Positions 1 to 64,000 of a DNA stretch of 64,000 nucleotides are shown one piece after another. Below the pieces are notes generated by a model. That model was not told where the DNA came from. It saw only the letters and a list, made by a program, of their open reading frames with translations, and ran no database searches. Each line of letters begins with the position of its first letter. Within the stretch, counting starts at the first letter, position 1. This DNA is from Candidatus Thiodiazotropha sp. (ex Codakia rugifera) (lineage in GTDB: Bacteria > Pseudomonadota > Gammaproteobacteria > Chromatiales > Chromatiaceae). A program made the translations under genes and the position numbers. The DNA lies in contig JAHXHN010000001.1 in assembly GCA_025656675.1 (NCBI GenBank), forward strand, positions 587,501 through 651,500. The letters run 5' to 3'.

Positions 1-258
1 GGCCTACGGCCTGGTGAAAAGCTATACGAAGAGCTGTTTCACGAAATGGAGCAACTTGAAAAAACGGCACATGATAAGGTGTTTCTTGCCCACCATCGAC
101 AAGTGGAGTGGACCTGGCTCATGGCTGGTCTGGAGAAGATGAACCAGGCCTGTGAGACTATAGATACCGAAGCATTGAAATTACTCCTCAATCAGTTAGT
201 CCCAGAACACAAAGAATCACAAGAAGCATCACGAAATTCAGAACAGGCCTCGGCCTGA
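1..258 (+). CDS. C-terminal end of a nucleotide-sugar dehydratase/epimerase (CapD/WbpM-like), partial
   Basis: The frame is open from the first base and ends with TGA at 256-258, leaving 85 residues. It begins GLRPGEKLYEEL, the hallmark near the C-terminus of membrane-linked UDP-GlcNAc 4,6-dehydratases and epimerases (WbpM, PglF, CapD), which start the synthesis of modified sugars for surface glycans. The catalytic Rossmann part lies upstream of the window. The following genes also fit polysaccharide synthesis. The last 15 or so residues are a polar tail. An internal ATG at 46 is only an in-frame methionine. The family call rests on this short motif plus context. Confidence 0.8.
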   Translation, partial: GLRPGEKLYEELFHEMEQLEKTAHDKVFLAHHRQVEWTWLMAGLEKMNQACETIDTEALKLLLNQLVPEHKESQEASRNSEQASA

Positions 259-742
259 GTGAGCACTTAAAAGGCATTGCCAAATGGGAAACACCATACG
301 GCTTGAGTTTTCTCTCCTCAAACTGACCATGGGTAAAAACGATCGAATGCACCCATACCTGCCTCAGCAACATCGGGTAATGCCTTTAGGTGAAGCACAA
401 GATAGAACCCGGCAGGTGCGAAGATATGTCCATCCTCGCTTTGATTCTTCACCGACTTTTCCAATACACACACAGGTTGGCCGAGGTTTGTGGATTATTT
501 TTGCTGTACATTATCCACCATGCACATGACACAACTTGATCTCAAGCCGGTCCGCTTCATCATTGACAGCTTAAACCCTTTAATCTTCTGTTAGTTAGAC
601 ACCCTGGAAGAAAGGTCTTGCTTTTAGGTACAATGAATTCGCCCCACCACACTCGTGCCCCATCCGGCCTGGTTTGTTTGTATGCTAAGATTGCGTCCCT
701 CAATCTAGTCTCAGATGCCGACCTATAGGCCACTACTCAATA
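259..742. other. Intergenic stretch without a convincing gene
   Basis: There are 484 bases between the dehydratase tail and the FrhB-like gene. Short open frames exist on both strands (for example 284-529 plus and 188-373 minus), but none has a good ribosome site, a recognisable domain or a conserved motif. The promoter of the downstream polysaccharide operon probably lies here. I see no clear terminator, tRNA or transposase remnant. Confidence 0.5.
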
Positions 743-1852
743 ATGCTCAACCAGTTAACTGACAGGCTGCTTCAAAAAAAATGGTCTGATAAACAGATCA
801 GTACGCTAGTGGGTGCTTATAGTGCGCTATACCATGCCTACGCGTCTGATCCGGCTGTACGCATTAATGCCGCATCCGGGGGTATTGGATCAGCACTTTT
901 GATCAGAATGCTCGAACGTGGGGATATAGAGGGTGCGTTGATCTGCAAAGCAGGCATTGAGTCAGGTAAGGTCAGAGCACATTTTGCCATTGCCACAACA
1001 ACAACAGAGATTCTTGCAGCTCAAGGTAGTAAATACGTCGAAACCGCATTCATGAAAGAAGCACTACCATTAATTCGCGATTTCGATGGGCATGTTGCTG
1101 TTGTTGGATTACCCTGTGATATCTCCAATCTGACACGTTGGATAGAAAAAGACCCGCGCTTGGAAGGAAAGGTACGACTAAAAATTGCTCTAGTTTGCGG
1201 ACATAATTCCAGAACCACACTGATTGATGCGATAACAGACAAACTTGAAAAAGAGGCCGGAAGTTCCATTCAAAGCTACTGTTTTCGTAGAGGGCATTGG
1301 CGAGGACAACTCGAAGCGAAGTTTAAAAATGGAATCACTGTTAAAAAGCCTTTCTCCTATTTCAGTCTTTATCAAAATTTGTTCTTCCACTCAGAAAAAA
1401 AATGTTTGGTTTGCCACGACCATTTTGGTTATGACGCAGATATATCACTGGGTGATGTTTGGGCTTATCGCTTTAAGCAAGACCCTATCAAAAAGTCTGG
1501 CGTCATCGTACGTACAGAAACAGGTTCTCACATCTGGGATAGAGCGATGGATGGTGATGGGATTATCGCTTCACCGCTTGAAGTAACAGACATCCTAGAT
1601 GGTCAGGCACGCGCGGCACCCTATCACTATAATGTCAGCGCTAGAAGTCGTGTTGCATCGCTTGTGGGATACAAGATTCCGGATAATCTCAAAGTTCCAG
1701 TTTCATGGCATGAGTGGTTGACTGCGCTGATGGCGCTGTTCAACATGCGCTGGAGTGAGAACAGTCGTTGGAATGGCCTGATTTTCAAGCTACCACGGCC
1801 ACTACTGAAGGCTTACCTTTATTTAAGAAAAGGACTTGAATCTCTGAAATGA
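743..1852 (+). CDS. FrhB-like (coenzyme F420 hydrogenase/dehydrogenase beta subunit family) protein of a polysaccharide cluster
   Basis: This 369-residue protein carries the FrhB N-terminal pattern (ASGGIGSALL near residues 44-53) and the C-terminal FrhB domain with GLPCD at 122-126 and a CLVC pair at 221-224 before the conserved FGYDADISLGDVW stretch. The cysteines probably bind iron-sulfur clusters, and relatives bind a flavin. In bacteria without F420 such genes recur in exopolysaccharide clusters beside pyruvyl transferases, as here, where the exact redox reaction is unknown. The stop overlaps the next start (ATGA at 1849-1852), so the two are translationally coupled. The ribosome site before ATG 743 is weak. 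Confidence 0.8.
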   Translation: MLNQLTDRLLQKKWSDKQISTLVGAYSALYHAYASDPAVRINAASGGIGSALLIRMLERGDIEGALICKAGIESGKVRAHFAIATTTTEILAAQGSKYVETAFMKEALPLIRDFDGHVAVVGLPCDISNLTRWIEKDPRLEGKVRLKIALVCGHNSRTTLIDAITDKLEKEAGSSIQSYCFRRGHWRGQLEAKFKNGITVKKPFSYFSLYQNLFFHSEKKCLVCHDHFGYDADISLGDVWAYRFKQDPIKKSGVIVRTETGSHIWDRAMDGDGIIASPLEVTDILDGQARAAPYHYNVSARSRVASLVGYKIPDNLKVPVSWHEWLTALMALFNMRWSENSRWNGLIFKLPRPLLKAYLYLRKGLESLK

Positions 1853-3117
1853 AGACTATTTCTATCATTGCTGCCACGATTAGTGGAAATCGCGGTGCTG
1901 AAGCGATGCTTACAACGACCATTGGACGAATTAGAGATCACTATCCTGATGCTCGATTCAATATATATTCCTACTACCCAGACATCGACAGTAAGCTGGT
2001 GAGTGACCCAATGATCAACATCTATAGCGCTACGCCTCTTTATTTGCTTGTGGTGCTTTTTCCTTTCTCAATCCTCTTGTCATTGATGAAATGGACGACC
2101 TTGAAACTATCGTGGAAATGGCTTCCTGAATCAGTAATTTCGATGCATGATTCTGATGTGCTTATTGATCTTGCTGGTGTCTCTTTTATCGATGGTCGTG
2201 AGAAATTCCTACCCTATAATGTATTAACCCTGGCACCTGCATTTATTCTAGATACACCTGTAATAAAATTCTCCCAGGCATTAGGCCCATTCGAAAATTC
2301 ACTCAATCGTTTTTTTGCAAAGCATACTTTGGCAAGATGCCTACAGGTTTTCGCTCGTGGTGCCAGTACACACCAACATCTTAAGTCACTGTCGCTTAAG
2401 ACCCTCTATCCTGAGCCAGTTGCTGATGTAGCATTTCAGCATCGCACCAGTTATAGGCTGACCATGGAAAACCCTCGCAAGCTTTCCAAGCTTACAGAAC
2501 GACTTGAGCAGGAAGATCGCAAACTTATTGGAATCTGTCCCAGTAGCGTTTTAGCCGTTAAGTTGCAACCCTCTGGAAATGATTATATTGAGGAGATGAC
2601 ATCCCTTTGTCGCCGCCTGTTAACTGAAGGTTATGCCGTACTACTCTATCCAAATGCCACTCGTGAAGACCGAATGGCCCAGTTTCGAAACAACGATTTA
2701 CCCGTTATCAGTGACATCGTAAAACGTCTCTCCGATGACGGAATTCAACCAACTGCACTCTATTTTGTTGATTTTGATATTAATACAAACAGCATTAAAC
2801 AACTTATGTCTTTTTGTACACTTGTTATGGTTTCACGCTTTCATGCAATGATCGCTGCATTATCAACCAATCAACTCGTGATTGTTCTCGGTTGGAGCCA
2901 TAAGTACCAGGAAGTCATGCAATCATTTAATCTTGGTGATTTTGTCTTTGACTTTAAACAATTCGATTCGAAAAAGATTGTAGATACCATCCATCAACTT
3001 CTCAGTGGTGAGCAAACCACTATTCGCAAACTTCGACAACAACGTGATTTAGCAATGGATTCTTCTGAAATTCAATTCAACTATCTATTCAGTGTATTGG
3101 ATGAAGAACCGTCGTGA
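1849..3117 (+). CDS. Polysaccharide pyruvyl transferase family protein
   Basis: The 422 residues match the WcaK/AmsJ/CsaB family, which moves a pyruvyl group from phosphoenolpyruvate to a sugar to form a ketal. Visible marks are the N-terminal glycine-rich turn (GNRGAEAML, about residues 13-21), the SQALGPF stretch near the middle, and VSRFHAMIAAL followed by GWSHKYQEVM in the C-terminal half, where the family binds its donor. It overlaps the preceding gene by 4 bases and ends inside the GTG start of the next gene, so it belongs to one operon. The acceptor sugar cannot be told from sequence. Confidence 0.85.
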   Translation: MKTISIIAATISGNRGAEAMLTTTIGRIRDHYPDARFNIYSYYPDIDSKLVSDPMINIYSATPLYLLVVLFPFSILLSLMKWTTLKLSWKWLPESVISMHDSDVLIDLAGVSFIDGREKFLPYNVLTLAPAFILDTPVIKFSQALGPFENSLNRFFAKHTLARCLQVFARGASTHQHLKSLSLKTLYPEPVADVAFQHRTSYRLTMENPRKLSKLTERLEQEDRKLIGICPSSVLAVKLQPSGNDYIEEMTSLCRRLLTEGYAVLLYPNATREDRMAQFRNNDLPVISDIVKRLSDDGIQPTALYFVDFDINTNSIKQLMSFCTLVMVSRFHAMIAALSTNQLVIVLGWSHKYQEVMQSFNLGDFVFDFKQFDSKKIVDTIHQLLSGEQTTIRKLRQQRDLAMDSSEIQFNYLFSVLDEEPS

Positions 3118-4016
3118 GATTGAATATCAAAACGACCCTAAAAACGCTTTGGTGGATTCTTGTACTGGTTTTCATTGGCTTTTTTCTAATCGGCAATCTT
3201 CATCGTGTCGAGACAGTCATTCATCAACTACCTCTCTCCACCATCATCTACTCAATATGCGCCTTAGCAATCGGTAAGCTATTTTTAGTTGCCATAATGC
3301 ATCAATCGCTACAACAATATCAGGTAAAACTTTCTGCTCAACACTGCTTCATAATCTATAATTTGACGCAACTGGGAAAGTACATCCCCGGCTCAATCTG
3401 GCAATTTATTGGAAGAATAGGCCTCTACAAAGAGGCTGGCCTTAGTAATCAGGCCATCCGTGACACGATCCTACTTGAGACTTTCTGGGTTGTATTCAGC
3501 GCCTTGTCACTCGGGCTATGCCTAATCTCCATTACACAATATGAGCTACTTATCTCTTTATTCTCACAACTCCCCAGTAGGCTGATCATTTTTGCAATCT
3601 GTATTGCCGGTATAGTTTTATTGATAGCCAGCTTTGGACCATGGCGAAATATAATCCTCGATTATTCACGTCGATTAACTTATACACCTGCATCCCTGAT
3701 GATTTCTCTATTTATATGGTTTTCCCTCGGATTTTCCTTTTGGATCACCTTGTTGCCATTGTCATCGATAGAGATTGGATTGGTTTATATTATTGGGCTC
3801 TATGCGTTGAGTTATGCAGTAGGTTTCGTCGTACCTTTCGCACCTGCTGGTATTGGCATACGTGAAACAATACTTGTGTTTGGCTTGATCCCCTATCTGG
3901 AAACTAACACATCTATTATTCTCGCAACGCTCAATCGAGTATTTTATATCACAATTGAGATTGCTCTCGCATCAATTGTTATGTTATTGAAATATCACAC
4001 AACAAGTTACAAATGA
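3114..4016 (+). CDS. Flippase-like integral membrane protein (lysylphosphatidylglycerol synthase TM-region family)
   Basis: This 300-residue protein is almost entirely hydrophobic, with about eight membrane helices. The motif NLTQLGKYIPGSIWQFIGR near residue 83 and a PAGIGIRE segment near 245 are typical of the LPG-synthase TM / AglD-like (UPF0104) family. Members sit next to glycosyltransferases and are thought to act on lipid-linked sugars or lipids, with transport suspected but not shown here. The start is GTG at 3114, overlapping the TGA of the pyruvyl transferase gene. The end overlaps the next ATG (ATGA at 4013-4016). Confidence 0.75.
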   Translation: MRLNIKTTLKTLWWILVLVFIGFFLIGNLHRVETVIHQLPLSTIIYSICALAIGKLFLVAIMHQSLQQYQVKLSAQHCFIIYNLTQLGKYIPGSIWQFIGRIGLYKEAGLSNQAIRDTILLETFWVVFSALSLGLCLISITQYELLISLFSQLPSRLIIFAICIAGIVLLIASFGPWRNIILDYSRRLTYTPASLMISLFIWFSLGFSFWITLLPLSSIEIGLVYIIGLYALSYAVGFVVPFAPAGIGIRETILVFGLIPYLETNTSIILATLNRVFYITIEIALASIVMLLKYHTTSYK

Positions 4017-7000
4017 AGTTTACCACAATAATAGACAAGACGGTTGATATCCCTCTTGGACTTTGGTTAAAGATTTCAATTATTGTTACTGCATTATTTT
4101 GTTACTTACTTGTCAGCTTGACCTACCCTCTGGAAGGACACGCTGACACAAATGTACATCTTGATTATGCGTGGCAGATCAGTGAGGATTTACAGCCTGA
4201 ATTCTTACAAGGGATTAAATTACCACTTATAAAAAAAAATCGAGATATTCAATTCGCAGCTCATCACCCACCACTGTACTATAAACTACTGTCTCCTGTT
4301 GTAGGCTATTTTGTAGATAACAATTACAAACTCAAACAGGTTGTTCTCAGTGCACGTCTTTTTAACATAGTGATAGCAATAACACTATCTGTGCTAATTA
4401 TATTCTTTGCAAGATACTTCAATATTCTAAAGTTACGTAATTTTGATACCTATTTCCTTATCCTGTTCATCTTCTATCTCCCATTCGTTAAGGTATCAAG
4501 TCTTCTTTTCAATGAAGTATTGCTTGTATTTTTTATATTTATATCCTGGTCATATTCTATTCGCATACTTATGCTTGGCTATGATGTAAGAGCTTTTATC
4601 ATCTTACTTATAAGCATTTCGTTAGGATTTTATACAAAGGTTTCATTTCTACCCACTTTATTAATAGCTGCCTCATTACTATATATAGGCATGATAAAAA
4701 GCAGCAAAATTGAAGGCGGATTATTTTCAAAGCTTAGATACCCAACGCTACATTTACTGGTTTTATTTATCTCCGCTTTAGCTGTCTCCGGTTCATTCTA
4801 TTATGGTAACTACGAGCAAAGTGGCACATTTTATAGAGCGGCTGACCAGTCATGGGCTGCTATCTATGACAGTCGAGAGCACAAGGATCTGTATAGGGTT
4901 ATTACAGACAGTCATCTATGGTGGTATCTTTTTTCAGCATCGCTTGACCCCGGAATAAAATACTTATTCAACGGTTCAGTCTCCAAATTGACTACGTTTA
5001 TTAATATAATTGCATTTATTTCTTTTTTTAGTTACGTAGCTATTCAATTTAAAAAGGGTAATATTAATTATAAACAAGCCCTCGTTATCGTGGCTTTTGC
5101 ACTCACAATAGCTGCCGTATTCATGCAAATGATAGTTCATGCAATCGGGTATGGATCAATCAATCCTCGTTATTTACTACCTGCTATTATTGCTATAGTG
5201 ACAATACTTGCCAGTGGCTTATTGCTTTTGGGGAAGCCTAGCAAGTATATTATAATATCGTACTTTATATTCTCTAATTTAGCTGTATTGGGGTTCATTA
5301 AATTTAGCAACCAAGCCTTGGCCAGAGGACTTGAATGGTATCAATTCGATCATTTTTTAACGATCGTTTCACAGCAACAGGGACTACCTGATTGGCTATG
5401 TTCGTCAGTAGCTACTGGTTGGGCAATAAGTTCCATAATAACAATGGTTTTTCTTGTAAGTTTTTTCAACCTTCCCAGTAAATTTTCGCGCGATGAGACC
5501 AAGTCATATTCAATTTGGCAGTACATTTCAAATAAAAATCAAAACCGATTCAATAATATGTTCAAAAATAAATCCCATAGTACAAATCAGCATTCCGTAA
5601 ATGTCACAATTGTATCTCTTATAGTTATTGTCGTTTTATTTACAACATATTCATACTACCTAGCGAATGATTTACGCCTCGGCATACCTCCTGATGAAAT
5701 AGCGCACCTATCAAAAATCGCACATATGAATCAGGATTGGGGTGCGTTCAAGCCATTGGAGGAACAGTTATGCACTCATGGTGGAAAGCAGAGACATGAT
5801 CCAAATTATCTTTCACATCCTCCACTTTATTACTTACTTACTACCGCTCTCACAGACAAGAATGATTGTACTGTAGTGTCTGACTACTACAACATCAGAA
5901 TACTCAGCATTATCTTTTCTGTACTAGCTTTGTGTTTATTCATATTTGGAGTACAGAAACTAAACCGTGATAATTCTGCAGTTATTATGTATGCTCTATT
6001 TATAACTTCTATACCAATATTTCCCTACATATCTGCAGCAGTAAATAACGATAGCCTTGCGATACTTTCTTTCTCAATATTGTTGTTTGGCTGGTTCCAT
6101 TTATTTTCAAACAACAAACCAAGTATCTCTTCAATAACTATTGCATTCGGTCTGTCACTATGCCTTCTCACAAAGGCGACAGCAGGATTACAGGCAATTA
6201 TTTTAAGCCTAACTTTACTTATAATTACGCCAAGTGAATTGAGGAAGTCAATAATCACTCCAAATAAATATATGCTCTATTCTTCAGCAATTCTGCTCGT
6301 ACCAATTACATATTTCTTATATACAAAACTTGCATTTAATTCGTTTCTTCCTGCCGGTACCTCCCTGCTTGACACCTACTGGGAAAAGTCAAATACATCC
6401 ATGAATTTAAGCAGTTATTTCATTCACTACTCACAAGCATTAATGAAATCCTTCACTGGCATCACATCCCATGCCTCTATTTACAAACAATATGCATTTG
6501 AATCGTATGGCATTATATTAATGGTATTGATATCCATGTCACAGGTATTCCGAAAACCTAAAGATAAGAATTTACTGAACTTATGGATTATCTTTATAGC
6601 TGGTGTTTTTACTACAGTAATCTTTACACTTACTCACTTCAGTATTGTCTACACAAAGTATTTGCACTACGGCTATCCAGGTGGCGTGCAATTTAGATAT
6701 TTTTTGCCGCTCATTCCTGTAATTGCTATCGGATATATACTTTGGCATTCACATACAAAGCATATAAACAAACTTCTCGCAGCAGCGTTAATTGCTCCAT
6801 CACTATTTTGGGGTAATATATTTTTCTATTATAATAACAACGATAAGCACGTAAAGCCTCAACAAGAACACATCAGTGCAGACCTAGCAGACGGTTCGAT
6901 TATTGAATATAAAAATGGCGAAATATTGATATCAGGCCCCCTAGTAGCATGTGAAGAAAACCAATCACCAATACTGATTACATATTATAATAACGACATT

Positions 7001-7171
7001 TATTCTGCAGATTCCGTATTACTTGGCAGCAACAATTTCAAACTGATATATCAAACACCATTCACTTGCAAACAGTATCAAAACGAGATTGATAACATAA
7101 AGCTCATCCAATTTTGTGCTATCAATGAAAAATACGAGCTAACGTTAAAAAGTCTTACTAGCTGTCAATAA
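4013..7171 (+). CDS. Giant membrane protein with two tandem GT-C glycosyltransferase-like modules
   Basis: The 1052-residue protein has about 20 predicted membrane helices and reads as two copies of a GT-C (ArnT/PMT-like) module. Module 1 has an acidic first-loop motif, GHADTNVH (residues 42-49), followed by HHPPLYY (84-90). Module 2 has PPDEIAH (559-565) and SHPPLYY (601-607), with nearly the same spacing. In this superfamily the acidic loop residue is catalytic and the donor is a polyprenyl-phosphate sugar. A polar linker with many Asn and Lys (about 490-530) joins the halves, and a soluble tail of some 90 residues ends the protein. Base composition is much more AT-rich than in the genes after 7300, suggesting transfer. 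Acceptor and donor are unknown. Confidence 0.75.
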   Translation: MKFTTIIDKTVDIPLGLWLKISIIVTALFCYLLVSLTYPLEGHADTNVHLDYAWQISEDLQPEFLQGIKLPLIKKNRDIQFAAHHPPLYYKLLSPVVGYFVDNNYKLKQVVLSARLFNIVIAITLSVLIIFFARYFNILKLRNFDTYFLILFIFYLPFVKVSSLLFNEVLLVFFIFISWSYSIRILMLGYDVRAFIILLISISLGFYTKVSFLPTLLIAASLLYIGMIKSSKIEGGLFSKLRYPTLHLLVLFISALAVSGSFYYGNYEQSGTFYRAADQSWAAIYDSREHKDLYRVITDSHLWWYLFSASLDPGIKYLFNGSVSKLTTFINIIAFISFFSYVAIQFKKGNINYKQALVIVAFALTIAAVFMQMIVHAIGYGSINPRYLLPAIIAIVTILASGLLLLGKPSKYIIISYFIFSNLAVLGFIKFSNQALARGLEWYQFDHFLTIVSQQQGLPDWLCSSVATGWAISSIITMVFLVSFFNLPSKFSRDETKSYSIWQYISNKNQNRFNNMFKNKSHSTNQHSVNVTIVSLIVIVVLFTTYSYYLANDLRLGIPPDEIAHLSKIAHMNQDWGAFKPLEEQLCTHGGKQRHDPNYLSHPPLYYLLTTALTDKNDCTVVSDYYNIRILSIIFSVLALCLFIFGVQKLNRDNSAVIMYALFITSIPIFPYISAAVNNDSLAILSFSILLFGWFHLFSNNKPSISSITIAFGLSLCLLTKATAGLQAIILSLTLLIITPSELRKSIITPNKYMLYSSAILLVPITYFLYTKLAFNSFLPAGTSLLDTYWEKSNTSMNLSSYFIHYSQALMKSFTGITSHASIYKQYAFESYGIILMVLISMSQVFRKPKDKNLLNLWIIFIAGVFTTVIFTLTHFSIVYTKYLHYGYPGGVQFRYFLPLIPVIAIGYILWHSHTKHINKLLAAALIAPSLFWGNIFFYYNNNDKHVKPQQEHISADLADGSIIEYKNGEILISGPLVACEENQSPILITYYNNDIYSADSVLLGSNNFKLIYQTPFTCKQYQNEIDNIKLIQFCAINEKYELTLKSLTSCQ

Positions 7172-7175
7172 GCAA

Positions 7176-7307
7176 ATGCAATACAAAACCTACATATTCA
7201 TCCTCATTATTTGTTGCTTTTATAATTATGGCTGTGGTCAAAAAGGACCACTTTATCCATCTCCATCTGGCAAAAACCCTGTTGAAGCTATAGAGGTGAA
7301 TCATTGA
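7176..7307 (+). CDS. lptM: LptM (YifL)-like small lipoprotein
   Basis: A 43-residue reading frame starts at ATG 7176, 5 bases after the giant membrane gene, and ends at TGA 7305-7307. It has a hydrophobic N-terminus, a probable lipid-attachment cysteine at residue 20, and the signature CGQKGPLYP right after it. This is the hallmark of LptM (formerly YifL), a small outer-membrane lipoprotein that helps the LptDE lipopolysaccharide translocon mature. As in E. coli it lies directly upstream of dapF, whose TTG start overlaps its stop (TTGA at 7304-7307). The -3 to -1 residues (NYG) are not an ideal lipobox. It is AT-rich like the genes before it. Confidence 0.85.
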   Translation: MQYKTYIFILIICCFYNYGCGQKGPLYPSPSGKNPVEAIEVNH

Positions 7308-8134
7308 AATTATCTTTCACAAAGATGCAAGGTCTAGGGAATGACTTTGTGGTTTTCGACGCCATAAATCAACAAATACAATTAACCCCTGCAGTATGCC
7401 GGGAAATTGCTGACAGACATTTCGGTATAGGCTGCGATCAGATCCTACTCATCGAATCACCACGCTCAGTAAACACCGATTTCCATTACCGAATCTTCAA
7501 TGCAGATGGCTCTGAAGTTGAGGCCTGTGGCAATGGTGCCCGCTGTTTTGCTGTGTTTGTCAGAGAAAAGTCACTGAGCAGAAAAAATATTATATCTGTT
7601 GGCACCATGGCCGGCAGCATTATCCTTAAACATCAACCTGATGGATACATTGAAGTGGATATGGGAATACCAATATTCGAACCGTCGCGTATACCATTCG
7701 AGACGCCACATCAGGCCAAGTCTTACAACCTCAATGTGGGTGGTGATAAAATTAACCTCTGCGCCCTTTCGATGGGCAATCCACATGCTGTCATCATCGT
7801 TCCTGATATCACGCAAGCTCCAGTTAGCCATCTTGGTCCTCTCATTGAAACCAATTCTGCATTTCCGCAAAAAACCAATGTTGGTTTTATGCAGATTGTA
7901 CAAAGCTCAGAGATTCACCTGAGAGTACATGAACGAGGTACCGGAGAAACCCTTGCCTGCGGCACCGGCGCCAGCGCTGCAGTTGTAGCCGGCCGTTTAC
8001 TCGGTTTACTTGATAAACAGGTCCTTGTGCATCTACCTGGCGGCGATCTTGTGGTAAAGTGGCATTCAGAAGGCCAACCCGTACTCATGCAAGGTCCCGC
8101 AGAGACCGTGTACGAAGGAACCATCGACTTATGA
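7304..8134 (+). CDS. dapF: Diaminopimelate epimerase
   Basis: The 276 residues give a full-length DapF, the cytoplasmic enzyme that converts LL- to meso-diaminopimelate for lysine and peptidoglycan synthesis. The two catalytic cysteines are in the expected motifs: EACGNGARC (Cys75) and ACGTGASA (Cys219). The N-terminus, FTKMQGLGNDF, is the family start. The start codon is TTG at 7304, overlapping the lptM stop. The 3' end overlaps the ATG of the DUF484 gene by 4 bases. The order lptM-dapF-DUF484-xerC is the standard gammaproteobacterial arrangement. Confidence 0.97.
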   Translation: MKLSFTKMQGLGNDFVVFDAINQQIQLTPAVCREIADRHFGIGCDQILLIESPRSVNTDFHYRIFNADGSEVEACGNGARCFAVFVREKSLSRKNIISVGTMAGSIILKHQPDGYIEVDMGIPIFEPSRIPFETPHQAKSYNLNVGGDKINLCALSMGNPHAVIIVPDITQAPVSHLGPLIETNSAFPQKTNVGFMQIVQSSEIHLRVHERGTGETLACGTGASAAVVAGRLLGLLDKQVLVHLPGGDLVVKWHSEGQPVLMQGPAETVYEGTIDL

Positions 8135-8826
8135 ACCAAAAAGCGCCCACAAAAACTACTGAAAATAGTGACATTGAGGATCAGGTAGCCAGCTATCTGA
8201 ATGATCATCCTGATTTTTTTATTCACCATGATGATCTACTTGGTCAGATAGAGATTCCTCATCAAAGTGGCGTGGCGGTTTCGCTCATCGAGCGTCAGGT
8301 CGAGACACTGCGAAGTCAACTTCAGGAATCCCAGAAGCAACTGTCTCAATTGCTAAAAGTCGCCCGCAACAATGAGTTACTTCAGGAGCGCATGCACCGC
8401 CTCACCCTCGAATTGATAGATGCAGCGACCTTCGAAGAGGTATTGAACGCCCTTGAAGATGAGTTGCATGATGACTTCAAGGCCGATGCGGTTGAGTTAA
8501 GACTCTTCTCCTCCAGTCATCTGGATGAGCATCTGGACGAAGCATTGAGCAACCAGGTGGCGACTTTCGAGCAGTTTTTCAATAAAAACCAGCCTATCTG
8601 CGGAAAACTGGATCAACATCAGCTAGATTATATTTTCGGCACTGAGGGTGACCGAATTGCCTCGACTGCCTTGATACCGCTTAAAAGCGATGGTGTGCTT
8701 GGCCTTTTGGCCATCGGCAGCTGCGATCCTAAACGCTTCGCACCTCACCATGGCACTGACTTTCTGACCCGCCTTGGCGAGATTATCAGCCGAACGCTGC
8801 AAGCCGTATCCCTGCCTGGCATATAA
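8131..8826 (+). CDS. DUF484 family protein (YigA-like, GAF-type fold)
   Basis: This 231-residue protein begins at ATG 8131, which overlaps the dapF stop (ATGA). A longer frame from 8059 would run far into dapF and is unlikely. The N-terminal DQVASYLNDHPDFF is the DUF484 signature. A coiled stretch follows (about residues 50-90), then a GAF-like domain ending near GLLAIGSCDPKRF and GTDFLTRLGEII. The function is unknown. It is nearly always between dapF and xerC, so a link to chromosome-dimer resolution or envelope growth has been guessed but not shown. Confidence 0.9.
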   Translation: MNQKAPTKTTENSDIEDQVASYLNDHPDFFIHHDDLLGQIEIPHQSGVAVSLIERQVETLRSQLQESQKQLSQLLKVARNNELLQERMHRLTLELIDAATFEEVLNALEDELHDDFKADAVELRLFSSSHLDEHLDEALSNQVATFEQFFNKNQPICGKLDQHQLDYIFGTEGDRIASTALIPLKSDGVLGLLAIGSCDPKRFAPHHGTDFLTRLGEIISRTLQAVSLPGI

Positions 8827-8831
8827 TTCCG

Positions 8832-9749
8832 GTGTCAACTCCTCGACAGCTGAAGCTACAGGAGTGGACAGATCGGTTTCTCAACTATCTACGAAACGAG
8901 CGTCGCCTCTCACCCCGCACCCTGGAGAGTTACAATCGTGATCTGAATGCAACAATTCTGTGGCTGCAACAACAACAGATCGATAACTGGGCCAGTCTCT
9001 CTCAACACCATATACGGCAGCTTATCGCAACCCGACATCGCCAGGGATATGCTGCAAAGAGTCTGCATCGACAATTATCAAGTCTACGCAGTCTGTTCAA
9101 TTTCCTGCTTCGAGAACAACAAGTGGAGGCCAATCCTGCCCTTGGTGTGCGGGCTCCCAAGGTGAGACGCAAGCTCCCCGTTACCCTTGACCCAGACCAG
9201 GTCTGTCATCTACTCGAGATAGACGATACTTCGCCTGTCGCCCTGCGCGACCGTGCCATCATGGAACTCTTCTACTCTTCAGGTCTGCGGTTAGCGGAGC
9301 TCATCAGCCTCAATCTTTCTGATATCGACCTCAAGGAACAGATGGTGGAGGTCACCGGTAAGGGGGACAAGGCGCGACGTGTTCCCGTAGGCGGGCTTGC
9401 CAGGGAGGCTATCCAACGGTGGCTTACTGTCAGACAGCAGATGGCGACAATGGATGAGCAGGCACTGTTCGTTGGCGTGCGTGGTAAACGTATCAGTAGG
9501 GGCACTATCCATCGCCAATTGCATACCTGGTCGATACAGCAAGGAGCAGCACGCAATATCCATCCACATCTATTGCGTCACTCCTTTGCCAGTCACCTGC
9601 TGGAATCTTCCGGCGACCTGCGTGCGGTGCAGGAGTTATTGGGGCATGCAAACATCAGCACCACACAGATCTACACACATCTCGATTTCCAGCATTTGGC
9701 AGAAGTCTACGACAAGGCCCACCCGCGAGCGAAGAAAAAGGACGATTAA
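8832..9749 (+). CDS. xerC: Tyrosine recombinase XerC
   Basis: The 305-residue protein is the expected size for XerC, which with XerD resolves chromosome dimers at dif under FtsK control. An N-terminal SAM-like core-binding domain (residues 8-95) precedes the catalytic domain. The active residues are visible: Arg153 (SGLRLAEL), Lys177, His246 and Arg249 (HPHLLRH), His272 (LGHANISTTQ) and the nucleophile Tyr281. The start is GTG at 8832, 5 bases after the DUF484 gene. A good Shine-Dalgarno is not obvious, so translation may be coupled. The last 4 bases overlap the convergent LysR gene. Confidence 0.95.
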   Translation: MSTPRQLKLQEWTDRFLNYLRNERRLSPRTLESYNRDLNATILWLQQQQIDNWASLSQHHIRQLIATRHRQGYAAKSLHRQLSSLRSLFNFLLREQQVEANPALGVRAPKVRRKLPVTLDPDQVCHLLEIDDTSPVALRDRAIMELFYSSGLRLAELISLNLSDIDLKEQMVEVTGKGDKARRVPVGGLAREAIQRWLTVRQQMATMDEQALFVGVRGKRISRGTIHRQLHTWSIQQGAARNIHPHLLRHSFASHLLESSGDLRAVQELLGHANISTTQIYTHLDFQHLAEVYDKAHPRAKKKDD

Positions 9750-10663
9750 TCTATTTTTGACCTGTGCTCCATCTTTCCCGAAATTTCTTGAAAGTAGTCA
9801 ATAAACCGCTGCTGGAATCTCCGCAGGTACTTGTCCCGTCGATAACCGATTTTAGTCACTTCCCATGGGAAAAGATGGCTCAGGTTTTTCATCCCCAGCC
9901 CCCCATCTTTTTCAAATTCATAGGCAAGATCTGCAATGATGCCGATGCCCATACCTTCTCTGACATAAGTCTTGATGACATCCGTATCGGTTGCGCTCAA
10001 CACGACATGCGGTACCAGACCCGCCATACCAAAGGTGTCATTAAGATGCCCACGGCCGGTAAATCCTGCAACATAGGTAATAATCGGATATTGGCAGAGC
10101 GCCTCAAGGGTGATCTTCTTCTGCAACAGTATAGGGTGTGATTTTGGTGCAATCAGACACCGGTTCCAACGATTGCAGGGAATGGAAAACAGGGAGGGAT
10201 TATCACTCAGTGCTTCGGTACAGATAGCAAAATCGACTTTGTCCCGAACCGCCATATCGACCAACTGTTGGGGGGTGCCCTCCAGAATCTGCAATTCTAC
10301 AATGGGATAGCGCTGACTGAACTGGCGAATGATCGGCGGCAATACATAGCGTGCTTGCGTGTGTGTGGTGCCGATCCGCAGGATACCTCTCTCTTCTGAG
10401 ATATGATCCTGCCCCACTGCCATGATATTGACCGTATCAGCAAGGATCTTACGCGCATAGTGCACCACCGTTTCCCCTGTCTCAGTCAACCCGACCAGGC
10501 GTTTACCATGTCGCAGAAATAGCCTGACGCCCAGGTTTTTCTCCAGCTGCTTGAGATGCTGTGAGACGGCCGGCTGGACCAAATGCTGACACTGTGCCGT
10601 TCGACTCACACTGAAATCATTCTCCACCAGAATGATCAGTGACTTGAGCTGCCTGAGTTCCAT
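9746..10663 (-). CDS. LysR-family transcriptional regulator, CysB-like
   Basis: These 305 residues have an N-terminal winged helix-turn-helix (LVQPAVSQHLKQLEKNLGVRLF, about 28-49) and a substrate-binding domain closely resembling CysB/Cbl: GTTHTQARYVLPPIIRQF, RWNRCLIAP, TYVAGFTGR and LSATDTDVIKTYVREGMG. CysB and its kin sense sulfur-assimilation intermediates such as N-acetylserine or APS. The gene is transcribed away from the 2-oxoacid oxidoreductase operon across a 310-base AT-rich gap, so it may control that operon, itself, or distant sulfur genes. Its end overlaps xerC by 4 bases, leaving no room for a terminator. Confidence 0.88.
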   Translation of the reverse strand: MELRQLKSLIILVENDFSVSRTAQCQHLVQPAVSQHLKQLEKNLGVRLFLRHGKRLVGLTETGETVVHYARKILADTVNIMAVGQDHISEERGILRIGTTHTQARYVLPPIIRQFSQRYPIVELQILEGTPQQLVDMAVRDKVDFAICTEALSDNPSLFSIPCNRWNRCLIAPKSHPILLQKKITLEALCQYPIITYVAGFTGRGHLNDTFGMAGLVPHVVLSATDTDVIKTYVREGMGIGIIADLAYEFEKDGGLGMKNLSHLFPWEVTKIGYRRDKYLRRFQQRFIDYFQEISGKMEHRSKID

Positions 10664-10973
10664 ATCATATATTTTAATATAAATTAACTATATATTATTT
10701 TACATAATTAACCCTGATAGGGATACTGGCCGACGTGAACTCAGCCAGACACTGAACTCACCCCAAAGAGAGCGACTCACAGCCTACATTGGCTGTATTT
10801 AAAAAACGCTCATGGGATGCAGTAACAATATCCATAGCGCCGACTTTTCCGGCAACAAGAACAAACACGCACTATCTTTTTGTTCAATAGGTGAACGGGT
10901 ATATCCAATCCGTCAGGTTCGTCCGCCAGCTCAAAAGGCAGGTGGGAAATCTACCCCATAGGAGAAAAGACCA
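10664..10973. promoter_or_regulatory. Divergent promoter region between the LysR gene and the oxidoreductase operon
   Basis: These 310 bases separate two divergent starts. The part next to the LysR gene is very AT-rich (about 10665-10715), with several TATA-like and T-N11-A-like patches that would suit LysR binding. The other end holds a good ribosome site (AGGAGA at 10961-10966) 7 bases before ATG 10974. I see no open frame or strong hairpin. LysR operators are too degenerate to fix by eye. Confidence 0.5.
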
Positions 10974-11558
10974 ATGTTTCAGATCCGCATCCACGGGCGC
11001 GGTGGCCAGGGCGTCGTCTCTGCCGCCGAAATGCTCTCCGTTGCCGCCTTTCTAGAAGGCAAACACGCTCAGGCAGTACCCAGTTTCGGCTCAGAACGGA
11101 TGGGGGCCCCCGTCGTTGCATTCTGCCGTATCGACGACCACCCGATCCGTCTTCGCGAACCGGTTCTCGAACCGGATATCCTGATTATCCAGGATCCAAC
11201 CCTGTTTAATGCCATCGATGTCTTCAATGGTCTGACCCATGATGGCCATCTGCTCATCAATACCGGGAAATCCATCGAAGCCCTGGGTATTGAAAATGCG
11301 ACCGAACACTTGCCCGGTGGCCATGTCTGTACTGTACCTGCCACTGATATTGCACTCACTCATGTCAAGCGACCCGTACCCAATGCGGTGCTGTTGGGTG
11401 CCCTCTCCGCCATCACCGGTGTCATCAAGATTGACTCGGTCATCGAAGCGATTGAAACCAAATTCCCAGGCAAGGTCGGTCAGGCCAACATCACAGCAGC
11501 CAAGGTTGCTTACGAAATGGCGCAATCGTCTCACCCAAAGGAGGCCACTCATGCTTAA
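10974..11558 (+). CDS. porG: 2-oxoacid:ferredoxin oxidoreductase, gamma subunit
   Basis: This 194-residue protein is the gamma domain of the pyruvate/2-oxoacid:ferredoxin oxidoreductase family. It starts with IRIHGRGGQGVVSAAEML and carries VPSFGSERMGAPVVAFCRI, both family marks for the part that contacts the CoA and subunit interface. The ribosome site is AGGAGA. The next gene begins 8 bases before its stop. With the three genes that follow it forms a complete soluble complex. Pyruvate is the likeliest substrate, but oxoglutarate or another 2-oxoacid cannot be excluded. Confidence 0.9.
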   Translation: MFQIRIHGRGGQGVVSAAEMLSVAAFLEGKHAQAVPSFGSERMGAPVVAFCRIDDHPIRLREPVLEPDILIIQDPTLFNAIDVFNGLTHDGHLLINTGKSIEALGIENATEHLPGGHVCTVPATDIALTHVKRPVPNAVLLGALSAITGVIKIDSVIEAIETKFPGKVGQANITAAKVAYEMAQSSHPKEATHA

Positions 11559-12807
11559 ACAGATCGAAGGCTCACACGGGATTGCCGAAGCAGTGGCAAT
11601 GTGTCGTCCAGAAGTCATCTGCGCCTACCCCATCACCCCACAGACACACATCGTAGAAGACCTGGGTGCAATGGTAAAAAGCGGTAACCTCAGCAAGTGT
11701 GAATTCATCAATGTGGAATCGGAATTTGCCGCCCTCTCGGTGGCTATTGGCTCCTCCGCCGCTGGCGCCCGCTCCTACACCGCTACTGCCAGCCAAGGCC
11801 TGCTCTACATGGCTGAGGCAGTCTATAACGCCTCTGGTCTTGGACTACCGATCGTGATGACCGTGGGTAACCGGGCAATCGGCGCACCCATCAATATCTG
11901 GAACGATCAGTCTGACTCCATGTCGATGCGCGATGCGGGCTGGATTCAGCTCTTCGCCGAAACCAACCAGGAGGCCCTCGATCTGCATATCCAGGCTTTC
12001 CGTATCGCCGAGACGCTCAGCATACCCGTGATGGTTTGTGTCGATGGATTCATTCTTACCCATGCCTTCGAACGCATGGATATCCCGGAGCAGGCACAGG
12101 TCGATCAGTTTTTACCCCCTTTCGAGCCTCGTCAGGTATTGGATCCGGACGAACCCATCTCCCTGGGTGCGATGGTAGGTCCGGAGGCCTTCACTGAGGT
12201 TCGCTATCTTGCCCATCACAAGCAGATGCAGGCACTGGAGCTGATCCCTGAGATTGCCGACGATTTCAAGCATATCTTTGGCCGGGATTCCGGGGGGCTG
12301 ATCTCCAGTTACCGCACAGAGGATGCAGAGACAATCATCGTCACCCTGGGTTCTGTCATTGGTACCATCGCCGATGTCATCGACAGCATGCGTGATGCGG
12401 GACACAAAATCGGCGCCGTCACACTGCGTTGTTATCGTCCCTTTCCCACCGCAGCGCTAAGAGAAGCCCTCAAGGATTGCCAGCGTGTAGTCGTTTTTGA
12501 AAAGTGCCTGGCTGTTGGCATGGGAGGTATTGTCGCCAGCAATGTACGCATGTCGACCCGGGGGTTCACCACCCCGGTCTATACCGTCATCGGTGGCCTT
12601 GGTGGACGCCCCATCACCTGTCAGTCGCTAAAACAATTGTTCGAGAAAGCAGTACAGGACGCGCTGGATGAGACCACCTTTCTCGATATCAAGTGTGACA
12701 TCGTCGAACGAGAACTGGCGCGGGAGAAAGATCATTCCCGACCGGGTGCTGCAGCGGAAAATATCCTGCGTGATGCGGGCGTCGTAGACGCTGCCAAGAC
12801 AGCCTAA
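11551..12807 (+). CDS. porA: 2-oxoacid:ferredoxin oxidoreductase, alpha subunit
   Basis: I chose ATG 11551 (418 residues), which has a strong AAGGAGG site 8 bases before it and matches the family N-terminus (GSHGIAEAVAMCRPEVICAYP). An in-frame extension back to 11239 would run through the gamma gene and is rejected. The PITPQTHIVE motif, VESEFAALS, TATASQGLLYM and the domain II region (IIVTLGSVIGTIADVID) identify the alpha chain, which shapes the substrate site and takes part in CoA binding. It overlaps the gamma gene by 8 bases and is followed after 11 bases by the beta gene. Confidence 0.92.
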   Translation: MLKQIEGSHGIAEAVAMCRPEVICAYPITPQTHIVEDLGAMVKSGNLSKCEFINVESEFAALSVAIGSSAAGARSYTATASQGLLYMAEAVYNASGLGLPIVMTVGNRAIGAPINIWNDQSDSMSMRDAGWIQLFAETNQEALDLHIQAFRIAETLSIPVMVCVDGFILTHAFERMDIPEQAQVDQFLPPFEPRQVLDPDEPISLGAMVGPEAFTEVRYLAHHKQMQALELIPEIADDFKHIFGRDSGGLISSYRTEDAETIIVTLGSVIGTIADVIDSMRDAGHKIGAVTLRCYRPFPTAALREALKDCQRVVVFEKCLAVGMGGIVASNVRMSTRGFTTPVYTVIGGLGGRPITCQSLKQLFEKAVQDALDETTFLDIKCDIVERELAREKDHSRPGAAAENILRDAGVVDAAKTA

Positions 12808-12818
12808 GGAGAAGACCC

Positions 12819-13811
12819 ATGCCACATCAACAAGTTAAGTTCTATCAGACCGGTACGCTCACCGTCGGTAATCGGCTGCTCGATGAAACCCAGCGTACGG
12901 TACAAGCTACCATGGACCGATCCAACTCGCTCGACTCCGGCCACCGGGCCTGTCAGGGATGCGGTGAAGCGTTGGGTGCGCGATATGCCATTGATGCCGC
13001 CATGCGCGCCACCAACAATCAGCTTATCGCTGCCAACGCGACCGGGTGCCTGGAGGTCTTCACCACACCCTATCCCGAATCGGCCTGGCGCATCCCCTGG
13101 ATGCACTCCCTGTTCGGTAACGCCCCTTCTGTCGCCACCGGCATTGCTGCCGCCATGCGCGTCAAAGGCCGAGAAAATGTCAGGGTCATCGCCCAGGGGG
13201 GAGACGGAGGCACCACCGATATCGGTTTCGGCGCCCTCTCCGGCATGTTCGAGCGCAATGACGACGTACTCTATATCTGCTACGACAACCAGGCTTATAT
13301 GAATACCGGCGTTCAGCGTTCGTCTGCAACACCTGGGGGCGCCCGCACCGCCACCACAATGCCTGTAGGCACTGAGCCGGGTGCAGATTTCGACAAAGGC
13401 AAGAATGTCCCGCTGATCGCCATGGCACACGGCATCCCCTATGTCGCCACCGCCAGTGTCGATCGTCTCCACGATCTGGAGGCCAAAGTGGAGAAAGCGA
13501 TGTCTATGCACGGCGCACGTTACATACAGGTCTTTGTGCCCTGCCCCCTGGGGTGGGGTTCTAAACCCGCCGATACCGTCAAGATAGCCAGACTGGCTGT
13601 TGAAAGTGGACTCTATCCCCTTTTCGAAGCGGAGTATGGTGAAATCATTGCCTCCACCAAAATTCGCCGAAAGGTACCGGTCTCGGAATATCTCAAGATT
13701 CAACGCCGATTCGCCCACACCCTAAAGAACGAAGCACAGCTTGCCCGCATCCAGGCAGTGGCAGACCAGCATATCCGTCGCTTCGGTCTCATTGACGAGC
13801 AGGGAGACTGA
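12819..13811 (+). CDS. porB: 2-oxoacid:ferredoxin oxidoreductase, beta subunit (thiamine pyrophosphate-binding)
   Basis: The 330-residue chain carries the thiamine-diphosphate motif GGDGGTTDIGFG through YDNQAYMNTGVQ (about residues 126-165) and cluster-binding cysteines in RACQGCGEALG (47-50) and ANATGCLEV, as expected for the beta subunit that holds the proximal [4Fe-4S] cluster. The spacing to the alpha gene is 11 bases with an AAGGAGAAG site. The next gene starts 2 bases after its stop. A 304-residue frame on the opposite strand is a codon-bias shadow. Confidence 0.93.
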   Translation: MPHQQVKFYQTGTLTVGNRLLDETQRTVQATMDRSNSLDSGHRACQGCGEALGARYAIDAAMRATNNQLIAANATGCLEVFTTPYPESAWRIPWMHSLFGNAPSVATGIAAAMRVKGRENVRVIAQGGDGGTTDIGFGALSGMFERNDDVLYICYDNQAYMNTGVQRSSATPGGARTATTMPVGTEPGADFDKGKNVPLIAMAHGIPYVATASVDRLHDLEAKVEKAMSMHGARYIQVFVPCPLGWGSKPADTVKIARLAVESGLYPLFEAEYGEIIASTKIRRKVPVSEYLKIQRRFAHTLKNEAQLARIQAVADQHIRRFGLIDEQGD

Positions 13812-13813
13812 GC

Positions 13814-15436
13814 ATGAAAAAACCATTTGCAATTACCCTTGACGTCGGTAGCAGCCTGCTCAACAAGACCGGCTCATGGCGTACCGAAAAACCGGTCTAT
13901 CTGGATCGCCTGCCCCCCTGCAACAACGCCTGCCCAGCCGGTGAGAATATTCAGGCGTGGCTCTACCACAGCGAGGAGGGTCACTACGAGAAGGCCTGGC
14001 GGGAGATCATGCTCAACAACCCCTTCCCTGCTGTTATGGGCCGGGTCTGTTATCACCCTTGTGAGAAGGTGTGTAACCGGGTCAATGTAGACGACGCAGT
14101 CGGCATCAACTCAGTTGAGCGCTTCCTTGGTGACCAAGCCCTGCGTCAAGGCTGGAAGGTTGAACCAGGAGAAGATACAGATAAGCGTGTGATGGTAGTT
14201 GGAGCCGGTCCCGCCGGGCTCGCCTGCGCCTACCACCTGCGCCGCTTCGGCCACCAGGTCACCGTCTATGAGGCCTCTGCTCAGGCTGGCGGCATGGTAC
14301 GCTACGGTATTCCCAAATACCGCATGCCGCGAGAGAAGCTGAAGGCAGAGATCCAGCGCATCGAGGCAATGGGGGTGGAGATTGTGCTCAATACCCGCAT
14401 TGATGACATCCAGGGTTTCAAACAGGCCAATGGCTTTGATGCGGTATTTCTCGCCATCGGTGCACAACACGCCAAACGGGTCGAGATTCCGTCGGACGAC
14501 AGCCTGCCGGTACTCGATGCGGCCAGCCTGTTGCGTGCCGTCGAAGAGGAGGACCATGTCATGCTACGTGGTAGTGTGGTGGTCTATGGCGGTGGCAATA
14601 GCGCCATCGACGTGGCCCGGACAGCCATTCGCATGGGAGCGACAAAAGTCACGCTGGTGGTCTACGAATCACGTGAGAAGATGCCTGCCCATGAAATGGA
14701 AATTCGAGAGGCCTTGGAGGAAGGGGTTGAGGTCCTGCCCCTGCATGCGATCCGAGAAATCCATGACCACAGCCTCAAGCTAGAGAGGATGGTTGATGGT
14801 GAGGGTCAATGGCCACAGCCAACCGGTCAGTTCGAGACCTTTGCCACAGACATAGTAGTGCAGGCCCTGGGACAGCACATCGACACTTCACTGGTTGAAC
14901 CTGTGGATGGGATTTCTATCGAAGCCGATGCGGTCCTGATTGACCGTCACATGATGACCGGAGCAGAAGGCATTTTCGCCGGTGGCGACATGGTGCCTTC
15001 TGCCAGGACTGTCACCACGGCCATTGGGCACGGCAAACAGGCCGCACGCAACATCCATAGCTGGTTAAAGGGAGATAGCTACCTCAAACCCGAAAAGCAC
15101 GAGATTGTTGACATCGGCAAGATGAACACCTGGTACTACTCCGATGCGCCCCGCACTGTGCGTCCGATGCTCGATATAGTACGGCGCCAGAGCGGCTTCG
15201 CCGAGGTGGTGGGCGACCTGGACGAGGTCAATGCCGCCTATGAGGCACGCCGCTGCATGTCCTGCGGCAACTGCTTCGAATGCGACAACTGCTATGGTGT
15301 TTGCCCTGACAATGCCATCACCAAATTGGGTCCCGGAAAGCGCTTCGAAATCAAATACGACTACTGCAAGGGGTGTGGTATGTGTGCTGCAGAGTGCCCT
15401 TGCGGTGCCATCAAGATGGAGATAGAGAGTATCTGA
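13814..15436 (+). CDS. Fusion of a GltD-like NAD(P)H oxidoreductase with a PorD-type ferredoxin domain
   Basis: The 540 residues combine an N-terminal GltD-like Fe-S helical domain (Cys36, Cys40, Cys79, Cys83, Cys87), an FAD Rossmann motif (GAGPAG 130-135), an NAD(P) domain (GGGNSAIDVA near 260) and a C-terminal ferredoxin module rich in cysteine (481-497, then 518-530). It should carry electrons between NAD(P)H, flavin and the [4Fe-4S] clusters of the alpha-beta-gamma complex, replacing a separate delta subunit. It starts 2 bases after the beta stop. The order fits one operon. An alternative label, glutamate synthase small subunit, is unlikely because no gltB is adjacent and the ferredoxin tail is present. 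Confidence 0.88.
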   Translation: MKKPFAITLDVGSSLLNKTGSWRTEKPVYLDRLPPCNNACPAGENIQAWLYHSEEGHYEKAWREIMLNNPFPAVMGRVCYHPCEKVCNRVNVDDAVGINSVERFLGDQALRQGWKVEPGEDTDKRVMVVGAGPAGLACAYHLRRFGHQVTVYEASAQAGGMVRYGIPKYRMPREKLKAEIQRIEAMGVEIVLNTRIDDIQGFKQANGFDAVFLAIGAQHAKRVEIPSDDSLPVLDAASLLRAVEEEDHVMLRGSVVVYGGGNSAIDVARTAIRMGATKVTLVVYESREKMPAHEMEIREALEEGVEVLPLHAIREIHDHSLKLERMVDGEGQWPQPTGQFETFATDIVVQALGQHIDTSLVEPVDGISIEADAVLIDRHMMTGAEGIFAGGDMVPSARTVTTAIGHGKQAARNIHSWLKGDSYLKPEKHEIVDIGKMNTWYYSDAPRTVRPMLDIVRRQSGFAEVVGDLDEVNAAYEARRCMSCGNCFECDNCYGVCPDNAITKLGPGKRFEIKYDYCKGCGMCAAECPCGAIKMEIESI

Positions 15437-15747
15437 TTTATGTCACATGGCCAAGGAAGGCTTATTTCGGCCATTGTGTGGTAACACAATGTACAAGTCT
15501 GAAATCAGAGCAACACTCAGTGGATGAATCGTTTCCTGACCGTGATCACCTACTGATGAGACATATAAGTACGGGTAATTGGATTTCAGTCTACACCTAT
15601 AGACCTGCTCAACAACAAAAGGAGGCATAAACACCCCTTTCCATCATGTCACAGACAGTTCAAACAACCTGCTATTGACGACTTCCACATGCGAGAGACG
15701 ATTGATGCCAGCTTATGCTGGAAGGTATTCCCGGATTGCTTAGGTTA
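15437..15747. other. Intergenic stretch between the oxidoreductase operon and the MMPL gene
   Basis: These 311 bases lie between two 3' ends. A short hairpin (ATGGCC at 15447-15452 with GGCCAT at 15469-15474) follows the operon but has no T-run. No open frame has a convincing start or composition. I see nothing else to name. Confidence 0.4.
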
Positions 15748-18639
15748 CTACTTATGGTGCTTTTCGTTAGCAAAAACAAACCTTGGCCGCAGCCAATGGA
15801 CCATCAATGGCAATACCATCAATGCGATGATCACATCCATGATCAATGCTTCCGATATATAGAGACTGACCGACCAGAGATTGGCCAATTCAGTATTCAT
15901 CAACGGGATGAAACTACCCAGCAGAACCACCATGGATATTATAATCGCTGAACCGGTGGTCCCCAGGGTTGTCTGTAGCGCCACTTGCCAGTCCTCTCCG
16001 GAGGCGCGCATCTCCTCACGCAGACGCGATACCATATAGACACCGTAGTCCACACCCAATCCCATCGCGATACTCAGTGCCACCTGGACATGAAATGCCA
16101 GGTTGGCTGACCATTCACCAATGGACGTCATGTAGGCACCCAGGCCATATTGGGTCATCAGGGTAATAAAACAGAGGCTGATCAGGATGCAGGCGATCAT
16201 CCACGAGCGGAACATGATCAATGTCATCAGAAAGACGGTTAACGAGGTCGCAACCGGTGCATTCAACCACTCCTTGAAAGCGACATCGCGGGTCGCTTCA
16301 GTGACACCAAGAAATCCACCAATAGCGGCCTTACCGGGAATGGTATCTTCGGTAACTATAGTCCGTGTCCCAGCCTTGTTGTCAGCGGGAATGGTAATGC
16401 GCTCACCCCCCTCTATGCCCACTGTCAATTGATCCATCCCAGGATCCGACCCATGATCATGCAGATAACGCTGGATATCGAGGATGGTCTGATGGGTCAG
16501 TTTCGGATCCATGGTATTGACGAACCCCACGATGATCCCCTCATCCCAGCTACGGGTATTGACGAAAGAGTCCAGTTCACCTACTTCCGCACTGGTATTC
16601 AACATGCCATTGTAAAGCTGTACCGTCTGGTCTGGATCCGGGAACTGCCCATCATGCACTGACAATTGATAGGCGTAGGCATTGTTCCGCATATGCTCGA
16701 TAGTAGGAATTGCATACAGATTCATATGCTCCATCGGCCGCTCGCCCGCTGGAGCATTGAGCATCATGTTGAGGGTCTTGGCAAACTGCACATAGGAGGC
16801 GGTGTAACCGATATGCGGGTGACTACGCAACCAATCCTCAAAGGTTGACAGAGCACCCAGCACCTCGGCCTGATTGAAGATACCCTGGGGTGGATCCTCC
16901 AGTTCATCAAAGCAGTGATCGGCATCCAGCACCCGCTCCCCCACCTCATTCCAGGCATCCAGTCCACAGGGTGGAAGTGTGCCTTGCTTGGAACGAATCA
17001 CCATATTCGCCGTGATCACCCCCGGCATCATGTTCGACAGGGATTGCAGATCAGCGATTGCCTCGACCTCACCATTTCCGGTCAGTAGCTCACCCAACAG
17101 GTAGTGGTCCTTGTAGGCTGCCCGGGGATAGTGGATACCCTTCTCCACCCCGGGCATGATGTCGAATTCATCCTGGATTCGTGCAATCTCCGGATCGGCA
17201 CGCCCCGCTTCACCAGCCAGGAGAGCAGCAAAACCACGATCCAGTTCTGCAAGATTGGCTGAGAGTAACCAGACCCCGATCACCGCAACCACCGGTATCC
17301 ACTTCATCGGACCCGTCAGCATCCCCGTCAGCCTTTTTGCCAACCACTTTTCCCATCCCCGCTCATCCTCATTGTTGCCCAGCTTGGGTGGGAAGGTGAC
17401 CATCAGCAATGGGATCAGGGTCGTAGTGGTCAGTATCAAGGTTGACATACCGAATATGCCGAAATAGGCATAGGCTTTGTAGAATGAGATATCGATAAAG
17501 GAGATCGCAAAGAAGCCATGCAGGTCGGTGCCAATTGAGAGCGCAGCCGGAACAACCGTGTAACGAATGGCAGCCAATGCGGCCTGTTCATGATCGCCTG
17601 TATTGTGCAGCTCCTGCATAAAACGCCGGGTGATCTGCATCGAATGTCCAATGCCAATAGCCAACAACAGCATCGGCGTTAAGGCCATCATGGTGGTGAG
17701 TCTGAATTGGGTATAACCCATCAGACCCAAGGTCAGGATAATGGTCATGCCCACCCCAAGCAGGGGAAGCAAAGCACAGCTCCAGTGGCGAAACTCATAC
17801 CAAAGCACCAGCAGGATAATCAATAATGAGATACCGAACAGCCAGGCTTTATCCCACAACTCCTCGACCATGGAGGCAAGGAAATAGGGCTCTCCAGATA
17901 GAGTGAACTCGACCCGGTCACCATAGCGGGTTTGATAGTCGGCCATCACATCCTTGGTTGCGGCTATCCAATCCAGATGGTGATCTTTCAGCTCATTACT
18001 GAAATCACCAATGATGAAGGTGCCGACTGCAGTGCAATGCTCATGCACATGGCGGATAGAATCATTACTGATCAACCCGTCGGCACCGATCATCTCGCAC
18101 TTATTGCCCTGTGCATCCTGGTAGTAGACCAACAGGGGTTCCAAGACCAGGTGTTTCTCCAGGCCATCACGCAGATAGACGAGTTGTTCCCGCTGCTGCT
18201 GCTCATCACTGGCCAGCCCATTGGCCGGCATCAGGCGGCGAAAATCAAGGCTGCCATCAGTGGTGATACCGAGATTTCGCAGCTTTGGCGAAGGTAGTCC
18301 TACAAAATTGACCGCATTGGCAAAAGCCAGCCCACTCACATCCCTGTAAAACTCATCGACCATACGCACAAACCAGGGTTGATAGATATCGCCCTGTTTG
18401 ACCTTCATGCCCCACACCATCAGGTTGCCCATACCATAGGTGAGATCACTGTAGAGATTGGTAGCGATATAGCGGTTGGAGAGAGGTAGTAAAGAATCCG
18501 GGTCATTACGCAAATTGACCCGATCGATAAAAAACAGCGCAAGCAAGGTGGAGGCAAACAGCAGAAAGATGACAGCTCGGCGGTTTCTCAGCACAAAGCG
18601 CGCATAAGCATCTGCATAGTCTTTAGTGTGCCTCGTCAT
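15748..18639 (-). CDS. RND-superfamily transporter with two MMPL domains
   Basis: The 963-residue protein has the RND layout: a first helix near residues 24-40, a large periplasmic loop, a block of five helices, then a second helix, loop and block (SIAMGLGVDYGVYMVSRLREE near 880-900). It belongs to the COG1033/MMPL branch, whose known members move lipids, hopanoids or siderophores by proton-motive force. The gene upstream encodes a LolA-like periplasmic protein that normally accompanies this branch, so the pair probably moves a hydrophobic compound across the envelope. There is an AGGA site just before ATG 18639. Confidence 0.85.
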   Translation of the reverse strand: MTRHTKDYADAYARFVLRNRRAVIFLLFASTLLALFFIDRVNLRNDPDSLLPLSNRYIATNLYSDLTYGMGNLMVWGMKVKQGDIYQPWFVRMVDEFYRDVSGLAFANAVNFVGLPSPKLRNLGITTDGSLDFRRLMPANGLASDEQQQREQLVYLRDGLEKHLVLEPLLVYYQDAQGNKCEMIGADGLISNDSIRHVHEHCTAVGTFIIGDFSNELKDHHLDWIAATKDVMADYQTRYGDRVEFTLSGEPYFLASMVEELWDKAWLFGISLLIILLVLWYEFRHWSCALLPLLGVGMTIILTLGLMGYTQFRLTTMMALTPMLLLAIGIGHSMQITRRFMQELHNTGDHEQAALAAIRYTVVPAALSIGTDLHGFFAISFIDISFYKAYAYFGIFGMSTLILTTTTLIPLLMVTFPPKLGNNEDERGWEKWLAKRLTGMLTGPMKWIPVVAVIGVWLLSANLAELDRGFAALLAGEAGRADPEIARIQDEFDIMPGVEKGIHYPRAAYKDHYLLGELLTGNGEVEAIADLQSLSNMMPGVITANMVIRSKQGTLPPCGLDAWNEVGERVLDADHCFDELEDPPQGIFNQAEVLGALSTFEDWLRSHPHIGYTASYVQFAKTLNMMLNAPAGERPMEHMNLYAIPTIEHMRNNAYAYQLSVHDGQFPDPDQTVQLYNGMLNTSAEVGELDSFVNTRSWDEGIIVGFVNTMDPKLTHQTILDIQRYLHDHGSDPGMDQLTVGIEGGERITIPADNKAGTRTIVTEDTIPGKAAIGGFLGVTEATRDVAFKEWLNAPVATSLTVFLMTLIMFRSWMIACILISLCFITLMTQYGLGAYMTSIGEWSANLAFHVQVALSIAMGLGVDYGVYMVSRLREEMRASGEDWQVALQTTLGTTGSAIIISMVVLLGSFIPLMNTELANLWSVSLYISEALIMDVIIALMVLPLMVHWLRPRFVFANEKHHK

Positions 18640-18734
18640 AGATCCTGTAACATTCAGCAGAGCGGTATGCCAGATACAATACCCTTACCAACCAGCGCAC
18701 CTGGTAACCTACAGTCTGGTTAGTATAAGTCGCT

Positions 18735-19694
18735 TTATCGACCATAGGTCCGCAATGTATCTTCTGACCAGAAATCGTCAGCAAGGTCGACATTGAGCGA
18801 TATGGTGCTGCGGGGTACATACACCATACTGTCCTTGCCATCGGCGTGAGTCACCGCGTAGATATAGCGGGGATAGGTGATACGCGGATCGGGTTGATCA
18901 AGTGACTGCCAGTCTATGTAGACCGTTTTGATCTTCTCACCGTTTTTATAATAGACCGTCTGATACAGGGCAAAGGTTCGTTTGTCTATCTCACTGATAT
19001 GGTAGTCGTACCACCAGTTTTTGAATTTGGTCGTACTCTTCAGCAGGTAGACAGGCTTGCCGATATGGGCACACTGGGGACCTGGCAGATGCATGGTATA
19101 GCGATTCTTCTCCCAGGGTTGCAGCACCATTGCGCCAAGACACCCCTCGACCTTCCCTTCTCCGAGCAGCTCATGGATTTCATCGTCAGGTCCTCTCAGC
19201 ACCAACTCACCGTAAGTCAGATTGGTACCGAACCAGACATCCTCATGAGAGGGTTCATTGATACGCCGGATCTTGCGCAATGCCGGCAACCACATTGATA
19301 TCATGGCCCCTTTGCCGATTTCTGTAAAACGCGTGAACAGCACACCTGTCCCCTTCGTTTTCCCCGATGTAAGGATCGCCATCTGCAGGGTCTCTATGGC
19401 CGGGTCCTGGGGCGAGTTGTTGACATAGGTATCAAAGGTTTGCACACCCGGGACACGGTTTTGGGTACGCATCGACAGTGGCGCCCGATTAACCACCACT
19501 GCCACCTCCCGCCCCTGACGCTTGCTAAGCGCATTCCTGACCAGACCTCCATGAGCTGCAGTGTAGACTTGACTGGCGATCTCCTCGGCACTCAACGGGG
19601 GGTGCGAAAATCGTCCGGCCTCCTCTGCCTGAACAGCTGTGAGCAGTAAACAAATCAGGCCAATTGATGAAAAGAGAGTGATCCTTAATGACAT
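18735..19694 (-). CDS. Periplasmic LolA-like (outer-membrane lipoprotein-sorting) partner of the MMPL transporter
   Basis: I start at ATG 19694 (319 residues), which places a signal peptide (hydrophobic stretch SSIGLICLLLTAVQA) directly at the N-terminus. The longer frame from 19784 would put 30 extra residues in front. The mature part contains the lipoprotein-sorting-like beta fold: LFTRFTEIGKGAMISMWLPALRKIRRI, then SHEDVWFGTNLTYGEL, and the closing FWSEDTLRTYGR. This family is regularly encoded next to MMPL transporters and is thought to accept a lipid-like cargo. The gap to the transporter gene is 95 bases. The cargo is unknown. Confidence 0.8.
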   Translation of the reverse strand: MSLRITLFSSIGLICLLLTAVQAEEAGRFSHPPLSAEEIASQVYTAAHGGLVRNALSKRQGREVAVVVNRAPLSMRTQNRVPGVQTFDTYVNNSPQDPAIETLQMAILTSGKTKGTGVLFTRFTEIGKGAMISMWLPALRKIRRINEPSHEDVWFGTNLTYGELVLRGPDDEIHELLGEGKVEGCLGAMVLQPWEKNRYTMHLPGPQCAHIGKPVYLLKSTTKFKNWWYDYHISEIDKRTFALYQTVYYKNGEKIKTVYIDWQSLDQPDPRITYPRYIYAVTHADGKDSMVYVPRSTISLNVDLADDFWSEDTLRTYGR

Positions 19695-19854
19695 GGCAAT
19701 GACTCTGCCATGGATATCCGCATCAAACAAGAAAGTGATAACCCTAATAGGCGATGAGAGCTCACTAGTCCTGAAGGACAGCACTCAGCCGATTTCTCAC
19801 TGACCGCCGCCTCAGGTACAATCGCCCCCTTGTTTACAATCACTCAGGATCGGC

Positions 19855-20400
19855 GTGGAAAATTTCAGAGGCACAACCATTCTTTCAGTACGACGCAACG
19901 GCAAGGTCGTCATCGGTGGTGACGGTCAGGTCTCACTTGGCAATACTGTGATGAAAGGCAACGCACGTAAGGTCCGTCAACTCTATAAAGGCAATGTCAT
20001 CGCCGGATTCGCCGGCGCCACTGCAGATGCCTTTACCCTGTTTGAGCGATTCGAGGGTAAGCTGGAAAAGCACCAGGGCCAGTTGACCCGGGCAGCAGTG
20101 GAGATGGCCAAGGATTGGCGTACAGACCGCGCTCTGCGTCGACTTGAAGCACTGCTCTGCGTTGCGGATACCCAGACCTCACTGATCATCTCCGGTACCG
20201 GTGATGTGATCGAGCCAGAACACAATCTGATGGCTATCGGTTCAGGGGGCAGTTTTGCCCAGGCAGCTGCCCGTGCCCTACTGGAAAACACCGATCTCGG
20301 TGCTCGCGATATTGTAGAGAGGGGTCTTGGCATTGCCGCTGATATCTGCATCTACACCAATCACAATGTCGTGCTTGAAGAATTAGACAGCGAAACCTAG
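19855..20400 (+). CDS. hslV: ATP-dependent protease subunit HslV
   Basis: The 181 residues form the peptidase of HslVU (ClpQY). The N-terminus [16 protein letters not shown] shows the short propeptide often seen outside enterics, so the active-site threonine is Thr7 after processing. The stretches [21 protein letters not shown] and FAGATADAF are typical. The start is GTG at 19855 behind an AGGATCGGC site. hslU follows after 37 bases, as usual. No clear sigma-32 promoter could be read upstream. Confidence 0.96.
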
Positions 20401-20437
20401 GCCCAAGCGCCTGTAAATACTTTGCGGATAACCATTG

Positions 20438-21775
20438 ATGTCGGAAATAACCCCTCAACAGATCGTTGCTGAACTGGATAAACATATCATCGGCCAGACA
20501 GATGCCAAACGCGCTGTCGCCATCGCGCTACGTAATCGCTGGCGCCGATCACAAGTACCTGAAATCCTGCGCAATGAGATCACCCCCAAAAACATCCTGA
20601 TGATTGGCCCGACAGGCGTGGGTAAAACTGAAATAGCCCGCCGCCTGGCAAAACTGGCTCATGCCCCATTTCTCAAGGTAGAAGCGACCAAGTTCACCGA
20701 AGTGGGTTATGTTGGACGTGAAGTTGACTCGATCATCCGCGAACTTGCCGATTCTGCCGTAAAAATGGTGCGCGAAGGTGAGATGGAAAAGGTTGCAGTT
20801 GATGCCAGCCAGGCCGCTGAGGAGCGCATTCTCGATGCCCTGCTCCCCGCACCCAAACCCTCCGGATGGGAAGAGAGTGAAACAACTACCGGGGTGTCCA
20901 CGGCAACCCGTGAAAAATTTCGTGACAAGCTGCGTAATGGTGGGCTGGATGACAAGGAGATCGAGATTGAGGTCAACTCCACTCCGGTAGGGGTCGAGAT
21001 CATGGCCCCACCGGGTATGGAAGAGATGACCAGCCAATTGCAGGGCATGTTTCAGAATCTGGGCAGTGGACGTACACGTCGACGTAAGCTGCGCATCAAG
21101 GATGCCTACAAGGTTTTAAGTGATGAAGAGGCCTCTAAGCGAATCAACGAGGAAGACCTAAAACTGCGTGCACTGGAGATGGTGGAACAACATGGCATTG
21201 TCTTTATTGACGAACTGGACAAGGTAACCAGCCGCACAGAGAGCAGTGGCGCCGATGTCTCCCGTGAGGGAGTGCAACGCGATCTGCTGCCACTGGTGGA
21301 GGGATGCACAGTCTCCACCAAGCACGGTATGGTGAAGACCGATCACATACTGTTTATCGCTTCCGGTGCCTTTCATCTCACCAAACCATCCGACCTGATC
21401 CCCGAATTACAGGGTCGACTGCCCATTCGGGTAGAACTGTCGGCATTGACCACCGATGACTTCACCCGCATCCTCACGGAACCGGATGCCTCGCTAACTG
21501 AGCAATACCAAGCCCTGCTGGAGACCGAAAACGTTCAGCTTAACTTCACTGAAGAGGGCATTCGTCGAATCGCTGAGACTGCCTGGCAAGTAAATGAAAC
21601 CACGGAAAATATTGGTGCGCGGCGTCTCCATACCGTGATGGAACGCCTCATTGAAACGGTCTCTTTCATGGCTTCCGAGCATACCGGCGAAACCATCATT
21701 ATTGATGAAGAGTATGTAAACAATCAGCTTTCACAGTTGGCCGCGGACGAAGACCTGAGTCAGTACATTCTTTAA
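20438..21775 (+). CDS. hslU: ATP-dependent protease ATPase subunit HslU
   Basis: ATG 20438 gives 445 residues, beginning [19 protein letters not shown] as in the family; a TTG one codon upstream is unlikely. The Walker A motif GPTGVGKTE (about 58-66), the pore motif GYVGREV, a central I-domain (about 110-245), Walker B ([10 protein letters not shown]) and sensor residues near [13 protein letters not shown] are all present. HslU unfolds substrates and feeds them into HslV. Confidence 0.97.
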
Positions 21776-21867
21776 GCACCAGATCACCCCCAAGCAACCG
21801 GGTTTATCTCCCCCTTGGGAGGGTAGAATGGGGGGTTTGGTCATTAACTGAATAGCGAGAGTAAACC

Positions 21868-22236
21868 ATGTCACATCCCAATCCGACAGAGATCCACTTG
21901 CATAAGCAGTCCCGTGTGCTGGAAATCAGCTTTGACGATGGAAGCAAGTTCAGCTATCCCGCCGAGTATCTGCGTGTCTACTCACCCTCAGCAGAGGTAC
22001 AGGGGCATGGTCCCGGCCAAGAAGTCTTGCAGGTTGGCAAGGAAACGGTGAATATTGCCCATATCGATCCTGTGGGTAATTATGCCATATGTCTGCACTT
22101 CGACGATGAGCACAACACCGGCATCTACTCCTGGGATACGCTCTACCAACTCGGACGTAATTTTAACCAAAACTGGCAGGAGTACCTGCAACGGCTGAAG
22201 ACAGCCGGTTATGAGCGGAAAGAACCTTCGGCATAA
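21868..22236 (+). CDS. DUF971 (GBBH-like N-terminal domain) protein
   Basis: The 122 residues are a stand-alone DUF971 domain, the fold found at the N-terminus of gamma-butyrobetaine hydroxylases. The pattern LEISFDDGSKFSYPAEYLRVYSPSAEVQGH and IYSWDTLYQLG are characteristic. Some members bind metal or iron-sulfur clusters, but nothing here settles a role. It is commonly found between hslVU and ubiE in pseudomonads and relatives, as here. It has a GCGAGAG-type ribosome site. Confidence 0.85.
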   Translation: MSHPNPTEIHLHKQSRVLEISFDDGSKFSYPAEYLRVYSPSAEVQGHGPGQEVLQVGKETVNIAHIDPVGNYAICLHFDDEHNTGIYSWDTLYQLGRNFNQNWQEYLQRLKTAGYERKEPSA

Positions 22237-22284
22237 ACAACTCACACCGAACGGCTTGGCTTGCATACAACAGGTAATCACCCC

Positions 22285-23034
22285 ATGAAGGATGAAAAGA
22301 CAACACATTTCGGCTATCAGGATATCCCCATTGGCCAGAAAGCTGGACGGGTGCGTGAAGTCTTCGATTCTGTTGCTAACAAATATGACCTGATGAATGA
22401 CTTGATGTCATTCGGTGTGCATAGACTATGGAAGCGCAGTGCCATCGAGCTATCAGGGGTCCGCAAAGGAGACCGGGTATTGGATCTGGCAGCCGGTACG
22501 GGTGACCTGTCAGCCCGTTTTAGCGGTCTGGTCGGCAATGATGGCCTGGTGGTGTTTTCCGATATCAATGCCGCTATGCTCAGCCAGGGCAGGGATCGTA
22601 TGGTCAATGAGGGGCGTGTGGGGAATGTCCGTTATGTTCAGGCAGATGCACAACATCTGCCCTTCTCAGAAGACCACTTCAACTGTGTCACGATTGGTTT
22701 CGGTCTGCGCAATGTCACTGACAAACAACTCGCGCTGGATTCGATATTCCGTACCCTCAAACCGGGCGGGCGTTTATTGATACTGGAATTTTCCAAGCCG
22801 ACCAATAAGCCTCTTGAGAAGATTTACGACCTCTATTCATTCAGCCTGTTACCTAAAATCGGCAAGCTGGTAACCCATGATGAAGAGAGCTACCGGTATT
22901 TGGCCGAGTCGATCCGCATGCACCCTGATCAGGAGACCCTGAAAGGAATGATGGAACACGCCGGCTTTGAGCGATGCGACTATTTCAATCTAACTGGGGG
23001 TGTGGTAGCTATTCATCGGGGTTATAAATTGTAG
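22285..23034 (+). CDS. ubiE: Ubiquinone/menaquinone C-methyltransferase UbiE
   Basis: ATG 22285 gives 249 residues. A TTG start at 22261 would add eight unlikely residues. Family marks are [24 protein letters not shown], the SAM site [15 protein letters not shown] (about 67-81), and [10 protein letters not shown]-like [12 protein letters not shown]. UbiE methylates the quinone ring using S-adenosylmethionine. It heads the conserved ubiE-ubiJ-ubiB trio. Confidence 0.97.
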
Positions 23035-23067
23035 GCCTGGATTCAGGTTGAATAGAGACAGATAAGT

Positions 23068-23697
23068 ATGACTATCAGCGCCGCTGTATTCGCCACCCTT
23101 GAGCAACTGCTCAATCAGACCATCCGCCTCGATCCGGAATCGCCAAAACAGCTCGCCCCCATGCATGGCCGTGTCATAAAACTGGAGTTGCTTGGTTTAG
23201 CGACCTCCCTCTACCTCATTCCAGAGCCAAACGGTATTCAGTTACTGAGTGAATTCGAGGGTGAGCCCGACTGTACCTTGCGCGGTTCCCCCTTTGACCT
23301 TGCACGAATGCGCGGCAGTAATGAAAGTGCCGATCAACTGTTTAGCGGTTCGGTTCAGATTGAAGGTGATACCACCTTGGCCCACAAATTTGGTGCATTT
23401 CTCTCGGAACTTGATATTGATTGGGAAGAGCAGCTTTCTAAAGTCACTGGCGATGTAGTTGCCCATGAATTCGGCAACCTGGTACGCGGCACCATGGCGT
23501 GGGGACAATCACTGGGTCATACATCAGAACAAAATCTTCAGGAATATCTGCAGGAAGAGTTGAGACTCTTGCCAGGACGATATGAAATGGGTCCTTTCTT
23601 AAGCGGTGTGGATCGGCTGCGTGACGACGTTGAAAGACTCGATGCCCGTATCCAGAGGCTCAAACAACAGCTTGCTGATAAGGACAATGCCTCGTGA
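23068..23697 (+). CDS. ubiJ: Ubiquinone biosynthesis accessory factor UbiJ (SCP2 domain)
   Basis: The 209-residue protein has an N-terminal SCP2-like lipid-binding domain (about 15-110) and a C-terminal coiled region ([18 protein letters not shown]). UbiJ helps hold hydrophobic ubiquinone intermediates in the cytosolic Ubi complex with UbiK. Its position between ubiE and ubiB and its length are as expected. Its stop overlaps the GTG start of ubiB. Confidence 0.92.
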
Positions 23698-25352
23698 TCC
23701 ATCCATCACAAGCACTTAGGCTGATACATATAAACCTGGTATTGCTTCGCCATGGACTGGATGAGGTTATCCTCGCCACACATCTATTCAGGCCGATTCG
23801 ATTTCTAATCTATCTCTCTCCCTGGTACTGGTTTCGCAAGGATCGTGCTGCCTATCCTGTTCGCATTCGCCGGTCACTGGAAGATCTTGGTCCTATATTT
23901 GTTAAGTTTGGCCAGATTCTCTCTACACGTCGTGACCTGCTACCGGATGATCTGGCCAGGGAGCTGGCGAAACTACAGGACCGGGTACCCCCCTTTCCCG
24001 GTAACAAGGCCCGTACCATCATCGAAAAATCCTACGGACAACCCATTGATGAACTGCTTGAGGCATTTGACGAAAATCCGCTAGCCTCTGCATCGATCGC
24101 CCAGGTTCACACAGCACGGCTAAAGAATGGCAAAAAGGTGGTCGTCAAGGTGCTGCGGCCAAATATTGAGAAGACGATTCGGCGCGATGTAGACCTACTC
24201 TACACCATCGCTCATCTGGCAGAAAAATATTGGAAGGAGGGACGCCGTCTCAGACCAGTGGAAGTGGTTCAAGAGTATGAAAAGACCATTTTTGATGAGT
24301 TGGACCTGATGCGTGAGGCCGCTAACGCCTCCCAACTAAGGCGCAACTTTCTCAACAGTGATGCGCTCTATGTTCCTGAAGTCTATTGGGATCTGACCAG
24401 ACAGAATGTTTTTGTCATGGAGCGGATCAGTGGTACACCGGTAGGTGATATCGATGCCTTACGAGCACAGGGCATCAGTATGAAGCTGCTGGGTGAACGC
24501 GGTGTGGAAATCTTCTTCACCCAAGTCTTCAAATACAATTTTTTTCATGCTGACATGCACCCGGGTAACATTTTTGTCGAACCCGACGGCCGCTATGTGG
24601 CGGTTGACTTCGGCATCATGGGTACCCTGACTGAAGAGGATAAGCGCTATCTCGCTGAAAACCTGCTGGCATTTTTCAATCGGGATTACAAGCGGGTTGC
24701 CCAACTCCATGTCCAGTCGGGGTGGGTGCCCAAAGAGACCCGGGTCGAGGAGTTCGAATCAGCCATCCGTACCGTCAGCGAACCCATTTTCGAGAAGCCA
24801 CTCAGTGAAATATCCTTCGGCCATTTTCTGCTGAGGCTATTCCAGACCGCCAGACGCTTTGACATGGAAGTGCAGCCACAATTGGTTCTTTTACAGAAGA
24901 CCCTGCTGAACATCGAGGGGCTGGGACGGCAGCTCTATCCCCAGCTGGATCTATGGACGACAGCTAAGCCCTTTCTCGAACGCTGGATGAGTGAACAGAT
25001 CGGACGACGCGCATTTATTGGTAAACTGAAAAAGAACCTGCCTGAAATTGCTGAGCATCTACCCGATCTCCCCAACAAGCTCAACAAAATCATCGATGAG
25101 GCAGCATCAGGCCGTCTTGAGTTAAAGTGGAAATCTGATGAACTCGATACCCTGCGTGAGCAGTTGCACAGTAACCACCGAAATACGGTAACCACAATCG
25201 CCGGAAGCGCTATGCTCATGAGTGGCTCCCTTTTACTGGTCTTCGGCAGTGGTGGATTGTTACCCGTCACCTTGGCAACCGCACTGGGTGCCGGACTCGG
25301 GATCGGCGGCGTACTATTACTACTGAAAAGCTGGCTGAATGCTGCAGACTAA
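23694..25352 (+). CDS. ubiB: Ubiquinone biosynthesis regulatory kinase-like protein UbiB
   Basis: The 552 residues form an atypical ADCK-family kinase fold: the KxGQ motif in [16 protein letters not shown] (about residues 70-85), [10 protein letters not shown] in place of the usual glycine loop, [18 protein letters not shown] and VDFGIMG. The C-terminus has two hydrophobic helices that anchor it in the inner membrane. UbiB is needed for quinone synthesis and probably helps deliver lipid intermediates. The start is GTG at 23694, overlapping the ubiJ stop. Confidence 0.96.
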
Positions 25353-25547
25353 CCTGATCAGCCGACAAGGCTATACCCCCTCCTCTCAGCAACACTTCTA
25401 AAATCCCGTTTACTCCCAACTTGTCACGATCATTAACCTTTTTGCTTCAATAGCATTGACTTATACCCTTGGCGTAGTCAGAAAATTGATCCATCATTAA
25501 TGATAGAGCAAGAACAAAACGGCAATCATTGCCGCAGGGAGCATCCT

Positions 25548-26069
25548 ATGACAAACACCTCTAACAAAGACCCATTAGACAAATTAGCTGCGGCATATGA
25601 CAAGATGCTGCAAGAGGTGCATGAGGCTACGGAATCAGCGAAGGAGAATGCGCTGCCCGGCCTGAAAGAGTACCTAGATGATGCCCGTGAAAAGTTGATC
25701 GAGCTGGGAGAACTTAGCCGCGAAGAGGCGGAAAAAGTGGCTGGCTACGTGGAAAGAGACATGAAAGACGCGGCCAACTATCTATTGGAGACAGGTGAAC
25801 AGCTATCAGCCTGGTGGCGATTTGACGTCCAACAGGTGGAAAACCGTATGCTGGAGATGTTCACCAGTGTCGCTGATCAAACCAAACTGGAATTGGCAAA
25901 ACTGGCCCAGCGTGCGAATAAATCCTCGCTCTATCACACAGGTGAAGTAACAGGACCTGGAAGCTTGCTCTGTATCCAATGCGGCAAAGAGATGCACTTC
26001 AAGAAAACCGGCCATATCCCACCCTGCTCCGGATGCAAGGGTACCGAATTTCAGCGTGCCATACAGTAG
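25548..26069 (+). CDS. Zinc-ribbon protein of the DUF1451 (YbeL-like) family
   Basis: ATG 25548, behind a GCAGGGA site, gives 173 residues; the longer frame from 25500 adds a non-conserved lead. The first 120 residues are charged, helical and probably coiled (EYLDDAREKLIELGELSREEAEKVAGYVERD). The C-terminus is a zinc ribbon: LYHTGEVTGPGSLLCIQCGKEM followed by PPCSGCKGTEFQR. E. coli YbeL has the same plan. The function is unknown. It stands alone, convergent with the DUF4124 gene. Confidence 0.85.
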   Translation: MTNTSNKDPLDKLAAAYDKMLQEVHEATESAKENALPGLKEYLDDAREKLIELGELSREEAEKVAGYVERDMKDAANYLLETGEQLSAWWRFDVQQVENRMLEMFTSVADQTKLELAKLAQRANKSSLYHTGEVTGPGSLLCIQCGKEMHFKKTGHIPPCSGCKGTEFQRAIQ

Positions 26070-26143
26070 AGGAAAGCACCCATACCGCTACCGAGTATCC
26101 TATGCCAGGGCTTGAATACAGGCCCTGAAATAACCGCTCGAAG

Positions 26144-26440
26144 CTATCGACGCGAGCAACGACGAGGCGTTTTTTTTCGTTTCTGGGAGGCCGGTTTCCG
26201 ATATGTCCTGGAACTCTTGGGGACCTTACGCATCCCTCTGGTGGGGACCTTGCGCATCTCTAAGGTATTGAAGGTTTCGGTGTTGATACTGGCACGACGA
26301 CTCCCTTTCGGGGGTGGTGTCTGAGTGTAATTCACCTTTCCATCTTCGTCATACCATTTGTACATCGCTGCCTGGGCTGGAAAAGTCAAGGCTAACAACA
26401 AGAGACAACTTAACCATAACAGTCGCTTAACGCTTTCCAT
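26144..26440 (-). CDS. DUF4124 domain protein, secreted, basic tail
   Basis: The 98-residue protein begins with a signal peptide (LLWLSCLLLLALTFPAQA, cut about residue 24) and the DUF4124 core AMYKWYDEDGKVNYTQTPPP, then a very basic tail rich in Arg, Lys and Ser. DUF4124 proteins are small periplasmic proteins of unknown role, common in gammaproteobacteria. A second member lies at 41332-41820. The AT-rich hairpin at 26475-26495 lies just upstream. Confidence 0.82.
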   Translation of the reverse strand: MESVKRLLWLSCLLLLALTFPAQAAMYKWYDEDGKVNYTQTPPPKGSRRASINTETFNTLEMRKVPTRGMRKVPKSSRTYRKPASQKRKKTPRRCSRR

Positions 26441-26535
26441 TTTGTGGTTCCCTGATAAGAATGCTCCTGGCTATAACCTTAAATCAATTAAGGTTTTACG
26501 GCAAGTATACAGACGGGTAACAGCATAAAATCTGC

Positions 26536-27810
26536 TTACCTTACCTTCTTTTTTGATGCTCGTTTTTTCTGTTTGCTGCTTTTTGAAGTGGAAACTGATT
26601 TCTTTACCGTTTTTTTCTTCAGTGTTGATTTGTTGACGGATACCTGCTTGATGACCCTCTTTTTTAGAGACGCTTTTTTACGCTTCAAGACCTTTTTGGC
26701 CATTGCCTTTTTCGTCAACTTTCTGTCACTGTTGGCGGGCATGCCTTTGGTTTTTCCACTCGAAGTCTTTTTAGCCTTTTTGCTTGTTTTTATTGTTTTT
26801 GCTTTCTTAGTTGAAACTTTTTTACCCTTACCTTTCAGCTGCTTAGGCCGGACAGATTCTTTTCTAAGTGCTTTTTTCTTAGCTGTAGCCTTACCTTTTT
26901 TCTTTATCGATTGAGTAACCACTCTCTTTTTGGAGGCTCGCGCTTTAACCTTTTTCTTCGTGGTTCCCTTTTTTGCTGTTTTTTTCCTACTCCTTGATGC
27001 AGAAGCGGACTTCTCATTCTTAGAAGCCTTTCCCGCCAATGTCTTCTTCGTGGGTGATGAGCCCTTTTTTTCGGCTGGTTTGTATTCGGGATCGTTTACA
27101 GCCTGTTCCACTTCATGCAGGACGGTTCGAGGCTTTTCAGACACCTCCCGGGAGATCGAAGGTATACCTTGTTCAATAGCCCCGCAAATATGCAAAAACA
27201 CCTGCTCTATCTCACCATTCCCATCAATCCTGACCAACCTATCCTGCTTCTCATAATGTGTGATCAATGGCGAAATAAGATGCTCAAATACATGAATGCG
27301 GCTGCTGACAGTCTCTTCATTGTCATCAGAGCGTTGATGCAGACGTCCTCCACAGGCATCACAGATACCTTCCACAACAGACGGATTACTGTAAATGTTG
27401 TACAACAATCCACAAGTACGACAGGTGCGTCGTCCAACCAGCCGTTCCATCAGGGTGTCTGTCTCAATATCGACCAGTAGAACTTGATCAAGGGGCTGAT
27501 CAATCTCAATCAGTAGCTCATCCAGGGTCAGCGCCTGTAGAAGATTGCGTGGAAAGCCATCCAGTACAAAGCCGCTTTGCATCTCCGGTTTCAGCAGATG
27601 CTCGCGCAACAGAGTAAGCATAATATCTTCAGTGACGACCTTTCCCTGATCCTGCAATCCCTTAATCTCAAGGCCCAGGGGGGTTTGCTTTTCCACTGCT
27701 TTCTTCAGCAGTTCACCAGTCATGACAGGGATTATTGCGTACTTATTAGCCAATAGGTCTGTCTGGGTTCTCTTACCTGACCCTGGCGCACCCAGTATTA
27801 CAATTCGCAT
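26536..27810 (-). CDS. Adenylate kinase-like enzyme fused to a long lysine-rich, histone H1-like tail
   Basis: From ATG 27810 the protein has 424 residues. Residues 1-215 are a full adenylate kinase: P-loop GAPGSGKRT (7-15), DGFPR (84-88), GRR (126-128), Arg160 and Arg171, and a zinc-type lid with CRTC (130-133) and CDAC (150-153). The AMP-binding Arg36 of E. coli Adk is Lys here, and the P-loop has Arg after the lysine where Gly is usual. Residues about 248-424 are low-complexity, with many KK, KKK, Ser and Thr, like AlgP or histone H1 tails, and would bind nucleic acid or another polyanion. The frame is unbroken. A TTG at 27816 is a possible alternative start. It is probably active on nucleotides, but its role is uncertain. 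Confidence 0.85.
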   Translation of the reverse strand: MRIVILGAPGSGKRTQTDLLANKYAIIPVMTGELLKKAVEKQTPLGLEIKGLQDQGKVVTEDIMLTLLREHLLKPEMQSGFVLDGFPRNLLQALTLDELLIEIDQPLDQVLLVDIETDTLMERLVGRRTCRTCGLLYNIYSNPSVVEGICDACGGRLHQRSDDNEETVSSRIHVFEHLISPLITHYEKQDRLVRIDGNGEIEQVFLHICGAIEQGIPSISREVSEKPRTVLHEVEQAVNDPEYKPAEKKGSSPTKKTLAGKASKNEKSASASRSRKKTAKKGTTKKKVKARASKKRVVTQSIKKKGKATAKKKALRKESVRPKQLKGKGKKVSTKKAKTIKTSKKAKKTSSGKTKGMPANSDRKLTKKAMAKKVLKRKKASLKKRVIKQVSVNKSTLKKKTVKKSVSTSKSSKQKKRASKKKVR

Positions 27811-28135
27811 CCCCAAAGTTCTCCAAATCTAGATAAGACGGATAAATTGTTTAATTTTCCCTTATATTACAAACTACTACGCCACTTGGCGAAGAACCAC
27901 AAAACCACTATATCAAGACCGGGCAAACGTAATGGTAAGCGGACTGACGGTCTATGATCGATGAGTTAATTAGGAAATTCCATGGCTCCATCCAAGTTTT
28001 GCATTAGCCGCCAACGGCAAGCTTGGGTAAGCTAATCCAAGATTTCCCGTAAAGTCAACGGACTTTATGTACTAAACGGGTCGATTAGATTATTCTTCTC
28101 TGCCTCACGTAGTAGCCGAATGCAGAAAGACCTTC
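27811..28135. other. Intergenic region with a cluster of overlapping inverted repeats
   Basis: This is the divergent gap between the adenylate kinase-like gene and the small gene at 28136. No open frame looks real. Between 27973 and 28080 there are many complementary segments: GGAAAT 27973-27978 with ATTTCC 28042-28047; CCAAG 27992-27996 or 28037-28041 with CTTGG 28022-28026; ATTAGC 28003-28008 with GCTAAT 28031-28036; AAAGTC 28051-28056 with GACTTT 28061-28066; and CCCGT 28046-28050 with ACGGG 28076-28080. This could be a structured leader RNA or a palindromic repeat. Confidence 0.45.
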
Positions 28136-28480
28136 ATGCCTGAAATTCCAGACATAACAGATTCTGAGCACTGGATCATCGAAACCACGTTGACCGAACG
28201 TTACGGACAAAAGGTGGAGACCCAAATTGCGGACGCTGAAATCCGGTTGATGCCCTCAGACCGCGAGCTGACCAGCTGTCCGGTTATCTATTGGAATCAA
28301 GAAGATTGTAACTTCATTATTTTCAAAAGTGGCAGCCGTAAATACCGCTGCCAGTTCTTCTACCGGGGTTATCAACAATATGGCACCGGCGTTCACGAAT
28401 ACGACGACCTAACCGAATGTATTGTCTCTCTGCTCCAGGCCCAGGCCGATCATGAGGCACGGGAAAAGGGGGACATCTGA
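28136..28480 (+). CDS. Small conserved-looking protein of unknown function upstream of pfp
   Basis: I do not recognise this 114-residue protein. It is acidic at both ends, has no signal peptide or membrane helix, and contains three cysteines near residues 48, 58 and 71 plus an aromatic-rich middle (YRCQFFYRGYQQYG). It starts at ATG 28136 and ends 60 bases before pfp on the same strand, so it is probably co-transcribed. Base use resembles that of its neighbours, which supports a real gene. A role near pyrophosphate metabolism is only suggested by position. Confidence 0.65.
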   Translation: MPEIPDITDSEHWIIETTLTERYGQKVETQIADAEIRLMPSDRELTSCPVIYWNQEDCNFIIFKSGSRKYRCQFFYRGYQQYGTGVHEYDDLTECIVSLLQAQADHEAREKGDI

Positions 28481-28540
28481 GCGATCACTATCGCCCGTTA
28501 AAAACACACAAATATCAATAACATATAGGGGATCAAGTTT

Positions 28541-29797
28541 ATGACAGCAAAAAATGCCTTCTATGCCCAATCAGGTGGCGTGACTGCAGTAATTAACGCC
28601 TCAGCCAGTGGCGTCATCGAAACAGCTCGCCAGCATCCTGATAAGATTGCCAATGTCTATGCCGGACGAAACGGCATCATCGGTGCCCTCACCGAGGAAC
28701 TGATCGATACCAGCGCTGAGTCCGCAGAGGATATCGCTGCGTTAAAACACACACCTTCCGGTGGGTTCGGTTCCTGCCGCTTCAAACTGAAGAGTCTGGA
28801 AGAGAATCAGCGTGAATACGAACGCCTGATCGAAATCTTCAAGGCCCATAATATCGGCTACTTTTTCTACAATGGTGGCGGTGACTCTGCCGATACCTGT
28901 TATAAGGTTTCGCAGCTCTCCGAGAAAATGGGCTTCCCAGTACAGGCCATCCATGTACCAAAGACTGTGGACAATGACCTGCCGATCACTGACAACTGCC
29001 CAGGCTTCGGTTCTGTCGCCAAGTACATTGCCGTTTCCACCCTGGAGGCCTCATTCGATGTGCGTTCAATGGCCGCCACCTCCACCAAGATCTTTGTCAT
29101 TGAGGTAATGGGTCGCCATGCAGGCTGGATTGCCGCTGCAGGTGGTCTGGTCGAGGATAACGGTATCCCAGTCGTGGTGCTTTTCCCTGAAGTAGAATTT
29201 GATCAGGAGAAATTCCTTGCCAATGTTGATGCCAAGGTAAAGGAACATGGCTTCTGCACCATCGTGGTCTCTGAAGGTTGCCACTGGCCTGATGGTAGAT
29301 TCCTGGCCGAGCAAGGCACCCGTGACGCCTTTGGTCATGCCCAGTTAGGCGGTGCGGCTCCGGTAGTGGCTAATATCGTCAAAGATGCCCTGGGCCACAA
29401 GTTTCACTGGGCAGTAGCGGACTACCTGCAAAGAGCTGCCCGTCATCTCGCTTCTGAATCAGATGTAGCACAAGCCTACGCCCTGGGCCAGGCTGCTGTG
29501 GAAAAAGCCCTGGAAGGTAAGAACTCTATCATGCCCACTGTTGTACGTGAGTCATCCAATCCCTACAAATGGAGCATCGGTGAGGCACCACTCAGTGAAG
29601 TGGCAAATGTTGAGAAGATGATGCCCATGGAATTTATCACTGAAGATGGATTCGGTATTACCCAAGCTTGCAAAGCGTACCTCTATCCGCTGATCAAGGG
29701 AGAGGCCTACCCACCCTATAACGATAACGGCATGCCGGATTACGTTACGCTGAAGGGCGTGGCCGTTCCCAAGAAGTTGGATGCCTTCGAACTATAG
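28541..29797 (+). CDS. pfp: Pyrophosphate-dependent 6-phosphofructokinase
   Basis: The 418-residue enzyme belongs to the phosphofructokinase family. The phosphoryl-donor site reads NGGGDSAD (111-118) rather than the ATP-type GGDGS, and it has PKTVDNDLP (140-148) and MGRHAGW (190-196). The aspartate of GGDS and the lysine of PKT mark pyrophosphate use. It catalyses the reversible step between fructose 6-phosphate and fructose 1,6-bisphosphate. In thiotrophic bacteria such enzymes are also proposed to act on sedoheptulose phosphates in a modified Calvin cycle. A ribosome site (AGGGGATC) precedes ATG 28541. A strong terminator follows at 29809. Confidence 0.93.
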   Translation: MTAKNAFYAQSGGVTAVINASASGVIETARQHPDKIANVYAGRNGIIGALTEELIDTSAESAEDIAALKHTPSGGFGSCRFKLKSLEENQREYERLIEIFKAHNIGYFFYNGGGDSADTCYKVSQLSEKMGFPVQAIHVPKTVDNDLPITDNCPGFGSVAKYIAVSTLEASFDVRSMAATSTKIFVIEVMGRHAGWIAAAGGLVEDNGIPVVVLFPEVEFDQEKFLANVDAKVKEHGFCTIVVSEGCHWPDGRFLAEQGTRDAFGHAQLGGAAPVVANIVKDALGHKFHWAVADYLQRAARHLASESDVAQAYALGQAAVEKALEGKNSIMPTVVRESSNPYKWSIGEAPLSEVANVEKMMPMEFITEDGFGITQACKAYLYPLIKGEAYPPYNDNGMPDYVTLKGVAVPKKLDAFEL

Positions 29798-29808
29798 AAA
29801 CGACAACT

Positions 29809-29837
29809 GGGGCTGTAAGTAAACAGCCCCTTTTTTT
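29809..29837 (+). terminator. Rho-independent terminator after pfp
   Basis: GGGGCTGT (29809-29816) pairs with ACAGCCCC (29823-29830) around a 6-base loop and is followed directly by seven T residues (29831-29837). It lies 11 bases after the pfp stop, so hppA probably has its own promoter in the 130 bases that follow. Confidence 0.9.
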
Positions 29838-29970
29838 ACGCTCTCAACCCTGACAGAATGGTCAGTTGATCAAACCCAATCATACATGACCGCATCGGAG
29901 GCCTGTAATTTGGTGAGCAAGCATTTTTATACCTGAACCTTTTTTGTCTATCTCTTTGGAGGAGCTATAA

Positions 29971-32019
29971 GTGAACACAGAACTGATCTTCGCCCTGGCT
30001 TGTGCATTTGCGGCGCTTGCCTATGGTTTCATATCCGTAAAATGGATACTTGCGCAACCTGAAGGCAACGAAAAGATGCGTGAGATCGCCGGCGCCATAC
30101 AGGAAGGCGCTCAAGCCTATCTCAATCGTCAGTACACCGCCATCGGCATTGTTGGCTTTGTGGTCCTGGTGGTCATATTCTTCGGCCTCGATAGCGCCAC
30201 CGCCATCGGTTTCGCCATTGGTGCCATACTCTCGGGTATCACTGGTTATATCGGCATGAACATCTCGGTACGTTCCAACTTGCGTACTGCCGAGGCGGCC
30301 CACCACGGCATAAATGCCGCCCTGCAGATTGCTTTTCGTGGCGGTGCCATCACCGGCATGCTGGTTGTGGGTCTGGCCCTGCTAGGTGTGGCGGGTTACT
30401 ACTACGTGCTGAATGCAATGGGTGTGAGTGACAGCGAAGCCCTGCATGCCCTGGTCGGTCTCGCTTTCGGCGGCTCGTTGATCTCCATCTTCGCCCGATT
30501 GGGTGGCGGTATCTTCACCAAAGGCGCAGACGTGGGTGCCGACATCGTGGGTAAGGTTGAAGCCGGTATCCCCGAGGACGATCCACGCAATCCGGCAGTT
30601 ATCGCCGATAACGTGGGTGATAACGTGGGCGATTGCGCCGGCATGGCCGCTGACCTGTTCGAGACCTATGCGGTAACCGTGGTCGCCACCATGCTGCTCG
30701 GCAGTCTGTTGGTCACGGGCGTGGGTAACGAGGCGGTGATCTATCCCTTGGTGCTGGGTGGCGTCTCCATCATTGCGTCGATCATCGGTACCTTCTTCGT
30801 AAAAGCCAAGGATACTGATACCAACGTCATGCCCGCTCTCTATAAGGGGCTAATCGTCGCAGGCGTGCTGGCTGCAGTGGCCTTCTATTTCGTCACTGAT
30901 TACATGATGAGCAGTGCAGTCATTACTGTCGGCGGCGTTGCTGTGGCCAACCCGGTGCTGGCCCTGTTTGGTACTGCCATGATCGGCCTGGTGTTGACAG
31001 CCGCCATGGTGGTTATCACTGAGTACTACACCTCCACCGAATACAGCCCGGTACGCTACATTGCTGAAGCATCGACCACCGGTGACGGCACTAACGTCAT
31101 CGCGGGTCTCGGCATCTCAATGAAGTCCACTGCTGCGCCAGTACTGGTGATCTGTGCCGCCATTTGGGGCTCCTATGATATGGCTGGCCTCTACGGCATC
31201 GCTGTCGCAGCTACTGCCATGCTCTCCATGACCGGTATCATCGTCGCCCTGGACGCCTACGGCCCAATCACCGATAACGCCGGTGGTATCGCTGAGATGG
31301 CGGAGCTGGATGAGAAGATCCGCAATATCACCGATCCACTGGATGCAGTAGGCAATACCACCAAGGCGGTAACCAAGGGTTATGCCATCGGTTCAGCCGG
31401 TCTGGCCGCCCTGGTGTTGTTCGCTGATTATACCCACAGCCTGGAGAGCCATCTCGGTTCAGCCGTGAGCTTTGACCTTTCCAACCACATGGTACTGATT
31501 GGCCTGTTAATCGGTGGCCTGGTGCCCTTCCTGTTCGGTTCAATGGCCATGGAGGCAGTGGGTAGAGCAGCCGGTGGCATCGTTAACGAGGTACGCCGTC
31601 AGTTTCGCGAAAAACCCGGCATCATGGACCACAGTGAAAAGCCAGACTATGGCAATGCCGTGGACATGCTGACCAAGGCCGCCATCAAGGAGATGATTAT
31701 CCCCTCCCTGCTGCCTATCGCGGTACCCATTCTCGTCGGTCTGTTCCTGGGTGCCCAGGCCCTGGGAGGTGTGCTGATAGGCACGATCATTACTGGCCTG
31801 TTTGTCGCAGTCTCGATGACTGCCGGTGGTGGCGCTTGGGATAATGCCAAAAAATACATCGAGGATGGCAATTTCGGTGGCAAGGGCTCTGATGCCCACA
31901 AGGCCGCAGTAACCGGTGACACCGTCGGTGACCCCTACAAAGATACCGCAGGTCCAGCGATCAATCCGTTGATCAAGATTATCAACATTGTCGCATTGTT
32001 GATTGTGCCTCTTCTTTAA
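29971..32019 (+). CDS. hppA: Proton-pumping membrane pyrophosphatase, K+-independent type
   Basis: The 682-residue protein has about 16 membrane helices and the pyrophosphate-site motifs [41 protein letters not shown] (about 205-225) and a C-terminal [18 protein letters not shown]. The sequence [10 protein letters not shown] near residue 460 has lysine where K+-dependent enzymes have alanine, so a K+-independent H+-pump is expected. It couples pyrophosphate hydrolysis, or its synthesis, to proton transport. The start is GTG at 29971, 5 bases after a strong GGAGGAGC site. Its place after pfp matches thiotrophic gammaproteobacteria. Confidence 0.95.
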
Positions 32020-32040
32020 TCGGGCACCACAATAGAGAAG

Positions 32041-32066
32041 AGGGGGGCTTCGGCTCCCCTTTTTTT
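32041..32066 (+). terminator. Rho-independent terminator after hppA
   Basis: A stem formed by AGGGGGGC (32041-32048, one G excess) and GCTCCCCT (32053-32060) closes a stable TTCG loop and runs into seven T residues (32060-32066). It sits 21 bases after the hppA stop, so ppa is probably transcribed separately. Confidence 0.9.
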
Positions 32067-32338
32067 GTGGCATTTAGAACCTGCCTTCTCTAAAAACCTT
32101 TGTAAAATTATGGTTTTAGTGTTCACTGAGTGTACCCAAAGAGAACCATGGCACCGTCCATCCAGACCCGGGTCTTCCAATATTTCCGCGAAACAGGTCG
32201 TTAAACCTGGATTCCGCCAGATCAGAAACTTTCGGGCTAGACACCCGAGCATGTTATCCGTAATCTTCTTCCCTCGTACGACTTCTGGCCAAACAGCCGA
32301 ACTCGAAAACCTCTGTTCATCCGCAAGGTAAAAATACT
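32067..32338. other. hppA-ppa intergenic region with small palindromes
   Basis: After the terminator there is no plausible gene. It contains a perfect 12-base palindrome (AGACCCGGGTCT, 32164-32175) and a short CAGGT/ACCTG hairpin near 32195-32210. The promoter of ppa must lie here. The segment CCATGGCACCGTCCA (32147-32161) resembles CCATGGCTCCATCCA at 27980-27994, which might mean a shared repeat family. Confidence 0.4.
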
Positions 32339-32887
32339 ATGAATCTTGACCGCGTCTCTTCAGGGAATAGTATTCCTGATGAAATCAATGTCATTATCGA
32401 AATTCCAGCCAATGCAGATCCGGTTAAATATGAAGTCGACAAAGAGACCGGCGCTATGTTCGTCGATCGCATACTGCGTACTGCCATGCACTATCCTGCC
32501 AACTATGGCTACATTCCCCATACGTTGTCGGATGATGGTGATCCCTGCGACGTGATAGTACCTACCGCCTTCCCGCTGATCCCAGGTTCAGTGATTCGTT
32601 GCCGTCCAATTGCAGTCCTCAAGATGACGGATGAGTCGGGTGACGACGCGAAAGTGGTGGCTGTTCCGGTTAACAGCGTCTCGAGCCGCTGGACCCATGT
32701 ACTATCAGAGCAGGACATGCCCGAGGAACTGATGGAACGCATTGCTCACTTCTTTGAACATTATAAGGATCTGGATGAAGGTAAATGGGTACGTGTTCAA
32801 GGGTGGGAAGGGACAGAAGCGGCTAAGCAGGAAGTTCGCAATTCTGTGCAAATGTATGTTGATGCCCCAGAAAAGCCTAATTTCTAA
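32339..32887 (+). CDS. ppa: Soluble inorganic pyrophosphatase (family I)
   Basis: The 182 residues give a complete cytoplasmic family I pyrophosphatase. The metal-binding signature DGDPCDVIV (about 66-74), the early [20 protein letters not shown] and the later [17 protein letters not shown] are all present. It hydrolyses pyrophosphate irreversibly, pulling biosynthetic reactions. Its presence beside a pyrophosphate-using kinase and a proton-pumping pyrophosphatase means two opposite fates of pyrophosphate are encoded side by side. Confidence 0.95.
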
Positions 32888-32947
32888 GTCATCAACCTAT
32901 CTGTTATGGATGACCTTATGTCTCCCAATGGCAAGTAAATGTGATTT

Positions 32948-33487
32948 ATGAAAGTTTGTATTCTCTCTGACAGTCACGACCACATCCCGTTGCTGGATGC
33001 CGCCGTTGAATCAGCTAAAGCTGAGGGTGCTGAAGCCGTACTGCATTGTGGTGATGTGGTAGCTCCCAGCACACTGCACTGCTTGGATAAACATAGTCTG
33101 CCGGTGCATGTCATACATGGTAACAATACAGGTGATCTCTACACCTTAGGCCGGCTGGCAAACAGAGATGAAAACCATATCCATTACCATGGTATGGATG
33201 CCGGGGTCGAGCTGGCAGGGCGTAACATTTTCCTGGTCCACTACCCGCACTACGCCCGCGCCATGGCAGCAACCGGGGACTGGGATCTGGTCTGTTGTGG
33301 TCATAGCCACAAACTGAAATTCGAACGCCTGGTCAATATCAAAGGTAGCGTAACTCACCTGGTCAACCCGGGAACCATTGGTGGTGTCGGAAAATCGCCA
33401 GCAACTTATGTCATGGCTGACCTGGAAGAAATGACCTTTGAAGCAAGAGAAGTCTCAAAGCAGATTGAGCGGGATGCAGGCTATTAG
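32948..33487 (+). CDS. YfcE/MJ0936-type metallophosphoesterase
   Basis: The 179-residue protein has the calcineurin-like phosphodiesterase metal motifs in order: SDSHDH (residues 8-13), HCGDVV (36-41), HGNNTGD (58-64), VHYPHYA and CGHSHKL (119-125). E. coli YfcE hydrolyses phosphodiester bonds with Mn2+; the natural substrate is unknown. It is 60 bases after ppa on the same strand and 41 bases before moaC. Confidence 0.85.
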
Positions 33488-33528
33488 GGCCTGTTAAGTT
33501 GACAGTAGACCCCTTGGATAGAGCACAA

Positions 33529-34008
33529 ATGACTGAATTCACTCACTTCAATGCTGCTGGCGAAGCTCACATGGTCAATGTCGGCGACAAGCCCCAAACA
33601 AAACGCAAGGCCGTCACTGAAGGCAGCATTTCCATGCATGCCGAGACGCTAAAGATGATCCTGCAAGGTACTCACAAAAAAGGGGATGTACTGGGTGTCG
33701 CTCGCATTGCCGGGATAATGGCTGCCAAAAGGGCACCGGACCTCATTCCCCTCTGTCATCCCCTGTCTCTGACCAAGGTGGAGATTGATCTCTCCCCACA
33801 GGAATCAGACAACACGATTAGATGCCGCTGCCATGTTGAGACCATCGGCCAGACAGGGGTCGAGATTGAAGCGCTGTGCGCCACCCAGATCACACTGCTA
33901 ACCATCTATGACATGTGTAAAGCCGTAGACCGGGGAATGACCATCAGTAACGTGCGTTTACTGGAGAAGAGTGGTGGTAAATCCGGTGTGTGGGAGCGAC
34001 TCGATTAA
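33529..34008 (+). CDS. moaC: Cyclic pyranopterin monophosphate synthase MoaC
   Basis: ATG 33529 gives 159 residues starting [18 protein letters not shown]; a TTG at 33499 would add ten unlikely residues. The family blocks [23 protein letters not shown] and [14 protein letters not shown], with the catalytic Asp and Lys in the last, are present. MoaC completes the first step of molybdenum cofactor synthesis with MoaA, which is not in this window. Confidence 0.96.
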
Positions 34009-34060
34009 AGTTAACAAACAGTATGCCGACCTATGTTGTACGGCTACGTGATCACTGTCA

Positions 34061-34081
34061 CAATACGCACACGTCGTATTG
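34061..34081. promoter_or_regulatory. Inverted repeat upstream of the hemerythrin gene
   Basis: CAATACG (34061-34067) and CGTATTG (34075-34081) form a perfect 7-base inverted repeat with a 7-base spacer, 40 bases before ATG 34122. It could be an operator for a dimeric regulator or part of a promoter. No known consensus matches exactly. Confidence 0.4.
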
Positions 34082-34121
34082 ACATATCACACCCACCACA
34101 ATTGGCCGTAGGGAAACATTT

Positions 34122-34577
34122 ATGGGCAAATTTGTAGAATGGTCTGACGCACTGAGTGTCGGTATCGAAGAGATTGATGAACAGCACAAAATGCTGGTTG
34201 ATCTGGTCAATAAAATGCATGAGGCCATCCACCAACGTCATGGCAGCGATGTTGTAAAAAGCATCCTGGCTGACTTGGCTGATTACACGCACATCCATTT
34301 TGCGGTCGAAGAGAGCTTAATGCGCATCCTCAACTATCCCGGTTATGAAAACCATAAGGAGATTCATGAGGAGCTACTGCATTCTGTTTCCGATCTACAA
34401 GAGAAAGTTGCAACGGGCAAAACTGCAATAGGTTTTGAGCTGATGCATTTCCTGAAGACTTGGTTGACCAAACACATCATGGAAGAAGACATGCAGTACA
34501 CCGGTTTCTTCCTCAATGCGGGCGCTCAAGCTAAATTGAGTAAAAAATCGTGGATTAAACGCCTCTGGGGTAGTTGA
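34122..34577 (+). CDS. Bacteriohemerythrin
   Basis: The 151-residue single-domain protein has the di-iron motif set: WSDALSVGIEEIDEQHKMLVDLVN (His and the following Glu/Asp ligands), HIHFAVEESLM, YENHKEIHEEL and LTKHIMEEDMQY. It binds O2 reversibly and in other bacteria delivers or stores oxygen, for example for methane monooxygenase or oxidases. It has no membrane or signalling domain. It may be regulated through the inverted repeat at 34061. Confidence 0.92.
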   Translation: MGKFVEWSDALSVGIEEIDEQHKMLVDLVNKMHEAIHQRHGSDVVKSILADLADYTHIHFAVEESLMRILNYPGYENHKEIHEELLHSVSDLQEKVATGKTAIGFELMHFLKTWLTKHIMEEDMQYTGFFLNAGAQAKLSKKSWIKRLWGS

Positions 34578-34634
34578 CCGGACGAAGCGGCTGGCATAGG
34601 GTTCATGGCTCTTTAAAATGAGCGTTAGAAAGCC

Positions 34635-35252
34635 ATGAATTCCTATTATCATCGGGCCCATTTTCTAAAAAGTGCGGCCCAACTCTCCCAATCACCTGAT
34701 GATAGCGGCCTTGAAGTCGCATTTGCCGGACGCTCAAACGCAGGCAAGTCGAGTGCCTTGAATACCCTGTGCAACCAAAAATCGCTCGCTCGCACCAGTA
34801 AGACTCCCGGTCGCACCCAACTTTTGAATTTCTTTACCCTGGATGACAACCGTCGTCTGGTGGACCTGCCAGGTTATGGCTATGCAAAAGTGGCCGAATC
34901 CGTTAAACGACAGTGGCAGCAGACTTTGGCTAACTATATCGAGCATCGCCAATGCCTGCGGGGCCTGGTCCTGCTAATGGATATTCGACACCCACTGACT
35001 GCTTTCGACATGCAGATGCTACAGTGGAATACCCACCATGGCCTGCCAACGCACATTCTCCTGACCAAAGCCGATAAATTGAAAAGCGGTGCAGCTAAAA
35101 ATGTCCTGTTAAAGGTAAAAAAAGCGTTGAGCGATCATCCTGAGATCTCTGTACAAAGCTTTTCTTCACTGAAAAAGCAAGGCATCGACGAATGTCACCA
35201 AGTGCTTGATGTCTGGTTCGATCTGGGACAACTGGAAACACCAACGAAGTAG
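34635..35252 (+). CDS. engB: Ribosome biogenesis GTP-binding protein EngB (YsxC/YihA)
   Basis: The 205 residues form a TRAFAC GTPase with G1 GRSNAGKSS (about 32-40), G2 [10 protein letters not shown]3 DLPGYGYA and G4 TKADK. It is needed for large ribosomal subunit assembly. It is convergent with polA, the same arrangement as yihA and polA in E. coli. That synteny matters because the gap between them hosts small RNAs in other gammaproteobacteria. Confidence 0.95.
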
Positions 35253-35337
35253 CGTGCATAAGGGACACTCTCCCTACAACTGACAACGTGGTTAGGTCAC
35301 GTAAATCACAACAAATCAATTCATTAGATTTGTCTGC

Positions 35338-35537
35338 AAATGAACGCGAATAAACATAAATATTTCATATTACTATCTCTGGTCGAAAAATAGTTAACGG
35401 CAAATTCTGATCAATGACATGGTACCTGCTAAACAACCATTACTATGAATAACAATTAGTTATAGAAATAAGGCACTATCTGATGAGCGCTGAATCATGA
35501 ATTAATTTTCCACATTTGCGTTAATTCGCGTTCATTT
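35338..35537. repeat. Inverted repeat pair bounding an AT-rich 200-base segment
   Basis: AAATGAACGCGAAT (35338-35351) and its exact complement ATTCGCGTTCATTT (35524-35537) face each other across about 170 bases that hold no gene. The similarity extends imperfectly outwards (GTCTGC on the left, ACGGAC on the right). It could be a small non-autonomous element or a dispersed intergenic repeat. No transposase or target duplication could be confirmed by eye. Confidence 0.5.
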
Positions 35538-35601
35538 ACGGACACTAAACAGAGCTATCGAGAAATGTCGCTGAGTGTGTTTGTTGGTTAGGGGAAGGCC
35601 C

Positions 35602-35646
35602 AAAAAAAGAAAGCCCCATCAGTCTAAGGGGAGAGACTGACGGGGC
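35602..35646 (-). terminator. Rho-independent terminator downstream of polA / end of the candidate sRNA
   Basis: On the minus strand GCCCCGTCAGTCT pairs with AGACTGATGGGGC (one A-C mismatch, positions 35618 and 35641) around an 8-base loop, then TTTCTTTTTTT. The T-tract is on the minus side only, so it serves polA or the small RNA and not engB. Confidence 0.85.
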
Positions 35647-35706
35647 CGGATCTTCCCGGATGGGGTTACCGGGAAGGTTGGGTCGCAAAGGGAGGAAAAG
35701 CGACCC
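35602..35706 (-). ncRNA. Candidate small RNA at the polA-engB locus (Spot 42/ErsA position)
   Basis: Read on the minus strand, three stem-loops follow each other: GGGTCGC/GCGACCC (35706-35680), CTTCCCGG/CCGGGAAG (35676-35652) and a long GCCCC-TCAGTCT stem (35646-35613) followed by a T-rich tract (35612-35602). The loops are C-rich (UUUUCCUCCCUUU, UAACCCCAU, CUCCCCUU) and could pair with Shine-Dalgarno sequences. In E. coli Spot 42 and in Pseudomonas ErsA lie downstream of polA on the same strand, facing engB, exactly as here. It could instead be only a complex polA 3' end. The 5' end is not defined. Confidence 0.6.
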
Positions 35707-35753
35707 GTGCCGTACGACTTACAGACAGATAGACTGGCAAAAACGGGGAAAGT

Positions 35754-38462
35754 TCAGTGTGCTTCGTCCCAATTATCACCAACCCCCACCTCAACCAGCA
35801 GAGGCACTGCCAAGGTTGCCGCACTCTCCATATAATCCCGTAATTTTTGTGTCGCTTTTGCCACATACGCCGGCTCCACCTCTAAGACCAACTCATCATG
35901 AACCTGCATCAGCAAACGAGCCGGCGGAGCACTATTTTCGATCCAGCCATCCACTGCCAGCATTGCTCGTTTAATGATATCTGCTGCACTCCCCTGCATG
36001 GGGGCGTTGATGGCCGTACGCTCTGCGGCCGTCTTGCGCTGGTGATTCCGTGCATTGATATCGGGCAGATAGAGCCGGCGCCCAAACAGGGTTTCCACAT
36101 AGCCTTGCTGGTGGGCCTGTTCACGGGTTTGCTCCATGAATGTCGACACGCCCGGATAGCGCTTGAAATAGAGATCCACATAGGCCTGTGCAGCACTTCT
36201 TTCTATACCCAGTTGGCGAGCCAGGCCGAATGCAGACATACCATAGATCAGACCAAAATTGATCGCTTTGGCAGAACGCCGCTGTTCTGGAGTTACCTGC
36301 TCCAATGGCTCCTCGAATACCTCTGCCGCAGTGGCGCTGTGAATGTCCTTGCCTTCAGAAAAGGCACGCAACAACCCCTCATCACCGGAGAGATGAGCCA
36401 TGATCCTTAATTCGATCTGCGAATAATCCGCCGCCAACATCTTCCAACCCGGTTCTGGCACAAATGCCTGCCTGATACGACGGCCTGCCTGTGTCCGCAC
36501 CGGGATGTTCTGCAGGTTGGGATCGGATGATGAAAGTCTTCCGGTGGCCGCAACTGCCTGGTGGTAGGAAGTGTGTACACGACCGGTCTCAGGATTGGCC
36601 ATCTCAGGCAGTTTATCTGTATAGGTTGATTTGAGCTTCGAGACACCGCGATATTCAAGAATGACCGCAGGCAACTCATGACCCTGATCCGCCAGCTCAA
36701 CCAATACAGATTCGGCTGTAGAGGGTGCTCCCTTCGGTGTCTTTGTGATCACCGGCAGTGCCAGCTCGTTGAAAAAGATCTCGCCAATCTGCTTAGGAGA
36801 GCCCAGATTGAAACTGTGTCCGGCCAACCCATAGGCCTGCTGCTCCAGTTGGTGCATGCTTTTGGCCAGTTCATCACTCTGCTCTCTCAGCATCTTCCTG
36901 TCGACACGTATACCATGACGCTCCATCCGGGACAGTACGGGTATCAGTGCCACTTCGAGATCGGTAAACAATTGGCTAAGTAGGCGCTTACTATCAAGCT
37001 TTGGCCAGAGATAATTATGCAATTGTAGTGTGATGTCAGCATCTTCTGCTGCGTAAGGTGCGGCCACTTCCAAGTCGATCTGATTGAAGGTGAGCTGTTT
37101 CTTACCCTTTCCGGCAATGTCCTCGAAGTGGATAGTATCGTGCTGCAGATATTTCTTGGCCAAAGAGTCCATATCATGGCGAGTTGCCTTGGAATCAAGC
37201 ACATAGGACTCCAGCATGGTGTCGTAGGCAATCCCTTGCATCTTGATGCCATAACGTGCCAGCACACTCATATCATATTTTAAATTCTGACCAACCTTTT
37301 TAAGTGATGGATCCTCTAGAAGCGGCTTTATCTGAGTAAGTACCCACTCTCGCTGAAGCTGTTCAGGTGCGCCAGGGTAATCATGGTCAACCGGAACATA
37401 GGCCGCCTCGCCTGGCTGTATGGCAAATGACAGGCCAACCAGATCTGCCGACATATAGTCAAGGCTTGTGGTTTCGGTATCAAAGGCGAATAGATCACAG
37501 GTCTTCAACCGCTCCATCCAGGCCAAGAATGCCTTTTCAGACAAGACTGTCTCATAAGTCCCCCTCTGTTGAGGTGGTGTTGGCGTTGTTTCGACCTTTA
37601 CCTCCTCATTCTGATCGAGACTCGCAAGCAGACGATTCGACTCCATCCACTGATAGTGATTACGTAGTGAGGCAACATCCTTTTGGCCTGGACGATAGTC
37701 TGTTGGCCCATGATCCAGGACTACATCAAGCTTTATTGTGGCCAGCAACTTTGAAAGGGGTAGCTGCGTTAAAGCAGCACGTAGGTTATCACCGATCTTA
37801 CCGGATATCTCTCCGGCATGATCAATGAGATTTTCAAGCGTTTCATAGGCTTGAAGCCATTTTGCTGCCGTTTTAGGTCCACATTTGGGCACACCTGGAA
37901 TATTGTCCACCGAATCCCCTACCAGAGCCAGATAGTCAATTATCTGATTTGGTCGGACACCAAACTTTTCCACTACCCCATCAATGTCTGTGGTCGTCTC
38001 TGACATGGTGTTGACCAAACTGACATGCTCATTGACCAACTGAGCCATGTCTTTGTCCCCAGTCGAGATGACGGTCTTTATCCCTTTCTCACTGGCTTGT
38101 TGTGCAAGCGTACCGATGACATCATCAGCCTCGACACCAGGCACCACCACCAGGGGTAATCCCATGGCCTTGATGATGTCGTGCAAGGGTTCTATCTGGC
38201 AGCGTAAATCGTCCGGCATCGGTGGGCGGTTTGCCTTGTAATCAGGGTAAAGCTCGTTTCTGAAACTGCCGCCAGGTGCATCGAAGATCACCGCAATATA
38301 GTCAGGATGGTAATCGTTAATCAGTCGACGCAGCATATTCAGTACCCCGACAATGGCGCCTGTCGGTTCACCTTGAGCGTTACTGAGGTCGGGAAGTGCA
38401 TGGTACGCACGAAATAGATAGGAGGAGCCATCTACCAGGACAAATGGGGGTGATTCAGACAT
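35754..38462 (-). CDS. polA: DNA polymerase I
   Basis: The 902 residues contain all three modules: the N-terminal 5' nuclease (DGSSYLFRAYHALP at the start, GVEADDVIGTLA, STGDKDMAQLV), the 3'-5' exonuclease with an intact FDTETTSLD motif (near 325), and the polymerase domain with ADYSQIELRIMAHLSGD and VHDELVLEV. The proofreading residues are kept, unlike in many PolA outside the Gammaproteobacteria. The enzyme fills gaps in repair and removes RNA primers. The 216-base gap to the divergent DsrC-like gene holds the promoters. Confidence 0.97.
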   Translation of the reverse strand: MSESPPFVLVDGSSYLFRAYHALPDLSNAQGEPTGAIVGVLNMLRRLINDYHPDYIAVIFDAPGGSFRNELYPDYKANRPPMPDDLRCQIEPLHDIIKAMGLPLVVVPGVEADDVIGTLAQQASEKGIKTVISTGDKDMAQLVNEHVSLVNTMSETTTDIDGVVEKFGVRPNQIIDYLALVGDSVDNIPGVPKCGPKTAAKWLQAYETLENLIDHAGEISGKIGDNLRAALTQLPLSKLLATIKLDVVLDHGPTDYRPGQKDVASLRNHYQWMESNRLLASLDQNEEVKVETTPTPPQQRGTYETVLSEKAFLAWMERLKTCDLFAFDTETTSLDYMSADLVGLSFAIQPGEAAYVPVDHDYPGAPEQLQREWVLTQIKPLLEDPSLKKVGQNLKYDMSVLARYGIKMQGIAYDTMLESYVLDSKATRHDMDSLAKKYLQHDTIHFEDIAGKGKKQLTFNQIDLEVAAPYAAEDADITLQLHNYLWPKLDSKRLLSQLFTDLEVALIPVLSRMERHGIRVDRKMLREQSDELAKSMHQLEQQAYGLAGHSFNLGSPKQIGEIFFNELALPVITKTPKGAPSTAESVLVELADQGHELPAVILEYRGVSKLKSTYTDKLPEMANPETGRVHTSYHQAVAATGRLSSSDPNLQNIPVRTQAGRRIRQAFVPEPGWKMLAADYSQIELRIMAHLSGDEGLLRAFSEGKDIHSATAAEVFEEPLEQVTPEQRRSAKAINFGLIYGMSAFGLARQLGIERSAAQAYVDLYFKRYPGVSTFMEQTREQAHQQGYVETLFGRRLYLPDINARNHQRKTAAERTAINAPMQGSAADIIKRAMLAVDGWIENSAPPARLLMQVHDELVLEVEPAYVAKATQKLRDYMESAATLAVPLLVEVGVGDNWDEAH

Positions 38463-38678
38463 AAGCTGCGGAATTTCCTTAAAAATATTTTGTTTATGTT
38501 AGCTAAAACCACACGACTTGTCGTCAACTTGATGGGCATTTTTAAGGCTGCACTATAAATCCTACTATTTTTCTTGGTCTTTATGAGAATCTGATCTATC
38601 TTTAATGCGTGGGTAAAACTAACCCCCCAAAATAATATTGATATTTATAACTAACGACCATCACCACTGGAGACGACC

Positions 38679-39023
38679 ATGCCTCGAATGAACCCTATGG
38701 CTGTCGAGAACAGCAAAACCCCGGAAGGTTTCGACGACTGGACTGAAGAATATGCCCTTACTTTGGCTGCAGAAGAGAAAATTGAGCTCACGGATGCTCA
38801 CTGGGAAGTGATTCATTTCCTGCGCCAACACTGTGAAGAGAACGGCGCCACCTGCAGCGCCAGGCTGGTACTGAAGGCCATGACAGGTCAGGTCAAAGAG
38901 AGAGGTGGTAAAAAGTACCTCTACAGCCTCTTTCCCCGAGGACCGGTAGTACAGGCATGCAAGATTGCCGGTATTCCCCTGCCTCCTTATTCACTCGATC
39001 TCTCTTTCGGTAGCGTACACTAG
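38679..39023 (+). CDS. DsrC/TusE-family protein lacking the terminal redox cysteine
   Basis: The 114 residues follow the DsrC fold: DDWTEEYALTLAAEEKIELTDAHWEVIHFLR, then KYLYSLFPRGPVVQACKIAGIP. In DsrC two cysteines 11 residues apart near the C-terminus carry sulfur. Here the first is kept (Cys94) but the position 11 residues later is Ser105, and the chain runs on nine more residues. It therefore cannot form the DsrC trisulfide and is not a normal TusE. It resembles the regulatory or orphan paralogues of the family. Extra cysteines are Cys52 and Cys59. A GGAG site precedes ATG 38679 and a terminator follows. Confidence 0.85.
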   Translation: MPRMNPMAVENSKTPEGFDDWTEEYALTLAAEEKIELTDAHWEVIHFLRQHCEENGATCSARLVLKAMTGQVKERGGKKYLYSLFPRGPVVQACKIAGIPLPPYSLDLSFGSVH

Positions 39024-39050
39024 CTAACAACTTATTCCGTTTTAAGTGAT

Positions 39051-39076
39051 AAAAAGGGGCTTCGGCCTCTTTTTTT
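39051..39076 (+). terminator. Rho-independent terminator after the DsrC-like gene
   Basis: AAAAAGGGGC (39051-39060) pairs with GCCTCTTTTT (one G-T pair) around a TTCG loop, and the T-run continues to 39076. It isolates the DsrC-like gene as a single-gene unit ahead of the diguanylate cyclase gene. Confidence 0.88.
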
Positions 39077-39215
39077 GTTGTCTGTTTTATTATGAATTCC
39101 ATTTAATTCCTAAAGAAGGGACAGGAGAGGTCGTTATAGAAACACTAAAGGAGACATGGAAAATAACGACCTCGAATTTTAATTGTGAAAACTCAATAAT
39201 AAATAGAGTGACGCT

Positions 39216-40271
39216 ATGCAAACCCCCAACTGTTTGAAATTAGACAAAGCGGAAGATGCTAGGGAGTGGCATACCAAGGCGATCGAATTTCTTGATCGAT
39301 CCAACATTCCTGCGATACCTGTCTGTTACCACATGGCATATATGTATGTCAGTCAGCGCAATCAAAAATTGACACACATTATTGATACACAGCTGAAAAC
39401 AAGCGATTCATTGGATAGCCACTTCCTGCTCCACTTGTTTGAGTCTCAGTGCATGGACAATACTGAGAGTGACAGGTTAGATGAGCATTTGGCCGATCTA
39501 CATGGTCTACTGTATAAGGTGCTTGAGGGTGTAACGAACAGTTGCGACCATACCGAGCATTTCAATGAAACCCTGCTACAACAGACACGTGCACTTGACG
39601 CCAACCCCAGTCTTAAGGATTTACAGGGTATAGCCAACACCTTACTGGAAGCCACCACCGAGGCAATGCAGAGTAACCGATTGATGCGGGATCATCTGCA
39701 ATCTGCAGAACAGCACAGCCTTACGCTCCAATCAGAGGTTAAGAAACTACGTGATGAAATCTCCATTGATGCGCTTACCGGCTTGTTCAACCGCCGCGCA
39801 CTGAACAAGCGTATGCAGGAATTGGTTGAAGAACAAAGTGATGCTGAAACACCCTTTTCCATCCTGATGCTCGATATCGATCATTTTAAACAATTCAATG
39901 ACAACTTTGGCCATATGATCGGCGATGAGGTGATACGTCGCGTTGGCCTGATTATGAAAGATGCAGTAGGGGGAGAGGCCTTCCCCGCCCGATTTGGAGG
40001 AGAGGAATTTACTGTTCTTTTGCCGACAACAGACATCGATAACGCACTCACTGTTGCCGAGTCCATACACCAATCGATTGGCAATATGGTATTGGTAAAA
40101 AGGAGTACAAAAGAAAAACTTCCCAGTATTTCTGTCTCGGTTGGTGCTGCAAGTTTCCATCATGGCGATAGTTTTGAAACATTGTTGGAACGTGCTGATC
40201 AAGCACTCTATCAAGCAAAGGAGGAGGGAAGGAACCGAATTGTCAGCGAAACGATAAACGCTAATATGTAG
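39216..40271 (+). CDS. Diguanylate cyclase (GGDEF) with a helical N-terminal region
   Basis: The 351-residue protein is cytoplasmic. Residues 1-180 are helical and partly coiled with no recognised sensor; residues about 185-345 are a GGDEF domain with DALTGLFNRRAL, the metal Asp in LMLDIDHFKQFND and an intact FGGEEF. It should make cyclic di-GMP. An inhibitory RxxD site is not obvious. The gene stands alone, after the DsrC-like unit and convergent with the MerR gene. Confidence 0.9.
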   Translation: MQTPNCLKLDKAEDAREWHTKAIEFLDRSNIPAIPVCYHMAYMYVSQRNQKLTHIIDTQLKTSDSLDSHFLLHLFESQCMDNTESDRLDEHLADLHGLLYKVLEGVTNSCDHTEHFNETLLQQTRALDANPSLKDLQGIANTLLEATTEAMQSNRLMRDHLQSAEQHSLTLQSEVKKLRDEISIDALTGLFNRRALNKRMQELVEEQSDAETPFSILMLDIDHFKQFNDNFGHMIGDEVIRRVGLIMKDAVGGEAFPARFGGEEFTVLLPTTDIDNALTVAESIHQSIGNMVLVKRSTKEKLPSISVSVGAASFHHGDSFETLLERADQALYQAKEEGRNRIVSETINANM

Positions 40272-40430
40272 TCATCCTAAAAGCGGTTTCCTTAAACACC
40301 TGAACCTCAGGTCGCCTATAGCACAGTTCGTTCAAAAGTGGGCATCGATTCAGCACTTTTCATAACGCTGTAATTTGAAATGCAACCTAATCAAAGGTCG
40401 TGCCTGTCTCTTCCCTGAGACAGTCAATGT

Positions 40431-40976
40431 CTACAAGTTTCTAATTCGTTCTATCTCTTCAGCGTTAATCCCTAATGACTCAAGAAACTTTTGATGCTCG
40501 TTTGGTTCCATTTCTTCAAACTTTTGATGCCATGTACGCATGGCTGTTTCATCAAATCCTGCCGCTGACATTATCGCCACCCAACGTTCTTTAGTAACCA
40601 TATTTTTCTCCAACAATTTTGGTTCTTGCAGTAAAGCAACAATTGCCTTCTGCTGTTTCCTAAGAAGGGTTATCTCTTTTTCCAGTGCATTGAAATGGTC
40701 TCTCAATATCTGAGACTGAAACAATCCTTCCCTACGATCCAGCAGGTCACCTATGTTTGCGACGGATATCCCGTATGATCGATATGAAACTATGGCTTCC
40801 AACCGTTCCATCTCACTATCGCCATACCACCTGTACCCATTATCCGAACGATATGCAGGCATCAGTAAGCCTTCACGTTCGTAATAAAGAATGGTGGCTC
40901 TAGAAATGCCATATTTCCTTGCGAGTTGGGTTACCGTAAACATAAAGTCACCAAGTGCCTGTCGAGAAACAATCAT
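40431..40976 (-). CDS. MerR-family transcriptional regulator
   Basis: The winged helix-turn-helix is clear: FTVTQLARKYGISRATILYYEREGLLMPAYRSDNGYRWYG, followed by a dimerisation helix (HFNALEKEITLLRKQQKAIVALL). The 70-residue C-terminal part is helical and resembles effector regions that bind small molecules rather than metals; no cysteine metal site is seen. The start may be ATG 40976 (181 residues) or ATG 40943, the latter matching the family N-terminus better. The palindrome just upstream is a likely autoregulatory operator. Confidence 0.85.
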   Translation of the reverse strand: MIVSRQALGDFMFTVTQLARKYGISRATILYYEREGLLMPAYRSDNGYRWYGDSEMERLEAIVSYRSYGISVANIGDLLDRREGLFQSQILRDHFNALEKEITLLRKQQKAIVALLQEPKLLEKNMVTKERWVAIMSAAGFDETAMRTWHQKFEEMEPNEHQKFLESLGINAEEIERIRNL

Positions 40977-40986
40977 GGACCCTAAA

Positions 40987-41018
40987 CCTATAGACAGGTC
41001 AACATATTAATCTATAGG
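40987..41018. promoter_or_regulatory. Likely MerR-type operator upstream of the MerR gene
   Basis: CCTATAGA (40987-40994) and TCTATAGG (41011-41018) form an exact 8-base inverted repeat with a 16-base spacer, 11 bases before the MerR start. A TTGACC (minus, 41002-40997) lies between the arms. Self-regulation through such a dyad is typical of this family; the promoter boxes are not clear. Confidence 0.5.
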
Positions 41019-41331
41019 GTTCAGCTGACACTGAGGTCTCTATACAACACCACTGGATGCACAAGACATCCTGTAATCAGCACATTCGTAACGGACATAT
41101 TCTGCCCATTGACTACAGCATGCCAGCCGGGTGTCGAGGTCTGCTTTTATAGGTTAGTAAGCGTAGAACACTGGCAGCCCGATCAGCCAATTCAAAAAAG
41201 TCCGATTTGGTTGCAAAGCAGTGATTAAGTCAATGGTATGCGAATATCAGCTTTGGATCATACTGAAGCAGCAGCAGTAATTAACATGGGAATGCTCACT
41301 ACGGAGAAAACGGGCTCTGGGATTGTCCTTA
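41019..41331. other. Intergenic region between the MerR gene and the second DUF4124 gene
   Basis: About 310 bases between the MerR promoter and the 3' end of the DUF4124 gene. Short frames here are shadows of the DUF4124 gene on the other strand. I see no RNA gene, terminator or repeat that I can support. Confidence 0.4.
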
Positions 41332-41820
41332 TCATTTACACCAGCGAGCTATCTCGGCCTTTAGCTTCTTCATATGGCGATTTCGTTCTACATCGCTCAA
41401 GTAGCGACGATCGCCATCCTTTCCAAAATCATAGATCCCTGATGCACGACTATGTGATGCATATTGGTCCTTTGCACGCACGCAGTTCTGCTTGCGCTTT
41501 TTTTTCTTTTCCTTCTGCTTCTGACTGGCCTCTTTTTTTGCGGCTCGATCCTCTTTGTAAACATCCAGCATCCGTCTCGTCTTTTGCTTCCGGTCCTCGT
41601 CAATCTGCACCGGTGACGGGCTATGATCCTTGATCTTTACCTCGGTGGACTTCCCGGTAACAGGTCGGTCACTGAACTGAACACGACCCTGTTCATCAAT
41701 CCATTTATAAACGCCCGCTTCGAGTTGACAGGTTTCAAACAACAGCACGAAAAATAGAAACATGGTAAAAACAGTAGATGTTACCGGTTTTTGCGCCATT
41801 GACAGGGTGCTGTTTTCCAT
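41332..41820 (-). CDS. DUF4124 domain protein with a long basic helical tail
   Basis: From ATG 41820 the protein has 162 residues: a hydrophobic signal segment (FTMFLFFVLLFETCQ), the DUF4124 core AGVYKWIDEQGRVQFSDRP, then a strongly charged coiled segment (AAKKEASQKQKEKKKKRKQ) and a C-terminal SDVERNRHMKKLKAEIARWC. A conserved cysteine sits close to the end. Starts at 41832 or 41799 are also possible. Its role is unknown; it is a larger relative of the protein at 26144-26440. Confidence 0.8.
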   Translation of the reverse strand: MENSTLSMAQKPVTSTVFTMFLFFVLLFETCQLEAGVYKWIDEQGRVQFSDRPVTGKSTEVKIKDHSPSPVQIDEDRKQKTRRMLDVYKEDRAAKKEASQKQKEKKKKRKQNCVRAKDQYASHSRASGIYDFGKDGDRRYLSDVERNRHMKKLKAEIARWCK

Positions 41821-41882
41821 ACATATCACCAATATAACTAAGATAGTCCGGTACTCAGTCTAAAGCATTTCCGTATAAGGAC

Positions 41883-41907
41883 AAAAAAAGGGCGTCGGAA
41901 CGCCCTT
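41883..41907 (-). terminator. Rho-independent terminator after amtB
   Basis: On the minus strand AAGGGCGT pairs with ACGCCCTT around TCCG (41907-41888) and is followed by a run of T (41889-41883). It closes the porin-glnK-amtB unit 25 bases after the amtB stop. Confidence 0.88.
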
Positions 41908-41931
41908 AAAGAAAGGATCATTCAGAACAGA

Positions 41932-43194
41932 CTACAAACCAGATCCCCGGCTACCGGTAAATTCTGGGTAGGCTTCCAAGCCACACTCACCCAGATCAAC
42001 GCCTTCATACTCTTCCTCGGCACTGACACGGATACCCATTACGGTTTTCAGTACAAACCAGACCAGAAAACTGGCCACAAAGGTCCAGGCGAAGATAACC
42101 CCAAGACCCAACAGCTGAGCACCGAAATTGGCTTCTGTGTTGGAGAAGGGTACAGCGATAAGCCCCCACATACCCACCACACCGTGGACAGAGATTGCAC
42201 CCACTGGATCGTCTATTTTCAGCTTATCCATGGTGATGATTGAAAATACCACCAGGATACCGCCGATTGCACCAACCAACGTGGCCCATAGGGGAGTTGG
42301 TGCAAGTGGCTCTGCAGTAATAGCAACCAGGCCAGCCAGGGCACCATTAAGGGTCATAGTCAGATCAGCCTTGCCAAACAGGACACGGGCAGTCAGCAAT
42401 GCAGCCACTACACCACCGGCAGCAGCGGCGTTGGTATTCACGAATACGGCAGCGACAGCATTCGCCTCTTCAATATTAGAGAGTACAAGTTCTGAACCAC
42501 CATTGAATCCAAACCATCCTAACCAGAGGATAAACGTACCCAAGGTAGCAAGTGGCATATTGGCACCAGGTATGGCGTTAACATGTCCATCTGCGGTGTA
42601 TTTGCCTTTTCTCGCGCCTAAAAGGATGACGCCGGCAAGTGCTGCAGAGGCGCCACAGAGATGCACCACACCGGAACCGGCAAAGTCATTGAAACCAGCC
42701 GCATCCAGAAAACCACCACCCCACTTCCAATAACCCTGCAGAGGGTAGATGACACCGGTCATCACCACAGCAAATACTAAAAATGCCCATAGCTTCATAC
42801 GTTCTGCCACTGCACCTGAGACAATCGACATGGCAGTTGCAACAAATACCACCTGAAAGAAGAAATCGGACATCCCTGAATAGTAGACTTCCCCCTTGCT
42901 GGCCAGTACATCCTCGACAGTGTTGTCACCTCCGAACATGAAGCTCAGGTCCAGCGCGGGTAAATAACCATTGCCATCACCCGCATACATGATGTTGTAA
43001 CCCATCAGCATGTACATGATACAAGCGATGGCAAACAAGGCGACGTTTTTAGTAAGGATTTCGGCGGTATTCTTTGCTCGGACCAGGCCAGCCTCAAGCA
43101 TGGCAAAACCGGCTGCCATCCACATCACGAGCGCACCGGATACCAGAAAGTAAAAGGTATCCAGTGCGTAGCTAAGTTGTGTTATCGCTTCCAC
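41932..43194 (-). CDS. amtB: Ammonium transporter AmtB
   Basis: I start at GTG 43194 (420 residues), which has a GGAGAG site and lies just after glnK; the open frame further upstream only overlaps glnK out of phase. The protein has 11 or so membrane helices, ALDTFYFLVSGALVMWMAAGFAMLEAGLVR at the N-terminus and the twin-histidine pore in VVHLCGASAAL and SVHGVVGMWG. It imports ammonium and is blocked by GlnK under nitrogen excess. Confidence 0.95.
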   Translation of the reverse strand: MEAITQLSYALDTFYFLVSGALVMWMAAGFAMLEAGLVRAKNTAEILTKNVALFAIACIMYMLMGYNIMYAGDGNGYLPALDLSFMFGGDNTVEDVLASKGEVYYSGMSDFFFQVVFVATAMSIVSGAVAERMKLWAFLVFAVVMTGVIYPLQGYWKWGGGFLDAAGFNDFAGSGVVHLCGASAALAGVILLGARKGKYTADGHVNAIPGANMPLATLGTFILWLGWFGFNGGSELVLSNIEEANAVAAVFVNTNAAAAGGVVAALLTARVLFGKADLTMTLNGALAGLVAITAEPLAPTPLWATLVGAIGGILVVFSIITMDKLKIDDPVGAISVHGVVGMWGLIAVPFSNTEANFGAQLLGLGVIFAWTFVASFLVWFVLKTVMGIRVSAEEEYEGVDLGECGLEAYPEFTGSRGSGL

Positions 43195-43225
43195 GACACT
43201 CTCCAATAAAAATGTTGCTAGTGAG

Positions 43226-43621
<396 letters not shown>

Positions 43622-43636
43622 TCATGCCAACCTGGA

Positions 43637-44314
43637 TCAGAAACTTTTGTTCCAGGAGATGAAGAAGCGCATATCCGCATCCTCGCCAGCTGCATCTGTG
43701 CCATCCAGATCAGTATCTGAGAGACTCAGTGTCACATCACCGAAATCACCAGTGGCTTTAGTCAGGTCGAGTTGATAGTGCGTGTAGTCTTCTGCGTCAT
43801 CGTCACCATCCCCATCGGGCTCGGCGAAGCCAACAGTCAGGCCAATTGAAAAGTCTTGTGGAAGATCGAAACTTGCACCGAGGTAGTAGTAGAGGTCCTC
43901 TTCAACGGCCTCGACCGCATCTTCTGCGGAAATGGCATACGCAAAACCGGCGGAAAGGAACTGCCAACTACCATTCGCGTAGAGCTCAGCAAAGTTAGAA
44001 TCGGCATCACTTGAATAGACGTAGTAGATCAAGCCAGCGTCATAGCCAAAACCACCGCTCTCACCGGCATAGCCGCCATATAGATCCAGCTCAAAGTCAT
44101 CCCATGCCTCAGCCAGCCAGGTACCCGCATAGAGCCCTGACTCTCCAGACCAGTCAAACCCACCTGAAAACGAGGTGCTGTTATCTGACTGGGTCAGGCC
44201 ACGCCAGATATAGTTGCTGGTGACACCAATGTTGGTACTGACGTCCGCTGCCGCAATGGACGATAGTCCAAGTATTGCGACACCACAGGCCAGAGCAATG
44301 GGGTTCATCTTCAT
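43637..44314 (-). CDS. TorF-family putative outer-membrane porin
   Basis: The 225-residue protein has a signal peptide (cut after SIAAADV, about residue 23) and a beta-barrel pattern of alternating aromatic strands: STNIGVTSNYIWRGLTQSD, LYGGYAGESGGFGYDAGLIYYVY, and a terminal aromatic residue (FFISWNKSF). TorF-type (Gcw_chp) barrels occur with glnK-amtB in several marine gammaproteobacteria, as here, 72 bases before glnK. A role in uptake of small nitrogen compounds is inference. The acidic loop (DGDGDDDAEDY) might bind Ca2+. Confidence 0.8.
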   Translation of the reverse strand: MKMNPIALACGVAILGLSSIAAADVSTNIGVTSNYIWRGLTQSDNSTSFSGGFDWSGESGLYAGTWLAEAWDDFELDLYGGYAGESGGFGYDAGLIYYVYSSDADSNFAELYANGSWQFLSAGFAYAISAEDAVEAVEEDLYYYLGASFDLPQDFSIGLTVGFAEPDGDGDDDAEDYTHYQLDLTKATGDFGDVTLSLSDTDLDGTDAAGEDADMRFFISWNKSF

Positions 44315-44394
44315 GTCATTACTTCCTCTTAGATAAATAAACTGTCAAAATTTTTCTCTGCTCACACACAATGAGCCGAAGGTACTGGTATTTA

Positions 44395-44410
44395 ATCAGA
44401 CTTCGTGCCA
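44395..44410 (-). promoter_or_regulatory. Imperfect sigma-54 promoter for the porin-glnK-amtB operon
   Basis: On the minus strand TGGCACGAAGTCTGAT (44410-44395) matches the -24 element (TGGCACG) exactly, while the -12 element TTGC reads CTGA. It lies 80 bases before the porin start and about 105 bases downstream of NtrC-like sites, which is the usual architecture. Confidence 0.45.
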
Positions 44411-44515
44411 ACTCCGCTAACTCCATGTTTAATAAAGAAATACACTCATTTTATTGAGATCAATTGCGGCTTCCCAGATACTCCGTGCATGGTTTGCGAA
44501 CAGAACATGGAGGTA

Positions 44516-44545
44516 CGCACCACTTGAGTGCACAACTTTGGTGCA
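44516..44545. promoter_or_regulatory. Two overlapping NtrC-binding sites
   Basis: CGCACCACTTGAGTGCA (44516-44532) and TGCACAACTTTGGTGCA (44529-44545) each fit TGCACC-N5-GGTGCA with two and one mismatches. They share bases 44529-44532. Paired NtrC sites act as an enhancer, so the operon should be switched on when nitrogen is short. Confidence 0.75.
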
Positions 44546-44784
44546 AATGTGTTTAGATGGCATTATCGGGGTATCGATTTATCGCTGAATTTGAAATAAA
44601 TCCACTCATCCGCAGCATGCTGAGAAACACTCTGCATACAAAGCTAATAGACTGATATCCTTAATCTCTTTGGTTATATTTTTTTTCAGTAAATGATTCC
44701 AGAAATCATGGGGGGCGACATAATTAACCCCTCGAAAAGCGCTGACTCTGGACAATGGGTTCCTCACTGGCTATTGTCTCCCGC

Positions 44785-45030
44785 ATGATAGATCCCAAAC
44801 TGATAGATGAACTGGCTTCCCGACTCTCATCAAGTCTCCCAAGCGGCATCCAGGCACTACAGGCCGATGTCATGAAAAACATGCGCGCCAGCCTGGAGTC
44901 CGGTCTGGCTAAGCTTGATTTGGTCACCCGTGAGGAGTTCGAGGTACAGAGTGCGGTACTGGCCCGAACACGAGAAAAATTAAGTCGCCTTGAGGCGCAG
45001 GTTAAGGCGCTGGAGGAGATCAACAACTAA
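44785..45030 (+). CDS. ubiK: Ubiquinone biosynthesis accessory factor UbiK
   Basis: ATG 44785 gives 81 residues starting MIDPKLIDELASRLSS, the UbiK (YqiC/BMFP) family start, followed by a long helix and a trimeric coiled coil (TREKLSRLEAQVKALEE). It works with UbiJ, encoded at 23068-23697, in the Ubi complex. A 10-residue longer frame from 44755 is unlikely. It precedes comM, as in pseudomonads. Confidence 0.9.
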   Translation: MIDPKLIDELASRLSSSLPSGIQALQADVMKNMRASLESGLAKLDLVTREEFEVQSAVLARTREKLSRLEAQVKALEEINN

Positions 45031-45227
45031 CCAGCCCCTCGATACACAACAGCCCGCATCATTGCGATGCTTACCGCTGAAAGGGTGCATAGTTAACGGA
45101 CTGAATGATGGAATCCATCAAATGTATATAATCAATTTCCTGACAAACACCGGGACGACCTAGTTTCGAATCAGTTGCGTTTCAGGGCAAACGCTGACTG
45201 CCTGCCATTTTTCCAAGGAAGGAATGC

Positions 45228-46739
45228 ATGTCACTCGCTATTCTCTATTCCAGAGCCCAGGAGGGGATCCAGGCCCCACTGGTCACTGTCGAAGTTCACC
45301 TATCCAATGGCCTCCCCGGCCTCTCCATTGTTGGGCTGCCTGAGATGGCGGTACGCGAAAGTAAGGACCGGGTAAGGGGGGCGCTGATAAACAGTCAATT
45401 TGAGTTTCCGGCACGCCGCATCACCATCAACCTGGCACCTGCCGATCTGCCGAAAGAGGGTGGCCGGTTCGACCTGCCTATCGCTCTCGGTATTCTTGCC
45501 GCCTCGAACCAGCTGGCCAAAGAGCCTTTGAGTCACTACGAGTTTGCAGGTGAGCTCGCACTCTCAGGAGAGTTACGCCCGGTAAACGGCATTTTACCCG
45601 CAGCTTTGACAGCCCGGGATGCAGGCAGGTCCTTGGTACTGCCTGAATCAAACGTTGCAGAAGCTGCGCTGGTCAGTGGGCTCGATTGCTACCCTGCAAG
45701 TCACATCCTGGAGGTCTGTTCTCATCTGAACAGCATTCAAGCTTTGCCCTTGTATAAGAACAACCTCGTCCCAGCAGATGAGAGGATGACTTACCTCGAT
45801 ATGGCTGATGTTATCGGACAAAATCAGGCTCGACGTGCCTTGGAGATCAGTGCCGCCGGGGCTCATTCACTACTCTATATCGGGCCACCCGGCACCGGTA
45901 AATCGATGTTAGCCTCCCGACTGCCAGGTATCCTCCCTCCCATGAGCGAGGAGGAGGCCCTGGAAAGTGCAGCCATCAACTCTGTCGCCAACCATAAGAC
46001 ATTCCATCCTGTACGCTGGCGCCATCGACCCTTTCGTGCCCCACACCACACCGCTTCAGCGGTTGCGCTAGTGGGTGGTGGCAGCAATCCCAAACCGGGA
46101 GAGATATCTTTGGCTCATCAAGGTGTGCTTTTCCTGGATGAACTCCCTGAATTCGAACGACATGTCCTGGAAGTACTCCGGGAACCCCTGGAAAATGGCC
46201 ACATAACGATCTCCAGAGCCAATCGACAAGCTGACTATCCTGCCCGTTTTCAACTCATCGCTGCGATGAACCCCTGTCCCTGCGGCCACCTTGGGGATGG
46301 CAGTGACCGCTGCCACTGCAGTCTTGATAAAATCCTCCGCTACCGAAGCCGCATCTCCGGGCCCTTACTGGATCGTATTGATATGCATGTCGAGGTGCCC
46401 AGACAACCCCTACAGATAGGTCAGCACAGTATTATGAGCAAGGAGGAGTCCAGCGAAGCAATACGCAAGCGGGTCATCTCGGCACGTGAATGCCAGTTGG
46501 CGCGACAGGGTAAAACCAACCAGGTCCTGCAAGGACCGGAAATCGAGCAGTACGCAAAACCGGGCAAAGCCGGTAATGAGCTGCTGCACCGAGCCATCGA
46601 ACGGCTTGGCCTATCCATGAGGGCATACCATCGCATTCTCAAAGTGGCACGTACCATCGCTGACCTGGAGGCAAACCCAAATATCGATACCCGCCATCTC
46701 AGTGAAGCTATTGGCTATCGGAGACTGGACCGGAGCTGA
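45228..46739 (+). CDS. comM: YifB/ComM family Mg-chelatase-like AAA+ ATPase
   Basis: The 503 residues start with the ComM N-terminal domain (LAILYSRAQEGIQAPLVTVEVHLSNGLPGLSIVGLP), followed by an AAA+ module with Walker A IGPPGTGKSMLASR (about 217-230), Walker B LFLDELPEF and a zinc-binding MNPCPCGHLGDGSDRCHCS insert. ComM is a branch-migration helicase in natural transformation of Vibrio. Full length and motifs suggest activity. An AAGGAA site precedes ATG 45228. Confidence 0.93.
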   Translation: MSLAILYSRAQEGIQAPLVTVEVHLSNGLPGLSIVGLPEMAVRESKDRVRGALINSQFEFPARRITINLAPADLPKEGGRFDLPIALGILAASNQLAKEPLSHYEFAGELALSGELRPVNGILPAALTARDAGRSLVLPESNVAEAALVSGLDCYPASHILEVCSHLNSIQALPLYKNNLVPADERMTYLDMADVIGQNQARRALEISAAGAHSLLYIGPPGTGKSMLASRLPGILPPMSEEEALESAAINSVANHKTFHPVRWRHRPFRAPHHTASAVALVGGGSNPKPGEISLAHQGVLFLDELPEFERHVLEVLREPLENGHITISRANRQADYPARFQLIAAMNPCPCGHLGDGSDRCHCSLDKILRYRSRISGPLLDRIDMHVEVPRQPLQIGQHSIMSKEESSEAIRKRVISARECQLARQGKTNQVLQGPEIEQYAKPGKAGNELLHRAIERLGLSMRAYHRILKVARTIADLEANPNIDTRHLSEAIGYRRLDRS

Positions 46740-46784
46740 ACAGCCTATGACGGCCTGGAGAAACCATTTCACAATTAAAAAAAA

Positions 46785-48938
46785 TTAAAACGACCCTTTC
46801 AGCCCTTCCAACTTCTTACGAAAGGATTCAACTACCTGGCTGTTCTCACCTGAGTTTGATACCACCCGTGGGACCAGCACCACAACCAGCTCGGTTCGTT
46901 TACTGAATTTAGATTCCTGACCAAACAGCCAGCCGATAACAGGCAATTTGTTAAGGTAGGGGAGTCCTGTACTGCCGTTATCATCTCTATCCGTGATCAA
47001 CCCACCCAGAATCAATGCCTCGCCATTCTGAACCGCAACGGTGCTATTGATTTTGCGTGTCGAAATGGTGGGAGAATCGACCGATGATGCTGCCACCGTT
47101 GAGACATCACTCACCTCCTGGGTGACTTCCATGGTCACCAGCCCCCCCGGATTGACCCTGGGTGTCACTTCAAGCATTACACCGGTGTCCTTATAGCTGA
47201 TGGTGTTGATAATGGCTGCATTTTCACTCGCTGTCGACTGCTGCTGCCCGGTTACCACCGGCACCTGGTCACCCACTTGAATGAATGCCGATTCATTATC
47301 AAGCACCATCACAGAAGGCGAGGAGAGGACCCTGATCAGCGACTCCTCCGCCAGAGCACTGAGTACAGCCCGGACATCACCGGTAGAACGGATGACTGAA
47401 AAGTTAAACCCCGGTATCGTACCGGCCAATCCTGCAATCTTGTCGCTATCCAACGAACCGGTACCGGAGTAACCATTACTCACACGTGAATTGAACAACC
47501 ACTGGAGTCCATATTTCAGCTCATCCTGGAGCGCAACTTCAATGATCGTGGCTTCCACCATTACCTGCAGCTGCCGCACATCCAGTTTTTCCAACGCCTC
47601 CAGCATATTGCTGTACTGCGCTGGTGTTGCCGTGATCACCAAAGCGTTGTGGGCATCATCCGCAACGACACGAACCTCGCTCTGTTCCGACTCTCCACCG
47701 GTACCGGCTATATTCAACCGTGCAGCACTCGGGGATGGGGTCGCCTCACGGCCCTTCTCTTCAGTTGTGCTTTGCGTCACCGCTTTTCTGCCTGGTGCAA
47801 CCTTGGCTGAACGACTCGAGCCATCAGAGCCGGTTGATGAGAAGAGCTGCTGTAGCAGTTCCGCCAGTTCGGTCGCATCGCCATTTTGAACCCGATAGAC
47901 GAACAGCCGCTGTGCTATCCCGCTTTCCTGGGTATCGATACGATCCAGGCGGAGGATCCATTCAGCGATAGTATCCAGATAACGTTTCTGAGGCGTTACA
48001 ACCAGTACCCCGTTTGCTTCATCGATCGGTACCACACGGAACATCCCCTGCAGAGGGGTAGTGTCTGTCGTACCGATAATTGATTGCAACTCCTTGATCA
48101 CAGTCGATGACTTTGCATATTTCAGCGGGAAGAAGCCGACCGATAAGCCCTTGATCCAATCCACATCGAACAGATCGACAGTATCCAACAGGGTTTCCAT
48201 CTCCCGCCCAGTACCCGCTAGCACAAGCAGGTTGCGGGCCGCATCCACCCGTATGATGCCGCCCTTTGGCGCTAGTGGTTTTAATATCTCGGCCATTTCG
48301 CTGGCTGCTAGATACTCAAGCGGAACGATCTGAAGTGCATACCCGGAGGGTAAAGGAGCCCGCGCATTAGCCAATTGAGGCGTCTTAATACCCTGAATCG
48401 CAGCACCGAGCGGCAGTATGCGATAAATCCCATCCACCTGCACCATAGCGGCGCCATTCATCTGCAACAGGGTCTCCAGGGTAGCCAGCAGATCATTTTG
48501 GCTCAATGGCTTACCGGTCTGGATGGTGACCTTTCCCTTAACCGCAGGATCAAGTATGTAGCTCTCTTTGAGAAGCTCCCCCAGGATGGTTTGAATCACC
48601 TCCCGAAGATCGGCCTGCTCAAAATTGAGGGTTATCTCTCCTTTGAGAGGTACTCCCGTCGCTGCAGCTGGCTTGGCCTTTTGGCTAGCAATGAATTTTC
48701 CTGTGCCATAATAGAGTTCAGGTTTCTCCATAACCTTCGAATCTTCAACCTGATCCATAGGTAATACATTCAAACCTGTCTTGAACTGTTCTTCTGATCC
48801 TTGTCCGGGTATCAAGTGTCCTGGAGGTATGTCGCTCTTTAATACAACGGCATCCTGATCTTCGGTTTTGCTATTCCAGTTTGTGCAACCAACCAGCGAT
48901 GAGGCAAGGAGGGCAGCCAGAATTTTCTTTTTCAGCAT
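46785..48938 (-). CDS. gspD: Type II secretion secretin GspD, lipoprotein form
   Basis: The 717-residue protein has a lipoprotein signal (LLASSLVGC, Cys18), an N0 domain (LNFEQADLREVIQTILGELLKESYILDP), N1-N3 repeats with a Ser-rich insert (about 390-430), and the secretin barrel (PSVMVLDNESAFIQVGDQVPV and the S-domain-like end). It forms the outer-membrane ring of a type II or related secretion machine. No other gsp gene is near, so its partners must be elsewhere. A related MSHA-type secretin cannot be ruled out but the N0 and spacing fit GspD. Confidence 0.85.
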   Translation of the reverse strand: MLKKKILAALLASSLVGCTNWNSKTEDQDAVVLKSDIPPGHLIPGQGSEEQFKTGLNVLPMDQVEDSKVMEKPELYYGTGKFIASQKAKPAAATGVPLKGEITLNFEQADLREVIQTILGELLKESYILDPAVKGKVTIQTGKPLSQNDLLATLETLLQMNGAAMVQVDGIYRILPLGAAIQGIKTPQLANARAPLPSGYALQIVPLEYLAASEMAEILKPLAPKGGIIRVDAARNLLVLAGTGREMETLLDTVDLFDVDWIKGLSVGFFPLKYAKSSTVIKELQSIIGTTDTTPLQGMFRVVPIDEANGVLVVTPQKRYLDTIAEWILRLDRIDTQESGIAQRLFVYRVQNGDATELAELLQQLFSSTGSDGSSRSAKVAPGRKAVTQSTTEEKGREATPSPSAARLNIAGTGGESEQSEVRVVADDAHNALVITATPAQYSNMLEALEKLDVRQLQVMVEATIIEVALQDELKYGLQWLFNSRVSNGYSGTGSLDSDKIAGLAGTIPGFNFSVIRSTGDVRAVLSALAEESLIRVLSSPSVMVLDNESAFIQVGDQVPVVTGQQQSTASENAAIINTISYKDTGVMLEVTPRVNPGGLVTMEVTQEVSDVSTVAASSVDSPTISTRKINSTVAVQNGEALILGGLITDRDDNGSTGLPYLNKLPVIGWLFGQESKFSKRTELVVVLVPRVVSNSGENSQVVESFRKKLEGLKGSF

Positions 48939-49456
48939 ACGACTTTGGGGCTAAATGCTCTGAGGATTGACAACACGCCTGCACAGGTGTGTGTGCCGGA
49001 ACAGACAAACGGGCATTCTAGCCGAGTTTAAGATTCAAAGCCTCATTGGTGTGTCAGCGTGGACAAAATAACCTGATGTCTGCTGTTCAGCGCCAATCCC
49101 CAAAAGCTAAAGAGGGTCTTACTGACAATGGGAGCAACCCTCTTTGAATCCAACATACCGATGTGTGCCCACTACTGTGCGGAATAAATTTCATAGACCA
49201 GTGCCCAGTTTTTTTACACCTATCGTCTGGTAAGACCATCTGCAACTCAAACCACCAAGCCCGAATAGTCTTTTTGTCTTGTTCATTTAAAGAAGGGTGG
49301 GGTAGGGCCCCACCCTACAGTCCTTTTTGAAGTGCAGGGTGAGACTCTGCCTTATCTCCAGGCCAAACATGTGTGCTTAAATCGGACAGTAGTGGGCCTA
49401 TCCCGGGTTTCCAGGAAAGATAAACCTGATTGCTACAAAGGGTGACAATGCTTAGA
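48939..49456. other. Intergenic stretch with two strong hairpins
   Basis: 518 bases between the gspD start and the yajL stop with no supported gene. AAAGAGGGT (49109-49117) pairs with ACCCTCTTT (49137-49145). GGGTGGGG (49295-49302) pairs with CCCCACCC (49308-49315) around TAGGG; this second one looks like a repetitive palindrome. Neither has a T-run. The gspD promoter should lie near 48960-49060. Confidence 0.45.
49295..49315. repeat. G/C-rich palindrome (REP-like)
   Basis: GGGTGGGG and CCCCACCC form a perfect 8-base stem with a 5-base loop (TAGGG). The symmetric flanks (TAGGGC and CTACAG) resemble dispersed palindromic repeats, but only one copy is visible in this window. Confidence 0.4.
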
Positions 49457-50005
49457 TCAGCGAGATAAACCCTGCTCTACCTGGTCTCTTGTTGCACTGC
49501 CATTGAGTTTTTCGATCAATTCCAATGCAAAATCCATTGCCGTACCCGGGCCGCGTGAGGTGATCACCCGGTCGTCGCTGATCACCCGCTCAAGCTGGAC
49601 ATCGACTTGAGGCAGATCCATCTTATCCAAAACGCCGGGATAACTGGTTGCACGATGGCCATCCAGAAGCCCGGCACCGGCCAGAACCTTGGGTGCAGCA
49701 CAGATTGCAGCCGTGAACTTTCCCTGTTGGTTAAGTCGTTGCAGCAGCGAGTGAATGCGCGGATCGGCATCGAGATGGTCTGCTCCGGGCAGGCCACCTG
49801 GTAACACAAGCATGTCAAAATCCTCCTCCATGACTGCATCGAGCGTGGTATCAGGTACCAGCGTAATACCTCTCGATGCCTTCACCGGCCCTTCTTCCAG
49901 GCCGGCGGTAACCACTTCGATACCGGCCCGGGTCAGTAGATCGGTGATGGTGACAGCTTCGAGTTCTTCACACCCTTGTGCAAGGGGGACGAGGACGCGT
50001 GCCAT
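49457..50005 (-). CDS. yajL: DJ-1/PfpI-family protein YajL
   Basis: The 182 residues start MARVLVPLAQGCEELEAVT, the YajL N-terminus, and carry the reactive cysteine in AAICAAPKVLAGAGLL and the nearby glutamate. YajL guards proteins against oxidative and carbonyl damage. Its first 73 bases overlap the 3' end of the yibQ gene in another frame, so the two are closely coupled. Confidence 0.92.
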   Translation of the reverse strand: MARVLVPLAQGCEELEAVTITDLLTRAGIEVVTAGLEEGPVKASRGITLVPDTTLDAVMEEDFDMLVLPGGLPGADHLDADPRIHSLLQRLNQQGKFTAAICAAPKVLAGAGLLDGHRATSYPGVLDKMDLPQVDVQLERVISDDRVITSRGPGTAMDFALELIEKLNGSATRDQVEQGLSR

Positions 50006-50766
50006 AGTGGTCTCCTGGAATTGATAAGTTGAGAAACGGGTACCAGTTCTATGCCCTGCTCTCTAAGTTTAGGCAATTCTTCATGAAGTACAGCCAGGGT
50101 TTGAGGGTAGGGGTGTCCGATGCCTATCGCATGTCCCTGGACTCGGGCTGTGTTTAGCAGTTTGTGCAACTGAACTCTCACCGCCGATTCCAGTGGATTA
50201 TTGTCAAGAAATACATCACGCCGTGAGCTGGCAATAAGATTTGATCCCGCTACACGCTCAGCAACCGTGGCAACGGTTGTTCGACTATCGATGAAATAGA
50301 GTCCGGCCTCACGCAATCCACCCATCAGCCAGCGCATCGCGGTAGGGTCCCTGGTCAACAGACTGCCCATATGGTTATTCACCCCGGCAACATAGGGAAT
50401 TGAAGCGATATTACGTTGCAGTGTACGCAGAAAATGGCCTTTCGGCATGGCCAGGGTGAGTGCACCACGACCCAGGGCATTGCCGTTGTCAGACTCCATT
50501 GGCAGGTGTAACATGACCTCTTTATTCAGCTGATGTGCCTTGCTGGCCTGTTCCCAGGCAAAGGGGGTTTGCGGCAGGAATGCATAGGTTACGGGACCTG
50601 GTAAAGCGAGGGCTCTCTCACCGGCGATCTGCTGGTTACCCAGATCATCGATGATCAGTGCAATTTTTACACTTGGCCGCAGTGACATATCCTGCTCTTC
50701 CGCCACCGATACGGCCGGTATCAGAGCAATCGTCAGCCACCAAACAATCAGCCCATACTTAAACAC
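49933..50766 (-). CDS. yibQ: Divergent polysaccharide deacetylase family protein (YibQ-like)
   Basis: The 277 residues have a signal peptide (IVWWLTIALIPAVSVA) and the DUF610 fold: VKIALIIDDLGNQQ, FLPQTPFAWEQA, KEVMLHLPME, GVNNHMGSLLT and GHAIGIGHPYPQTL. It is a periplasmic carbohydrate-esterase-like protein of uncertain activity, conserved next to envC. The last 24 residues extend over the yajL start and are not part of the conserved domain. Confidence 0.88.
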   Translation of the reverse strand: MFKYGLIVWWLTIALIPAVSVAEEQDMSLRPSVKIALIIDDLGNQQIAGERALALPGPVTYAFLPQTPFAWEQASKAHQLNKEVMLHLPMESDNGNALGRGALTLAMPKGHFLRTLQRNIASIPYVAGVNNHMGSLLTRDPTAMRWLMGGLREAGLYFIDSRTTVATVAERVAGSNLIASSRRDVFLDNNPLESAVRVQLHKLLNTARVQGHAIGIGHPYPQTLAVLHEELPKLREQGIELVPVSQLINSRRPLWHASSSPLHKGVKNSKLSPSPIY

Positions 50767-50803
50767 CTAGTGTCATGTCCTGTGCCAATAACGAATCACC
50801 TTC

Positions 50804-52129
50804 TCAGCCAGCTGCATTTTTACCGTGCAGGATAGCCAACCCCTTGAGCAGATTGAGTGCTTCACCTAATTGATAGTCCTTGCTGGATGATGCCTCACTC
50901 TTTCCCTCAGCGCTCTTGTCTGTACCGCCTGTACCCCCTTTACCATTCCCATTCTCCAGATGTCCAGAGAGATTAGATTCCTTGATGGGCTTGACCTTAC
51001 GCTCCTCTACCTTAGAAACCGTTAAATCTTCCAGCTCAATATCAGGCTTTATACCCTCTGCCTGAATGGAGTTTCCGGAAGGTGTGTAGTACCTTGCTGT
51101 TGTGAGTTTGACAGCAGCCGAATCAGTAATGGGAATTATTGTCTGTACCGAACCCTTGCCGAATGTACGACTACCCATGATGACAGCACGATTTTGGTCC
51201 TGTAGCGCACCCGCCACAATTTCCGAGGCCGAAGCTGAACCTTCATTGACCAATACCACGATGGGAGCACCATCAAGCACATCATCCGGCGCTGCTTCGA
51301 AGCGTAATTGAGAGTCGCTCTCCCTACCCTCTGTATAGACAATCAGTCCTGACTCCAAAAAGGCGTCACTGACAGAGACAGCGGCATTCAACACTCCGCC
51401 CGGGTTATTACGCAGATCCAGCACCATCCCCTGCAGATTGCCATCCACCTCACTCTTGAGCCGGGTCAGGGACTTCAACATCTCGTTGGTTGTGTTTGCC
51501 TGAAATTGTGAAATACGCAGATAGGCAAATCGCTCGTCCAACAGACGACTCTTGACGCTAGCCACACGTATGATGTCCCGGGTGACACTGATCTTTATCG
51601 GCTTCTCTTCACCTTTGCGAATGATGGTCAGATCCAAGCGAGTACCCGGCTTGCCCCGCATCAGCGCAACGGCTTCATTCAGACTGAGTCCTTTGACCGG
51701 CGTATCATCCAGGCGCACAATCAAGTCGCCACTGCGTACCCCTGCTCGCTGTGCCGGCGTATCATCGATCGGCGAGATCACCTTTACGAATCCATCCTCA
51801 AGCCCTACCTCAATCCCCAAACCGCCAAACTCACCCTTGGTGCCAACCTGTAAATCCTTGTAATCCTTAGCATCCAGGTAGTTGGAATGGGGATCGAGTC
51901 CCGATACCATGCCGCGGATTGCATTCTCCAGCAATACCTGGTCCTCGACGGGTTCCACATAGTTGGCTTTGATACGACCGAAGATATCGGCAAAGGTACG
52001 AAGCTGCTGTAAAGGCAGTGCCTCCACCTCCTCTTTTGCCTGTACCTGAAACGCGAACAGCGACAAGGTGCTGCTCAGCAGCATCAGACTGAAACCGGTT
52101 CGAAAAATAGATTTAACAGCTTGTATCAT
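50804..52129 (-). CDS. ctpA: C-terminal processing peptidase CtpA (S41 family)
   Basis: The 441-residue precursor has a signal peptide (about 1-31), an N-terminal helical cap, a PDZ domain (GGLGIEVGLEDGFVKVISPIDDTPAQRAGVRSGD at about 100-130) and the S41 protease with the Ser nucleophile in NEGSASASEI and the Lys base in FGKGSVQ. In the periplasm such proteases trim envelope proteins, including cell-wall endopeptidases. A Gly-rich, charged tail follows. It lies between envC and yibQ. Confidence 0.93.
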   Translation of the reverse strand: MIQAVKSIFRTGFSLMLLSSTLSLFAFQVQAKEEVEALPLQQLRTFADIFGRIKANYVEPVEDQVLLENAIRGMVSGLDPHSNYLDAKDYKDLQVGTKGEFGGLGIEVGLEDGFVKVISPIDDTPAQRAGVRSGDLIVRLDDTPVKGLSLNEAVALMRGKPGTRLDLTIIRKGEEKPIKISVTRDIIRVASVKSRLLDERFAYLRISQFQANTTNEMLKSLTRLKSEVDGNLQGMVLDLRNNPGGVLNAAVSVSDAFLESGLIVYTEGRESDSQLRFEAAPDDVLDGAPIVVLVNEGSASASEIVAGALQDQNRAVIMGSRTFGKGSVQTIIPITDSAAVKLTTARYYTPSGNSIQAEGIKPDIELEDLTVSKVEERKVKPIKESNLSGHLENGNGKGGTGGTDKSAEGKSEASSSKDYQLGEALNLLKGLAILHGKNAAG

Positions 52130-52283
52130 CAGTTATTCCTGCTAACGTGCAAGCAATCCAGCAAGTGGCTGACTGCAAAACAATTATTAAAGACAGTACA
52201 CAATGTGTTGCCTTGTGATCTGTGAGTGACTGGGTAAAAAGATAGTTCCTTTTCTCTTAATCTGATGTCCCAGTGAACAATAT

Positions 52284-53471
52284 TCAGGTTGTCGGGTTAA
52301 TCATTCTACCTTTGATGCGTTGACACCACTGGGTTGGGTTTCTCGGTTGTCCATTGTGCCTGATACCAAAATAGATACCTGAGGTGGCCCTGCCACCGCT
52401 ATTCCCTACCTGCGCCACAATCTCACCGGGCTCTACCCATTCTCCCGTCTCTTTAAAAAGGCTCTGATTATGGCCGTAAAGACTCATGTAACCATCACCA
52501 TGGTCGATAATCAGCAGTAGCCCGAATCCACGCAACCAGTCAGCAAATGCAACCCTGCCATGATGAATTGCCCGAACCTCCTGTCCTTCCGGTGCAGCAA
52601 TCAGCACCCCATCCCATTTCAGTTTACCGACATCACGATTGGACCCAAAACGGGCCATCAGCCTGCCTCTTGATGGCCAAGGCAGCTTACCCTTTCGCGA
52701 ATTGAAAGGGACATGGGCTGCCGGATCGAGAGGAATATCAGACAGCGCCTGCTGGATATCGGAAAGGAGGGATCGGAGCTGCTTTTCATCCGACTTTAAC
52801 GTATCCAACTCCTGGCCTTTATCCTTGAGTCGACTATTGAGACTTGCAATGATCTCTTTACGACCCAACTGAGCAGCTTCAAGCTGTTTTTTCTGGTTGT
52901 AATTTTTTGCCAGAAGCTGTTGCAATCGTTGCTCCTCCTGAGCGATATCTCTTTCAATTTTTTTAAGCTGTTCCAGACTCTCTTTTATCTCGTCCATCTG
53001 TTCGACGCGAGCCGAGTTAAAGTAATCGTAATACACCATGACCCGGCTGACTACGGCAGGGTCTTGTTGATTAAGCAGTATTTTCAGCTTTTCCTGACGT
53101 CCCATCGCATAACCAGCACGAATCTGCCGTTCCAGGGATGAGCGATGCTGATCCAGACTCAAACGTGCATCGGCCCGTTTGCCCTCAAGATCAGCCAGGC
53201 GGCGTTTCTGTCTTTTCAGACTCTGTTCAGTTGCCCGAATACGTCGGGCAAATGCACCAATCTCCATTTCTGTTTGCTGTAGGGCCTTACTATGCTCTTC
53301 CCGCTTTCCCTTGGCGGAACGCAGCTGGTCTTGCAGGGAGTGAATACGGTTTTTGACCTGTTCCAGCTTGGCCCTGGCGGCCTGGTCAGACTGTTCGGCG
53401 AGGAGGGGAAAGGGGAGAAGGAGTGCTGCCAATGCCAGAGAGAGGGCCATTCGGCCACTCAGGTACCGCAT
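52284..53471 (-). CDS. envC: Murein hydrolase activator EnvC
   Basis: The 395-residue protein has a signal peptide, a long coiled coil (about 25-245) and a C-terminal LytM domain. In the LytM domain the zinc-binding HxH is lost (GIYFGIRHNG instead of HLHFE), so it is an activator of amidases rather than an enzyme. It works in septal cell-wall splitting with the FtsEX system. It begins 3 bases after the gpmI stop, as in E. coli. Confidence 0.93.
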   Translation of the reverse strand: MRYLSGRMALSLALAALLLPFPLLAEQSDQAARAKLEQVKNRIHSLQDQLRSAKGKREEHSKALQQTEMEIGAFARRIRATEQSLKRQKRRLADLEGKRADARLSLDQHRSSLERQIRAGYAMGRQEKLKILLNQQDPAVVSRVMVYYDYFNSARVEQMDEIKESLEQLKKIERDIAQEEQRLQQLLAKNYNQKKQLEAAQLGRKEIIASLNSRLKDKGQELDTLKSDEKQLRSLLSDIQQALSDIPLDPAAHVPFNSRKGKLPWPSRGRLMARFGSNRDVGKLKWDGVLIAAPEGQEVRAIHHGRVAFADWLRGFGLLLIIDHGDGYMSLYGHNQSLFKETGEWVEPGEIVAQVGNSGGRATSGIYFGIRHNGQPRNPTQWCQRIKGRMINPTT

Positions 53472-53474
53472 CTA

Positions 53475-55031
53475 TTAAGCCTCATCCACAAAGTGGATCA
53501 GTGCATGGCCCTGCATCTCATCAGGCTGTTCCAGTCCCATGATTTTTAACAGCGTGGGAGCAATATCGCATAACGCCCCGCCTTCCACTAATTGCGCACG
53601 GTCTCGCCCTACATAGACCAGGGGAACCGGATTGGTTGTATGGGCAGTATGAGGCTGATGGTTGACATGATCCTCCATCTGCTCTGAATTGCCATGATCA
53701 GCGGTCACCACCATCTCACCACCTGCCAGGTGCAGCGCCTTCAACACCCGACCTAAACAATGATCCAGGGTTTCAATGGCACGCTTTGCCGCCTCGAATT
53801 TCCCGGTATGTCCCACCATGTCGCTGTTGGCAAAATTACAGATAATGACATCGTACTTATCGCCCTCTATCGCCTCTACCAGATGATCAGTCACCTCCTC
53901 TGCACTCATCTCCGGCTTAAGATCATAGGTAGCCACCTGAGGTGAGGGGACCAGGATACGCTCTTCTCCTTCGAACGGGCGCTCACGTCCACCATTGAAA
54001 AAGAAGGTCACATGGGCATATTTCTCAGTCTCCGCGAGACGCAGTTGTCGCAATCCCTGCTTGGAGATGGTCTCACCAAAGACATTACGTAACTTTTCCG
54101 GTGGAAAAGCGACCGGGATATCGAACCGTTTATGGTAGCGTGTGAGACTGACGAACTCGCCCAATGCAGGAACCCGATTACGCTTGAAACCGTCAAATGC
54201 CTTTTCAATGAAGGCACGGGTAAGCTGACGGGCACGATCAGCACGGTAGTTGAGAAAGAACACCACGTCGCCATCGTCAATGGTCACCGGTTTTTCCCCT
54301 GCCGGTACAATCTGGGTGGCAAGGACGAATTCATCGGATTCGCCACGGTCATAGGCCGCCTGCAGACCTTCAACCGCACTTTCGACCTGGTAGGCTCCCT
54401 TCCCATCCACCAACAGATCATAGGCTTGTTCAATGCGCTCCCAGCGGTTGTCTCTGTCCATGGCGTAGTAACGACCAATGAGGTTTGCGATACGCCCTTT
54501 GCCGAGTGCTGCAAAAACCTCATTCAGGGCAACAATCGAGGCATGCGCGCTCTTTGGCGGTGTATCCCGACCATCCAGAAAGGCATGAAGATAGACCCGC
54601 TCCACTCCACGCTCGACGGCCAGTTTGATCATTGCATGAAAATGTTCTTCATGACTGTGCACCCCGCCGGGGGAGAGGAGTCCCATGAGATGTACCGCTT
54701 TGTTGCCAGCTACGGCTTTATCTATAGCCTCAGTAAAGGTCTCATTAGTGAAAAAAGAGCCTGTCCTTATGGAACGGCTAACCCGGGTGAATTCCTGGTA
54801 GACCACTCGCCCCGCACCCAGATTAAGGTGCCCAACTTCAGAGTTCCCCATCTGCCCGCCAGGCAAGCCCACCGCAGCCCCCGATGTATAGACCAAGGTA
54901 TGCGGATTCTCTCGCCACATGCGATCCCAGACCGGTGTGCGTGCTTCGGTGATGGCATTGACTTCCGTCTCCTCACTGTATCCCCAGCCATCAAGGATAA
55001 TCAGGGCAACCGGTTTGGGTCTCTCCGTCAT
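53475..55031 (-). CDS. gpmI: 2,3-bisphosphoglycerate-independent phosphoglycerate mutase
   Basis: The 518-residue Mn2+ enzyme has the catalytic Ser in [16 protein letters not shown] (about residue 63) and metal ligands in [29 protein letters not shown] and [11 protein letters not shown]. It interconverts 3- and 2-phosphoglycerate. It heads the gpmI-envC-ctpA-yibQ-yajL string. A 305-residue frame on the opposite strand is a shadow. Confidence 0.96.
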
Positions 55032-55241
55032 TGTTGGGTCTCTACTTAGGTGCTGCTACTGCAAGAAAATGGGTTAATCCCCCATTAAATCACCAATCCA
55101 AGCCGCAAGCTAGAATAGCAATCCAGGCCGAAAATCATGGAATTAACCGGTAACAAAGTAACCAGAATAGACAAAGGGGTTCTCATTAAGGCAAAAAACA
55201 GCGTATTATTGTATTAGTCACTAGTAAAAGGCTGGTTGTCC

Positions 55242-55601
55242 ATGGAACATAAATACGACAAGAGCACCCAACCCCTTAGTCTGGATGAGGCCGAGGGTAT
55301 GCAAAACCTGTTTGCTACCGATGAGGATGTCGATCGCGCATCGCGCTCTCTCAAGGCCATGTCTCACCCGTTGCGTCTTAAAATCCTCTGTACCCTGGGA
55401 GGGCAGGAGGTCAGTGTGCAGGATATTGTTGAGCAGGTAGGCACCTCACAGAGCAATATCTCACAACATCTGGCCATTCTGCGGGATAAAGGCATTCTCG
55501 CCTCCCGCAAAGATGCCAATCGGGTCTATTACCGGGTCAGTGATTTTCGTACCTTGAAATTGATCGGAATGATGCGAGAAGTATTCTGTACACATGCCTG
55601 A
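55242..55601 (+). CDS. ArsR-family repressor with a BigR/SqrR-like cysteine pair
   Basis: ATG 55242 gives 119 residues (a TTG at 55236 is less likely). The winged helix (SVQDIVEQVGTSQSNISQHLAILRDKG) is typical. Cys50 (RLKILC) and Cys116 (EVFC) are 66 residues apart, the same as the persulfide-sensing pairs of SqrR and BigR, while the classic metal motif ELCVCD is absent. It is therefore likely to respond to sulfide or persulfide by forming a tetrasulfide or disulfide bridge. A rhodanese gene follows after a hairpin, like E. coli ygaV-ygaP. Confidence 0.85.
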   Translation: MEHKYDKSTQPLSLDEAEGMQNLFATDEDVDRASRSLKAMSHPLRLKILCTLGGQEVSVQDIVEQVGTSQSNISQHLAILRDKGILASRKDANRVYYRVSDFRTLKLIGMMREVFCTHA

Positions 55602-55611
55602 GATTTCCCGT

Positions 55612-55641
55612 CTGACAGACACCTGGAAGGGTGTTTGTCAG
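55612..55641 (+). terminator. Possible terminator hairpin after the ArsR gene
   Basis: CTGACAGACACC (55612-55623) pairs with GGTGTTTGTCAG (55630-55641, one G-T pair) around a 6-base loop, 10 bases after the stop. No T-run follows, so it may only be a pause or RNA-stability hairpin. Confidence 0.5.
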
Positions 55642-55773
55642 GCTAAAACCACTACCTGAGATAAAATCTGCATCAATTCCTTGTGTTATCGGGCATTCAG
55701 CCCTTAACCGCACCGCTCTCCTGTTATAAACTCTCACCCCCCTGCAAACAATCAGCTGCATAAGAGGCACCGA

Positions 55774-56196
55774 ATGCAACAACTCATCGAATTCACGATG
55801 AACCATTGGATACTCGTTCTTACCTTTGTATTGGTGGCGGGTTTTTTGATATTTAACCTGCTCATCGGCGACAAGCATGCGGTCGATCCGACTACTGCCA
55901 CCGATCTGATCAACCATCAGGATGCGGTCGTTGTCGATGTACGACCCGCTGCAGATTATCATAAAGGACATATAATCAACGCTATCAGTATCCCCAGTAA
56001 CGGATTTGGTAATCAGATCGGGCTACTCAGCAAACACAAAGAGAAACCCGTCATTATCAGCTGTCGATCCGGCGCCCAGTCATCAGCCGCCTGTCAACAG
56101 CTGAAAAAGGCCGGGTTTGAGCAAGTGTTCAACCTGAAAGGCGGTATACTTGCCTGGCAAAACGCCAACCTACCCATTACCCGAAAAAACAAGTAG
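55774..56196 (+). CDS. yibN: Membrane-anchored rhodanese-domain protein (YibN-like)
   Basis: The 140 residues have one N-terminal membrane helix (WILVLTFVLVAGFLIFNLL) and a cytoplasmic rhodanese domain (VVVDVRPAADYHKGHIINAISIP) whose active loop CRSGAQS carries the sulfur-accepting cysteine near residue 93. It should carry a persulfide. It lies upstream of secB and gpsA, as yibN does in E. coli. Whether it is under the ArsR protein encoded upstream is inference. Confidence 0.9.
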   Translation: MQQLIEFTMNHWILVLTFVLVAGFLIFNLLIGDKHAVDPTTATDLINHQDAVVVDVRPAADYHKGHIINAISIPSNGFGNQIGLLSKHKEKPVIISCRSGAQSSAACQQLKKAGFEQVFNLKGGILAWQNANLPITRKNK

Positions 56197-56220
56197 TCCA
56201 TCTCTCCATAGGAAACAACC

Positions 56221-56697
56221 ATGACCGAAGCCAAATCAGACGAGCAGAATCGTGAATTCGCCGTACAACGCGTCTATACCAAGGATGTCTCTTTTGAGAC
56301 CCCTAACTCTCCGGCAGTCTTTCAGCAAGAGTGGAAACCGGAGACAGGTGTCAATCTAAACACCGAAGTGAATAAACTGTCTGACACCCTGTTCGAGGTC
56401 ACACTGACCGTCACCGTCACTACCAAGGTGGGTGAAAACACCGCCTATCTGGTCGAGGTCAAACAAGCGGGTATATTTGCTGCTAACGGTTTTCCTGACC
56501 AGGAGATGGGTCCGCTGCTGGGTGCTTACTGCCCGAACCAACTGTTTCCCTATGCCAGAGAGGTGATCTCAGACATCATCATGAAAGGCAGCTTTCCACA
56601 AATGATTTTGCAACCCGTCAATTTTGACCTGTTATATGCTCAACATCAGCAGGAGTTAGCGAAAAAAGCACAATCCCAAAGTGAAGCACAACACTGA
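56221..56697 (+). CDS. secB: Protein-export chaperone SecB
   Basis: The 158-residue protein matches SecB: FAVQRVYTKDVSFETPNSPAVF, then VTVTTKVGENTAYLVEVKQAGIF and LGAYCPNQLFPYAREVISDII. As a tetramer it keeps preproteins unfolded and hands them to SecA. A GGAAAC site precedes ATG 56221. gpsA follows after 44 bases; grxC, which often lies between yibN and secB, is absent here. Confidence 0.96.
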   Translation: MTEAKSDEQNREFAVQRVYTKDVSFETPNSPAVFQQEWKPETGVNLNTEVNKLSDTLFEVTLTVTVTTKVGENTAYLVEVKQAGIFAANGFPDQEMGPLLGAYCPNQLFPYAREVISDIIMKGSFPQMILQPVNFDLLYAQHQQELAKKAQSQSEAQH

Positions 56698-56741
56698 GCA
56701 TTCATTCATAGGCTCATCGATATCTGAATGAAGGTGCCATA

Positions 56742-57752
56742 ATGGGAGACCCTGCCAACAAATCTATTGCCGTGCTTGGAGCCGGATCGTGGGGGACCGC
56801 ATTAGCCATCCTTTTGAGCAGCAATGGCTACACGGTACGGCTGTGGGGACATCTCAGGGAAGAGATTGAGGCACTCGTAAACGACAGGGAAAATAAGCAA
56901 TTCCTTCCAGGTATCGCTTTTCCCGATACGCTTCTACCGGAAACCGATCTACAAAGAACACTGGATCAGGCTTCTGAAATACTCATCGCCGTCCCCAGCC
57001 ATGCCTTCCAAAGCGTAACGGCTGCCATCTCCCCCCTGCTGCAATCAGATCCCGGTATCGTCTGGGCCACCAAGGGTTTCGAACCGGGGACTCAAAGACT
57101 GCTCACTGAAGTGGCAGCTGAACAGTTACCTGGGCGTGACCTGGCTGTGATATCCGGCCCAACCTTTGCAGGTGAGGTTGCCAGGGGTCTGCCAACGGCC
57201 ATCACTGTTGCAGCAACCACGCAACAACATGCCAAACGCATGGCTGATCTTTTACACACCTCCTGGTTTCGGGCCTATACCAGTCAAGACCTGATTGGCG
57301 TACAGGTGGGCGGTGCCAGCAAGAACGTACTTGCCATCGCAGCCGGCATTGCCGATGGATTGGGCTTTGGCGCCAATACCCGGGCGGCTTTGATCACTCG
57401 CGGCTTGACTGAGATTATGCGCCTCGGACTCAACCTTGGCGGCAAGCAGGAGACGTTTATGGGTCTTGCCGGCCTCGGCGACCTGGTATTGACCTGTACC
57501 GATAACCAATCCCGTAATCGTCGCATGGGCCTTGCCCTGGCAGAAGGACTCACCCTCGATCTGGCCCGAGAACGTATTGGCCAGGAGGTCGAAGGTGTGC
57601 ATGCGGCACAGGAGGTCCATGCTTTGGCACAGCGACTTGACGTCGAGATGCCGATATCTGAGCAGGTGTATCGCGTCCTCTATGAAGGCCTGGATCCGAA
57701 AACAGCGGTTCATAATCTTTTGGAACGGAGACAAAAAGCGGAGGGCTTATAA
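56742..57752 (+). CDS. gpsA: Glycerol-3-phosphate dehydrogenase [NAD(P)+]
   Basis: The 336 residues have the Rossmann motif VLGAGSWGTALA (about 10-21), the VATKGFEPGT-like WATKGFEPGTQRLL segment, the substrate-site GGASKNVLAIAAGIADGLGFG with its catalytic lysine, and the GLGDLVLTCT motif. It reduces dihydroxyacetone phosphate to sn-glycerol 3-phosphate for phospholipids. The last 6 bases overlap the convergent trmL gene. Confidence 0.97.
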   Translation: MGDPANKSIAVLGAGSWGTALAILLSSNGYTVRLWGHLREEIEALVNDRENKQFLPGIAFPDTLLPETDLQRTLDQASEILIAVPSHAFQSVTAAISPLLQSDPGIVWATKGFEPGTQRLLTEVAAEQLPGRDLAVISGPTFAGEVARGLPTAITVAATTQQHAKRMADLLHTSWFRAYTSQDLIGVQVGGASKNVLAIAAGIADGLGFGANTRAALITRGLTEIMRLGLNLGGKQETFMGLAGLGDLVLTCTDNQSRNRRMGLALAEGLTLDLARERIGQEVEGVHAAQEVHALAQRLDVEMPISEQVYRVLYEGLDPKTAVHNLLERRQKAEGL

Positions 57753-58211
57753 TCCCCCCTCAAACCCTGTCTGCCGCCACGCCTCATACAATATCAGGGA
57801 AACTGCATTTGACAGGTTCAAACTGCGGCTCCCCGGCACCATGGGTATGCGTATCCGCGCTTCCGGGCTCATTGAATTCAATACCTCATGCGGCAATCCA
57901 CGACTCTCTGGGCCAAATAACAGTGCATCACCGGAGGAAAAAGCGATCTTGGCATAGCTATGTGCCGCCTTGGTGGTACAGGCATAGAGGTTACTGGGTG
58001 CCACCTTACTCATAAATTCCCTGAGAGAATCATACTCACCCACATCGGCCCACTCATGGTAATCGAGTCCGGCACGTCGCAGTCTTTTGTCGTCAAGCTT
58101 GAACCCCAGGGGGTGAATCAAGTGTAATTTGCTGCCACTATTGGCACACAAGCGTATGATGTTACCTGTATTTGGCGGGATCTCCGGTTCGTAAAGCACG
58201 ATATGGAACAT
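57747..58211 (-). CDS. trmL: tRNA (cytidine(34)-2'-O)-methyltransferase
   Basis: The 154-residue SPOUT enzyme matches TrmL: MFHIVLYEPEIPPNTGNIIRLCANSG, LLFGPESRGLP and IPMVPGSRSLNLSNAVSLILYEAWRQ form the deep knot that binds SAM. It methylates the wobble base of certain leucine tRNAs. The start is ATG 58211, 34 bases from the divergent dihydroorotate dehydrogenase gene. Confidence 0.95.
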   Translation of the reverse strand: MFHIVLYEPEIPPNTGNIIRLCANSGSKLHLIHPLGFKLDDKRLRRAGLDYHEWADVGEYDSLREFMSKVAPSNLYACTTKAAHSYAKIAFSSGDALLFGPESRGLPHEVLNSMSPEARIRIPMVPGSRSLNLSNAVSLILYEAWRQTGFEGGL

Positions 58212-58245
58212 CCCTCACCCCTGGTTTGAGAAATTAATAATACAC

Positions 58246-59214
58246 ATGAGTAATAAAACGCCCTCAACCCTGCATACCGAATTCTGTGGTATGTCATTCA
58301 ATAGCCCCATTGTACTTCTCTCTGGATGTGTCGGTTTCGGCGAAGAGTACACAAGGGTCAATGGTTTCAGCAATCGGGATGCTGGAGCTGTTTGCCTTAA
58401 AGGTACCACCCGGGAAGCACGTCTGGGCAATCAACCCCATCGGATCTATGAAACACCTGACGGTATGCTGAATGCGATCGGGCTACAGAATCCCGGGGTC
58501 GAAAAGGTGATAAGCGATATACTCCCCAATCTTGATTTCACCGAAACCCGCTACATTGCAAACGTTTCCGGCTCCACGGTGGATGAGTATATCGAAGTTA
58601 CCCGCCGTTTTGATGACTCGCCTATCGATGCTATTGAAATCAATATCTCCTGTCCAAACATTAAGGAGGGCGGGGTCGCATTCGGGAATGATCCGTCCAT
58701 GTCGGCCCGGGTAGTGGAGGCATGTAGAAAAGTCACCCGAAAACCGCTGATAACCAAATTATCACCAAACCAGACAGATATCGCAGCCAATGCCAAAGGG
58801 TGCATCGAAGCGGGCAGCGACGCCTTTTCTGTGATCAACACGCTGATGGGGATGGCGGTGGATATCGAGAGCCGCACCCCTATCATCGGCAATAACCAGG
58901 GAGGACTCTCCGGTCCAGCCATCAAACCCGTTGCACTGCTCAAGGTCCATCAGGTTTACCAGATCTGCCGTGAGCATCATATTCCGATTATTGGTCAAGG
59001 CGGCATAGGCTCCGCTGAAGATGCCCTTGAATTCATTATTGCCGGCGCCAGTGCGATTGGCGTGGGTACAGCACTTTTTTATGATCCATTAATTTGTAAA
59101 ACTATCAATGCAGGACTATTGGACTATCTTGAGCGTTATCAACTGGCATCCATTGATCAATTAGTAGGGACACTGCAAGTACATCAACAACAACCTGCAA
59201 AATGTGGCTGCTGA
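58246..59214 (+). CDS. Class 1B dihydroorotate dehydrogenase-like protein
   Basis: The 322 residues show the DHODH barrel with FMN-binding stretches and the class 1B catalytic cysteine in NISCPNIKEGGVAFGNDP. The N-terminal SGCVGFGEEY, KGTTREARLGNQPHRIYE and NAIGLQNPG are standard for PyrD type B. Most gammaproteobacteria use the membrane-bound class 2 enzyme. Class 1B normally works with the iron-sulfur flavoprotein PyrK, which is not adjacent. It ends in KCGC, an uncommon Cys-rich tail. Use of NAD without PyrK, or another acceptor, is open. Confidence 0.85.
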   Translation: MSNKTPSTLHTEFCGMSFNSPIVLLSGCVGFGEEYTRVNGFSNRDAGAVCLKGTTREARLGNQPHRIYETPDGMLNAIGLQNPGVEKVISDILPNLDFTETRYIANVSGSTVDEYIEVTRRFDDSPIDAIEINISCPNIKEGGVAFGNDPSMSARVVEACRKVTRKPLITKLSPNQTDIAANAKGCIEAGSDAFSVINTLMGMAVDIESRTPIIGNNQGGLSGPAIKPVALLKVHQVYQICREHHIPIIGQGGIGSAEDALEFIIAGASAIGVGTALFYDPLICKTINAGLLDYLERYQLASIDQLVGTLQVHQQQPAKCGC

Positions 59215-59233
59215 TAAAGGGAACTATCCAATC

Positions 59234-60490
59234 ATGAGTGAGACTCTGTTACATCCAACGCCTGAGATCTTAAGAAGATTTCAGCCCCTTGAGCAACTCG
59301 ACGATATTCAGCTGGAGCTTCTGGGCCGGTCGATCCAGATCCATTCCGCCGGACGTGGATTGCAGATTCTGCAGCAGGGCGACACAACCGCATTCAGTCT
59401 CTATCTCATTAAGGGGAAATTGAGGCTGCACGCTTCTGATGGAAGAGTCACTGAAATCGATGGGGATTCGCCTCAGGCTCAAAACCCGATTGCAAACCTG
59501 ATACCTAGACGCTATACCGTTGAAGCGATTGCGCCGACAGACTATCTGATGATAGACAACGACTTACTGGAGGGCTTGCTGAATACAGACGAGGGCATCA
59601 CAGCCACAGAACTGAATCATGATGATTCACCCTACGATCAGGCGGTAACCGAGAACCAATTGACTCAAACCCTGCTTAAAGATCTCGATGATGACAAGCT
59701 GGTCCTGCCAAGCCTCCCTGATGTGGCTGTTCGAGTGGGTCGTGCGATGCGGGACGAAACAACCAATGCCCGAAAGCTCGCCAGTATCGTACAGACAGAC
59801 CCAGCCATAACAACAAAGCTGGTACGCGCCGCAAACAGCCCTCTCTATGCGGGTGTCACGCCTGTAGACTCCTGTGCAGCCGCCATCGTAAGGCTGGGGG
59901 CCGATACCACTCATAAGCTTGTATTGACCTTTGCTCTGAGAGAACTGTTCAATACCCGCTCAAATATCCTGAAAAGTCACATGCGTGGCCTTTGGGAGCA
60001 CAGTGTCAAAGTAAGTGCCATCTGTTACATCCTCGCCAAAGTCTCCAATCAGTTTAATCCGGAGCATGCACTGCTTGCTGGACTACTCCACGATATAGGC
60101 AATGTAGCCATCCTCAGCTATGCAGAACGTTTCCCTGATGTTGCGAACGATGCGGAGAAACTGGAGCAGGTCATGCTCGATATGCGTGGACAGATCGGCA
60201 GTGTAATCCTTCAAAACTGGGGGTTTATCGATGACTTGATCATGGTCACACAAGAGGCGGAAAACTGGCTCCGGGAACATGATGGCGAGGCAGACTATGC
60301 AGACCTGGTCATTGTTGCACAACTCCACACCTATATCGGCTCAGAAGCAATGATGAGCTTACCGACTCTGGATCAGGTACCGGCCTTGAAGCGGCTCAAT
60401 CTCGGCGAACTCACGCCCAAACTCAGCCTGAAGATCCTCGACAAAGCTGACGAGAAAATAGCCCACACTCGAGAGATGCTGATGTACTGA
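59234..60490 (+). CDS. HDOD-domain protein with an N-terminal cyclic-nucleotide-type domain
   Basis: ATG 59234 gives 418 residues; a longer frame from 59204 overlaps the preceding gene. Residues about 10-125 resemble a Crp-type cNMP-binding domain (LLGRSIQIHSAGRGLQILQQGDTTAFSLYLIKGKL), but the phosphate-binding cassette is not clearly conserved. Residues about 155-360 are an HDOD domain (LPSLPDVAVRVGRAMRD, LLAGLLHDIGNVAILSY) with the HD pair kept. HDOD proteins take part in signalling; the exact output is unknown. Confidence 0.85.
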   Translation: MSETLLHPTPEILRRFQPLEQLDDIQLELLGRSIQIHSAGRGLQILQQGDTTAFSLYLIKGKLRLHASDGRVTEIDGDSPQAQNPIANLIPRRYTVEAIAPTDYLMIDNDLLEGLLNTDEGITATELNHDDSPYDQAVTENQLTQTLLKDLDDDKLVLPSLPDVAVRVGRAMRDETTNARKLASIVQTDPAITTKLVRAANSPLYAGVTPVDSCAAAIVRLGADTTHKLVLTFALRELFNTRSNILKSHMRGLWEHSVKVSAICYILAKVSNQFNPEHALLAGLLHDIGNVAILSYAERFPDVANDAEKLEQVMLDMRGQIGSVILQNWGFIDDLIMVTQEAENWLREHDGEADYADLVIVAQLHTYIGSEAMMSLPTLDQVPALKRLNLGELTPKLSLKILDKADEKIAHTREMLMY

Positions 60491-60622
60491 GATAATAGCC
60501 TCTCGAGAGGAAACTGCTATTTATAGCTGTATTCATTTGCGGATAAAAACCCATGCACAGGCGAACGCACTCGTTGTACTTCTCACCGCCTACCCACCCT
60601 ATCAGGTAAAGTGCCAGGAGAT

Positions 60623-61645
60623 TTACCCAAGCATTGCCGCCAAACCACGGGTATCCCGATTGCTGTCGAGAAAGATCTTCATGGTGATCGTCAACGGGAC
60701 TGACAAAAACATACCAACGGGTCCTAAAATCCAACCCCAGAACACCAGCGATACAAATACTATAAGTGGCGATAATCCTAACCCTTTTCCCATAAACCGG
60801 GGCTCTATGACGTTACCCACTACACTGTTCACCACCAGGTAACCAACAGCCGTCCACAAGGTGGCTTCAGGTCCGAATTGTATCAAGGCCAACAAGACTG
60901 CCGGCACTGCCGCAATAATCGACCCGATGTTGGGAACATAGTTAAACAGAAAGGCCAACATACCCCACAGAACCGGATAATCGACATCCAACATCCAAAG
61001 CCAGCCCATGACCAGCAGGCCGGTCAACAGGCTCGTAGAGGTCTTGATCACCATATACTGCTTTATGCTGGATGTGATCGCATCAACTCTTGCCAGGGAT
61101 CGCTCAGGACTATCTGCATGATTCTTCAGTTTTTCCTGAAAAGCGTTGGCTTCGAACAGCATGAATATGACTGTGATCAGAATTAAAAAGGCCTGGGTCA
61201 ATACATTACCAAGACTACTCATCAGCTTTCCCGCCATACCCATCGCCTTGGCTGGGTCAAAGTAGGTTGTCAGTGCTTGGGCATTGAATTCAACACCGTG
61301 ACCGGAAAGCCAATTCACAAATGCAGTACTCTGCTGTTTAAGACTCTCTTGGTATTTCGGCAGATTACTGGTGAAATCATTTAAAGATCCCCCAACCAAC
61401 CAGGCTATCAGGATTCCAATCACAATAATCGTACCTACAACCACGATCATTGCCAGACTGCCAGGCAAGCCCCTTCGTTTAAGAAAAAAAAGCGGGGGTG
61501 CGGCAATCACAGCGATAAAGAGTGAGAGCAGAAAAGGGATAAGCAGGGTATCAGCCGCTTTCATTCCGGCCACAACAACCACAAATGCGGCTGCGGACAT
61601 AAGGAAACGCGATGTAGGCGTCAATTGTTGAAGATGTTCATTCAC
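60623..61645 (-). CDS. AI-2E family transporter (PerM/UPF0118-like)
   Basis: The 340-residue protein has about eight membrane helices and the conserved NYVPNIGSIIAAVPAVLLAL and EPRFMGKGLGLSPLIVFVSLVFWGWILGPVGMFLSVPL motifs. The family includes exporters of AI-2 and Na+/H+ antiporter-like members; the cargo here is unknown. It reads away from the HDOD gene, and a short lipoprotein gene lies just upstream. Confidence 0.9.
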   Translation of the reverse strand: MNEHLQQLTPTSRFLMSAAAFVVVVAGMKAADTLLIPFLLSLFIAVIAAPPLFFLKRRGLPGSLAMIVVVGTIIVIGILIAWLVGGSLNDFTSNLPKYQESLKQQSTAFVNWLSGHGVEFNAQALTTYFDPAKAMGMAGKLMSSLGNVLTQAFLILITVIFMLFEANAFQEKLKNHADSPERSLARVDAITSSIKQYMVIKTSTSLLTGLLVMGWLWMLDVDYPVLWGMLAFLFNYVPNIGSIIAAVPAVLLALIQFGPEATLWTAVGYLVVNSVVGNVIEPRFMGKGLGLSPLIVFVSLVFWGWILGPVGMFLSVPLTITMKIFLDSNRDTRGLAAMLG

Positions 61646-61702
61646 TGTTAGAGAACCGAAGCACGTTGAGCTGTAAATAATTTAGCCGATTAACAACTGA
61701 TC

Positions 61703-62101
61703 TTAATTAAAATCAGGGACTGGACTGTTCAGATACCACATTTCATTTTCTTCATCATACAGCCACTCCTGCTGATCAGTTATCTCTTTCACTACCTGGC
61801 TATCTTGATAGACATATTGTATGACGGCTATCTGAACAGCGCGCGTTTCACCCAGCATACTGGGTCCTTGAACGACCTCGTAGTGGGTTACCTTGATATC
61901 CTTTCGTACCGGCTTTACTGCCGTATCGGCATGTTCTGCCGATTTGAATTTCGATGCCTGTTGACCGGAACTCCAACGCATTGTCGCTGCATAGCTACGT
62001 AGAATATCTTGCAGTGACTGCGCACGCTGACGTTCACCCAGCGTCTGGCAGGCAGACAACATGCTTAACATGAAGAGTAGGATCAACAACCTTTTCAGCA
62101 C
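61703..62101 (-). CDS. Small lipoprotein of unknown function
   Basis: The 132-residue protein has a lipoprotein signal (LLFMLSMLSAC, Cys18 as attachment site), a helical stretch (RQRAQSLQDILRSYAATMRW), and a C-terminal beta-rich half with Trp and Tyr residues (EWLYDEENEMWYLNSPVPDF). I do not recognise the family. It may form a transcription unit with the AI-2E transporter gene, 57 bases downstream. Confidence 0.75.
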   Translation of the reverse strand: MLKRLLILLFMLSMLSACQTLGERQRAQSLQDILRSYAATMRWSSGQQASKFKSAEHADTAVKPVRKDIKVTHYEVVQGPSMLGETRAVQIAVIQYVYQDSQVVKEITDQQEWLYDEENEMWYLNSPVPDFN

Positions 62102-62226
62102 AGAATATCTCCTTTTTAATTTTCAGCCGCTGTCCCTGATTGGCGGGAAAAAGCAACGCATGTCGTAACAAAGGGTGATCAGATAGTCCCGACCTACCAT
62201 AAAGGGAGCTCATATTGCCGCAAACG

Positions 62227-62835
62227 TTATACCACTTTGGTGGGTATTACGCCTCTTTGTTCAAGTGCATCAACCATCTCATTGATACACGCTTCAACGC
62301 TCCTGTTTTGTGTTTCGATCGTAATTTCAGGCTTATTGGGTGGTTCGTATGGTGATGAGATACCTGTAAAGTTCGGAATTTCTCCAGCACGCGCCTTTTT
62401 GTAGAGTCCCTTCACATCACGTGATTCACAAACATCGAGTGGGCAACTGACATAAACCTCAATAAAATCACCATGGGGAAACAGGCCCCGTGCTCGCTCC
62501 CTATCTTCCCTAATCGGAGAGATAAAGGCTGTTAGGGAAATAACCCCCGCATCAACAAACAGCTTTGCCATTTCACCGATACGACGGATATTTTCGGTGC
62601 GGTCTTCAACACCGAAACCAAGATCGCGGCATAAACCATGTCTGACATTGTCCCCGTCGAAAACATATGTACGACAACCTCTTTGATGAAGCTCCTCCTC
62701 CAGGGCATGTGCCAATGTCGACTTACCGGAACCGGAAAGACCGGTGAACCAGAGCAGTTTTGCGCGATGCTTGTTCATTTTTTCACGTCGGGCACGGGTT
62801 ACCGTAGCCTCGTGCCAGACAATATTTTTTTCCAT
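62227..62835 (-). CDS. cysC: Adenylyl-sulfate (APS) kinase
   Basis: ATG 62835 gives 202 residues; a TTG at 62844 is less likely. P-loop GLSGSGKSTLA (about 32-42), FDGDNVRHGLCRDLGF, DVKGLYKKARAGEIPNFTGI and YEPP motifs mark APS kinase, which phosphorylates APS to PAPS. No sulfurylase gene is adjacent. PAPS could serve sulfate assimilation or sulfation of a glycan such as that made by the cluster at the window start; both are inference. Confidence 0.93.
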   Translation of the reverse strand: MEKNIVWHEATVTRARREKMNKHRAKLLWFTGLSGSGKSTLAHALEEELHQRGCRTYVFDGDNVRHGLCRDLGFGVEDRTENIRRIGEMAKLFVDAGVISLTAFISPIREDRERARGLFPHGDFIEVYVSCPLDVCESRDVKGLYKKARAGEIPNFTGISSPYEPPNKPEITIETQNRSVEACINEMVDALEQRGVIPTKVV

Positions 62836-63039
62836 TAGAATCAATCCACTAATTGTATGATTGTGTCAAATTCACGGCCGGTTTTGGTAGCGATACTTGC
62901 ATCGCATTGCGTAGAAACCAGGTACAGAATATACCAACACCGAAGAAGGCGGTAGCTATCAAATCCATCGATTTATCCACACGCTTCGCAACAGAGACTG
63001 GTAGAATGGAAAGCTTTTGCAGCAAATAGAAGCGATGCC

Positions 63040-64000
63040 ATGTCTCAAACCGATCGGGAACCACAGCGGGAAGTCGTTCTTGGCAATAGTCATATTACTC
63101 TTTTAGGCACAGCACACGTATCACGCTCCAGTGCAGAAAAGGTAAAGGAACTCCTAGAAACCGATCGCTACGACGCTGTTGCCGTGGAGCTCTGTCCAAG
63201 CCGCTTCAATGCGCTGATCAATCCGGATGCTTTGGCTCAGATGGATCTTCTGAAAGTTGTCAGAGAGGGTAGAGTCATGATGGTCATGGCCAATCTCGCC
63301 CTTGGTGCCTACCAGCAACGTCTGGCTGATCAGTTCGGTATCGCTCCGGGTGCAGAGCAACGGGAAGCAATCCGTATCGCACAGGCGTCCCATCGCCCAC
63401 TCCTGTTGATCGATCGTGAAATCAGCACCACTTTAAAACGGGTTGCAGGTAATCTCTCCTGGTGGAAACGATTTGGACTCTTCGCTGGTCTGCTAGGCGG
63501 TATCCTTTCCAAGGAAGAGGTCTCTGAAGAAGAGATCGAGCATTTGAAAGAAGGGGATATCCTGGAGACCACATTTGCTGAATTTGCCGAAGATAGACAA
63601 GACCTCTACATCCCGTTGATCGATGAGCGAGATCGCTACATGGCGGCCAGGCTTCGCCAGGAGATCGAAACCAAGGGACATGAAAATCTGTTGGTCGTGG
63701 TGGGAGCAGGCCATATGAATGGCATTGCCGGTTACCTCCAGCAACAGCAGACCCCTCCGACTGAAGTCATTCAACACCTCGATACGGAACCCAAACCCAG
63801 TCGCTGGCCCAAAGCCATTCCCTGGCTGATTGTAGCGCTGATATTGTGCGGTTTTTTTCTCGGTTTTCAGCGAAGTCCTTCTCTGGGCTGGCAACTGGTA
63901 GCCGACTGGGTGTTCATCAATGGCGGGCTCTCCGCCCTTGGTGCCCTGATCGCAGTAGCCCATCCGCTCACCATACTCACTGCCTTCATCGCTGCCCCAC
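63040..64000 (+). CDS. TraB/PrgY family protein, 3' end cut by the window
   Basis: From ATG 63040 the frame stays open to the last base (320 codons), so the gene is incomplete. The N-terminal VVLGNSHITLLGTAHVSRSSAEKVKELL and VAVELCPSRFNALI are the TraB signature; the later ERDRYMAARLRQEIE and VVVGAGHMNGIAGYLQ belong to the same domain. After about residue 262 membrane helices begin (WPKAIPWLIVALILCGFFLGF). PrgY/TraB limits pheromone activity in Enterococcus; in proteobacteria the role is unknown. Confidence 0.88.
   Translation, partial: MSQTDREPQREVVLGNSHITLLGTAHVSRSSAEKVKELLETDRYDAVAVELCPSRFNALINPDALAQMDLLKVVREGRVMMVMANLALGAYQQRLADQFGIAPGAEQREAIRIAQASHRPLLLIDREISTTLKRVAGNLSWWKRFGLFAGLLGGILSKEEVSEEEIEHLKEGDILETTFAEFAEDRQDLYIPLIDERDRYMAARLRQEIETKGHENLLVVVGAGHMNGIAGYLQQQQTPPTEVIQHLDTEPKPSRWPKAIPWLIVALILCGFFLGFQRSPSLGWQLVADWVFINGGLSALGALIAVAHPLTILTAFIAAP

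Follow-up and report, generated by a model that had tools for sequence, protein, structure and literature searches.

The 64,000-nt stretch of Candidatus Thiodiazotropha DNA analysed here (the window) contains, between polA and engB, what is very probably the gene for an sRNA, about 120 nt long, that acts in trans, is transcribed from a sigmaE-type promoter and uses C-rich loops to repress mRNAs with G-rich ribosome-binding sites. It would be the Thiodiazotropha-type member of a polA/engB-linked group of RNAs that includes sX13 and anti-hemB. The evidence computed here comprises sequence, structure, covariation, conservation, synteny, a promoter motif, and the presence of RpoE-RseA and of Hfq. 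The predicted sRNA occupies 35602–35722 on the minus strand, as delimited by the promoter position and the terminator, with the 5’ end estimated from the -10 element. It lies downstream of polA, the gene for DNA polymerase I (35754–38462, minus strand; NCBIfam NF004397, 1220.8 bits), whose TGA stop codon is at 35756–35754 (minus strand), only about 47 nt from the first hairpin. From the other side, the gene for the EngB/YsxC GTPase of the YihA/YsxC type (34635–35252, plus strand; TIGR03598, 252.3 bits) converges on it.

The RNA has three predicted hairpins, all on the minus strand. Hairpin 1 (35680–35706, stem 35706–35700/35686–35680) has the loop UUUUCCUCCCUUU, in which the CCUCCC is unpaired. 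Hairpin 2 (35652–35676, stem 35676–35669/35659–35652), recognised from the fold and from pairing across the genus, has the loop UAACCCCAU. Hairpin 3 (35612–35647, stem 35647–35634/35625–35612, loop CUCCCCUU) is also an intrinsic terminator, supported by a terminator scan as well as by the fold and genus pairing, and the T-tract that follows it in the sequence and in the scan (UUCUUUUUUU, 35602–35611, minus strand) marks the expected 3’ end. The hairpins are preceded by a 5’ leader, GTAAGTCGTACG (35711–35722, minus strand), which is nearly invariant in the genus and for which a weak stem alone is predicted.

The minimum free energy of the minus strand over 35602–35753 is -60.1 kcal/mol, compared to a mean of -35.7 for shuffled sequences (z -7.13), and none of 200 shuffles was as good. 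Unpaired probabilities of the loop motifs are 1.00 for CCUCCC, 0.99 for ACCCCA and 0.86 for UCUCCCC. This fold, together with the NCBIfam assignments of the neighbours, confirms the layout given in a preliminary description of this DNA – three hairpins whose loops are C-rich, the last forming a terminator, placed behind polA on its own (minus) strand and facing engB. The further claim of a discrete sRNA gene with exposed C-rich loops, at the locus known for Spot 42 and ErsA, looks correct. That description mentions neither the sigmaE-type promoter at the end of polA nor any likeness to sX13 and anti-hemB.

A simple scan found the terminator on the minus strand only. Terminator-like and sigma70-like sites numbered two each in a 2.2-kb region, against 2.2 each in shuffles, which is no excess; the case for an sRNA therefore rests on fold and conservation and not on the scan. 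The plus strand of the hairpin region folds too (z -4.41), but the scan gave no terminator there, and a bidirectional terminator was rejected.

The -35 element of the promoter, GAACTT (35750–35755, minus strand), overlaps the polA stop codon and is invariant in all 22 genomes of the genus that were aligned. The TC of the -10 element, TCTAT (35729–35733, minus strand), comes 16 nt after GAACTT, and the GTC at alignment columns 22–24 is likewise invariant in 22 of 22, while the mean conservation of the spacer is 0.50. We take GAACTT-N16-TC to be sigmaE-type, going by the consensus of such promoters. Counted from the polA stop, GAACTT starts at -2, +30, +84 or +86 in the genus, and the distance from the promoter motif to the CCTCCCT loop is constant at 59–60 nt – with a wider gap behind polA, promoter and RNA are displaced as one block. 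The genome encodes an RpoE that is above its family cut-off (320 bits), an adjoining RseA_N protein, and Hfq. The sRNA is probably switched on by cell-envelope stress. Since the promoter motif is conserved, readthrough from polA appears unlikely to be the sole source of the RNA.

The C-rich unit is present in all 22 genus genomes searched, including the one studied here; among named sequences, the polA end of the window is closest to a Thiodiazotropha record, at 79% identity. Its stems comprise 29 pairs in the genus alignment, with 99.5% of cells paired (98.5% in shuffles) and four pairs changed on both sides; this set is free of hit selection but low in sequence variation. The leader (columns 34–45) has a mean conservation of 0.99, compared to 0.95 in the hairpin region, and could be a second pairing region. 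Outside the genus, blastn matched none of 18 genomes, and covariance models were therefore used.

The polA loci for the survey were drawn from the 343 of 369 sampled genomes of the class Gammaproteobacteria that had a polA match; each species in the sample was represented by a single genome, and strict filters were applied in scoring. The 110 loci were fetched as sets of 30 and 80, the 80 being taken from the best polA matches, mostly one per family. In the 107 loci with at least 250 nt downstream of polA, two or more hairpins with C-rich loops were found within 220 nt in 34, and three in 14. The corresponding numbers for hairpins with G-rich loops, a control equivalent to reading the other strand, were 4 and 1.

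A covariance model, R2, was built from 31 aligned units with 24 base pairs. The window is one of the 31, so that its own R2 score of 80.9 bits (35707–35604) is high by construction; the two features of the group, C-rich loops and polA/engB synteny, are both present in the window copy on direct reading. No unit came from Xanthomonadaceae or Pseudomonas, as far as the sources were named or recognised. The pairs of hairpin 1, missed by the MAFFT-based consensus, were added by hand, and covariation among the 31 sequences is partly circular because they were picked for clear hairpins. Among survey loci outside the model, 31 of 93 match R2 at E ≤0.001, 30 of them on the polA strand; E-values of this model are rough. 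The second-best place in the Thiodiazotropha genome scores 31.2 bits, and R2 scores of 26–34 bits are for this reason unspecific on their own.

R2 matches at E ≤0.01 were found in 209 of the 369 class genomes, or in 188 of 348 when the 21 genomes that supplied model sequences are left out. Two cultivable relatives, Thiocapsa roseopersicina (L063) and Imhoffiella purpurea (L087), also have the unit. The R2 search gave no match in some close relatives (L054, L056), nor in either genome from other genera of the same GTDB family (G165, G278). Outside the class but within the phylum, 19 genomes had weak matches of at most 38.5 bits.

Among the 83 matches listed in genomes that also have a listed polA position, 42 are within 1 kb downstream on the polA strand, 4 (in 3 genomes) are close on the other strand, and 37 are elsewhere, a few of them 1–2.3 kb off. 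Without the 16 model sequences, which had been picked beside polA, 26 of 67 listed matches are within 1 kb downstream on the polA strand. Units beside polA on the opposite strand were seen in L255 (genome G310), L230 (G038), G265 and G238. Of 30 loci fetched for the best R2 matches, 29 adjoin polA and/or engB; leaving out 10 model loci, this is the case for 19 of 20, the exception (L259) adjoining neither. Six of the fetched stretches (L244, L246, L247, L250, L263, L268) contain engB without polA, and in all six the RNA faces engB. The home of the RNA is thus the junction of polA and engB, and in those loci observed where this junction is split, the RNA remains with engB.

Structure and promoter were examined in a held-out set of 48 matches, taken from 46 sources that had contributed nothing to the model; none of the matches shares its sequence with a model unit. 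These matches have 91.9% of cells paired, compared to 74.0% in shuffles, and 23 of the 24 pairs have changes on both sides, figures that lean towards the model structure because the matches were chosen among the stronger ones and aligned with the model. Sliding the partners by one column reduced pairing to at most 56.7%. A CCC is present in loop 1 of all 48 held-out units, in loop 2 of 40, in loop 3 of 39, and in all three loops of 32, while GGG occurs in any loop of only two.

The promoter motif is independent evidence, because R2 holds no upstream sequence. At positions -66 to -45, 35 of the 48 held-out units have the exact sigmaE-type motif (shuffle mean 0.08, maximum 1), and 43 have it with at most one mismatch (shuffle mean 0.59, maximum 3). 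In a control of 150 nt downstream, with the motif allowed anywhere, the numbers were 2 and 4 of 46. Pooling model and held-out units gives 48 exact motifs and 68 with at most one mismatch in 79 units. In a list of 90 loci, partly hand-chosen, the motif was exact in 48 and absent from 16. Not every member of the group has the promoter, since none of the three sX13 loci checked has the motif.

Rfam returned no match in the window at gathering cut-offs. In a sensitive search of the 401 bases at 35400–35800, the best matches were sX13 (RF02232; 29.6 bits, E 0.0007, full length 1–115) and anti-hemB (RF02837; 25.6 bits, E 0.0006, also full length), which fell short of their cut-offs of 50 and 49.5. 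ErsA/Pseudomon-1 (RF01719, cut-off 50) did not appear in this region even with E allowed up to 10, and Spot 42 (RF00021, gathering score 80) gave no match in the window in either the normal or the sensitive search.

In layout and location the RNA agrees with sX13, whose gene also follows polA on the same strand and encodes three stem-loops with C-rich loops, the third being a terminator. It has been published as restricted to Xanthomonadaceae. According to the description in PMC3771888, sX13 represses its targets through G-rich motifs, with both these motifs and the C-rich loops required, and acts independently of Hfq; the same paper places it at the locus of Spot 42 and likens its loop design to that of the alphaproteobacterial alpha-r7 RNAs. 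R2, though built from other bacteria, matches sX13 at 40–43 bits in three of three loci. The two RNAs differ in that loop 1 is CCUCCC here and has a CCCC motif in sX13, and in the sigmaE-type promoter, present here and lacking in the three sX13 loci. In the reverse direction, the sX13 model had matches at E ≤1 in 34 of the 369 class genomes (strict filters), of which three exceeded the cut-off; the window copy was not returned. Ten of 30 such loci fetched contain the end of polA, among them the three over the cut-off and the next five by score.

Anti-hemB, also called Burkholderia RNA 7, has a hairpin 1 consensus in Rfam that is nearly the same as that of the group. It corresponds to ncS04, reported in PMC5688073 as a 105-nt sRNA from RNA sequencing, named in a Northern blot figure, said to bind Hfq, and unchanged in all seven conditions of the qPCR table. 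There is no common Hfq rule for the group, since sX13 acts without Hfq while ncS04 reportedly binds it. One engB locus, L244, passes the anti-hemB cut-off (51.7 against 49.5 bits) and scores 87.1 bits with R2; there the RNA faces engB and polA is elsewhere, whereas the window copy adjoins polA. On ten loci of the group, the anti-hemB model gave sub-threshold matches in nine, the window locus alone being without a match at E 0.01.

ErsA has the polA locus and a terminator hairpin with a C-rich loop in common with the window RNA, and four of five ErsA-type loci checked also have a sigmaE-type promoter, equally far from the RNA. According to PMC5819304 and PMC7565897, ErsA requires sigma22, which is the homologue of sigmaE. 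R2 gave weak matches (26–34 bits) in 27 of 28 Pseudomonas-type loci, one of which, L102, is titled Pantoea but matches Rfam Pseudomon-1, and in four loci with a Pseudomon-1 match the R2 match overlaps it; the terminator may account for most of this weak score. A difference is that in most of 22 ErsA-type loci listed the hairpin before the terminator has a short (G/A)CCCTA-type loop, and in two (L086 and L103) it has no C-rich loop. Spot 42 has the position downstream of polA in common with the window RNA. Homology to it was rejected: Rfam gave no match in the window, and R2 scored 16.5 bits (E 0.11) in one of two Spot 42 loci and had no match in the other.

The window RNA, sX13 and anti-hemB appear to belong to one widespread, mostly unannotated group. 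The earlier statement that the sequence looks unrelated to Spot 42 and ErsA holds in that no Rfam cut-off is reached, and needs qualifying for ErsA, with which the promoter type and the C-rich terminator loop are shared and whose loci R2 matches weakly in 27 of 28 cases. The suggestion of an unrecognised member was right in outline, with sX13 and anti-hemB rather than Spot 42 as the closest known RNAs, and that of a new family was too strong for one RNA that belongs to a widespread group including known ones.

The nearness of hairpin 1 to the polA stop (about 47 nt), and a -35 element that overlaps this stop, would also fit an RNA derived from the 3’ UTR, in which the hairpins are the terminator region of the polA mRNA, released by processing and without a promoter of their own. 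This origin is decidedly improbable – the ends of the promoter are invariant while its spacer varies, promoter and RNA shift as a block when the polA gap grows, and the exact motif is also found where the RNA faces engB without polA (L244, L247, L250, L263, L268). A promoter motif of its own likewise argues against the unit being only a terminator or insulator between the converging polA and engB, with no regulatory function in trans. Such a role would suit a position between convergent genes with a terminator at the end, as well as the units on the other strand beside polA in three genomes (four matches). But one hairpin would be enough where there are three, some genomes have tandem copies, and the C-rich loops are strand-specific (of 107 loci, 34 have two or more C-loop hairpins, compared to 4 for G-loops); we consider a role confined to termination to have very little probability.

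It is also unlikely that the RNA is a sponge that binds a protein or another sRNA rather than the ribosome-binding sites of mRNAs. RNAs that titrate proteins are highly structured and have repeated similar loop motifs, and the window RNA resembles them in both respects. To our knowledge, no protein recognises CCUCCC loops. Against a sponge, the C-rich motif is complementary to G-rich ribosome-binding sites, and sX13, of like design, is reported in PMC3771888 to act on mRNAs via its C-rich loops.

In the mechanism proposed for a repressor of G-rich ribosome-binding sites, in which transcription, sigmaE dependence, base pairing, targets and the sense of regulation are all predictions, RpoE would transcribe the sRNA from its own sigmaE-type promoter upon envelope stress, and the third hairpin would end the transcript at about 120 nt. 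Three stable stems would expose the single-stranded loops CCUCCC, ACCCC and UCUCCCC, and these, by analogy with sX13, may base-pair with several mRNAs at G-rich sequences in the Shine-Dalgarno or start region. The paired mRNAs would be translated less, the sRNA acting in trans. The constancy of ncS04/anti-hemB by qPCR counts against a simple stress story.

G-rich ribosome-binding sites that the loops might pair with exist in the genome. The pattern AGGGAGG-N4-9-ATG occurs 50 times, compared to 24 for the pattern read backwards, and AAGGGGAG-N4-10-ATG occurs 17 times, compared to 7. Of these 67 places, 47 were fetched, and in 14 of them the ATG starts an open frame of at least 100 amino acids. 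The 14 include envelope genes (kdsC, murG and a gene for an OmpA-domain lipoprotein) and genes without an envelope link, e.g. for a TIR-domain protein and a contractile-injection tube protein; the enolase and glycosidase starts are probably internal, because the matches begin well inside the profiles. Among genomes of the genus, other genera being excluded, 12 of 15 keep the G-rich site of kdsC, and 6 of 10 keep that of the lipoprotein gene (not counting one row truncated at the 5’ end and one that belongs to a different genus), both counts being uncontrolled for ordinary conservation of ribosome-binding sites. On this sequence evidence kdsC, murG and the OmpA-domain lipoprotein gene are tentative candidate targets.

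Both of the main features have precedents – the C-rich triple hairpin in sX13, and sigmaE-type control at this locus in ErsA. The open-access literature searched describes neither the presence of both in one RNA, nor the spread over more than half of the class genomes sampled, nor a connection of sX13 with anti-hemB, and no paper in it links these RNAs; in Rfam, sX13, anti-hemB and Pseudomon-1 belong to no clan. It is an evenly balanced question whether there was one ancestral envelope-stress sRNA at the polA-engB junction of Gammaproteobacteria (in the GTDB sense, with the Burkholderia group included), with sX13, anti-hemB and ErsA as lineage-specific descendants and many members unannotated. 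If so, the RNA would repress G-rich ribosome-binding sites throughout the class under the control of sigmaE, a counterpart of RybB and MicA in enteric bacteria. The survey adds the presence of the RNA across much of the class, and sigmaE as its likely regulator. With a joint model, many RNAs now below every Rfam cut-off would receive a label, and it would suggest envelope-stress sRNAs in further bacteria, in which we know of none. The idea that the RNA blocks ribosome-binding sites also becomes testable for an uncultured animal symbiont, by means of heterologous reporters.

Some other arrangements were seen among the R2 matches. Arrays of four tandem matches are present in each of three genomes, G287 (L188), G195 (L027/L264) and G303 (L032). 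Three loci of a single genus (g27, family f22; L035, L038 and L039) have two tandem matches each, with polA and engB absent from the stretch; a gene for an RlmL-type methyltransferase is beside the unit in L035 and L038, and L038 also has one for a pseudouridine synthase. The 31.2-bit place in the Thiodiazotropha genome itself (L273, contig C11, 1400–1650, minus strand) looks like a terminator of two hairpins with the loop motif CUCCUCC and seems to follow the end of a gene. This element is possibly a C-rich sRNA derived from a 3’ UTR, or else a chance resemblance.
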